Assembly (NCBI GenBank): GCA_009920715.1
Contig: RFZO01000002.1
Location: 1 to 38,578, forward strand
Length of the DNA stretch: 38,578 bases
Source: Actinomycetota bacterium
GTDB taxonomy: Bacteria > Actinomycetota > Acidimicrobiia > Acidimicrobiales > Ilumatobacteraceae
Direction: 5' to 3'
A program made the translations under genes and the position numbers. Numbering within the stretch: the first letter of the stretch is position 1; each line of letters begins with the position of its first letter. The notes beneath the pieces were generated by a model that saw nothing but the letters and a program-made list of their open reading frames with translations, had not been told where the DNA came from and ran no database searches. This document shows, one piece after another, positions 1 through 38,578 of the stretch.

Positions 1-1352
1 TGCTCCTCGGCGTTGTCGTGCCAGCGCGCCTCGCCGAAGAACACCATGATGACCTGGCGGGTCATGTAGTAGGCGGTGAGGAGGGCGGTGACGACACCGA
101 CCAGGTAGAGCGCACGGTTGTTCGCGAACGCGTACAGCAGGATCTCGTCCTTCGACCAGAAGCCCGCGAATGGCGGGACACCGGCGATGGCGAGCCACCC
201 GATGATGAACGTGAACGCGGTGACCGGCATGACCTTGCGCAGCGCTCCCATGCGGCGCATGTCCTGCTCGTGGTGCATGCCGTGGATGACCGAGCCGGAC
301 CCGAGGAACAAGAGGGCCTTGAAGAACGCGTGGGTGACCATGTGGAAGATTGCGGCGACGTACGCACCGGAACCGACGGCGAGGAACATGAAGCCCAGCT
401 GGCTGACCGTGGAGTACGCCAGCACCTTCTTGATGTCGGTCTGGGCCACGGCGATGGTGGCGGCGAAGAGGGCCGTGAGCGCACCGACGGTGGCGATCAC
501 GTCGGGGGCCCACGAGTACGTCTCGGCGAGGACCGGCGCCATGCGGGTCATCAGGAACACGCCCGAGGTGACCATGGTGGCGGCGTGGATGAGGGCGGAC
601 ACCGGGGTGGGGCCCTCCATGGCGTCGGGCAGCCAGATGTAGAGCGGCAACTGGGCCGACTTGCCGCACGCGCCGACGAAGAGCATGAGGGCGATGCCCG
701 TTGCGGTGACGTGGGCGATCTCGCCGGCGTGTGCCGCGTGGTTGATCCCCTCGTAGGAGAGCGTGCCCACGGCGGCGAACGCCATGAACATCGCGACCAT
801 CATCCCCCAGTCGCCCACGCGGTTGGTGACGAACGCCTTCTTGCCGGCGGTCGCGGCCGAGTCGCGGTCGTGCCAGAACGAGATGAGGAAGTAGGAGCAG
901 GCACCCACGCCCTCCCACCCGAGGAAGGTGACCAGCAGGTTCTCGCCGAGCACGAGCATGAGCATCGAGAACACGAACAGGTTGAGGTACAGGAAGAACT
1001 TGGGGAACTTCGGGTCGCCGTGCATGTAGCCGATGGCGTAGAGGTGGATGAGCGAGCCGATTCCCGTGACGAACAACGCCATGGTGACGCTCAGCGGGTC
1101 GACCAGGAAGGCGAGGTCCACATGCAGCCCGCCGACCGGGATCCAGGAGAAGAGCGTGACGGTGTGGTGCCGCTCCTCCGCCGTGCGGGACAGCAGGTCG
1201 AAGTACACCCCGGCAGTCACGACGAAGGCCGATGCGGTCATCAACGTGGCGAGGATGCCGGCGCGCGGCTCGCCCAGCCTGCGGCCGAGGAGGAGGATGG
1301 CAAGGAACCCGGCGAGCGGGAGGGCAGGGATCAACCAGGCGAGATCGAGCAT
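1..1352 (-). CDS. nuoL: NADH-quinone oxidoreductase subunit L (3' end truncated by window edge)
   Basis: Reverse-strand translation from 1352: MLDLAWLIPALPLAGFLAILLLGRR...GWEGVGACSYFLISFW...KKAFVTNRVGDWG...; typical NuoL; follows nuoK. Confidence 0.95.
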   Translation of the reverse strand, partial: MLDLAWLIPALPLAGFLAILLLGRRLGEPRAGILATLMTASAFVVTAGVYFDLLSRTAEERHHTVTLFSWIPVGGLHVDLAFLVDPLSVTMALFVTGIGSLIHLYAIGYMHGDPKFPKFFLYLNLFVFSMLMLVLGENLLVTFLGWEGVGACSYFLISFWHDRDSAATAGKKAFVTNRVGDWGMMVAMFMAFAAVGTLSYEGINHAAHAGEIAHVTATGIALMLFVGACGKSAQLPLYIWLPDAMEGPTPVSALIHAATMVTSGVFLMTRMAPVLAETYSWAPDVIATVGALTALFAATIAVAQTDIKKVLAYSTVSQLGFMFLAVGSGAYVAAIFHMVTHAFFKALLFLGSGSVIHGMHHEQDMRRMGALRKVMPVTAFTFIIGWLAIAGVPPFAGFWSKDEILLYAFANNRALYLVGVVTALLTAYYMTRQVIMVFFGEARWHDNAEE

Positions 1353-1358
1353 GACCGG

Positions 1359-1676
1359 TTATCCCTTCAGCACCGTGAGGTCGTCGGCGGTCGCCCCGGT
1401 GCGGCGGCGCATGATGGACACGATGATGCCGAGGCCCACCACGACCTCGGCCGCCGCGACGACGAGGACGAAGAACACCGCCGACTGGCCGCCGATGTCC
1501 GCCCTGGCCCGGGCGAACGTGACGAACGAGAGGTTCACCGCGTTCAGCATGAGCTCGATGCACATGAACATCACGAGCGGGTTGCGCCGCACCATCACCC
1601 CGACCGTGCCCACGGAGAACAGGACGGCGGAGAGTATGAGGAACCAGCTGGTCGTGGGCTCGATCACTGCGCTCAC
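1359..1676 (-). CDS. nuoK: NADH-quinone oxidoreductase subunit K
   Basis: [52 protein letters not shown]...; GTG start overlaps the nuoJ stop. Confidence 0.95.
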
Positions 1677-2216
1677 TGCGTGGCCTCCGCCTGCTTCGGC
1701 AGCCTGCGGGCCAGGATGACGGTCCCCACGACGGCCACGAGCAGCAGGACCGAGGTGATCTCGAAGGCGAACACGTTGTCGCCGAATATCGACTCGGCGA
1801 GCTGCTTCACGTTGGCGTCGGGCGAGTCGAGCGCAGTGGAGTTGAGTCCCTGGCCGGACACGGTCACCGCGGACTCGGACGTGAGCACCGCCGCGGTGAG
1901 CAGGCCCACCATCGCCGCGCCGACAGCACCTGCCACGATGCGCTGGCCGGCGAGCGGCTCGATGCGCAGGTTCTCCGCCCGGTCGACACCGAGCAACATG
2001 ATGACGAAGAGGAACAGCACGACGATTGCCCCCGCGTAGACGATGATCTGCACGGCGGCGAGGAAGTGGGCGCCCTGCTGGACGAACAGCACGGCGACAC
2101 CGAAGAGCGTGAGCACCAGGCTCATCGCCGCGTGGACGGGGTTGCTGCGCGTCACGACACCCAGGGACCCGACGACTGCCATGAGTGCGGCGGCGACGAA
2201 GACGAACAGCTCCATC
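1673..2216 (-). CDS. nuoJ: NADH-quinone oxidoreductase subunit J
   Basis: [75 protein letters not shown]. Confidence 0.95.
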
Positions 2217-2862
2217 AGTTGTCCTCCAGGTCGCGGGAGTCCTGGTCGGGCTCGGGGGCGCGCACGCCGTACCCGAGCTCGCCGCTCCACGACACGGTGC
2301 CCTCGAACGTGGCGTCACCGGACGGCGCGGTCGCGCGCATCCAGCCCGACGTGTGCTCGTCCTCGCCCTCGCGCCAGTCCTCCCACGGCAGGTGCCTGGG
2401 CTTCCCGTCGTCGCCGACCAGCAGTTCGTCCTTGGTGTAGATCGCGTCCTTGCGGTTGGTGAACGAGAACTCGAACAGCTTCGTCTCGGTGATGGCCTCG
2501 GTGGGGCACGCCTCCACGCACATGTCGCAGTGGATGCAGCGCAGGTAGTTGATCTCGTACACGAAACCGAAGCGCTCGCCGGGTGACGTGGGGTTGTCGG
2601 GGTCGTTGTCCCTGCCCCGGACGTAGATGCACTTTGCGGGGCACACGCCGGCGCACAGTTCGCACCCGATGCACTTCTCCATGCCGTCCTCGTACCGGTT
2701 CAGCACGTGACGTCCGTGCAGACGCTCGGGCTTGTCGATCTTCTGGTCCTTGTCGTCCCGGTTCTTGCGCCGGAAGACGCGGCCACCCGAATACTCGGTG
2801 GTGACCTTGTTCTTGTAGCCGTGCTGGCGCAGCGTCACCAGGAATCCGCCGAAGTAGCCCAT
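2215..2862 (-). CDS. nuoI: NADH-quinone oxidoreductase subunit I (2x 4Fe-4S)
   Basis: [18 protein letters not shown] and [16 protein letters not shown] ferredoxin motifs; start at [11 protein letters not shown]. Confidence 0.95.
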
Positions 2863-4088
2863 CAGAAACTCGCCCCGTCCCTGTCGCGGTTGTCGCGACT
2901 CACCTTCATCGCGAGCTGCATGAGCGCATAACCGCCGATGAGCACGAGCGCGGTCACCGTGGTGACGACCACGCGGTCCCACCCCTCGTCCTCACCGACG
3001 CGCTGGGCGGCGAGCAGCATGAACCAGCCGAGCGAGGCGGGAATGAGCAGCTTCCAACCGAGGTCCATCAGCTGGTCGTAGCGGAAGCGCGGCAACGTGG
3101 CCCGGAACCACACGTAGACGTAGAGGAAGACCAGCACCTTGAGGAGCAGCCACACCGTGCCCTCGAGGGCGTTCGGGATGAGCGGGATGTCCAGCGTGGT
3201 GGACCCGATGGACACCGGCTGGGGCCCGCCGAAGAAGAGCGTCACGATGAGGGCGGACATGGTGATCGTGTTCATGAACTCGGCGAGATAGAAGAGCGCG
3301 AATCGGATGGAGGCGTACTCGGTGTTGAAGCCGCCCACGAGCTCCTGCTCGGCTTCCACGAGGTCGAAAGGCGGACGGTTCAGCTCGGCGGTGGCCGCGA
3401 TGACGAAGATGAAGAACGGGACGAACCCCGTGGTGACCACGTTCCAGTTTCCGATGGAGCCCTGCAGGTTGACGATGCCGCTCGTGGACATGGTGCCCGC
3501 GACGAGCAGCACGCATGCGATGCTCAGCCCGAGTGCCGCCTCGTACGAGACCATCTGGGCCGACGCGCGGACCGACCCGAGCAGCGGGTACTTCGAGCCG
3601 CTCGCCCACCCGGCGAGCATGATGCCGTAGACGGCGATCGCCGAGATGGCCAGCGCGAACAACACGCCCACCGGCGGGTCGGCCAGCTGAACCCGGGTCT
3701 GGTGACCGAAGATCTCCACCATGCCGCCGTTGCCGTTGCGGTAGTCACCGCCGAGAGGGATGATCGCGAACGCGAGGAACGCGGGGACGAATGCGAGGTA
3801 CGGCGCCAGCTTGAACACGAACCTGTCGGCCCTGTCGGGGATGAGGTCCTCCTTGAGGAAGAGCTTCGTGCCGTCGGCGAGGGTCTGGAGCAGTCCGAAC
3901 GGGCCCGCCTTGTTGGGGCCGACACGGTTCTGCATGCCCGCGATCACCTTGCGCTCGAACCAGACCATGAGCATGGTGGCCACCAGGCCGACCACGAAGA
4001 CGACGAGGACCTTGAGCAGCACGATGAGGAGCGGCGTCCACAGCAGCTTTCCGTCGAGCAGCGGGTCGATGGCGAGGATCGGTCCCAT
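2862..4088 (-). CDS. nuoH: NADH-quinone oxidoreductase subunit H
   Basis: [55 protein letters not shown]-like segment ([14 protein letters not shown]). Confidence 0.95.
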
Positions 4089-6451
4089 CAGATGCTCTCG
4101 ATCCTCACGTCCGTGACGGAATCGCCGCGGCGGACGAGCTCGCGGATGTCGGCACCCGGCTGGTTGAACGGGACGATGGCGGTGCCCCGCGGGACGGAGG
4201 CCGACGCGACGAGCGGGAGGACGAGCGAGGAATGGGCGTTGGACACGCGCACGCCCGCGCCGTCTCGCGCACCCACACGCTCCGCATCGAGCGGGTTCAC
4301 GATCACGGCGGCGCCCGGAGCGAGGTTGGCCATGGACGGGCTCTTGGCGGTTCCGAGAGCCTTGTCGTAGAGCTTGCGCGACACGACCAGGCGGAAATCG
4401 TAGGAACTGCGCGGTGCGACAGCCGGTGCGGACGCGGCCGGGCGCGCGGCTGGCGCCGTCACCACGACGCCGTTCCGGCGCACCTCCGCGGAGGACACCG
4501 CGGCACCGAACGCGGGATACCGGGTGGCCATCAACTTCTGCACGTCGGCGAGGGTGGCCACCCCCGCGTCCTTTCCGAGCATGTGGAGCAGTTCGGCCGC
4601 CACCATCCAGTCGGCACGCGACGTGCCGCGCGGGGTGATCTTCTGCACCACGTTGGACACTCGGCCCTCGAGGTTCGTTGTGGTCCCGTCCTTCTCGCCG
4701 TACGCGGCGGCGGGCAGGACCACGTCGGCGTGCGTGGCGCTCTGGGTCATGAACGTGTCGATGGCGACGACGAAACGCGCGCCGGCGATCCCGCGGCGGG
4801 CAAGGTCCGCGTCTGCCACGTCGCTCAGCGGATCGGCACCGAGGAGCACGAGGCACCCCACCCTTCCGTTCGCGGCTGACTCCAGGATGGCTGCCGCGTC
4901 GTTGCCTGCGCTGGGTGCGAGGCCCAGGCCGAGGGCACCGCGCACGTTGCCGCGCCGGAGAACGGGGAGCACGGTTGCCGCGGGCACCGCGGCGAGGAGC
5001 GCGTCGATCGCCGCGACCGTGTGCTCCGCCGACTCGGCGAGGTTCGCACGTCCGGCAACGACGACCACGTCACCCGATGCCAGCTGTGACGACACCGCCG
5101 GGTCGGCAAGGAGCGCACGCACCGTGTCAGCCTGCGCACCGGGCTCGCACCTCACGGACCTCCACGCGTGAGCGGTGAGACCTGTGTCGTGCGACGAGAC
5201 CTCGATGATCCGCAGGCCTCGCTTCGTGGCGGCGTCGCGGAGACGAATGTGCAGGACCGGCAGCTCCTCCTTCAGGTCGGGCGCCAGCAGCACCACCGTG
5301 CCCGCCGAGCAGGCGGAATCGATGGTGGCCTGTGGCAGGCCGAGGACCGCGGCCGGGAGACCGTCGTCGAGTTGCGCGTCGCGCATGTTGCTTCCGACCG
5401 CATCGGCGAGCAGGCCCCACATGAACGCGTCCTCGTTGGTACCGCGTGCGCCGCCCAGCACCGCGACCGCACCGCCGGCGCTGCGCATCTCGCGCGCGAC
5501 CGCATCGAGCGCCGCCGACCACGACGTGGCCGCCAGCTGCCCGGACTGCCGCACCAGCGGGGTGTCGAGACGGTCCTCCGAGTTCACCGACTGGAAGTTG
5601 AAACGACCGCGGTCGCACATCCAGCCCCAGTTCACGGGGTCACTGTCGACGCCCTGGTAGCGGACCAGTTCGTCGCGGCTCGACTGCACGACCGTGCGGC
5701 ACCCGACGCTGCACGTGGTGCAGGTGCTCTCGCGCTGCTCGAGATCCCACGGGCGGGCCTTGAAGCGGTACGGCTGCGCGGTGAGCGCGCCGACAGGGCA
5801 GATCTGAACGGTGTTGCCCGAGAAGTAGGAGGCGAACGGCTCGTCGGGGAAGGTCATCACCTGCGTGTTGTTGCCGCGCTGCGTGAAGCTGATGAGCGGG
5901 TCCCCCGCCACCTCTCGCGCGAAGCGGGTGCAACGGTCGCACAGGATGCAGCGCTCGCGGTCGAGGAAGACGAGGTCGCTGATGGGGATGGGCTTCTCGT
6001 AGTGGCGCTTCTCCTCAACGAACCGGCTCTCGCCGGGACCGTGACTGAAGGCCTGGTCCTGGAGCGGGCACTCGCCGCCCTTGTCGCACACCGGGCAGTC
6101 GAGCGGGTGGTTCGCGAGGAGCAGCTCGATCATGCCCTCCTGCGCGCGCTTCACCTGCTCGGTCTCCGTGCGCACGACCTGTCCGTCGGCCACCGGCGTC
6201 ATGCAGGACACGACCATCATCGGGCCCCTCGGGCCCTCCACCTCGACCATGCACTGGCGGCACATGCCGACCGGGCTCATCCGCGGGTGGTAGCAGAAGC
6301 GCGGGATGTACTCGCCCTCACGGTCGGCGGCCGCGATGATGAGCTCGCCCTTGCGGGCCTGCACTGTGCGGCCGTTGATCGAGATGCTGACCGCGTTCGG
6401 GTCGGCCGGTACCTCGGGCATCTCGCCCGCGTCGGTCTCGGTGGTGCTCAT
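4088..6451 (-). CDS. nuoG: NADH-quinone oxidoreductase subunit G
   Basis: 2Fe-2S/4Fe-4S N-terminal modules (CYHPRMSPVGMCRQCMVE, CPVCDKGGECPLQD) and molybdopterin-oxidoreductase-like C-terminal region; CTTCSVGC...MCDRG cluster motif retained. Confidence 0.95.
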   Translation of the reverse strand: MSTTETDAGEMPEVPADPNAVSISINGRTVQARKGELIIAAADREGEYIPRFCYHPRMSPVGMCRQCMVEVEGPRGPMMVVSCMTPVADGQVVRTETEQVKRAQEGMIELLLANHPLDCPVCDKGGECPLQDQAFSHGPGESRFVEEKRHYEKPIPISDLVFLDRERCILCDRCTRFAREVAGDPLISFTQRGNNTQVMTFPDEPFASYFSGNTVQICPVGALTAQPYRFKARPWDLEQRESTCTTCSVGCRTVVQSSRDELVRYQGVDSDPVNWGWMCDRGRFNFQSVNSEDRLDTPLVRQSGQLAATSWSAALDAVAREMRSAGGAVAVLGGARGTNEDAFMWGLLADAVGSNMRDAQLDDGLPAAVLGLPQATIDSACSAGTVVLLAPDLKEELPVLHIRLRDAATKRGLRIIEVSSHDTGLTAHAWRSVRCEPGAQADTVRALLADPAVSSQLASGDVVVVAGRANLAESAEHTVAAIDALLAAVPAATVLPVLRRGNVRGALGLGLAPSAGNDAAAILESAANGRVGCLVLLGADPLSDVADADLARRGIAGARFVVAIDTFMTQSATHADVVLPAAAYGEKDGTTTNLEGRVSNVVQKITPRGTSRADWMVAAELLHMLGKDAGVATLADVQKLMATRYPAFGAAVSSAEVRRNGVVVTAPAARPAASAPAVAPRSSYDFRLVVSRKLYDKALGTAKSPSMANLAPGAAVIVNPLDAERVGARDGAGVRVSNAHSSLVLPLVASASVPRGTAIVPFNQPGADIRELVRRGDSVTDVRIESI

Positions 6452-7854
6452 CGTGATGCCCCCACTGCGGTGACGGGGATGTGGACGCGCTTGGTGACCC
6501 GTGCCTCGAACTCCTCGCGGAAGAGCGTGAGCGCGGAGTGCACCGGCGCGTAGGCGGAGGGACCGACGAAGCAGATGGTGTTCATGCGGTACGGGAACGG
6601 GACGGCGCTGATGCCGAGCCGCTCGCTTGAGGCGTGCGGGAAGGCACCCGGGCAGATCGACTGGCCCACCTCGAGCAACTGGTCGAGGTCGGCGTCGGTG
6701 CCCTTGCCGTCGACGATGCGGCTGAGGATGCGCTCCAGCCACGTTCCGCCCTCGCGGCAGGGCGTGCACTTGCCGCACGACTCGTGCGCGTAGAAACGCG
6801 TCAGCGTGAGCGCTGCCTTCGGGATGTCGGTGGTGTCGTCCATGACCATCACCGCGCCGGAACCGAGCATGGAGCCGGCGGGGCCTACCTGGCTGGCCTC
6901 GAACGGGAGATCGAGCTGGTCGGGCAGGAACCACGGCGCCGAACCGCCGCCCGGCACGAACGCCTTGAGCGAGCGTCCCTCGCGCATGCCGCCGCAGAAT
7001 CCCTCGCCGAACAGCAGGTCACGGAACGTGGTGGTGCCGTTCACGATCTCGTAGACACCGGGTCTCCGCACGTGACCCGACACCGCGACCATGCGCGTGC
7101 CGGGCGACGTGGGCGTGCCGATGGCGGTGTACGCGGCGGCACCGTTGACCATCAGCCACGGCAGGTTCGAGAGCGTCTCGACGTTGTTCACGATGGTCGG
7201 CTGGCCGTAGAGACCGATGGCCGCGGGGAAGTACGGCGGCTTCAGGCGCGGCATGCCGCGGTTCCCCTCGAGCGACTCGATGAGCGCGGTCTCCTCGCCG
7301 ACCACGTAGGCACCCGCACCCCAGTGCAGCACGATGTCCACCGAGAAGCTCGACCCAAGGATGTTCCTGCCCACGTACCCGGCGGCGTACGCCTCGTTCA
7401 GCGCGGTCGCGACGCGCTCCTGCGCCAGTGCCATCTCGCCGCGGATGTAGAGGAAGCACTGCGACAGACCGGCCGCGTAGCACGCGATGAGGCACCCCTC
7501 GATCAGCTGGTGCGGGTCGCGTTCCATGAGCAGTCGGTCCTTGTACGTGCCCGGCTCCGACTCGTCGCCGTTCACCACGAGATAACGAGGCCACACGTCC
7601 TGCGGGGTGAGACCCCACTTGGTGCCCGCGGGGAAACCCGCACCGCCGCGGCCGAGCACGGTGGCGCTGCGCACCTCCTCGTGCACTTCCTGTGCGGGAC
7701 GCGCGAGGGCGCGCCGCAACCCGTCGTACCCGCCCGTGGCGACGTACCGCCCGAGGGAGTGGCTGTCCTCCATTCCGAAGCGCGACGTCACGATGCGCGG
7801 ACGGTTGCCCTCGTAGAAACCCGGTGCGAACGCGTTGGTGCCGCCGGCGCTCAC
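6448..7854 (-). CDS. nuoF: NADH-quinone oxidoreductase subunit F
   Basis: GRGGAGFPAGTKW, NGDESEPGT, ESCGKCTPCREG motifs; GTG start overlapping nuoE stop. Confidence 0.95.
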   Translation of the reverse strand: MSAGGTNAFAPGFYEGNRPRIVTSRFGMEDSHSLGRYVATGGYDGLRRALARPAQEVHEEVRSATVLGRGGAGFPAGTKWGLTPQDVWPRYLVVNGDESEPGTYKDRLLMERDPHQLIEGCLIACYAAGLSQCFLYIRGEMALAQERVATALNEAYAAGYVGRNILGSSFSVDIVLHWGAGAYVVGEETALIESLEGNRGMPRLKPPYFPAAIGLYGQPTIVNNVETLSNLPWLMVNGAAAYTAIGTPTSPGTRMVAVSGHVRRPGVYEIVNGTTTFRDLLFGEGFCGGMREGRSLKAFVPGGGSAPWFLPDQLDLPFEASQVGPAGSMLGSGAVMVMDDTTDIPKAALTLTRFYAHESCGKCTPCREGGTWLERILSRIVDGKGTDADLDQLLEVGQSICPGAFPHASSERLGISAVPFPYRMNTICFVGPSAYAPVHSALTLFREEFEARVTKRVHIPVTAVGASR

Positions 7855-8465
7855 AGTGCCGCCTTCCCGTCGAGCCACGCGGGGGCCGACTTCACATCCT
7901 CGGGGGCGTGCACGCCCGCACCGCGGTCGGCCGGGATGTGCTGGCGCACGCGCGCGACCACGCCGTGCGGCGGGATTTCGTCGGCGAGACGGCCCGCACG
8001 GAGGTCGTCGACCAGCGCGTCGAAAGACTCGGGCGTGACGCGGAAGCTGTACCGGTAGTTGGTCTGCAGGCACGGCGCTTCGGTGCACGCGGCCTGGCAT
8101 TCCGCTCTCTCGAGGGTGATGAGACCGTCGTCGGTGGTGCCGCCCATGCGCACACCGAGCTTCTCCTCCGCGTGGTGCATCAGGTCCTCGGCGCCCATGA
8201 GCGCACAGGACATGGTGCCGCAGATGTTGATGACGTACCTGCCCACGGGGTGGAACTTGAACATCTCGTAGAACGATGCCGTGCCGTACACCTCTGCCGG
8301 CGACGCACCGACGAGCTCTGCGATGTGGGCCATGGCGTCGTCGGTGACGTAGCCGTCCTGTTCCTGCGCCAGATGGAGCAGCGGGATGGTGGCGCTGCGC
8401 GCCTTCGGGTAGCGCGAGATGATCTCCTGGGCGAGACGCACGTTCTCTTCGGTCAGCCTGGCCAT
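7851..8465 (-). CDS. nuoE: NADH-quinone oxidoreductase subunit E
   Basis: MARLTEENVRLAQEIISRYPKARSATIPLLHLAQEQ; CGTMSC...CQAAC 2Fe-2S ligands. Confidence 0.95.
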   Translation of the reverse strand: MARLTEENVRLAQEIISRYPKARSATIPLLHLAQEQDGYVTDDAMAHIAELVGASPAEVYGTASFYEMFKFHPVGRYVINICGTMSCALMGAEDLMHHAEEKLGVRMGGTTDDGLITLERAECQAACTEAPCLQTNYRYSFRVTPESFDALVDDLRAGRLADEIPPHGVVARVRQHIPADRGAGVHAPEDVKSAPAWLDGKAAL

Positions 8466-9874
8466 CAGCGGTCGACCTCCCCCAGCACCGGGTCCACGGA
8501 CGAGATGATCGCGACCGCGTCGGCGACCATGCCGCCGCGCATCATGTGCGGCATCGCCTGGATGTTCACGAAGGACGGAGCCCGCATGTGCATGCGGTAC
8601 GGGTTCGAGGACCCGTCGCTGACGATGTAGCAGCCGATCTCGCCGCGGGGGCTCTCGATCCCCACGTAAACCTCACCCTCGGGCACCTTGAAGCCCTCCG
8701 TGAAGATCTTGAAGTGGTGGATGAGTGCCTCCATCGACTCGTCGATGCGGGCGCGCGGCGGCGGCGTGACCTTCTTGTTCTGCACGCGGAAGTCACCCTT
8801 CGGCATGCGGTCGAGCACCTGGCGCACGATGTGCATGGACTCCCGGATCTCGTTGAGACGGATGGCGAAGCGGTCGTACGCGTCGCCGTGCGCACCGATG
8901 ACCACGTCGAACTCGACCTGGTCGTAGCGCAGGTACGGCATGTCGCGCCGCAGGTCCCACGCGACACCGGTGGAACGCAGGATCGGGCCGCTGGTGCCGA
9001 GTGCGAGTGCCTCGCGTGCCGTGATGACCCCGACGCCCTGCAAGCGCTCGCGCCAGATGGGCTGGCCGTTCATGAGGATCTCGTACTCCTCGAGACGGCC
9101 CGGGAGCATCTCGAGGATGTCGAGCACGTCGTCGCGCCAGCCCGCGGGCAGGTCGGCGGCGAGCCCGCCGGGGCGGATGAAGTTGTGGTTCATCCGCAGG
9201 CCGGTGACCTTCTGGAAGAAGCGCAGCACCTCCTCGCGCTCGCGCCAGCCGTAGAGCATCATCGAGACCGCACCGATGTCCATGCCGTTCGTCGCGAGGA
9301 AGAGCAGATGGCTGCTGATGCGGTTCAGTTCGCTCAGCAGCATGCGCATCCACACCGCACGCTCGGGGATGTCGCCGTCGATGCCGAGCAGCTTCTCCAC
9401 TGCCATGGAGAACGCGAGCTCGTTGTTCAGCGGTGACAGGTAGTCCATGCGGGTCACGTTCGTGCCGCCCTGCATGTAGGTGAGCTGCTCGCCCGTCTTC
9501 TCCATGCCGGTGTGCAGGTACCCGATGATCGGCTTGCAGCGCAGCACGGTCTCGCCCTGCAGTTCGAGCATGAGACGGAGCACGCCGTGGGTGGACGGGT
9601 GCTGCGGGCCCATGTTGATGATCATCGTCTGGTCCTCGTCGGGATCAGCCTCGATGTCTGCGAGAGCGGCGGCCTCCGACTCGCTCATGCGCAGCACCGC
9701 GCCGACCTCGCGCAGAAGTTCCTTCGCGCCCATTCCGGCGCGCGAGGAAAGTTCCTGACGGCCCTCGCCGGTGAGGGCCGAGGTGGTGCGCTCGCGCGGG
9801 CCGGGCTCGACAGTGTCGACCGCGACGGTCTCGTCGTTCTCCACGGCGTCGGTGTCGTTCTCGGCGATGCTCAT
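8465..9874 (-). CDS. nuoD: NADH-quinone oxidoreductase subunit D
   Basis: INMGPQHPSTHGVLRLMLELQGE; start at MSIAENDTD gives an acidic N-terminal extension. Confidence 0.95.
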   Translation of the reverse strand: MSIAENDTDAVENDETVAVDTVEPGPRERTTSALTGEGRQELSSRAGMGAKELLREVGAVLRMSESEAAALADIEADPDEDQTMIINMGPQHPSTHGVLRLMLELQGETVLRCKPIIGYLHTGMEKTGEQLTYMQGGTNVTRMDYLSPLNNELAFSMAVEKLLGIDGDIPERAVWMRMLLSELNRISSHLLFLATNGMDIGAVSMMLYGWREREEVLRFFQKVTGLRMNHNFIRPGGLAADLPAGWRDDVLDILEMLPGRLEEYEILMNGQPIWRERLQGVGVITAREALALGTSGPILRSTGVAWDLRRDMPYLRYDQVEFDVVIGAHGDAYDRFAIRLNEIRESMHIVRQVLDRMPKGDFRVQNKKVTPPPRARIDESMEALIHHFKIFTEGFKVPEGEVYVGIESPRGEIGCYIVSDGSSNPYRMHMRAPSFVNIQAMPHMMRGGMVADAVAIISSVDPVLGEVDR

Positions 9875-10365
9875 GCGTTCGCCCCCTTGAACTGGACGGG
9901 GATGCGGCCAGGGTCGTAGTCCTTGCGCAGGGGGTGACCCTGCCAGTCCTCGGGCATGAGGATGCGGGTGAGGTCGGGGTGGCCGTCGAACACGATGCCG
10001 AACATGTCGAACGTCTCGCGTTCGTGTGCCTCGGAACCGGGGTGCACGTCGAACAGCGAGGGAACCGTGGGGTCGGACTCCGGCACCTGGACCCGCACGC
10101 GGAGTCGCTCGCGGCGCTGGATGGAGAGAAGGTTCACGACCACCTCGAAGCGTTCCGGCTTCACGCCGGCACCCGGCCTGCGGGCCGGCATGGCGAGATA
10201 GTCGACGCCGGTCAGGTCGACGAGCATGTCGAACGTGTCGGCCACGAGCGCCTTCATCACCTTCAGGTAGTCGGCTCGGTCGACGAGCAGCACTTTCTGG
10301 TCGCGCGACCAGACCACGGGGCACCCGTGCATCTGCTCCTGCGCCTCTGTCACGTTGTCGCTCAT
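9871..10365 (-). CDS. nuoC: NADH-quinone oxidoreductase subunit C
   Basis: DMFGIVFDGHPDLTRILMPEDWQGHPLRKDY motif. Confidence 0.95.
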   Translation of the reverse strand: MSDNVTEAQEQMHGCPVVWSRDQKVLLVDRADYLKVMKALVADTFDMLVDLTGVDYLAMPARRPGAGVKPERFEVVVNLLSIQRRERLRVRVQVPESDPTVPSLFDVHPGSEAHERETFDMFGIVFDGHPDLTRILMPEDWQGHPLRKDYDPGRIPVQFKGANA

Positions 10366-10367
10366 CG

Positions 10368-10952
10368 TCACTTCGTCCCGATGGAGACGGAGGTGGTGGC
10401 CCCTGCGGGGATCTCGAAGATCTCCACGGCGGCACCACCGTTGTTCGAGTCGCGGCGGCGCATGATCTCGCCGTCCTCGATCAGCTGGTGCAGCGTCTCG
10501 ATGGCATGGATGAGTGTCTCGGGCGTGGGCGGGCAGCCCGGCGCGTAGACGTCGACGGGCACGATCTGGTCGACACCCTGGACGATCGCGTAGTTGTTGA
10601 ACATGCCGCCCGTGGACGCGCACACACCCATGCTGATGACCCACTTGGGTTCCATCATCTGGTCGTAGACCTGGCGCAGCACGGGGGCCATCTTCTGGCT
10701 GACGCGCCCGGCGACGATCATGATGTCGGCCTGTCGCGGGGAGGCGCGGAAGACCTCCATTCCGAACCGGGAGAGGTCGTAGTGCGACGCACCGGTGCCC
10801 ATCATCTCGATGGCGCAGCACGCGAGGCCGAACGATGCGCCCCAGCTGCTTCGGGAACGCGACCACTTCACCAGGTCCTCCAGCCGGGCCGTCACGAAAT
10901 TGTGGTCGAGACCGGCGAGACCCTCGTCGAGGACGTTGCGCACGACACCCAT
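10368..10952 (-). CDS. nuoB: NADH-quinone oxidoreductase subunit B
   Basis: [10 protein letters not shown]...[18 protein letters not shown]...[11 protein letters not shown]. Confidence 0.96.
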
Positions 10953-11428
10953 CAGGCTGCCTCCCCGCTGTTCCCCCGGCCCTCGAGACCGACAACCCGG
11001 AACGAACCCTTGGCCTGGGTGACGGCGACCAGCTCGTCGTTCGCCGCGTCGTCGTCGGCGTCGCTGCGCTTCAGCGGGCCCCACTCGAGAGCGCCCTTGG
11101 CGACCATGTAGACGAACGCCACGAAGAACACCGCGCTGAACGCGGCCATCTCGAAGAATCCGTAGGCACCGAGCACGCCGCGCGACACCGCGTACGGGTA
11201 CGTGAAGATGATCTCGATGTCGAACATGATGAACAGCATCGCGATCACGTAGAAGCTGACGGGGAAACGCTCGGGGTTGTCACGCGAGGGCACGATCCCG
11301 CACTCGTACGGTGCCTCCTTGGCACTGTTCGGGCGGTACGGCGCGAGCAGCCCGGAGGCGACGAAACTGAGGACACCGAAAAGGATGGCCACCACCGCCA
11401 GAGCGACGATCGGGAGGTACTGGCCCAC
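10952..11428 (-). CDS. nuoA: NADH-quinone oxidoreductase subunit A
   Basis: [42 protein letters not shown] motif. Confidence 0.95.
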
Positions 11429-11436
11429 GGTGTGCC

Positions 11437-12243
11437 CTACGCCTTCAGGGCGAGGTTCTCTCGCAGGTATGCCTCACGACGGTGGAGCATCCATGCCAGG
11501 AGGAAGAAGATGATCCCCGACCCGAGCGCGATGAGTGCGGCCGGTCGGCGGCGTGCGCCGAGGTCGCGGATCATCACCACGTAGCGGTGGGGCTGGCTGT
11601 CGTCGATGACTGCCCGTGCCGGCGCACGACCGGGCTCGGTGCGCTGCGGCAGCAGTGCCGCGACCTCCACGATCGCATAGCGCGGCTTGTGCTTGAACGC
11701 GATGAAGTCAATCGAGTCGCCGAGCTTCGGATAGCGCTCACCGCCCTTCTCGTACACGGCCACCGGCACGTACTCGCCGCTCTTGAACTCCTCGGCCTCG
11801 ATCTGGATGATCTCGTCCGCGGACGCGACAGCCTGTCCGCGCTGCGGGTCGGAATCCTCGAGACGGACCCAGCCTTCCGCCTCCAGCTGCTTCTGCACCG
11901 CGTCGGCGGTCCCCTTGCTGGACAGTCCGGAGACGTCGGGCGACGTCTCGACAACCTCGGCAAGATCAAGCTTGGCCGCGTCGCGCACGAGGGCAACGGG
12001 CTCGGCAGGCTTCCATGACGGGAAGGGGCCCTGCAGACCGATGCCGTAGATCACCCAGATGACGGCCATGGACATCATCCAGCCCGCCAGACCGCAGGCC
12101 GCAACGAGGAACCCGAGGCGGGCCCCGAGGTTGGTGCCGAGGATCAGGTAGGTGCCGCCGATCAGCGTGCCGACCATGATGAGAACGACGATGTAACCAC
12201 GGATCTCGGGTTCCCACCCGATGGCGAGGAGTGCGGACAGCAT
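11437..12243 (-). CDS. uncharacterised membrane protein between bc-type complex and nuo genes
   Basis: Intact ORF with N-terminal hydrophobic helices, soluble middle, C-terminal TM (AALIALGSGIIFFLLAWML); starts at the stop of the cytochrome c gene, 8 nt from nuoA. Confidence 0.75.
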   Translation of the reverse strand: MLSALLAIGWEPEIRGYIVVLIMVGTLIGGTYLILGTNLGARLGFLVAACGLAGWMMSMAVIWVIYGIGLQGPFPSWKPAEPVALVRDAAKLDLAEVVETSPDVSGLSSKGTADAVQKQLEAEGWVRLEDSDPQRGQAVASADEIIQIEAEEFKSGEYVPVAVYEKGGERYPKLGDSIDFIAFKHKPRYAIVEVAALLPQRTEPGRAPARAVIDDSQPHRYVVMIRDLGARRRPAALIALGSGIIFFLLAWMLHRREAYLRENLALKA

Positions 12244-13307
12244 CAGAGGCTCCTCACGTATTCGACGATCTGGCGGATCTGCTCATCGGTGTACAACTGA
12301 CCGAATCCCGGCATGCGGCCGCTTCCCTGGCCCTGCTCGCCGTACCGCTGGCCCAACTGGGAGCCAGCCTTCAGGAAGGTGACCATGTCGTCGGCACTCG
12401 GGAACTGGCGCACCGACGAGCCGGCGGTGAGGTTGGGCCCGAGCGCACCGCCGCCGGTGACCTGCGGATCCCCGTACGACCAGCCCTTTGTGTGGCAACG
12501 CGCGCAGGAGTACGCACCGCCGCCGAGGTCGAGGTTGAAATAGGCCTCACCCATGCTGGCGTAGGTGCCGTTCTCGACGAGGCGCTTCGCCTCGGCCTCG
12601 ATCTCCTTGTTCCTCTCCGCGGGCAGGTGGCCCGAGTCGCACGTGGGGTTGAACGCGCCGCGCGTGGTGGTGCAGTTCTCCTGCGGGACCTGGATCGACT
12701 CGATGTAGTTGACGAGCGTGTCGACGGCCTGGCTGGTGAGCGGGCCGCCACCGATGGTGCCCCACGCCGACATCGGCGAGAACGGGCGCCCGTAGTTGAG
12801 CACGAACCTCACTTCGTCGGCGCTGTAGCGGTACATCACCGTGTTGAGCGCAGGCGCCTTCCAGGAGACCGCCTTCACTTCGTTCGTCTTCGGGTCGGTG
12901 ATGGCGTACGGGGCCACGCCGCCGGTGGCGTTCATGCCGCCGTGGCAGCCGGCGCAGTTGTAGCCGCCCTCCGCAGTGGGCGCGAAGAGCTTGGATCCCC
13001 AGGTGACGAACCGCTTCTCGAAACCGAACACGGCTTCCTCCTGGCGGCTCGGCTCCATGATCCAGTACAGGGGCAGCGCGACCGTGACGATGGCGAGAAA
13101 GACGAGACCGAGAAGCTGCGTGCGCTCGAGGCGCTTGCCCTCGAGCTCCTCGTCGTCGTAGTACGCCTTGCGGTTGGCGGCGAGGTGCTGCTCGGAGCCG
13201 ACCTCCTTGCGCCCGCCCCTGACGTTGGTGATGCCGTAGATGATCCATCCCGCGAGCGACGCGAGAAGAATCAGCCAGGCGATGGATCCGCTGGTGGATG
13301 CGAGCAT
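12243..13307 (-). CDS. membrane-anchored dihaem cytochrome c
   Basis: Two CXXCH haem motifs (CAGCH, CARCH) plus N-terminal TM segments. Confidence 0.9.
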   Translation of the reverse strand: MLASTSGSIAWLILLASLAGWIIYGITNVRGGRKEVGSEQHLAANRKAYYDDEELEGKRLERTQLLGLVFLAIVTVALPLYWIMEPSRQEEAVFGFEKRFVTWGSKLFAPTAEGGYNCAGCHGGMNATGGVAPYAITDPKTNEVKAVSWKAPALNTVMYRYSADEVRFVLNYGRPFSPMSAWGTIGGGPLTSQAVDTLVNYIESIQVPQENCTTTRGAFNPTCDSGHLPAERNKEIEAEAKRLVENGTYASMGEAYFNLDLGGGAYSCARCHTKGWSYGDPQVTGGGALGPNLTAGSSVRQFPSADDMVTFLKAGSQLGQRYGEQGQGSGRMPGFGQLYTDEQIRQIVEYVRSL

Positions 13308-13308
13308 G

Positions 13309-14157
13309 TCAGTGTCCGCCTTCCGATGCGCCGACGCAGTGTGGTCCCTCTGCCTCCTGGCCCGTGGTGTTCACGCCGGGAGGTGGACCGGCGAACACCG
13401 AGCCCGTGTCGATGGTGAGGACGCCGTTCGTGACGGAGACGGCGAAGCGGTCCATTCCGCGCGGTGCGGGACCGCCCTTCTTCTCGCCGACGCGGTTGTA
13501 CTGCGAACCGTGGCACTGGCACTCGAACCACTGGGAGCTCTTGCACTCGGGCACACGGCACCCGAGATGCGGGCACTTCTGGTAGAGCGCGACCACGCCT
13601 GACTCCATGCCGGCGAGGACCTGGGCCTGCTTTCCGTAGACCGCCTTCGCCTTCGCGAGCGAGCTCTCGGGGTACTCGGTGATCCACGCGCGCGCCTCGG
13701 CGAGGTACAGGAAGCCGTTGCCCGCGCGGATGTTGGCGAGGATGTCGGTGACCTTGCCCGCGTTGATCTTCGAGCCGAAGCCGCCCGCGGCGCCCTTCCA
13801 CAGGAACGCGATGACGGCAGCGCCGAACGCACCGAGGCTGGCGCTCATCATGCCGACTGCGGCACGGTTGAAGAACATGCGGCGGGACACGCCCACGGTC
13901 TCCGCATCGGGTGCGACGAAAGGTGCGACCTCCGCCGGTGCCGCAACGACCACCGCGGTCGACCTGGTGGCCGCCTCGACCTCGCGTCCGGTCACCGCGC
14001 CCTCGGCGATGGTGGCCTTGCGGTCGCGCTTGCGCGTCTCGCGGGAGAGCGCACCGGCCCCGCGCACGTCTGTCTGGCGCGCCGTGGTCACCACGACGAG
14101 TGCGCCGAGCACGACGGCCGCGACGGCGACTATCGCAATGATTGCTGCGGTACTCAT
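13309..14157 (-). CDS. Rieske 2Fe-2S protein of cytochrome bc complex
   Basis: CPHLGC...CQCHGSQYN Rieske ligand pattern; N-terminal TM. Confidence 0.92.
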   Translation of the reverse strand: MSTAAIIAIVAVAAVVLGALVVVTTARQTDVRGAGALSRETRKRDRKATIAEGAVTGREVEAATRSTAVVVAAPAEVAPFVAPDAETVGVSRRMFFNRAAVGMMSASLGAFGAAVIAFLWKGAAGGFGSKINAGKVTDILANIRAGNGFLYLAEARAWITEYPESSLAKAKAVYGKQAQVLAGMESGVVALYQKCPHLGCRVPECKSSQWFECQCHGSQYNRVGEKKGGPAPRGMDRFAVSVTNGVLTIDTGSVFAGPPPGVNTTGQEAEGPHCVGASEGGH

Positions 14158-14195
14158 GGTTTCTGGTCCTTGGTCTCGGTTGCGTCGGGTGGGTA

Positions 14196-14897
14196 CTAGA
14201 GCTCGAAGAAGATGCCGTCACGCCACGGGAAGGTGAAGTTGAACCCGGGGCCACGGAAGAAGGAGCCGATGATGGTGAGCACCGCCCAGAACATGAGGAA
14301 CATCGTCATCATCGATGTCATGAACTTGCGGTCCTCCGGCTTGTTCGATGCGTTGCGGTCGAGGTACGGCGCGAGGATCAGCGCGATGAGGCCCATGCCC
14401 GGCAGGGTCACACCCGCGATCATCGGGTGGAACATGGTCAGCAGTTCCTGGAGACCGAGGAAGTACCACGGGGCCTTCGAGGGGTTCGGGGTCTTGTTGA
14501 AGTCGGCCGCCTGGAGGAGCGGCGCGTTCACGACCCACGAGAACACGAACAGGAAAGCGGTGCACGCGAGCGCGGCGACGAACTCGACTGCGAGGAGGTG
14601 CGGCCACGTGTGGACCTTGTCGACCGGCGCGGCCTTGGCCTCCTGGATGGAACCCGACTTGACCACCGTGAGGAGGCGCTGGGTGTGGCCGCCGGGGCCC
14701 GCACCGACGGGCACCCCGCCGCCCGCAGGCGCAGAAGCGACAACTGCGGCCGCACCGTCGGATGCGGCCTTGGTGCGGTCGAGCAATTGGTCGGGGATGC
14801 GGTCACCACCGGCCTGTGCGCCGCCGGCGTCTCCGCCCGCGGCCTTCTCGCGCGCGGCCTGGGCCCGCTTGAGGAGGTGTTCAGGGATCTCAGTCAT
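14196..14897 (-). CDS. cytochrome b C-terminal-half subunit (subunit IV-like)
   Basis: Hydrophobic segments with TPNPSKAPWYFLGLQELL-like motif; adjacent to the N-terminal cytochrome b half; N-terminus MTEIPEHLLKRAQAAR. Confidence 0.88.
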   Translation of the reverse strand: MTEIPEHLLKRAQAAREKAAGGDAGGAQAGGDRIPDQLLDRTKAASDGAAAVVASAPAGGGVPVGAGPGGHTQRLLTVVKSGSIQEAKAAPVDKVHTWPHLLAVEFVAALACTAFLFVFSWVVNAPLLQAADFNKTPNPSKAPWYFLGLQELLTMFHPMIAGVTLPGMGLIALILAPYLDRNASNKPEDRKFMTSMMTMFLMFWAVLTIIGSFFRGPGFNFTFPWRDGIFFEL

Positions 14898-14912
14898 GTG
14901 TTCTCTCCTCGA

Positions 14913-15695
14913 TCACAGGGGTCCGGAGATTCCGCCGTCCTTGCGGACGCGCCAGAAGTGGATGGCCATGAAGATGATGATGATGAAGGGGAACATGATG
15001 ACGTGCAGCACGTACCAACGGAGCAGCGTCTCGGAACCGATCTCCACGCCACCGAGCAGCACGAACCGCACCTGGTTGCCGACGAGCGGCGAGTACCCCA
15101 TCATGTTCGTGCCCACCGTGACCGCCCACAGGGCCAGCTGGTCCCACGGCAGCAAGTAGCCGGTGAACGAGAGCAGGAGCGTGAGGGTGAGCAGAATCAC
15201 GCCGATCACCCAGTTGAACTCGCGAGGCGGCTTGTAGGCACCGTGGTAGAACACGCGCGCCATGTGAAGGAACACGGAGAGCACCATGAGGTGCGCGCCC
15301 CATCGGTGCATGTTCCTCACCAGTAGCCCGAAAGTCACCGACGTCTGCAGCGTCTGGATGTCCTGCCAGGCGTTCGCGCCGGTGGGGCGGTAGAAGAACA
15401 TGAGGAAGATGCCCGTGACGGTGAGCAGGATGAAAAGGAAGAACGAGAGGCCGCCGAGACACAGCGTGTAGGACACTTTCACCGCGTGTCGCTTCACCTT
15501 CACGGGGTGCAGGTGGTACAGCACCGAGTTCATGATCACGTACGACCTGTTGCGCGGGCTGTCGGTGTAGCCCTTGCGGAAGATCGACCCGGGACGGAAG
15601 ATGGAGTTCCACGCCTGGCTGCCCTGCATCTGCTCGCCGATCTTGGCGAGACGCTCCTTCGCGGTGGGGCGGGGGTTATCGAGAACTTTTGCCAT
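14913..15695 (-). CDS. cytochrome b N-terminal-half (b6-like) subunit
   Basis: RNMHRWGAHLMVLSVFLHMARVFYHGAYKPPREFNWVIGVILL...GYLLPWDQ; haem-binding histidines. Confidence 0.92.
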   Translation of the reverse strand: MAKVLDNPRPTAKERLAKIGEQMQGSQAWNSIFRPGSIFRKGYTDSPRNRSYVIMNSVLYHLHPVKVKRHAVKVSYTLCLGGLSFFLFILLTVTGIFLMFFYRPTGANAWQDIQTLQTSVTFGLLVRNMHRWGAHLMVLSVFLHMARVFYHGAYKPPREFNWVIGVILLTLTLLLSFTGYLLPWDQLALWAVTVGTNMMGYSPLVGNQVRFVLLGGVEIGSETLLRWYVLHVIMFPFIIIIFMAIHFWRVRKDGGISGPL

Positions 15696-15706
15696 TGTGT
15701 TTCACC

Positions 15707-16120
15707 TCAGAGGCGCATGCCGTAGGCGTAGCCGTGGTTGTTGGTTCGTGTGTGGGAGTCGCCCTCGGCGGCGGGGGCCCCGGCCTTGCCGAGGATGATC
15801 ACGCCGGTGGGGCAGCGGTCGACGCAGAGTGCGCAGCGCGTGCACACGTCGTCGTCGATGAGGAAGATCACGTTGTCGGAGGGGTCCATGCCCGGCTGCT
15901 CGGTGCCGGTGGCCTCTGCGATTGCGTCGGGGGTGACCATGTGGATGCACTTCCACGGGCAGATGTCGACGCAGCCCTCGCACATGATGCACTCGCTCTG
16001 GTCGATGTGGATGAACTGCTTGGGCTTGACGGCCTTCGTCAGGTACTCATGGTCGACCTCGACCAGCTGGTACTCCGTGGACCACTCCGGCATGGGGGGA
16101 TTGGCGTCTGTGCGCGCCAT
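15707..16120 (-). CDS. 4Fe-4S ferredoxin-type protein
   Basis: CIMCEGCVDICPWKC and CTRCALCVDRCP motifs. Confidence 0.88.
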   Translation of the reverse strand: MARTDANPPMPEWSTEYQLVEVDHEYLTKAVKPKQFIHIDQSECIMCEGCVDICPWKCIHMVTPDAIAEATGTEQPGMDPSDNVIFLIDDDVCTRCALCVDRCPTGVIILGKAGAPAAEGDSHTRTNNHGYAYGMRL

Positions 16121-16121
16121 G

Positions 16122-16601
16122 TCAGGCCTTCCTCGCCAACGGACGGCCGTAGGACGACGTCTCGAGTTCCTTCGCGGCGGACTTCTCGCCGCGCTTCTGC
16201 CACCAGACGAACAGGTAAATCATGAGACCTATGTAGAACCCGTGGATCACGAGCACCACGATGTCCCTGACCGCCTCGTAGGAGAGGGTGAACGGGAAGT
16301 TCCCGCCGTTTGCCTTGGCCTGGAGGATGTCGAACGGTCCGTTCCACATCTTGTCCTTTCGCCAGCCGAGCTCCTTGTCGGCGTGGGCGATGAACTGGTG
16401 GGGCACCACCCCGAAGGCCAGGAACATGACGAAGAACGCGTACACGGCACCGACCATGGCCTCGCCCCACGTGGTGGGCTGGCCGGCCTTGCGCCGCTTG
16501 CCGAAGGGGATCACCGCGAGGGCCATGCCGGTCGTGACCACGAACGAAACGATGAACGCCTGGTTCATGCCCGGCCACCTGAGGATGTCGATCGCGATCA
16601 T
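16122..16601 (-). CDS. uncharacterised membrane protein heading the bc/nuo cluster
   Basis: Intact ORF with several predicted TM segments; 1 nt from the ferredoxin gene. Confidence 0.75.
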   Translation of the reverse strand: MIAIDILRWPGMNQAFIVSFVVTTGMALAVIPFGKRRKAGQPTTWGEAMVGAVYAFFVMFLAFGVVPHQFIAHADKELGWRKDKMWNGPFDILQAKANGGNFPFTLSYEAVRDIVVLVIHGFYIGLMIYLFVWWQKRGEKSAAKELETSSYGRPLARKA

Positions 16602-16972
16602 TGACTCTCGTTCTTCTCCGCGCTGTGGTCAGAAAGTCCCGGGCGCATGCCCGAGCACATAGAACACTAGCCACGGACCCCCCGTCGGGGGCCATTTCCC
16701 CGGGGGCGACAGACGCCACTTTGCGGCTCGTTCGCTAGTGCGGAACGGGGTTTCGTCGCGGTCTGGGTTGTGCCCTTGTGCCGCCGTGACAATGCTCCCG
16801 CAGTCGGTCGTGGATGGAACGCGTGGCGTCCACCACACACTCATTGATTGCCGACGACCTCTGCTCGTTGTCTATCGTGGGGAGGTCAGTCGGCGATTCG
16901 TCTCGCCCCTGTCGCAGGCGTGTGCCGGTCACCCCGGGACACGGTATTCGTTCGCCAATTGAGGTATTTGCA

Positions 16973-17791
16973 GTGACCGAGATCCCCGAGCACCTACTGA
17001 ACCGCTCCAAGGCCCGTCGGGCGGCTGCCTCGGGCGAGGCGTCAGGCGATGCCCCGGCCGCGAGCTCTGCCCCGGCCAAGCAGGAGTCGGCCGCCCCGGC
17101 CCGGGCCCAGGCCGCCCCTGCCGTCAAGGTCGAAAAGCCCGATCCGGCCTATGTCAAGGCCGCCAAGGAGCGCCGCAAGATTCCGTTCTGGGCCATGTCC
17201 GGCTTGGCTTTGCTGCCCGTGTGGGCCTTCATGTACTTCGTTGCCATGACCCCGGCCGAGAAGGTTGAGGCAGGTCCGTTGTCAATCGGAACTGAGGTCT
17301 ACGCAGGGTGTGCCGGATGTCACGGCGGAGCGGGAGCGGGCGGCGCCGGGCGCGTTCTCTACCAGGGCGAGGTCCTGAAGACCTTCCCCCACATCGAGGA
17401 CATGCTCAATTTCGTCTACAACGGCAGCCAGAGGTTCGTGGCCGCCGGCCTGAAGGTGTACGGCAACCCCGACCGTGAGGGCGGCGCGCACGCGCCCCTG
17501 TCGTACAACGGCAACCCCATGCCGCAGCAGGGTGAGAAGGCGGGCGGAGCCCTCACCGAGGCCGAGATCCTGGCCGTGGTGTGCCACATCCGCTACGACC
17601 TCAGCGGTGCCGACCGGGCCGACGAGAAGTGGGCGGTCGAGTACGAGCACTGGTGCTCACCCGAGTCCGAGATCTTCAAGGGGCTCGAGAGCGGGTCCAC
17701 GTCCTTCGACACGATCGACAAGGATTTCGCCGCGCTCATGCCCGCACCTGTTGCGGTTGGCACTGAGCCGAGGGAATCAACCGCCAAGTAA
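16973..17791 (+). CDS. membrane-anchored monohaem cytochrome c
   Basis: GTG start; VTEIPEHLLNRSKARRAA..., one TM (IPFWAMSGLALLPVWAFMYFVAM), CAGCH motif. Confidence 0.88.
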   Translation: MTEIPEHLLNRSKARRAAASGEASGDAPAASSAPAKQESAAPARAQAAPAVKVEKPDPAYVKAAKERRKIPFWAMSGLALLPVWAFMYFVAMTPAEKVEAGPLSIGTEVYAGCAGCHGGAGAGGAGRVLYQGEVLKTFPHIEDMLNFVYNGSQRFVAAGLKVYGNPDREGGAHAPLSYNGNPMPQQGEKAGGALTEAEILAVVCHIRYDLSGADRADEKWAVEYEHWCSPESEIFKGLESGSTSFDTIDKDFAALMPAPVAVGTEPRESTAK

Positions 17792-17835
17792 TCGGCGTAT
17801 CGTGACCTGACCTTTCCCCCGAAGGTCGGTCCCCC

Positions 17836-19119
17836 ATGGAAGACAACCCCTCAGTCGCCTCACCGAACTCGCCCGCGCGCGAGACGGATGTCCTCGTCAT
17901 CGGCGGCGGTCCCGCCGGCGCGGCAGCCGGTTACTGGCTCGCCCGAGCCGGTCACCGTGTCACGGTCGTGGAGAAGAAGACGTTCCCTCGCGAGAAGACG
18001 TGCGGCGACGGGCTCACACCGCGTGCGGTGAAGCAGATCACCGACATGGGTCTCGCCGGTTCGCTCGAGCGTTTCCATCGCTACGAGGGGCTGCGCGCGA
18101 CAGCGCACGGCAAGGCACTCGAGCTGCAGTGGCCGTCACATTCCGTCTACCCGCAGCACGGTTACGTCGTGCGCCGCCGCGAGCTCGACCAGATGGTCGC
18201 GCTGAACGCCGAGGCCGCCGGCGCGGAGTTGCTGCAGGGTCACGAGGCGAACCAGCCGATCCTCGAGCGCGGGCTGCTGCGCGGCGCGGTCGTCACCGAC
18301 AAGGAGACGCACTCCACGTTCGAGCTGCGCGCGCAGTACGTGATCGTGGCCGACGGGGCCAACTCCAGGTTCGGCCGTTCCCTCGGCACGTCCCGTGCGA
18401 AGCAGATGCCGTACGGCACGGCGATCCGCACGTACTGGGAGAGCCCGCGCCACGCGGAGCCGTGGATCGAGTCGGCACTCGACGTGAAGGACCGCAACGG
18501 CAACTCGATGCCCGGCTACGGCTGGATCTTCCCCGTCGGTGACGGCACCATCAACATCGGTGTCGGCCTGCTCTCCACCTTCCGCGACTTCAAGAGCGTG
18601 AACACCACCCAGCTCCTCGATGCGTACGCGCACATGGTCGCCGACGACTGGGGCATCAACCCGGACAGCCCCACGCAACGTGCCACGAGCGGCCGCATCC
18701 CCATGGGTGGTTCCGTCGGCCCGAAGGTCGGCCCCACGTACATCGTCATCGGTGACGCCGCCGGCTCGGTGAACCCGTTCAACGGGGAGGGAATCGACTA
18801 CGCGTACGAGACGGCGCGCATGGCGGCCGAGGTCATCGGCGAGGCCATCACCACCGGCAACGCCGCGGCGCTGATGCGCTACCAGACCCTCATCGACGAC
18901 GAGTACGGGCAGTACTTCAAGGTGGCGCGCCTCTTCGCCCGGATCATCGGCCGGCCCGCGCTGATGCGCGAGCTCTCGCGCGTGGGCATGCAGAGCCGCA
19001 CGTTGATGGAGTGGGTGCTGCGGATCATGGCCAACCTGCTGCGCGAGGACGAGACGGGTCCGGCCGAGGCCGCGTACAAGGCGGCGGCGCGGATCGCCCG
19101 CGCCTTCCCGAACGCCTAG
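17836..19119 (+). CDS. geranylgeranyl reductase family FAD-dependent oxidoreductase
   Basis: DVLVIGGGPAGAAAGYWLARAGHRVTVVEKKTFPREKTCGDGLTPRAV; VIGDAAGSVNPFNGEGIDYAYETAR. Confidence 0.9.
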   Translation: MEDNPSVASPNSPARETDVLVIGGGPAGAAAGYWLARAGHRVTVVEKKTFPREKTCGDGLTPRAVKQITDMGLAGSLERFHRYEGLRATAHGKALELQWPSHSVYPQHGYVVRRRELDQMVALNAEAAGAELLQGHEANQPILERGLLRGAVVTDKETHSTFELRAQYVIVADGANSRFGRSLGTSRAKQMPYGTAIRTYWESPRHAEPWIESALDVKDRNGNSMPGYGWIFPVGDGTINIGVGLLSTFRDFKSVNTTQLLDAYAHMVADDWGINPDSPTQRATSGRIPMGGSVGPKVGPTYIVIGDAAGSVNPFNGEGIDYAYETARMAAEVIGEAITTGNAAALMRYQTLIDDEYGQYFKVARLFARIIGRPALMRELSRVGMQSRTLMEWVLRIMANLLREDETGPAEAAYKAAARIARAFPNA

Positions 19120-19168
19120 TCATCACCTCTCGCCGCAACCCGGCGACCTGAATGATGCATTCCGCCGT

Positions 19169-19774
19169 CTACCCGGCGCACTCCACGCGCACCACCGCGT
19201 CCGACGTGAGGTCCACGATGCTGCGCGACTTGTCCCCCGGGAACTTCGTGATGAACTCACGCAGGTTGGACGTGGGCACGTTGGTGCACCGCCGGACGGT
19301 GGGCGTGGCGAGATCGAGCACCCAACCGTTGTCGAGGATGCCCTCGTCCCCGTTCGCCTGCATGTCGACGAGACCGGGGAGCTCGAGAGTGGCGGCTGGC
19401 GTGGCCGTGTTCGCCGGGACAAGGGCGAACCGCACGATCGCCTCCCCGAGCATGTCGGCGAGCAGCACGCATGCACGGGGCGTCACGTAATCGGTGCACG
19501 CGGGCACGGGACCGGATTCGGCCACGAGAGTGCCGTCCGCAACCGTGAGCACGCGCGTGTCGTCGAGGGTGAACCTGGCTGCCTTCACGGTGTGCCCGCC
19601 GTCCATGGTCCAGCCGATGTCGGTGGTGACGGACTCGACGACGGCGGTGAGGTCGATGCGGTGCTGCGCGGGGCCGCCGGCGGTGGCCGCACTGTCACGG
19701 CCGAGCACGAACGGCACGACCGCGAGCACCGCCGCCGCGAGCACGGCAAGAACGACAGCCAGCCTCCGGGTCAC
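19169..19774 (-). CDS. hypothetical exported or anchored protein
   Basis: N-terminal signal/anchor MTRRLAVVLAVLAAAVLAVVPFVL; 4-nt overlap with upstream hemL stop. Confidence 0.65.
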   Translation of the reverse strand: MTRRLAVVLAVLAAAVLAVVPFVLGRDSAATAGGPAQHRIDLTAVVESVTTDIGWTMDGGHTVKAARFTLDDTRVLTVADGTLVAESGPVPACTDYVTPRACVLLADMLGEAIVRFALVPANTATPAATLELPGLVDMQANGDEGILDNGWVLDLATPTVRRCTNVPTSNLREFITKFPGDKSRSIVDLTSDAVVRVECAG

Positions 19775-21039
19775 GCGGAGAGGCTACGCAACGCGGCATC
19801 GACGCGGGTGGCGAGCTCGTCGAGGACACTGTCGTCGTGTGCCGCCCCCACGAACAGGGCCTCGTAGGCCCCGGGGGCGAGGGCGACACCGTGGTCGAGC
19901 AACGCATGGAACACCCGTGCGTACAGGGCCTCGTCGGTGGTCTTTGCCTCGGCAAAGTTCGCCGGCGGTCGGTCGAGTGCATCACCGAAGTGCATGCCCA
20001 CGAGCGTGCCGACCACGGGGAACTGTGCGGGGATGCCGTTGGCCGAGAACGAATCCCGCAGCATCGCCGCGAGACGGCGGGCCCGCGCGAGCAACTCGAC
20101 GTAGAGGTCGTCGGTCAGTTCGTCGAGAGCCGCGAGACCGGCCGCCGTGGCGAGCGGGTTGCCCGCGAGCGTGCCGGCGTGGAACACGGACCCGAGCGGA
20201 GAGAGATTCTCCATGACGTCGCGGCGGCCGCCCACCGCACCGATGGGGAGTCCTCCCCCGATCACCTTGCCGAAACAGGTCAGGTCGGCGCGCACGTCGT
20301 ACTTGGCCTGTGCTCCCCCGCGCGCGAGACGGAAGCCCGTGATGACCTCGTCGAAGACGAGGAGCGCACCGACGCGGTCGCATTCGGCGCGCAGGCCGGC
20401 GAGGAACCCGGGGACCGGGGCGACCACGCCCATGTTCGCCGCGACGGGCTCGACGAACACCGCGGCGACGTCGGCGTCGAGCACCGGCACCTCGTTGTAG
20501 GGAAGCACCCACGTGTTCGCCACCGCCTCCTCCGGGACACCTGCCGTGCCGGGCAGCCCGAGCGTGGCAAGCCCGCTGCCGCCAGCCGCGAGAAGTGCGT
20601 CCGTCGCGCCGTGGAAGTTCCCGTGGAACGTGACGATGCGCTTGCGGCCCGTGACACCGCGCGCGAGCCGCACGGCCGTGCTGGTTGCCTCGGTGCCGCT
20701 GTTCATGAAGCGCACCCGCTCGCAGGAGGGCACCCTCGTGCGGATCTCCTCGGCGAGCTTCATCTCGCGCGGGGTCGGTGCTCCGTACGACGTCCCGTCC
20801 CCTGCTGCCGCGCGGATCGCCTCGGTGACCTTCGGGTGTGCGTGGCCGAGGATGATCGCGCCGTAGCTCTGCACGAGGTCGATCAGTTCGTTGCCCTCCA
20901 CGTCCCACACGCGCGCCCCCTCGGCCCGCGACACGACGTACGGCCGCCCGCCCACGGACCGGAACGCGCGGATGGACGAGTTGACGCCGCCTGGAATTGC
21001 GAGGGCGGACCGTTCGAAGATTGCGTCGTTCGACGGCAT
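19771..21039 (-). CDS. hemL: glutamate-1-semialdehyde 2,1-aminomutase
   Basis: MPSNDAIFERSALAIPGGVNSSIRAF...MNSGTEATSTAVRLAR...FDEVITGFRLARGGAQ...CFGKVIGGGLPIGA; start uncertain (ORF extends to 21153). Confidence 0.95.
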   Translation of the reverse strand: MPSNDAIFERSALAIPGGVNSSIRAFRSVGGRPYVVSRAEGARVWDVEGNELIDLVQSYGAIILGHAHPKVTEAIRAAAGDGTSYGAPTPREMKLAEEIRTRVPSCERVRFMNSGTEATSTAVRLARGVTGRKRIVTFHGNFHGATDALLAAGGSGLATLGLPGTAGVPEEAVANTWVLPYNEVPVLDADVAAVFVEPVAANMGVVAPVPGFLAGLRAECDRVGALLVFDEVITGFRLARGGAQAKYDVRADLTCFGKVIGGGLPIGAVGGRRDVMENLSPLGSVFHAGTLAGNPLATAAGLAALDELTDDLYVELLARARRLAAMLRDSFSANGIPAQFPVVGTLVGMHFGDALDRPPANFAEAKTTDEALYARVFHALLDHGVALAPGAYEALFVGAAHDDSVLDELATRVDAALRSLSA

Positions 21040-21125
21040 GCCCAGCCCGCGGCAGACGGTGGGCGTGCAGCCCGCCCGCTCGCATGCGGCCGCATCACAG
21101 AACGGGACTGTCCGGGACATGTCGA

Positions 21126-22057
21126 TCAGCCGCGTGTGAGTTCGGCGAACCAACGCGCGAAGTAGGTGAGGATGATGTCCGCGCCGGCGCGCTTCACCGC
21201 GGTGAGCTGCTCGATCGCGACCGCGTCGTGGTCGATCCAGCCGTTGGCGGCGGCGGCCTTGATCATGGAGTACTCACCGCTCACGTGGTACGCCGCCACC
21301 GGAAGGTCGGTGATGCCCCGGACCGCGGAGATGACGTCGAGATAGGTACCTCGCGCAGGCCCTCGCGCGCGTTCCGCCAGTCCTGCTGGTACCCCTTGCG
21401 GTCCCCGCCGCCGGCGATCTGCACGTCGACTGCGTCACGGAACGGTCCGTACAGGCCGGACGCGTACTTCGCCGAGTACGCCATGATCGCGGTGTCGGTG
21501 TGTCCCGCTTCGTCGAGCGCGGCACGGATGGCACCCACCTGCCCGTCCATCATCCCGCTCGGGGCGACGACGTGGGCGCCGGCATCAGCCTGGGCGACCG
21601 CCGCCCTGCAGTACACGTCGAGCGTGAGGTCGTTGTCCACGTTCCCCCGCGCGTCGAGGACGCCGCAGTGACCGTGGGAGGTGTACTCGTCGACACAGAG
21701 GTCGGCCATGAGCACCATCGAGTCCCCGGTCTCGGAGCGGAGGCGGGCGAGGGCTCGCTGGGCGATTCCGTCGGGGTCGTGTGCGCCGCTGCCGGTCTCG
21801 TCCTTCGTCGCCGGCACCCCGAAGAGGATCACCCCGCGGACACCCAGGGCGGCGAGTTCGGTGACCTCGCGCGACAGGGAATCGAGCGTGTGCTGGACCA
21901 CCCCGGGCAGGGACACGATCGGCTGGGGCCCGGTGATCCCCTCGCGGACGAAGAGCGGGGCGACAAGATCACTCGTGTGCAGCCGGGTCTCGGCGACGAG
22001 GTCCCTCATCGCGGGGCTGGTGCGCAGGCGCCGGGGCCGCGAGTGCGGGAAAGTCAC
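21126..22057 (-). pseudogene. hemB: delta-aminolevulinic acid dehydratase, frame-disrupted near 21345
   Basis: Frame 1 encodes ...[19 protein letters not shown] then shifts; [72 protein letters not shown] continues in another frame; the EGADMVMVKPA-type segment is absent. Confidence 0.85.
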
Positions 22058-22800
22058 GCCCCGATGCTATTGGCGGCGGCCTGAATCAACGCCTCGAGGC
22101 TCTGCTCCGCGGCCGTGACGGACACGGAGATGCCGAGTTTCTCGGCTGCCTTCGTGGTGGACGGACCGATGCTGGCCACCACGGGCGGAGTGGACGTGCC
22201 GAACGCGTCGTGCCAGGCACCGGCGGCGCTTCCCGACGCGAGGAGGAGGACATCCGCGGCGAGGGCGGGCAGCATCAACTCGCGCGGCGGCCGGAGGTGC
22301 GTGGTGCGGTAGGCGACGACCTTCGTCACGTCCCATCCTTTCGCGGCGATGGCGCCCGCCAGTTCCTCGTCGGCGAGGTTTCCCTGAACCAGCAGCACTC
22401 GGCCGGTCCCCTGCGGGAACGAGCCGGCGAGGACCGACGCACGCGCGGGTTCGGCCACGATCGATGCCGTGGTGCCCAGCGAGTTGGCGGTCGCCGCACC
22501 GACGGCCGCGAACAACGGGAAGGAGTCCGTGTCCCCCGCCGCCATCGCGGCCGACACGAACGGTGCGACCCTGTCCGCCCCGTTGGTCGAGGTCACCACC
22601 ACCCAGTCGAACTCGTGGATGCGCTGCAGGACCTCGTCGCGGACACGTCCCTCGTCCTCCGGTTCCTCGATCGCGATGAGGGGAACCTCCACCACACGCG
22701 CACCGCGCGCCTCGAGGAGCAGCCGCAGCGAGGCATTCTGCCCGGCCGACCTCGTGATGACCACGGACCTGCCCTCCAGCGGTTCAGCCACCCGCACCAC
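22054..22800 (-). CDS. hemD: uroporphyrinogen-III synthase
   Basis: LEGRSVVITRSAGQNASLRLLLEARGARVVEVPLIAIEEP; position between hemC and hemB. Confidence 0.88.
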   Translation of the reverse strand: MVRVAEPLEGRSVVITRSAGQNASLRLLLEARGARVVEVPLIAIEEPEDEGRVRDEVLQRIHEFDWVVVTSTNGADRVAPFVSAAMAAGDTDSFPLFAAVGAATANSLGTTASIVAEPARASVLAGSFPQGTGRVLLVQGNLADEELAGAIAAKGWDVTKVVAYRTTHLRPPRELMLPALAADVLLLASGSAAGAWHDAFGTSTPPVVASIGPSTTKAAEKLGISVSVTAAEQSLEALIQAAANSIGA

Positions 22801-23665
22801 CGCCGGCGAGACGCTGCCGGCACTCGGCCGCGGTGGCCGCGCCGATCATGAGATGGTCATCGGTGCCGCCGACCGCGCCCGTCAGCTGGATGCTCTCCGT
22901 CCCGTCGGACATGAACGCACGGAAGACCCCGTCGGCCGACATGTGCGCGGCCACCGGCAGCGAGCACCCCGCCCCGAGTTCGGCGAGGAAGGCCCGCTCC
23001 GTCTCCACCGCGCGCCGCGTTGCCGCGTGGTCGACGGGCGCGACCGCGGCGAGCACACGGTCGTCGTCCGTTCTCGTCTCCACCGCCACGCAACCCTGAC
23101 CGACCATCGGCACCGCGGTGTCGAGGTCGAGGACTTCCGCCACCAGCTCCGTCATCCCGAGGATCTCGAGCGCAGCCCGGGCCATGACGATGGAGCCGCC
23201 GTCGGGCACCTTCGAGAGCCTGGTCTGGATGTTGCCGCGGAGCTCCACGAAGGAGAGGTCGGGCCGGACCCTCGCGAGCTGCGCACGACGGCGCACGGAG
23301 CCGGTCGCCACGGTCGCACCCTGCGGCAACGACGCGAGAGACAGACCCACCAGCACGTCTTCGGGAGAGCGGCGTTCGGTGAAGGCTGCGATGACGAGCC
23401 CGTCGGCCTGGGCGGACGGCAGGTCCTTCGCGCTGTGCACGGCGACATCGGCGCGGCCGTCGAGGACCGCCCGCTGTACCTCCTTCACGAAGATCCCCTG
23501 GCCGCCCATCTGGTGCAGCGGCGTGGACTGGTTCGCGTCGCCCTGCGTCTCCACGAGCACGTACTCAACGTCCGCACCGGATGATGTGGCAATCGCGGCG
23601 CCAACTGCCTCGGCCTGGGCGCGTGCCTGGGCACTCCCTCGTGTCGCGATCCTGATGACGGCCAT
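22784..23665 (-). CDS. hemC: porphobilinogen deaminase
   Basis: MAVIRIATRGSAQARAQAEAV...VHSAKDLPSAQADGLVIAAFTERRSPEDVLV...GAGCSLPVAAH. Confidence 0.96.
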   Translation of the reverse strand: MAVIRIATRGSAQARAQAEAVGAAIATSSGADVEYVLVETQGDANQSTPLHQMGGQGIFVKEVQRAVLDGRADVAVHSAKDLPSAQADGLVIAAFTERRSPEDVLVGLSLASLPQGATVATGSVRRRAQLARVRPDLSFVELRGNIQTRLSKVPDGGSIVMARAALEILGMTELVAEVLDLDTAVPMVGQGCVAVETRTDDDRVLAAVAPVDHAATRRAVETERAFLAELGAGCSLPVAAHMSADGVFRAFMSDGTESIQLTGAVGGTDDHLMIGAATAAECRQRLAGGGAGG

Positions 23666-23673
23666 AGGTCTGT

Positions 23674-24930
23674 TCAGTGCAGGTTAAACAAGTCGCGCAC
23701 CGCCGCGGAGAGGCGTTCACCCTGCGGGGTGCCGGCCGCCTCGCGCAGGCGGACCGAGGGCGTGTGCAGCATCTTCGCCACGATCGACCGGGTGATCGTC
23801 TCGATGACCTCACGCTCCTCGTCACCGAGCTGGGCGAGCCGCGCGGAGAATCGGGCGAGCTCGGCCTGCCTGGTCTCCTCCACTGCCTCTCGCAACTGGG
23901 CCACGAGGGGAGCCGCCTGGCGCTGGGCCGATGACAGCACGAACCGCTCGACCTCCTCGGAGATGATCGCACGGACGTCGTCGACCTCCGCCTCGCGGGC
24001 GGACAGGCCGCGGGCGGCCCACTCGTTCAGGTGGTCGAGGTCGCGCAGGGTCACCCCGGCTATCCCCGCCACCGACGGATCGACGTCGCGCGGCAGCGCG
24101 ATGTCGACGATGAGCAACGGGGACGCGGCACCGGCCCGTGCCTCCTCCACCGACCCGCGGGTGAGCACAACATCACCGGCACCCGTGCAGGAGACGACAA
24201 CGTCGGCCCCGGCCAGTTCTGCGCCGAGATCCGCGAACGGGGCCACTCGCGCGCCGACCTTGCCGGCCAGTGCCTCCCCGCGATCGGCCGTGCGGTTGAC
24301 GACAACGGTCCGTGCACCGGCCTTGGCGAGTGCCGTGGCCACTCCCTCGCCCATCTCGCCGGCGCCGATGACCAGCACCCGGGAGCCTGCGAGCGATCCG
24401 ATGATCTCCTCGGCCATCTCCACGGCGGCATGAGAAACCGACGCCGTGGAACGGGCTATCGCTGTCTCCGTGCGGGCCCGCTTGCCGGTCTCGAGCGCGT
24501 GACGGAAAAGCAGGTTCAGCGAACTGCGCGCGACGCCCTGGGCCATCGCCGTCTCCCACGCGTCGCGGACCTGGCCGATGATCTCGGACTCCCCGATGAC
24601 CGCGGAGTCGAGACCGCTCGCCACGCCGAACAGGTGGGCCACCGCCGCCTCGTCGTGCTGGCTGAACAGGTGGGGCGTGACGTCTTCGCCGGCGAGACCG
24701 CTCGTCTCGCAGAAGAAGTCACGGATGTCGTCGTACGCGCCGTGGAACCGCTCGACCACCGCGTACACCTCGGTGCGGTTGCAGGTGGACAGCACCACCA
24801 CCTCGCGGATGTCGTCGCGCACACCGAGGTTGTGCAGCGCCTTCGGCAGCGACGGCTCGGGAATCGTCATCCTCTCTAGGAGGGTCACCGGGGCGGTGCG
24901 GTGGTTGATCCCGATGACGACGATGGACAC
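23674..24930 (-). CDS. hemA: glutamyl-tRNA reductase
   Basis: VVIGINHRTAPVTLLERM...VVLSTCNRTEVYAV...VLVIGAGEMGEGVA. Confidence 0.96.
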   Translation of the reverse strand: MSIVVIGINHRTAPVTLLERMTIPEPSLPKALHNLGVRDDIREVVVLSTCNRTEVYAVVERFHGAYDDIRDFFCETSGLAGEDVTPHLFSQHDEAAVAHLFGVASGLDSAVIGESEIIGQVRDAWETAMAQGVARSSLNLLFRHALETGKRARTETAIARSTASVSHAAVEMAEEIIGSLAGSRVLVIGAGEMGEGVATALAKAGARTVVVNRTADRGEALAGKVGARVAPFADLGAELAGADVVVSCTGAGDVVLTRGSVEEARAGAASPLLIVDIALPRDVDPSVAGIAGVTLRDLDHLNEWAARGLSAREAEVDDVRAIISEEVERFVLSSAQRQAAPLVAQLREAVEETRQAELARFSARLAQLGDEEREVIETITRSIVAKMLHTPSVRLREAAGTPQGERLSAAVRDLFNLH

Positions 24931-24940
24931 GGTTCAGACC

Positions 24941-25627
24941 CTACGCACTCACGGGGGTGGTCTGCCCGCCCCGGGTGTCCCCGCGGGCGTCGGAGCGGCA
25001 CTGCTCGTAGTAACTGAGGATCTGCAGCTCGAGGGCGAGGTCGACCTTGCGGACGTTCACGCCCTTCGGGACGGCAAGGACCGTGGGGGCGAAGTTCAGG
25101 ATGGAGCCGATGCCGGCCCGCACCAGCGCGTCGGCGGCCTCCTGGGCATGCGGTGCCGGGGTGGCCACGATCCCGATGCTGACCCCCTTCGACTGGGCGA
25201 TCTGCTGGAGTTCGTCGGCATGGCGGACCCTCACGCCGCCCACGACCGTGCCGATCTTGGACTCGTCCTTGTCGACGATGCCCACGATGTGGAACCCGCG
25301 CTCGGTGATGCCCGCGTAGTTCGCGAGCGCCTGCCCCAGGTTCCCTGCACCGACGATGATCACCGGCCATGACTGGTTCAACCCCAGTTCACGTTGGATC
25401 TGGTACAGCAGGTACTGCACGTCGTAGCCGACGCCGCGCGTGCCGTACGTGCCGAGGTACGAGAGGTCCTTGCGCACCTTCGCGGCGTTCACACCCGCGA
25501 GTTCGGCGAGCTGGTCGCTGGAGATCTGCGAAGTTCCCTCACCGACGAGGTCGGTGAGGATGCGCAGGTAGATGGGCAGCCGGCCGACGGCGGCTTCGGG
25601 GATTCGGCGGCGGGGGGAGTCCGTCAT
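24941..25627 (-). CDS. rex: redox-sensing transcriptional repressor Rex
   Basis: IPEAAVGRLPIYLRILTDLVGEGTSQISSDQLAELAGVNAAKVRKDLSYLGTYGTRGVGYDV...VIIVGAGNLGQALANY. Confidence 0.96.
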   Translation of the reverse strand: MTDSPRRRIPEAAVGRLPIYLRILTDLVGEGTSQISSDQLAELAGVNAAKVRKDLSYLGTYGTRGVGYDVQYLLYQIQRELGLNQSWPVIIVGAGNLGQALANYAGITERGFHIVGIVDKDESKIGTVVGGVRVRHADELQQIAQSKGVSIGIVATPAPHAQEAADALVRAGIGSILNFAPTVLAVPKGVNVRKVDLALELQILSYYEQCRSDARGDTRGGQTTPVSA

Positions 25628-25699
25628 ATGCATTGCCAACGCTATTGGTTCGGGCCCCCAACAGTGAACTCCGTGGGCGCGCGCCTAGCCTTCAGCCCC

Positions 25700-26440
25700 G
25701 TGACATTGAACACCGCCCTCGCCGCGGTCTCCGGTCTGGTGTCCCTGGCCTTCGGGCTGGCCACTCTCGACCGCTGGTTGCGCAGGCGCCGGCCCCACGA
25801 ACTCGCCTGGTCCGTGGCCATGGCTCTCTTCTTCGTCGCGGCGATGAGCCTGTGGTGGGCAGAGGCCCGGGGATGGAGCGAACCGTCGTTCCGGGTGTTC
25901 TTCGCGTTCGGTGCCGTCATCAACGTCCCCTGGCTGGCCCTCGGCACCGTCTACCTCCTGGCCGGACGCCGCGCGGGGGACACGACCATGCGCGCACTGC
26001 TCATCTTCTCCGGCTTCGCGCTCGGCGCCGTCGTGATGGCGCCCATCAGCGGCGCGATCGACCCGGGCGAGCTTCCCACCGGCAAGGACCACTTCGGGGT
26101 CCTGCCGCGCGTGCTCGCGGCGGTCGGTTCTGCCGTGCCCGCCGTGGTCATCTTCGCCGGCGCCGCGTGGTCGGCCTGGCGCGTGCTGCGCGGTGCGAAC
26201 CCTGCCCTCACCGCATCCGCGGTCCGCAACGTGTCGTCGGCGCGCCGGCTCGCCGCGGGCAACGTGCTCGTCGCGGCGGGAGCCGCCGTGCTCTCGGCGA
26301 GCGGCACCTTCGCGGGCCGGCTCGGCGCCGACACGTCGTTCGCCGTCACGCTCAGCGCGGGCATCAGCATCCTGTTCGCCGGCTTCCTCGTGGCCAGCAA
26401 CGCCACGTCACCGGGCCGGCGGCTTCAGCGCAACGAGTAG
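25700..26440 (+). CDS. hypothetical multi-pass membrane protein
   Basis: GTG start VTLNTALAAVSGLVSLAFG...; several hydrophobic segments; divergent from rex. Confidence 0.75.
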   Translation: MTLNTALAAVSGLVSLAFGLATLDRWLRRRRPHELAWSVAMALFFVAAMSLWWAEARGWSEPSFRVFFAFGAVINVPWLALGTVYLLAGRRAGDTTMRALLIFSGFALGAVVMAPISGAIDPGELPTGKDHFGVLPRVLAAVGSAVPAVVIFAGAAWSAWRVLRGANPALTASAVRNVSSARRLAAGNVLVAAGAAVLSASGTFAGRLGADTSFAVTLSAGISILFAGFLVASNATSPGRRLQRNE

Positions 26441-27915
26441 CGCTGCAGCTTGCCCGTCATGTTGCGGGGAACCTGGTCCACGAACAGCACCTTGGACGGG
26501 CACTTGTAGCGGGCGAGATGGGCCCGGCAGTGGTCGACGACGGTGTCCTCGTCGAGGTGGGTGCCGGGGCGCAGCACCACGTAGGCGCGGACGGCCTCCC
26601 CCGTGTGCGGGTGGGCGGTGCCCACGACGGCGGCATCGACGATGTCGGGGTGCGCGGTGAGCACCTCCTCCACTTCCGCGGGGAACACGTTGAACCCGGA
26701 GACGATGATGAGGTCCTTCGCCCGGTCCACCATGAAGATGTGTCCGGCCTCGTCGGCAACCGCGATGTCGCCGGTGCGCAGCCACCCGTCGGGGCTGAGC
26801 ACGCGGGCGGTGGCCTCCGGGTCGTTCAGGTACCCGGCAAAGACGTTCGGCCCGCGCACCCAGATCTCGCCGCTGTCGCCGACGAACGCGTCGTCACCGT
26901 TCTCGTCGACGATGCGCACCTCGACACCCGGCACCGGCCGCCCGATGGAGCCCGGCGTGAACGGCATGTCGATGGACGTCGTCACAACGGGGGACGCCTC
27001 GGTGAGGCCGTAACCCTCCAGCACCTGCAGCCCGAACCTGTTGCTGAGCGAGTGGATCACCTGCTCGGGGAGTTTCGCCGCGCCGGAGAGCGCGAGACGC
27101 ACCTTTGCGAACGCATCGGCCGGCACGTCGAGCAGCTGGTTGAGCGCCATCCAGATGCTCGGAGCCCCGAGCATCACCGTGACACCGCGTTCGCGCAGCG
27201 TCTCGATCGTGCTGACCGGGTCGAATCTCTGCACGAGAACGATGGAAGCACCGACCGCGAGCGTGTTGCACAGCATCACGTTCAGCCCGAAGATGTGGTA
27301 CATCGGCAGCACACCGAAGGTCACGTCCGACGGGGACATGTTCTCCACCGCGGTGGACTGCTCGATGTTCGAGAGGAGATTCCCGTGGGTGAGGACGGCC
27401 GCCTTCGGTGACCCTGCGGTGCCGCTGGTGAACATGTAGACAGCCGGGGTCGACGGGTCGACGTCGACGGAGTCCACCGACCCGTCGCCCGCGAACACCT
27501 CGTCAAGCGTGTGGGCCCCTTCGATCCCGTGACCCTCGGTGGCCATGACCGTGCGGACCCCGTGACGGATGTCGGAGGGGATTCGCTCCCACGTGGCGAG
27601 CGCCGCGGGTTCGATGATCACCACTGCCGGCTGCACGACAGCCAGCTCCTTCTCGATCTCAGGTGCCGGGCTGGTGGGGTTGAGCGGCGCCACGACCGCG
27701 CCGACACCGACGGCGGCGAGGTACGAGACCACGAAATACGGCGTGTTGCCGCACAGGAGCGCCACGCACTCCCCGCGCCGCAGGCCGAGAGCGACGAACT
27801 CGGCGCGCAACGCCGCCACCTGGCGCCGCAGCTGTCCGTAGGTGGTGGTCCGGCCGTGGCTGATGAGGGCCGTTGACGCGTCGGGGTGTCCGTCGATGAT
27901 GCGGGCGAGGTTCAC
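26425..27915 (-). CDS. AMP-dependent synthetase / long-chain acyl-CoA ligase family
   Basis: MFTSGTAGSPKAAVLTHGNL, GYGLTEASPV, GWLRTGDIAV, PRNMTGKLQR motifs. Confidence 0.92.
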   Translation of the reverse strand: MNLARIIDGHPDASTALISHGRTTTYGQLRRQVAALRAEFVALGLRRGECVALLCGNTPYFVVSYLAAVGVGAVVAPLNPTSPAPEIEKELAVVQPAVVIIEPAALATWERIPSDIRHGVRTVMATEGHGIEGAHTLDEVFAGDGSVDSVDVDPSTPAVYMFTSGTAGSPKAAVLTHGNLLSNIEQSTAVENMSPSDVTFGVLPMYHIFGLNVMLCNTLAVGASIVLVQRFDPVSTIETLRERGVTVMLGAPSIWMALNQLLDVPADAFAKVRLALSGAAKLPEQVIHSLSNRFGLQVLEGYGLTEASPVVTTSIDMPFTPGSIGRPVPGVEVRIVDENGDDAFVGDSGEIWVRGPNVFAGYLNDPEATARVLSPDGWLRTGDIAVADEAGHIFMVDRAKDLIIVSGFNVFPAEVEEVLTAHPDIVDAAVVGTAHPHTGEAVRAYVVLRPGTHLDEDTVVDHCRAHLARYKCPSKVLFVDQVPRNMTGKLQRYSLR

Positions 27916-27931
27916 GGTAGGTCCTGCCCCG

Positions 27932-28015
27932 TCACAGCATCAGCAGGTTGACGATGGCAGCCGCGAGGATCGCCCCCAGCAGCAGCGCGATGGTGAGCGT
28001 GGTGGCCGGGCGCAT
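27932..28015 (-). CDS. 27-aa single-TM micro-ORF
   Basis: MRPATTLTIALLLGAILAAAIVNLLML*; fits the gap between the flanking co-directional genes. Confidence 0.4.
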   Translation of the reverse strand: MRPATTLTIALLLGAILAAAIVNLLML

Positions 28016-28019
28016 GCGC

Positions 28020-28883
28020 TCAGCCTAATGAACCACCCGTGCGCAGCGTGACGGGTGCGGGTGCGGGCCCGTCCCCCCTGAAGAGGAGCACCGCGTCGCC
28101 CGGCTGCAGGCGCAGCTCCGCGGCGGCCGAACCCCGGTCAACGGCGAGCGCGACCATGCCGTACGAGTCGATGACCGCACCGATCGCTCCCTCGTCGAGC
28201 GCGGCGAAGTGGGTCTCCAGCCGCACGCTGCGCACGTCATCGCCGACCACGGCGCGCATCACCGGCCCGATTGCCGACACGTCGGACGGACCGACGTTCA
28301 GTTGGCAGTTGCCGTAGTGGTCCACCCACGTCACCTCGCAGCGCACACCCTCGCCGTGGACGGGATGAACCTCGGGTGTCGACAGCGGCACGAGACCGGG
28401 CATGAGCGCGGCGATGTCGATCTCCTCGCCGACCTCCTCGATGGTCCCGCCGTTGCAGAGATGGGCGGCGACGGGCGCGAAGACGTCGCGGCCCGCGAAG
28501 GTGGTGCCGGGTGCCTCGAGATGGAGATCCGTGTTCGACAGCACGAAGGCGCGCTCCGCCCCTCCCGCCATCGCCGCCGCAGGCGGGAGCAGGCCGTTGT
28601 CGGGCCCCACGAGCACACCGTTGCCGCCTGCCACCTCGATGGCGACGGGCCTGCGCGACGAACCGACGCCCGGGTCCACCACGGCGACGATGACACCCGC
28701 CGGCACGTACTGGATCGCGCGGGCGAGCGCGAGCGAACCCCAGCGCACGTCGAACGGCGGCACACCGTGGGTGATGTCGGTGATGCGCACGTGCGGCGCG
28801 ATGTCGATGATCACGCTCTTCAGCACGCCGACGAACTCGTCGTCGAGTCCGTAGTCGGTGAGCAACGCGACGTGACTGTGCAT
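28020..28883 (-). CDS. SAM hydroxide adenosyltransferase (SAM hydrolase) family
   Basis: MHSHVALLTDYGLDDEFVGVLKSVI...VVDPGVGSSRRPVAIE...LVGPDNGLL...FAGRDVFAPVAAHL. Confidence 0.9.
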   Translation of the reverse strand: MHSHVALLTDYGLDDEFVGVLKSVIIDIAPHVRITDITHGVPPFDVRWGSLALARAIQYVPAGVIVAVVDPGVGSSRRPVAIEVAGGNGVLVGPDNGLLPPAAAMAGGAERAFVLSNTDLHLEAPGTTFAGRDVFAPVAAHLCNGGTIEEVGEEIDIAALMPGLVPLSTPEVHPVHGEGVRCEVTWVDHYGNCQLNVGPSDVSAIGPVMRAVVGDDVRSVRLETHFAALDEGAIGAVIDSYGMVALAVDRGSAAAELRLQPGDAVLLFRGDGPAPAPVTLRTGGSLG

Positions 28884-28923
28884 GCGGCTCACGATAAGGG
28901 TGCAGCACCCGCACGGGAGAAAA

Positions 28924-28966
28924 CGAAAGGGCCGGTGCCAACCCCCCGACGGCACCGGCCCTTTCG
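28924..28966 (-). terminator. intrinsic-type terminator downstream of proC
   Basis: Perfect 16-bp inverted repeat CGAAAGGGCCGGTGCC/GGCACCGGCCCTTTCG, 11-nt loop; followed by GTTTTCT on the minus strand. Confidence 0.8.
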
Positions 28967-29014
28967 GCGCTGCTCATTGCTGAGCGCGACTCCCGGAAGC
29001 GGTTGCCCGTTCCC

Positions 29015-29030
29015 GGTGACCTGGGTCACA
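29015..29030. promoter_or_regulatory. CRP/FNR-type palindromic site
   Basis: GGTGACCTGGGTCACA versus TGTGA-N6-TCACA, one mismatch. Confidence 0.4.
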
Positions 29031-29048
29031 GAATACATACGGCGGTCA

Positions 29049-29078
29049 CCCGGACGAAACTTTCCGGGGGGTTTTTTT
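29049..29078 (+). terminator. candidate plus-strand intrinsic terminator
   Basis: CCCGGA-CGAAACTT-TCCGGG then GGG and a T7 run. Confidence 0.4.
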
Positions 29079-29085
29079 GGTCGGT

Positions 29086-29880
29086 CTAGCGACCCATTTC
29101 CGCACTGCGGGAGGCAGCCGCGCGGACCGCTTTGTGAACCATCGCACGAAGTCCGTCCTGCTCGAACACGCCCAGCCCGGCAAAGGTCGTGCCGTTCGGC
29201 GAGGTGACGTTCGCGCGCAACTGCGCGGGCGATTCGGGGGACGAGGCGAGCAGCGCGCCGGCCCCCTTGAAGAGCTGGCGCACGAGTGCATCTGCAACGT
29301 CGGCGGGCAGGCCCTCCGCCACCGCAGCCTCCAGCAGGCACTCGGCCACGAGGAAGAGATAGCCCGGTCCGGAACCGGCGACCGCGGTCACCGCATCCAT
29401 CTGTGACTCCGGCACGCGGACCACGAGACCCACCGAGGACAGGACCCGTTCGGCCCAATCAAGGTCCCCGTCGGAGCAGGCTGCGCTGCCCGTGATGGCC
29501 GTGGCCCCCTCGCCCACGAGGGCCGGCGTGTTCGGCATCGCGCGCACCACGGCGCACGACGCACCCGCCGCCTCCTGCAGCGTCGCGACGCTGATGCCAG
29601 CCGCAATCGAGAGAGCACGCGGCGTGCCGAGCGAGGCGACCTCTGCGCACACCGCGACCGCATCACCGGGCTTCACTGCGATGACCGCCCCACGGCCCGC
29701 GACGGTCACCCCGCTGGTGCGCACGCCGAAGCGTTCCTCGAGCGAGCGTCGCTTCGCCGCGTCCAGTTCCACCACCACGATCCCCGCGGGGTCCCAACCG
29801 GCCGCGACCAGGCCACCGAGCAGGGCAGAGCCCATGTTCCCGCCCCCGATGAGGACCAGTTCGTTCGCCGGTTCAGCCAT
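29086..29880 (-). CDS. proC: pyrroline-5-carboxylate reductase
   Basis: LVLIGGGNMGSALLGGLVAAG...AVVRAMPNTPALVGEGATAI...AVAGSGPGYLFLVAE. Confidence 0.95.
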   Translation of the reverse strand: MAEPANELVLIGGGNMGSALLGGLVAAGWDPAGIVVVELDAAKRRSLEERFGVRTSGVTVAGRGAVIAVKPGDAVAVCAEVASLGTPRALSIAAGISVATLQEAAGASCAVVRAMPNTPALVGEGATAITGSAACSDGDLDWAERVLSSVGLVVRVPESQMDAVTAVAGSGPGYLFLVAECLLEAAVAEGLPADVADALVRQLFKGAGALLASSPESPAQLRANVTSPNGTTFAGLGVFEQDGLRAMVHKAVRAAASRSAEMGR

Positions 29881-29929
29881 GCATCGAGACTAACTGTGCG
29901 CCGCCCGCGGGCAGGCGGGAAATGCGGGG

Positions 29930-30391
29930 TCAGTCGGCGAACCGGCTGGCGAACCCGATGCGGATGATCGAGGGGAAGACCTGCTCGACGGTTGAGTACA
30001 GGGTGCCGATCACCCTGTCCACCTCGGCCTCGTTCACTGCCGAGATGGGCAGCTCACCGCGCAGGAACACCGCGTCCTCGATGCCGATCGAGAAATGCGC
30101 ACCGACCAGCCGCTCGTTGCGGCGCAGGAGGTTCTCCCACAGCACGTCGGCGTTCTCCTCGGGATGCGGCATCACGTAGGTCTCGTACCGCAGGGTGCGC
30201 TGGCCGAGGGTCATCCAGACGGTGGTGTACTCCTTCTCCACGCCGCGCATGCGCACGTACCACCTGTGCTCGTTCGCCTCGCCGCGGTCGATCGCGAGGA
30301 TGATGCCGTCGCGCGCGGCAAAGCCGGCGAGCCACTCGCTGATCCTCCGGTCGAGCAGCTCGACCTCGGGATTCCCGTACAGCTCGCTCAC
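29930..30391 (-). CDS. YbjN-domain-like protein
   Basis: GTG start; VSELYGNPEVELLDRRISEWL...RWYVRMRGVEKEYTTVWMTLGQRTLRYETYVMPHPEENADVLWENLLRRN; adjacent to mshA as in other actinobacteria. Confidence 0.7.
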   Translation of the reverse strand: MSELYGNPEVELLDRRISEWLAGFAARDGIILAIDRGEANEHRWYVRMRGVEKEYTTVWMTLGQRTLRYETYVMPHPEENADVLWENLLRRNERLVGAHFSIGIEDAVFLRGELPISAVNEAEVDRVIGTLYSTVEQVFPSIIRIGFASRFAD

Positions 30392-30398
30392 GGTGCGA

Positions 30399-31610
30399 TC
30401 ACTCGCACACGACGCGGTCGCGGGCGGCGAGGTCGGCGTACACCCTGCGCAGGCGGGCGGCGGCGAAGGCCCACGTGTACCCGCGGGCGCGCTCCGCCGC
30501 GGCGTGCGACATGCGCGCGGCAAGGTCAGCATCTGTGATGAGACGGCCGATGTGAGAGGCGAACACGTCGGGTTGCCGGTCGGGCACGAGGAACCCGGTG
30601 CGGCCGTCCTCCACGATGGTGAGGAGACCACCCACGGCGTTCGCCACGACGGGAGTGCCGCACGCGGCGGCCTCCAGCGCGACGAGCCCGAAGCTCTCGC
30701 TGCGGCTGGGCACCAGCACCACGTCGGCCGCGCGGTAGTAGGTGGACAGGATGTGGTGCGGCTGCGGCTCCACGAACCGGACCTGACCCGCGACACCGAG
30801 ACTGTCGATGAGCCCGCGGACCCTCGCCATCTCGGCGTCTCCCTCGGTGCCCGATGCCCCGCCGACGATGAGGAGGATTGCGTCGCTGCGACCGAGCCCG
30901 GCGAGGGCCTGCACGGCCACATCGACGCCCTTCAGGGGCTGGATGCGCCCGACGAAGAGAAGGACAGGTCCGCCTGCGAGGCCGAGGGCGTGGCGCGCAC
31001 CGCGTTTGTCGCCGGGGGCGAAGAACGCGTGCTCCACACCGGGCGAGACGATCTCGATGTTGCCGGGCGGGTTGCCGTACAGCTCGACGAACTGTCGTTC
31101 CTCCTCCGTGCACGAGACACAGATGGCGTCGCTGCAGCCGATGATCTCGGTCTCGGCCTTCTCGCGCTGCGCGCTCTCCGGGTCCCCGCCGAGGGCCTTC
31201 ACCCGGGCGAACGTGTGGAACGTGTTGACGAGGGGCACGTCGATCTCGTGCTTGATCGCGTGGCCGCTGACCCCGGACAGCCAGTAGTTGGCGTGGACCA
31301 CGTCGGTGCCGCCGCTGCGCTGGATGTGGTCGATGACGCGGTCGGTGAACTCCGGGATGACGGACGGCAGGTCGGACTTCGGCAGGTCGACATCGCCGGC
31401 CCGGACGTGGACGATGCGGTGGTTCGGCTCCACCAGCACCTCGGCGGGCAGGTCGTCGCGCCAGGCCCTGGTGTAGGTGGTGCAGTCGACGCCGGCATGG
31501 GCCATGGCGGAGACGAGTTCGCGCACGTACACGTTCATTCCGCCGCCGTCGCCGACGCCCGGCTGGGCGAGCGGCGAGGTGTGAAGGGAGAGAACCGCTA
31601 CTCGTTGCAC
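30399..31610 (-). CDS. mshA: D-inositol-3-phosphate glycosyltransferase (mycothiol biosynthesis)
   Basis: VAVLSLHTSPLAQPGVGDGGGMNVYVRELVSAMAHAGVDCTTYTRAWRDD; GT4 family motifs. Confidence 0.93.
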   Translation of the reverse strand: MQRVAVLSLHTSPLAQPGVGDGGGMNVYVRELVSAMAHAGVDCTTYTRAWRDDLPAEVLVEPNHRIVHVRAGDVDLPKSDLPSVIPEFTDRVIDHIQRSGGTDVVHANYWLSGVSGHAIKHEIDVPLVNTFHTFARVKALGGDPESAQREKAETEIIGCSDAICVSCTEEERQFVELYGNPPGNIEIVSPGVEHAFFAPGDKRGARHALGLAGGPVLLFVGRIQPLKGVDVAVQALAGLGRSDAILLIVGGASGTEGDAEMARVRGLIDSLGVAGQVRFVEPQPHHILSTYYRAADVVLVPSRSESFGLVALEAAACGTPVVANAVGGLLTIVEDGRTGFLVPDRQPDVFASHIGRLITDADLAARMSHAAAERARGYTWAFAAARLRRVYADLAARDRVVCE

Positions 31611-31622
31611 GCGGTGGTCAAC

Positions 31623-32021
31623 CTATCCAGCGGAGGGCGGATTCCCGTCCGCGGGACCCGTTCCCGCCTGGTCGTTCGAGGCCACGAAGGACCTGTACAC
31701 CGAGAGGAGACTCTGCCGTTGCTCCGCGGTGAGCCTTTCGTCGTTCATGATCGCCTCCGGGACGGAGCTCGCGGCCGGTGGCGTGCCGTCGAGGATGCCG
31801 GCACGCACGTACAGGCTCTCGGCCGATATCTCGAGGGCGCGCGCGATCTGCTGGAGGATCTCCGCCGACGGTCTCCTGATGCCGCGCTCGATCTGGCTGA
31901 GGTACGGGTTCGACACGCCGGCCGCGCGTGCGAGGTCACGGATGCTCTGCTGGGCGTTCTCGCGCTGCTGGCGGATGAACTCACCCACGTCATGGAGACG
32001 GTCGGCGGGATTGCGCGGCAC
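31623..32021 (-). CDS. XRE-family HTH regulator
   Basis: FIRQQRENAQQSIRDLARAAGVSNPYLSQIERGIRRPSAEILQQIARAL. Confidence 0.9.
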   Translation of the reverse strand: MPRNPADRLHDVGEFIRQQRENAQQSIRDLARAAGVSNPYLSQIERGIRRPSAEILQQIARALEISAESLYVRAGILDGTPPAASSVPEAIMNDERLTAEQRQSLLSVYRSFVASNDQAGTGPADGNPPSAG

Positions 32022-32534
32022 TTACTTGTCCTTCTCCCCCGGCCCCGCACCCGACCCGTCAACGACAGCCCCGGCACCTCCGGCCTCGCGCACCCGCCTC
32101 ACGACCTCAGCGGTGAGTGCGTCGATGCGCTCGAACATCTCGTGGCGCTGGCGGCTGCATTCGCGCTCGAACATCCCGAGCGCGTCGGAGAGAGCAGCAA
32201 GATCGCGGTCGTCCAGCGTGTCCATGCTGCCGAAGCCGTGTGAATCACACAGTTCGTCCAGCTGCAGCAGCAACGGATGGTCGGTCGGCACCTCCGTCTC
32301 GCGCGGCGGCCGGGCGCTGCCACCTCCGTGCTGCTGGCCGAACACTTCCGCCAGGCGCTCGGCAAGCGGCACCGACGCTGATTCCGCACCGCCCGCTCGG
32401 CGGCGCTCCTCGTCGGAGACGAGGTCGAGACGGCCCTGGGCGAGGCGCCGCACGAACGACACGATGTCCTCCTCGCGCTGCAGGGCGGAACGCTCGGCGC
32501 GGAGATCCGCGAGAGTCTGGTTCGTCCCTGGCAT
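32022..32534 (-). CDS. rsiG: RsiG-like c-di-GMP-binding anti-sigma protein
   Basis: EDIVSFVRRLAQGRLD exactly matches E(X)3S(X)2R(X)3Q(X)3D; second near-match ERECSRQRHEMFERID. Confidence 0.75.
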   Translation of the reverse strand: MPGTNQTLADLRAERSALQREEDIVSFVRRLAQGRLDLVSDEERRRAGGAESASVPLAERLAEVFGQQHGGGSARPPRETEVPTDHPLLLQLDELCDSHGFGSMDTLDDRDLAALSDALGMFERECSRQRHEMFERIDALTAEVVRRVREAGGAGAVVDGSGAGPGEKDK

Positions 32535-32774
32535 CTACGTCCCTCCACTTACCGGCGGCAGAACCGCCACCTCATCATTGTCGGACACGGGATGGTCACG
32601 GGGGACTTCCTCACCGTTCACCCACACCTTGCTGGTGGCCAGAACCGCGGCAAAACCGTCGCCGAATCTGTCCACGGCCGCGTCGAGCACGTCGGCGACG
32701 GTGCTGCCGCCGACCTCGGCCGAGTTCGTGCCGGCAGCCTCGCGGGCCGCGGCGAAGAGTCGGAGGACGGCCAC
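32535..32774 (-). CDS. MoaD/ThiS-family sulfur-carrier-like protein
   Basis: VAVLRLFAAAREAAGTNSAEVGGSTVADVLDAA...VWVNGEEVPRDHPVSDNDEVAVLPPVSGGT*. Confidence 0.85.
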   Translation of the reverse strand: MAVLRLFAAAREAAGTNSAEVGGSTVADVLDAAVDRFGDGFAAVLATSKVWVNGEEVPRDHPVSDNDEVAVLPPVSGGT

Positions 32775-32794
32775 GGGCGAAGCGTACCTGCGGG

Positions 32795-33823
32795 TCACTC
32801 GACGGTGATCCCCGCCGGTCCCTCGTCGAACCTGCCGATCACCGTGAATCCCTCGTCCACCAGTCGTGCGACCGCGGAGCGGTCCGCCGCCGCGAGCAGG
32901 CCGCCGGATGTCTGGGGGTCCATGCACAGTGCGAGCGCTGCGTCGTCGGCGTGCACCTCTATGTTGCCGCGCACGTACTCACGGTTGCGCGGGTCGCCTC
33001 CGGTTCGGGTGCCCCCGGCCGCGATCCGGCGCGCACCGTCGTAGACGGGCAGCAGGACCGTGTCGACCGTGAGTCTCACACCGGACCGGTCCGCCATCTC
33101 CCAGCCGTGGCCCGCCAGCCCGTACCCGGTCACGTCAGTGACCGCATGCACCGCGTCACCTGCGGCCCGCAGGGCGGAGGCGGCCGCCCTGTTGATGCGG
33201 CGCATCCCCTCGACCGCCTTCTTCTTCTCTCCCTCCGTGCCGGCCGCAGTGACGAGTCCGGTGCCGAGGGGCTTCGAGATGAGGGCCACGTCACCCGGAC
33301 GGGCTCCCGCCTTGCGGAACACCCGACGGGGGTCCACCACGCCCTGCACCGCGAGGCCGAAGACGGGCTCGGGATTGCGGATGGTGTGGCCACCCGCCAC
33401 GCTCCCGCCGGCCTCCTCCACCACCTGCGCGGCGGCGGCGAGGATGGCCGTGACCGCATCCCCAGGGAGATCCTCCGGGAACGCGGCGATGTTCACCGCG
33501 AGCACCACGTCACCGCCCATCGCGAACACGTCGCTGCAGGCGTTCGCCGCCGCGACCGCGCCGAAGTCGGCGGGATCGTCGACGAGCGGCGGGAAGAAGT
33601 CCACGGTGCTCACGAGCGCGAGGTCGTCGGTCAACCTGTACACCGCCGCATCGTCGAACGGCGCAAGACCGACGAGGAGTGACGGGTCGATCCCCGCTGG
33701 CAGGTTGCCCACCAGGTCGGACAGGAGAGTCGCACCCCACTTGGCGGCGCACCCGCCGCACGAGGTCCACTCGGTCAGACGGATGGCCGCGACGGAGTCC
33801 TGATGCGTCCTCTCGCCGCCCAT
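32795..33823 (-). CDS. selD: selenide, water dikinase (Cys form)
   Basis: RLTEWTSCGGCAAKWG active-site region; DDAAVYRLTDDLALVSTVDFFPPLVDDP; ANACSDVFAMGG; VTDVTGYGLAGH. Confidence 0.95.
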   Translation of the reverse strand: MGGERTHQDSVAAIRLTEWTSCGGCAAKWGATLLSDLVGNLPAGIDPSLLVGLAPFDDAAVYRLTDDLALVSTVDFFPPLVDDPADFGAVAAANACSDVFAMGGDVVLAVNIAAFPEDLPGDAVTAILAAAAQVVEEAGGSVAGGHTIRNPEPVFGLAVQGVVDPRRVFRKAGARPGDVALISKPLGTGLVTAAGTEGEKKKAVEGMRRINRAAASALRAAGDAVHAVTDVTGYGLAGHGWEMADRSGVRLTVDTVLLPVYDGARRIAAGGTRTGGDPRNREYVRGNIEVHADDAALALCMDPQTSGGLLAAADRSAVARLVDEGFTVIGRFDEGPAGITVE

Positions 33824-33829
33824 GCGCGC

Positions 33830-33842
33830 ACGGTACTAGGTT
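33830..33842. promoter_or_regulatory. back-to-back TANNNT -10-like elements for selD (-) and selA (+)
   Basis: ACGGTA (minus strand TACCGT, last T 7 nt from selD ATG) and TAGGTT (last T 8 nt from selA GTG), separated by 1 nt. Confidence 0.5.
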
Positions 33843-33849
33843 CCACCGC

Positions 33850-35154
33850 GTGACGAGTCAGCGAGATGACACCGCGAGACCGCCGTCCGTCGACGCACTC
33901 GCACGTGGTCTCGCCCGGCGGCATTCGCTCCCCCACGCTGTGCTCGTGGACTGCGCGCGGCGTGCCGTCGCCGACGGTGCCGCTGACGTGGAAGAACAGG
34001 CCGACCGGCATGCCGCTGCGTTCGCGGCCTCACTCGTGGGCGACGTCATAAACGCCACCGGCGTGCTGCTCCACACCAACCTCGGGCGAGCGCCGGTGCC
34101 GATGGTGTCGTCGGGCCGGCCGACCAATCTCGAGTTCGACACCGTCACGGGCACGCGCGGGAGCCGTCACGCGGCGGTCTCGTCCCTGCTCTCTGTGCTC
34201 ACGGGCGCCGAGGCGGCCGTGGTGGTCAACAACAACGCGGCGGCGGTGATGTTGGTGCTGGCGGCGCTCGCGCACGGCAGGGACGTGGCTGTGTCGCGGG
34301 GCGAGAGCGTGGAGATCGGGGGCGGGTTCCGCATCCCGGACGTGATGGAGCAGTCGGGTGCGCGCCTCGTCGACGTCGGCACCACGAACCGCACGGGCGC
34401 CGCCGACTATGCGAAGGCGATCGCGTCGCCGCGCAACGACATCGCACTCGTGATGAGGGTGCACCCGTCGAACTTCTCGGTCGAGGGGTTCGTGTCCTCC
34501 GCACCGCTCCGCGAGCTCGCGGGGCTCGGTGTCCCCGTGGTCGCGGACATCGGGTCGGGCCTTCTCGACAGCACGTGCCCCTGGCTCCACGGTCGCACCG
34601 ACGGAGTCCCCGCGTTCCTCCGCAACGAACCGGCGGTCCGCCAGTCGCTGGAGGACGGTGCCGCGATCGTCACGTTCAGCGGCGACAAGCTGCTCGGCGG
34701 CCCGCAGTGCGGGATCATCGCCGGCCGGGCCGACCTCGTGGCCACATGCGCGTCGCACCCGTTGATGCGTGCGCTGCGCCCGGGGGGACACACCCTCCAG
34801 TTGCTCCAGGCCGCGCTGCTGTCGTTCGCCGCACGCACGGCCTGCGACGACATCGCGTTCTGGCGGATGCTCGCACTCGATGCCGGCGTGGTCCGTGACC
34901 GTGCGGAAGCTGTCGTCTCGGCGGCTGGTGCCGGCTCCGTCGTGCCCGTGTCCGCCCTGGTCGGGGCGGGTTCGGCCCCGGGCGCGGTGTTGCCGTCATT
35001 CGCTGTTGCGGTGGACGGCGATGTGTCGGCGCGTCTCCGTGCGTGCGCCCTGCCCGTGGTCGCACGCGTCGACAGGGGTGTCACGCTCCTCGATCTGCGC
35101 ACGGTCGACCCCGCGGACGATGCCGCAGTGGTCGCCGCGCTCGCCTCCCTCTGA
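33850..35154 (+). CDS. selA: L-seryl-tRNA(Sec) selenium transferase
   Basis: INATGVLLHTNLGRAPV...VVNNNAAAVMLVLAAL...GFRIPDVMEQSGARLVDVGTTNRT...VTFSGDKLLGGPQCGII; GTG start. Confidence 0.96.
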   Translation: MTSQRDDTARPPSVDALARGLARRHSLPHAVLVDCARRAVADGAADVEEQADRHAAAFAASLVGDVINATGVLLHTNLGRAPVPMVSSGRPTNLEFDTVTGTRGSRHAAVSSLLSVLTGAEAAVVVNNNAAAVMLVLAALAHGRDVAVSRGESVEIGGGFRIPDVMEQSGARLVDVGTTNRTGAADYAKAIASPRNDIALVMRVHPSNFSVEGFVSSAPLRELAGLGVPVVADIGSGLLDSTCPWLHGRTDGVPAFLRNEPAVRQSLEDGAAIVTFSGDKLLGGPQCGIIAGRADLVATCASHPLMRALRPGGHTLQLLQAALLSFAARTACDDIAFWRMLALDAGVVRDRAEAVVSAAGAGSVVPVSALVGAGSAPGAVLPSFAVAVDGDVSARLRACALPVVARVDRGVTLLDLRTVDPADDAAVVAALASL

Positions 35155-35159
35155 CCGAC

Positions 35160-36857
35160 ATGCCCGTCATCGCCACGGCCGGCCACGTCGACCACGGGAA
35201 GTCGTCACTCGTCCGCGCGATGACCGGAACCGACCCGGACCGCCACGAGGAGGAACGCCGAAGGGGGATGTCGATCGACCTCGGCTTCGCGCACGTGTCC
35301 GCCCCCGACGGCACGGTGCTGAGCTTCGTCGACGTGCCCGGCCACGTCGATTTCGTCCGCACGATGATCTCGGGCGTCAACGCGGTGTCCTGCGTGCTCT
35401 TCGTCGTGGACGCCGCCGAGGGGTGGATGCCGCAGTCCGCGGAGCACATGGGAATCGTCACGGGTCTCGGGATCCACCACGGCGTGCTCGCCGTGACGAA
35501 GTGCGACAAGGTCGACGACGACGCGGTGAGGGCGTGCATCGACGACGTCGTGCGCCGCACACCGCGGATGAGATGGTCGGCGAGGATCGCGACGTCGGCG
35601 GTGACGGGCCGCGGTGTCGACGAGCTCGTCTCCGCCCTCGCCGCGGCGGCGCGCGGTGCGTCGCACGCACCCGACCCGCTCGGGCGCGTGCGCCTCTTCG
35701 TCGACAGGTCCTTCTCGGTGCGGGGCGCCGGCACGGTGGTCACAGGCACGCTCGAGGGTGCCCCGCTCGCGGCTGGGGCCGTGCTCACGCTCGTCAGGGA
35801 CGGAAGGGACGTGCGCGTGCGCAGGGTGCAGTCGCTCGGGGAGGAGGTGACTGCCGTGTCACCGGGTTCGCGTTGCGCGGTGAACATCCCCGACATCGAT
35901 GCGGACACCGTCGAGCGCGGTGACGTGCTCGTGGAGGACGGCCGCTGGCACGTCACGGACGTGTTCGATGCGTCGGTCGAGCTGCTGAAGGGCACCGCCG
36001 CGCGCGTGACGACGCGCGGTGGCTACGTGCTCCACTTCGGTTCCTCCCACCAGGCGGCGCACCTGCGCCTCGCTGTGCCCGGCCCGCTGGCGGCGGGGCA
36101 GACCGCACACGCACGGATCCGTTTCCGGTCACCGTTGCCCCTCACCCCGGGTGACCGCTTCGTGGTGCGCGACACCGCCTCGGGCACCACGGTCCTCGGC
36201 GGCACCGTCCTCGACGTGGACCCCCGCGGCAGCGTCGCGTCGGCCGCCAACGGTGCGTCAACAGTGGAACGTCTCGCGCGACGGGGATGGATCCCCCTCG
36301 ACGAAGCGAGGCGACTCACCGGCGTTCCGCTCGGGGCGACGGTGCCCGGCTGGTGGGCGGGAGAGCACGCGTTCGACGGCACGGTCCGCAGGCTGCGGAT
36401 GCTGCTGGACGGCGGGCCCGTCGACCTCGCGACGTTGACGGAGGTGGAGCGGGCGGTCGTCGCGACGCTGCCCGGCGTGACTGTCGAGCGCGGCACGGCG
36501 CACACGGCGGCGCGCGACCCGCTGCTCGACCATCCGTACGCGGTTCGGTTCCGCAGCGCACCGCTCGACGGCGGTTCCACGGCGGGCCTCAACAGGGACG
36601 TCATCCGCAGGCTCGTGCAGGCCGGCATCATCCTCGAGCACGACGCGATCGCGTTCCACGCGGACACGCTCGACGCGCTCGTGCCCGCACTCGAGAAACT
36701 GTGGGCGGCGCACCCGGACGGTTTCCTCATCCGCGACCTCGCCGGCGTGCTCGGGATCTCGCGGAAGTGGGCGGTGCCGCTCGCCGAGTGTCTCGACAGG
36801 AAGGGTCTCACGCGCCGCTCGGGCGACGTGCGCCTGCCGGGGCGCGCGTTGCGCTGA
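35160..36857 (+). CDS. selB: selenocysteine-specific elongation factor
   Basis: MPVIATAGHVDHGKSSLVRAMTGTDPDRHEEERRRGMSIDLGFA; C-terminal winged-helix-like region DLAGVLGISRKWAVPLAECLDRKGLTRRSGD. Confidence 0.96.
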   Translation: MPVIATAGHVDHGKSSLVRAMTGTDPDRHEEERRRGMSIDLGFAHVSAPDGTVLSFVDVPGHVDFVRTMISGVNAVSCVLFVVDAAEGWMPQSAEHMGIVTGLGIHHGVLAVTKCDKVDDDAVRACIDDVVRRTPRMRWSARIATSAVTGRGVDELVSALAAAARGASHAPDPLGRVRLFVDRSFSVRGAGTVVTGTLEGAPLAAGAVLTLVRDGRDVRVRRVQSLGEEVTAVSPGSRCAVNIPDIDADTVERGDVLVEDGRWHVTDVFDASVELLKGTAARVTTRGGYVLHFGSSHQAAHLRLAVPGPLAAGQTAHARIRFRSPLPLTPGDRFVVRDTASGTTVLGGTVLDVDPRGSVASAANGASTVERLARRGWIPLDEARRLTGVPLGATVPGWWAGEHAFDGTVRRLRMLLDGGPVDLATLTEVERAVVATLPGVTVERGTAHTAARDPLLDHPYAVRFRSAPLDGGSTAGLNRDVIRRLVQAGIILEHDAIAFHADTLDALVPALEKLWAAHPDGFLIRDLAGVLGISRKWAVPLAECLDRKGLTRRSGDVRLPGRALR

Positions 36858-36866
36858 TCCTTGTGT

Positions 36867-36885
36867 CCTCACCCTCAGGGAGAGG
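36867..36885. terminator. candidate bidirectional hairpin between selB and selC
   Basis: CCTCaCCCTcAGGGaGAGG imperfect inverted repeat between convergent genes. Confidence 0.3.
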
Positions 36886-36900
36886 ATCCCCTGCGGGGTG

Positions 36901-36996
36901 TGGCGGAGGCGGACGGGAATCGAACCCGCCGGACGGGGATCGCCCGTCCCGTCTGTTTTGAAGACAGCGAAGCCCACCAGGTGCTCGTACGCCTCC
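36901..36996 (-). tRNA. selC: tRNA-Sec (anticodon TCA), encoded 3' GCCA
   Basis: Minus strand GGAGGCGTACGAGCACCTGGTGGGCTTCGCTGTCTTCAAAACAGACGGGACGGGCGATCCCCGTCCGGCGGGTTCGATTCCCGTCCGCCTCCGCCA: acceptor pairing, CTTCAAA anticodon loop, 7-bp long variable arm GGACGGG/CCCGTCC, TTCGATT T-loop, 96 nt. Confidence 0.94.
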
Positions 36997-37044
36997 GCCG
37001 CGCAGGCTAGTTGCGCCCGTCATCCATCGGACTACGGTTCAGCC

Positions 37045-38490
37045 ATGGGCACCAGCGCACCGGTACTCCCCGACGGTCTCGTCGTCGTGGTGAAGCGCGA
37101 GTGCGCGACGTGCCAGATGGTCGAGCCCCTGCTGGCGCTCATCAAGCAGGGTGCCGGGCCGCTCACCGTGTGGACCCAGGACGACCCCTCGTTCGCATCG
37201 TCCGCCGGTGCCGTCCACGACTCCGACCTGTCGGTGTCGTGGCACCACGCCATCGAGACGGTGCCCACTCTCATCAAAGTGAGCGGCGGGAAGGAGACGG
37301 AGCGGACCATCGGTTGGTCGCGCGAGGACTGGCGCCGCATCACCGGCATCGCCGGACTCGGCGAGGATCTCCCCGCGATGCGGCCCGGTTGCGGATCGAT
37401 GAGCGTCGACCCGGACATTGTCGACAAGTTGCGGGCGAAGTTCACGGGGGACACGGTCACGTCGCGCCGCGTCGAGTTCTCCGCGGCGGAGGACGAGTTC
37501 GAGGCGATGTTCGCGCGCGGATGGACGGACGGACTGCCGGTCGTTCCCCCCACCCGCGAGCGGGTGCTGCGCATGCTCACGGGAACAACGCGCGCACCGT
37601 CCGACGTTGTCGCGCTCTGCCCGCCCGACCTCGTCGAACTGACGGTCGAGAAAGTGGCGATCAACGCGGTGATGGCAGGGTGCCTCCCCGAGCACCTGCC
37701 GTGGGTGCTCGCGGCACTCGAGGCCGTGTGCAACGACACCTTCAACATGCACGGCGTTCTCGCCACCACGATGCCCGTCGGGCCGGTGATCGTGTGCAAC
37801 GGCCCCGGCACCAGGGCGATCGGCATGAACAGCGGCATCAACGTGCTCGGCCAGGGCAACAGGGCCAACTCCACCATCGGGCGGGCCGTGCAGCTGACGG
37901 TGCGCAACGTCGGCGGCGGTCGGCCGGGCGAGGTCGACAGGGCGACGCACGGCAATCCCGGCAAGGTGGGCTTCTGCTTCGCCGAGGACGAGCTCTCCTC
38001 CCCGTTCACGCCGCTCTCCGAGTGGCGCGGCATGCCGCCGGGCCAGGACAGCGTCACCGTGTTCGCCGGGGAAGGACCGCGGGGAATGGTCGATCAGCTC
38101 GCCCGCACCCCCGAGGAACTCTGCAAGTCGCTCGCCGAGTCGCTCATCCCGCTGCAGCACCCGAAGCTCGTCATCGGTTTCGACGCCATCCTCATCATCA
38201 GCCCCGACCACGGCCGGATCTTCCGCGACGCCGGATGGGACCGCGAGCGGGTGCTCGGGGAGATCACGCGGCTCACCACCAGGCCGGGCAAGGACCTGCT
38301 GCGCGGGGCGAACGGCATGGCCGAGGGCATCCCTCCCCACCTGCGCGACGCCGACCTTCCCAAGTTCCGGCCGGGCGGCCTGCTCATCACCTATGCCGGC
38401 GGCGGTGCGGGGCTCTTCTCCAGCATGGTGGCCGGCTGGGCGAACGGCAGCGTGGGCAGCGAACCTGTCACCGTGGCAGTGAGGCCGTGA
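37045..38490 (+). CDS. two-domain protein: N-terminal thioredoxin-like region plus uncharacterised conserved-looking C-terminal domain
   Basis: Intact 481-aa ORF; VVVVKRECATCQMVEPLLALI (CXXC) then PGCGSMSVDP and FARGWTDGLPVVPPTRERVLRML...; TACGGT box 7 nt upstream of ATG. Confidence 0.8.
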   Translation: MGTSAPVLPDGLVVVVKRECATCQMVEPLLALIKQGAGPLTVWTQDDPSFASSAGAVHDSDLSVSWHHAIETVPTLIKVSGGKETERTIGWSREDWRRITGIAGLGEDLPAMRPGCGSMSVDPDIVDKLRAKFTGDTVTSRRVEFSAAEDEFEAMFARGWTDGLPVVPPTRERVLRMLTGTTRAPSDVVALCPPDLVELTVEKVAINAVMAGCLPEHLPWVLAALEAVCNDTFNMHGVLATTMPVGPVIVCNGPGTRAIGMNSGINVLGQGNRANSTIGRAVQLTVRNVGGGRPGEVDRATHGNPGKVGFCFAEDELSSPFTPLSEWRGMPPGQDSVTVFAGEGPRGMVDQLARTPEELCKSLAESLIPLQHPKLVIGFDAILIISPDHGRIFRDAGWDRERVLGEITRLTTRPGKDLLRGANGMAEGIPPHLRDADLPKFRPGGLLITYAGGGAGLFSSMVAGWANGSVGSEPVTVAVRP

Positions 38491-38494
38491 CACA

Positions 38495-38578
38495 ATGGTC
38501 GGCGTGAGCAGCTCCGCGAGCGACAGCACGGTGGTCCTCGACCCCACCAACGAGACACGGCCCGCCGTGCGCCGTTTG
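38495..38578 (+). CDS. N-terminus of putative UGSC-family (seleno)protein, truncated by window edge
   Basis: M(VG)VSSSASDSTVVLDPTNETRPAVRRL resembles the ..xxLDPTxExRPxxR start I associate with UGSC-family proteins; alternative GTG start at 38504. Confidence 0.55.
   Translation, partial: MVGVSSSASDSTVVLDPTNETRPAVRRL

Follow-up and report, generated by a model that had tools for sequence, protein, structure and literature searches.

The locus considered here raises two questions: does c-di-GMP control a sigma factor in this actinobacterial lineage, and what should we make of a c-di-GMP signature in which one of the five defining residues is replaced? The gene lies on a 38,578-nucleotide stretch of DNA from an Ilumatobacteraceae bacterium ("the window").

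A twin-motif RsiG

The gene, which we call rsiG (positions 32022-32534, minus strand), starts with ATG and encodes a protein of 170 amino acids; the first-pass annotation named no strand, and the plus-strand translation of the same positions has internal stops. The first-pass annotation, which was made from the sequence alone, described two copies of the RsiG signature E(X)3S(X)2R(X)3Q(X)3D, and both are as described. Motif 1 (residues 22-37, EDIVSFVRRLAQGRLD; 32424-32471, minus strand) matches exactly. Motif 2 (residues 123-138, ERECSRQRHEMFERID; 32121-32168, minus strand) meets four of the five signature positions, with a phenylalanine (F134) in place of the glutamine. If the protein is permuted, so that its composition is kept, then at least one exact motif (with Q or H allowed) appears in 148 of 200,000 shuffles. 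Homology is a stronger test than shuffling, and it leaves no doubt that the motifs are real. Pfam's RsiG family (PF22802) matches the 170-residue protein in two stretches, with 64.9 bits (the cut-off is 27) and E = 5e-18. The nearest sequences in the PDB are the RsiG proteins of Streptomyces venezuelae and Rubrobacter radiotolerans; the closest is 6pfj from S. venezuelae (E = 3e-9), and the alignment spans both of the helices described below. An NCBIfam search of the protein did not give a match to any RsiG model. The C-terminal tail RY(R/K)xGEAxVDxLL, which is kept in most relatives, is degraded in this protein.

An AlphaFold2 model, built from 21 sequences, has a mean pLDDT of 86 and two long helices (residues 8-48 and 109-152), with values of at least 93 over most of both. 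Motif 1 is inside the first predicted helix and motif 2 is inside the second. When we compared the model to the PDB with Foldseek (E ≤ 0.001), we found four chains, all of them RsiG from 6pfv or 6pfj, with TM scores of 0.57-0.62. The two motif helices are thus predicted to form an antiparallel two-helix coiled coil, with the antiparallel arrangement taken from the model's match to 6pfv. The first-pass annotation had suggested structure prediction as a check, and the fold that we obtained agrees with the RsiG hairpin. Of its refuting conditions, none that could be checked here came out against it. Together with the sigma factor WhiG in the same genome (see below), the Pfam, PDB and AlphaFold2 results support its identification of the protein as RsiG.

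By its sequence, then, the product is an ordinary-looking twin-motif RsiG of a known family, whose members keep WhiG inactive by means of c-di-GMP, in a non-sporulating freshwater bacterium. The first-pass annotation had also stressed that the protein occurs outside of the classical developmental actinomycetes. It does, but this is not new: twin-motif RsiG was listed for 3 of 4 Acidimicrobiales in 2021 (PMC8325347). Since twin-motif RsiG in this order was already published in outline, the parts worth following are the pattern at motif 2 and the regulon.

We scanned seven members of the family against named genomes and obtained 80 loci, mostly from freshwater MAGs that are labelled Ilumatobacteraceae, Acidimicrobiaceae or "acIV." The nearest of these RsiG sequences is 86% identical, and the host is a close relative of freshwater Ilumatobacteraceae, in the order Acidimicrobiales. 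Eight records titled Bifidobacterium breve also contain an Ilumatobacteraceae-like RsiG, and their titles look wrong; because the same gene order flanks rsiG, we took the records titled Bifidobacterium breve or Acidobacteria to be mislabelled MAGs.

That gene order is thiS-rsiG-HTH-mshA-ybjN-proC, and most of the 80 named loci keep it up to the point where their contigs end. All three of the neighbours that we describe here are on the minus strand. Directly upstream of rsiG is a gene for a ThiS/MoaD-like protein (32535-32777; Pfam ThiS), whose stop codon abuts the start of rsiG. Directly downstream is a gene for an XRE-type regulator (31623-32021; Pfam HTH_3), whose GTG start abuts the TAA stop of rsiG; an HTH gene is found downstream of rsiG at 57 of 110 loci from the order, for which the flanks were short. 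Because both ends of rsiG abut its neighbours, they suggest a single transcript. The third conserved neighbour is an mshA-like glycosyltransferase (30399-31610), which scores 388 bits against NCBIfam's mycothiol_MshA, below the cut-off of 462.5. Selenocysteine machinery also adjoins rsiG in the window (32795-36996): we identified selD (minus strand), selA and selB (both plus strand) by reading the translations, and there is a tRNA-Sec, which ARAGORN called as tRNA-Phe(aaa) but which matches Rfam RF01852 with 65.7 bits.

The partner sigma factor

As the first-pass annotation had proposed, we searched the genome for a WhiG/FliA-like sigma factor. There is one above the cut-off of NCBIfam's FliA_WhiG model (260.8 bits vs. 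189.6), and its best match in the PDB is WhiG of S. venezuelae (E = 7e-70). The gene sits between comM, dprA and xerC-like genes on one side and rpsB, tsf and pyrH on the other (rpsB and tsf were named from reading the translations). In Streptomyces, whiG has the same surroundings. In S. venezuelae WhiG, K57, G61 and R62 contact c-di-GMP (PMC8325347); their counterparts here are K38, G42 and R43. Across 57 WhiG proteins from the order, the lysine and the arginine are invariant and the glycine is G (50 proteins) or S (7 proteins). The trio is rare in lower-scoring FliA-like sigma factors from genomes that lack RsiG (2 of 27, and these are the two best-scoring).

RsiG and WhiG also tend to occur together. 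RsiG is present in 177 of the 299 genomes from the order, and of these, 160 have WhiG as well and 17 do not; another 8 genomes have WhiG only and 114 have neither, so that 25 genomes are discordant (P = 4e-53, Fisher exact test, which treats related species as independent). WhiG was called at E ≤ 1e-72, a threshold that we picked after viewing the values, and the picture is the same at 1e-65 and at 1e-56. In our sample of the phylum, 248 of 398 genomes have RsiG. As of 2021, RsiG-WhiG was the sole pair of sigma and anti-sigma factors known to be a target of c-di-GMP (PMC8325347), and its distribution across Actinobacteria is much wider than the survey of that year showed. Many genomes in the phylum sample have a single-motif RsiG, which exceeds the 2021 count of five.

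The best overall explanation, to which we assign a probability of roughly 88%, is that this protein is a monomeric twin-motif RsiG that acts, when loaded with c-di-GMP, as a clamp on WhiG. It draws on the sequence, homology, the predicted fold, a partner sigma factor with conserved contact residues, and co-occurrence; the near-invariant E, S, R and D of motif 2 and the presence of two GGDEF proteins (both below) also speak for it. The degraded C-terminal tail, the SGDEF sequences of the GGDEF domains and the fruitless search for a WhiG regulon (below) weigh against it. Helices 8-48 and 109-152 of a single chain would pair as an antiparallel coiled coil, with one E-S-R-[Q/F]-D half-site on each, and the two half-sites would jointly hold a c-di-GMP dimer. 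At high c-di-GMP, the loaded RsiG would clamp sigma2 and sigma4 of the genome's single WhiG, which is encoded elsewhere, and block its use by RNA polymerase; as c-di-GMP falls, WhiG would be freed. F134 would most likely stack on guanine instead of the glutamine, with the contacts by E, S, R and D kept. Ligand binding, sigma inhibition and stacking by phenylalanine are the parts that we infer from the known structures of the complexes in Streptomyces and Rubrobacter.

The coiled coil might instead have kept the RsiG fold and drifted to another partner or ligand, as the 17 RsiG-positive genomes without a strong WhiG might hint. But several of those 17 are incomplete assemblies, and this genome does encode WhiG, with contact residues kept on both sides; given the strong co-occurrence as well, we think that drift is very improbable.

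Phenylalanine in the second half-site

The first-pass annotation described the second half-site as asymmetric. The asymmetry is real, but it is not peculiar to this protein: it is a substitution shared by the lineage. Position 134 is phenylalanine in all 11 proteins that we examined from the window's own family, and in each of the 81 rows of the named-genome set (about 80 near relatives). The search patterns for the named genomes used motif 1, so conservation of motif 1 is biased in that set, while motif 2 is unbiased. Among 111 sequences from the order, position 134 is H (76), F (34) or Q (1); the stacking site of motif 1 in the same sequences is Q (104), H (6) or G (1). In 36 twin-motif sequences from outside the order, the motif-2 site is Q (17), L (7), H (5), I (3), F (2), M (1) or a gap (1), and the motif-1 site is Q (26) or H (10). 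The single-motif proteins that we examined have Q or H at the stacking site. When L, I and M are counted as one state, parsimony over a FastTree phylogeny requires no fewer than 22 changes at the motif-2 site and no fewer than 11 at the motif-1 site. Since phenylalanine does not vary among the near relatives (about 80), and since Q is almost never found at this site in the order, where H or F takes its place, these sequences indicate that F134 is a trait fixed across the whole bacterial family, not decay.

Does a half-site with phenylalanine still work? F134 might be no substitute for glutamine, so that the second half-site lacks the stacking contact; the c-di-GMP dimer would then be bound weakly or at one end, and RsiG would be an anti-sigma factor that is partly independent of c-di-GMP. 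Phenylalanine cannot make the polar contacts of glutamine, and L, I and M, which are poor stackers, occupy the same site elsewhere in the phylum. On the other hand, stacking may matter, rather than glutamine as such: the 2021 authors judged histidine to be suitable for the same guanine stacking (PMC8325347). Furthermore, the other four signature residues of motif 2 (E, S, R and D) hardly vary among 147 twin-motif sequences (mostly better-scoring Pfam matches, with weak members under-sampled), which, with phenylalanine as the sole residue in the near relatives, indicates selection on a working half-site. We consider the loss of the stacking contact to be unlikely. A scan for covariation between position 134 of RsiG and the columns of WhiG gave no clear partner; the best P was 7e-5 among 394 tests, and it is confounded by ancestry.

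Among the papers that we searched, none deals with variation in motif 2. Because the 2021 study reports Q-to-H exceptions for motif 1 only, and describes motif 2 as conserved (PMC8325347), the variation in motif 2 seems to be new to the literature. We tentatively suggest, as a possibility that is somewhat doubtful, that the second half-site was freed from symmetry after the internal duplication from which twin-motif RsiG arose: its E, S, R and D did not change, but its stacking residue shifted time and again from Q to H, F, L, I or M, and lineages may tune their affinity for c-di-GMP via this one position. The F form would have become fixed in freshwater Ilumatobacteraceae, in a switch that governs an undescribed regulon that is neither flagellar nor for sporulation. 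The substitutions also provide a naturally occurring set of variants (Q, H, F, L, I, M) with which to measure each half-site's share of the affinity for c-di-GMP.

The regulon, and comparison to known systems

WhiG belongs to the FliA family, so RsiG might be an anti-sigma factor that controls flagella through WhiG, as FliA does elsewhere. The assembly (400 contigs, 89.7% complete, 2.8% contamination) does contain a flagellin match, on a 6-kb contig (1-6001) with FlgI, a rod-binding protein, FlgK and a FlgL-like gene; it is the only flagellar contig. We rejected it as the host's own: because it is just 6 kb and carries the P-ring gene FlgI, which is part of diderm flagella, it is probably contamination by a diderm. 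Also, of the 11 other genomes from the family that we searched, 10 have RsiG without a flagellin match, and the other genome from this genus is one of the 10. Flagellar control by RsiG is therefore hard to credit.

Searches with the flagellar promoter consensus, with up to one or up to two mismatches, gave no credible WhiG regulon in this genome and nine relatives. In this genome, canonical promoters with at most one mismatch are found at two sites only, both in short AT-rich stretches at contig ends, and there are 24 sites with two mismatches vs. 10 in the control; most relatives have no such excess. We do not claim type IVa pili for this genome, as its two matches to secretion-type ATPases resemble CpaF/TadA-type genes (neighbours were read by eye). 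As for c-di-GMP itself, the genome encodes two GGDEF proteins: one has an EAL domain as well (Pfam), and in the other an EAL-like reading follows in a different frame, which could be a frameshift. Both GGDEF domains have SGDEF instead of GGDEF, and they may thus not be active as cyclases. RsiG-WhiG also occurs in small freshwater cells for which no sporulation cycle is known, and which genes it controls there is a testable question.

Of the known systems, S. venezuelae RsiG (AmfC; 6pfj and 6pfv) is a two-helix hairpin, as predicted here, with one motif per helix and a long linker, and its WhiG has the same contact residues. Unlike the S. venezuelae protein, this one has F for Q in motif 2, its host is planktonic and does not sporulate, and its gene is within a thiS-rsiG-HTH-mshA cluster. 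The Acidimicrobiales proteins of Schumacher et al. 2021 (PMC8325347) are from the same order, by name, and share the twin-motif form (3 of 4 species), but that study described motif 2 as conserved, whereas wider sampling gives H or F in this order. RsiG of Rubrobacter radiotolerans (7lq2-7lq4) has the same motif, presumably the same arrangement of the ligand, and a unicellular host; it has a single motif per chain, forms a homodimer and controls type IV pili, while a single chain of our protein carries both motifs.

Follow-up and report, generated by a model that had tools for sequence, protein, structure and literature searches.

What is already described of proteins of this kind? UGSC selenoproteins are described as a prominent family of uncharacterised function (PMC2398784, PMC13188914); in metagenomes from the ocean and from fresh water they rank with the most abundant families of selenoproteins (PMC2398784). 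In 2008, Zhang and Gladyshev described an 'Unknown_1' domain with a conserved cysteine that is fused to UGSC in marine samples and also occurs separately (PMC2398784, Fig. S1A). Glycine and D-proline reductases act on small amino acids and are linked to thioredoxin (PMC13188914). The window, that is, the whole stretch of 38,578 nucleotides analysed here, carries towards its end a gene in which a thioredoxin-like (Trx) domain is fused to a C-terminal domain (Cdom), with genes of the selenocysteine (Sec) machinery upstream and the beginning of a UGSC-family gene downstream (Table 1). Likened by description, Cdom is probably the 'Unknown_1' domain (PMC2398784).

Table 1. Features of the fusion locus in the window, and loci of the related stand-alone family
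Feature	Position	Strand	Evidence or remark
selD (selenide, water dikinase)	32795..33823	-	assigned from sequence; arrangement shared by close relatives
selA (ORF; gene probably starts within it)	33679..35154	+	TIGR00474 over cut-off at C2:33982-35145
selB	35161..36857	+	TIGR00475 over cut-off at C2:35166-36230
tRNA-Sec	36905..36996	-	Rfam RF01852, 65.7 bits, E=3.9e-12
Trx-Cdom fusion gene	37045..38490	+	481 aa plus stop
Thioredoxin-like domain, residues 1-118, RPGCGS at its end	37045..37398	+	stand-alone Trx-U profile match, prob 99.1; Foldseek to thioredoxins
C20-x-x-C23 (CATC) redox motif	37102..37113	+	both Cys in 81/81
R113-P-G-C116-G-S118 junction motif	37381..37398	+	Cys in 81/81; C116 = Sec position of stand-alone family (TGA, nine genomes)
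Interdomain linker, residues 119-139, lower model confidence	37399..37461	+	mean pLDDT 64-71, residues 121-150
Cdom, C-terminal domain, UGSC-partner domain	37462..38487	+	without Pfam or NCBIfam match
UGSC-family gene, 5' end, 25 codons, cut by contig end	38504..38578	+	remainder with TGA on contig C72, same assembly (L120)
Stand-alone Trx-U loci	L100, L101, L103, L159-L167		nine Actinomycetota genomes

The reading frame of the fusion is real rather than a chance opening, since it has 190 related stretches (the best 80, at 56-89% identity, were kept) and an alignment of 81 Trx-Cdom proteins contains 113 near-invariant columns; close homologues share its start methionine. The sequence-only reading of a thioredoxin-like part joined to an unfamiliar domain has been borne out, and the ECATCQ (C20, C23), ETVPTLIKVSGG and RPGCGS (C116) segments that it pointed out are all present. 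The only Pfam or NCBIfam match of the whole protein is a sub-threshold thioredoxin hit at residues 58-93; the C-terminal ~340 residues matched no model of either collection at E<=1 and nothing in a sequence search of the PDB. The predicted structure has a mean pLDDT of 88, and within its N-terminal half the stretch right after the C116 motif, residues 121-150, is the least certain, which would suit a mobile junction without proving one.

In the predicted model, Foldseek assigns the N-terminal part to thioredoxins (prob 1.00, TMt 0.60), and the part shows the marks of that fold: an invariant C20xxC23 and a VPT segment (cis-Pro) at 73-75. It falls outside the curated thioredoxin families TIGR01068 and PF00085 (13.7 bits against a cut-off of 96.8; no Pfam match). 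C20, C23, C116 and C311 are invariant among the 81 proteins, and C213 and C229 nearly so. The expectation that the CxxC and PGCGS cysteines would be conserved thus held, and in the fusions they are never replaced by Sec; nor is Trx-Cdom itself a selenoprotein, as neither the window's gene nor any of its relatives (0/81) has an internal TGA. Among remoter Cdoms, C213 is frequent, though not universal. The features most conserved across diverse Cdoms are DGxP, VMAG, NGP, GR, one Glu and a C-terminal Gly, and no cysteine is invariant among them, so that catalysis by a Cdom cysteine would not be required across the family.

The fusion has a nearly constant companion, UGSC. In 69 of the 77 relatives with enough downstream sequence (out of 80), a UGSC gene starts on the same strand less than ~140 bp downstream (range -13 to +139 bp), which substantiates the functional link to UGSC suspected from the window. 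Four further loci have UGSC 1-7 kb away, and in the other four it was not seen nearby (L047, L050, L058, L059). Wherever the UGSC site paired with a fusion was readable, it was TGA, that is, Sec (72/72). Among 247 Actinomycetota genomes, ten encode the full fusion, each together with a TGA-UGSC that adjoins it in all but the window's genome, where a contig break parts the two. UGSC-Cdom fusions and stand-alone Cdoms are likewise paired with UGSC. The fusion goes with UGSC in its Sec form, while Cdom as such goes with UGSC whether or not Sec is present. Two peculiarities of the collection may be mentioned. In one locus, a fragment of a UGSC N-terminus (L042:6644-6745) that looks like a remnant follows the fusion gene, ahead of a complete UGSC ~6 kb downstream. 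Several fusions (L007, L009, L013, L040, L042, L050, L052) come from metagenome-assembled genome records titled Bifidobacterium breve or Ferrithrix thermotolerans, titles that look mis-assigned.

A clue to the role of C116 comes from a different set of proteins. The profile of the fusion also matched stand-alone Trx-like proteins (Trx-U) with a single TGA, whose sequence runs CPxCQ ... LPxFRPG-U-GSRNAR and ends shortly afterwards. In nine Actinomycetota genomes, the nine positives of a wider search through 397, the TGA falls exactly at the position of C116. In the profile alignment of the window's Trx part with Trx-U, C116 comes to lie on Sec, and the match spans PGCGS/PGUGS; the window's protein carries the same [RK]PG-U/C-x-S ending in its Cys form and runs on into Cdom. 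All nine genomes have selA and none has UGSC, and no stand-alone protein with Cys at this position was found in the 397 genomes. An intermediate exists in genome G327, a divergent fusion with LPELKPGCQSRH at its junction, followed by a TGA-UGSC, whose layout is Trx(CPTS)-KPGCQS-Cdom, with CPTS rather than CPTC in its Trx part. PGCGS had been likened to a Cys version of a U-G-S site. As a Sec site in Cys form it has held up, given the TGA there in the stand-alone proteins, but not as a form of UGSC's own U-G-S-C. The latter sits in an alpha/beta domain of flavodoxin-like type, and the profiles of Trx and UGSC have seven columns in common and no more. We infer that the TGA of Trx-U genes is recoded because the downstream GSRNAR is conserved, all hosts have Sec machinery and the site is homologous to C116. 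A hairpin follows every TGA of the nine genes, although eight of the nine are no more stable than shuffled sequences of this GC-rich DNA, and covariation of the paired positions is weak; the hairpins are consistent with SECIS elements, and only that. No specific NCBIfam model matched these proteins, and the RPGUGS tail motif is absent from a 2026 inventory of 119 selenoprotein families (PMC13188914). They look like a candidate selenoprotein family that current inventories lack.

As for the partner, UGSC is modelled (pLDDT 94.8) as an alpha/beta domain that resembles flavodoxin, with Sec95 where a helix begins. When GrdB/PrdB-like sequences were continued beyond their own TGA, their profile aligned with that of UGSC at a probability of 92.6, Sec falling on Sec; the score of 50.9 was roughly double the highest among 40 column-shuffled controls (25.9). 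This points to a probable remote relation rather than membership: when UGSC was scanned, only PF24696 scored above threshold, and the protein falls outside PF07355 and its UxxC type. The relation does not extend to Cdom, which has no profile relation to GrdB, and no Cdom scanned had any Pfam match, including to the pyruvoyl-forming subunits GrdE/PrdA. Incidentally, short ORFs of GrdB/PrdB-like sequence whose Sec site has a UPxC-type motif are numerous in Actinomycetota genomes (L147-L158), and beside them stand full-length GrdB-like genes with UGTGTR (L139-L145).

How might these parts work together? On balance we favour, with moderate confidence, a two-subunit (seleno)enzyme made of Trx-Cdom and UGSC, with the fused Trx as electron relay. 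Its footing in the sequence comparisons is the domain layout, the invariant cysteines, the near-obligate pairing with UGSC, the Sec/Cys exchange at C116 and the profile similarity of UGSC to GrdB. The two proteins would very probably form a physical complex, with Cdom and UGSC as the catalytic core and the Sec in the UGSC motif supplied by UGSC. The fused Trx would, quite probably, be a dedicated electron donor: C20xxC23, reduced by a cellular reductant, would pass electrons via C116, at the junction beside the flexible linker, to Sec. For C116 we lean, if only slightly, towards such a relay function; as an additional relay it would resolve the Se-S (or S-S) bond that arises at the U-x-x-C of UGSC during turnover, the same position being made with Sec by the stand-alone relative. 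In some organisms a separate Trx/TrxB may reduce the core, in this lineage the fused Trx; in Roseovarius and Variovorax, trxB is found next to the Cdom/UGSC genes or not far from them. As for the chemistry, the likely reaction is that a small organic acid, or a substrate resembling an amino acid, is reduced in a thioredoxin-dependent manner, a guess based on the kinship of UGSC to GrdB/PrdB and on plasmid settings with TRAP/TTT transporters, CoA-transferases and trxB; chemistry of the Grd/Prd type in particular is a tentative suggestion. Besides the variant fusions discussed below, several points tell against this reading: Cdom has no profile relation to GrdB or to class I fumarase and matched no Pfam model of a glycine-reductase subunit, UGSC belongs to PF24696 instead of PF07355, the Trx of G327 has CPTS, four loci have no UGSC close by, and G036 combines TGA-UGSC with no selA match.

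Cdom is found outside the fusion as well. It occurs without Trx adjacent to UGSC (L093-L096, L106, L108, L133-L135, L137) or fused with UGSC in a single ORF (L099, L111, L112; variant fusions L097, L136, L138). On plasmids of Roseovarius, Natrinema and Halalkalicoccus it is annotated as 'hypothetical protein' beside a 'UGSC family (seleno)protein'; in Roseovarius and on haloarchaeal plasmids this UGSC is the Cys form. Synthesis of Sec is not known from haloarchaea. One short contig (L098, L110; G184:C272) encodes two divergent proteins with two tandem Cdom copies each, and no UGSC was detected on it.

The main evidence against a reductase core comes from the variant fusions, in which DMGTS replaces U/CGSC (L097:787-2535, L136:6320-8044, L138:6368-8053), so that the core can exist without its redox residue; possibly they are a non-redox branch. 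The core might then be a lyase, hydratase or similar enzyme acting on organic acids, with Sec/Cys and the fused Trx protecting or regulating it. In keeping with this, DMGTS fusions lie near aconitase X and DUF126 genes (the plasmid copies L136 and L138) and an enolase-like gene, haloarchaeal copies lie near CoA-transferase and lyase genes, and Cdom has weak Foldseek matches to class I fumarase (E 4e-4, TM ~0.2). Yet Cdom has no sequence relation to fumarase (hhalign prob 0.1), and a merely protective residue is hard to square with a U/C-x-x-C that is invariant in all UGSCs of a diverse alignment other than the DMGTS ones, or with Sec in every readable partner of the fusion. We regard a lyase or hydratase as unlikely.

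A general antioxidant or disulfide-repair system, such as a peroxidase or disulfide reductase, instead of a metabolic reductase would accord with a CxxC Trx domain, a Sec partner, mostly aquatic hosts and the many loci in which no catabolic cluster surrounds the pair. We judge it a little less probable still: the best UGSC model is flavodoxin-like, not that of a thioredoxin or peroxiredoxin, a peroxidase would need nothing near the size of Cdom, and plasmid Cdom/UGSC loci belong to catabolic clusters with TRAP/TTT transporters and CoA-transferases. Conserved neighbours other than the sel genes give no clear pointer to a substrate.

Is the fusion, then, tied to the Sec machinery among which it lies? 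The tRNA-Sec recognized upstream of it is confirmed by the Rfam match, and an ARAGORN call of tRNA-Phe(aaa) at 36901-36996 is wrong. The proposed link to this machinery stands insofar as it runs through UGSC, but it is indirect, because Cdom also accompanies Cys-UGSC in genomes without detected selA and on haloarchaeal plasmids; selA/selB adjacency is confined to closer relatives. Of the genomes sampled, 12 of 13 with TGA-UGSC had a selA match, as against 0 of 3 with a non-Sec UGSC; nine of the ten fusion genomes had one. The exception, G036 (L092, contig C10), has the full fusion and a TGA-UGSC without a selA match, for which an incomplete genome, contamination or loss of the Sec machinery are alternative explanations. 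Phylum-wide, co-occurrence of fusion and selA is weak, as selA is common (154 of 247 sampled Actinomycetota, ~62%) and most of its carriers lack Trx-Cdom. It is clean within the window's own order, where 8/8 fusion genomes have selA and 9/9 fusion-less genomes have no selA match, a split confounded by phylogeny; within genus g4, fusion, UGSC and selA are all present in genome G189 and all missing from genome G092. Had homologues of the fusion been widespread without Sec machinery or a UGSC neighbour, its link to Sec would have been in doubt: the full-length fusion is not distributed in this way, whereas Cdom alone does occur without Sec machinery, usually still with UGSC. A direct role of Trx-Cdom in the handling of selenium, such as the delivery of Se to SelD or SelA, would fit the adjoining selD-selA-selB-tRNA-Sec genes and similar sel clusters in close relatives, but is highly improbable, given that in most other loci the pair lies away from the sel genes and keeps its UGSC adjacency, that most selA-bearing Actinomycetota do without the fusion and that Cdom accompanies Cys-UGSC in haloarchaea.

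Returning to the two-subunit (seleno)enzyme, the near-obligate partner, the probable GrdB/PrdB kinship and the built-in electron donor make UGSC an expressible, assayable system, and the stand-alone RPGUGS proteins predict a catalytic C116. More speculatively, and with rather low confidence, UGSC and Cdom could represent an uncharacterised class of two-subunit selenoreductases, remote kin of glycine and proline reductases, ranging from Actinomycetota to haloarchaea, one lineage of which gained a built-in Trx whose C116 descends from, or gave rise to, the new C-terminal Sec site.

Compared to the systems described so far, UGSC (NF041046 / PF24696) is the immediate neighbour of the fusion, invariably in its Sec form; it is the partner and not the fusion itself, and has no sequence relation to Cdom or to the Trx part beyond the seven-column motif match. 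The text of the 2008 study describes no Trx fusion of 'Unknown_1', and the Trx-like fold it suggests for UGSC is unsupported by the flavodoxin-like model (PMC2398784). GrdB/PrdB (PF07355, TIGR04483) share with UGSC a U-x-x-C followed by an E-R-x-G-I-P-T-like helix-strand segment; their systems differ in that UGSC lies outside PF07355 and Cdom is not of the GrdE/PrdA type by any model scanned. Selenoprotein thioredoxins (UxxC), finally, resemble the proteins discussed here in Trx fold and Sec/Cys exchange, but they carry Sec in the CxxC motif, whereas the new stand-alone family carries it in a C-terminal RPGUGS tail.
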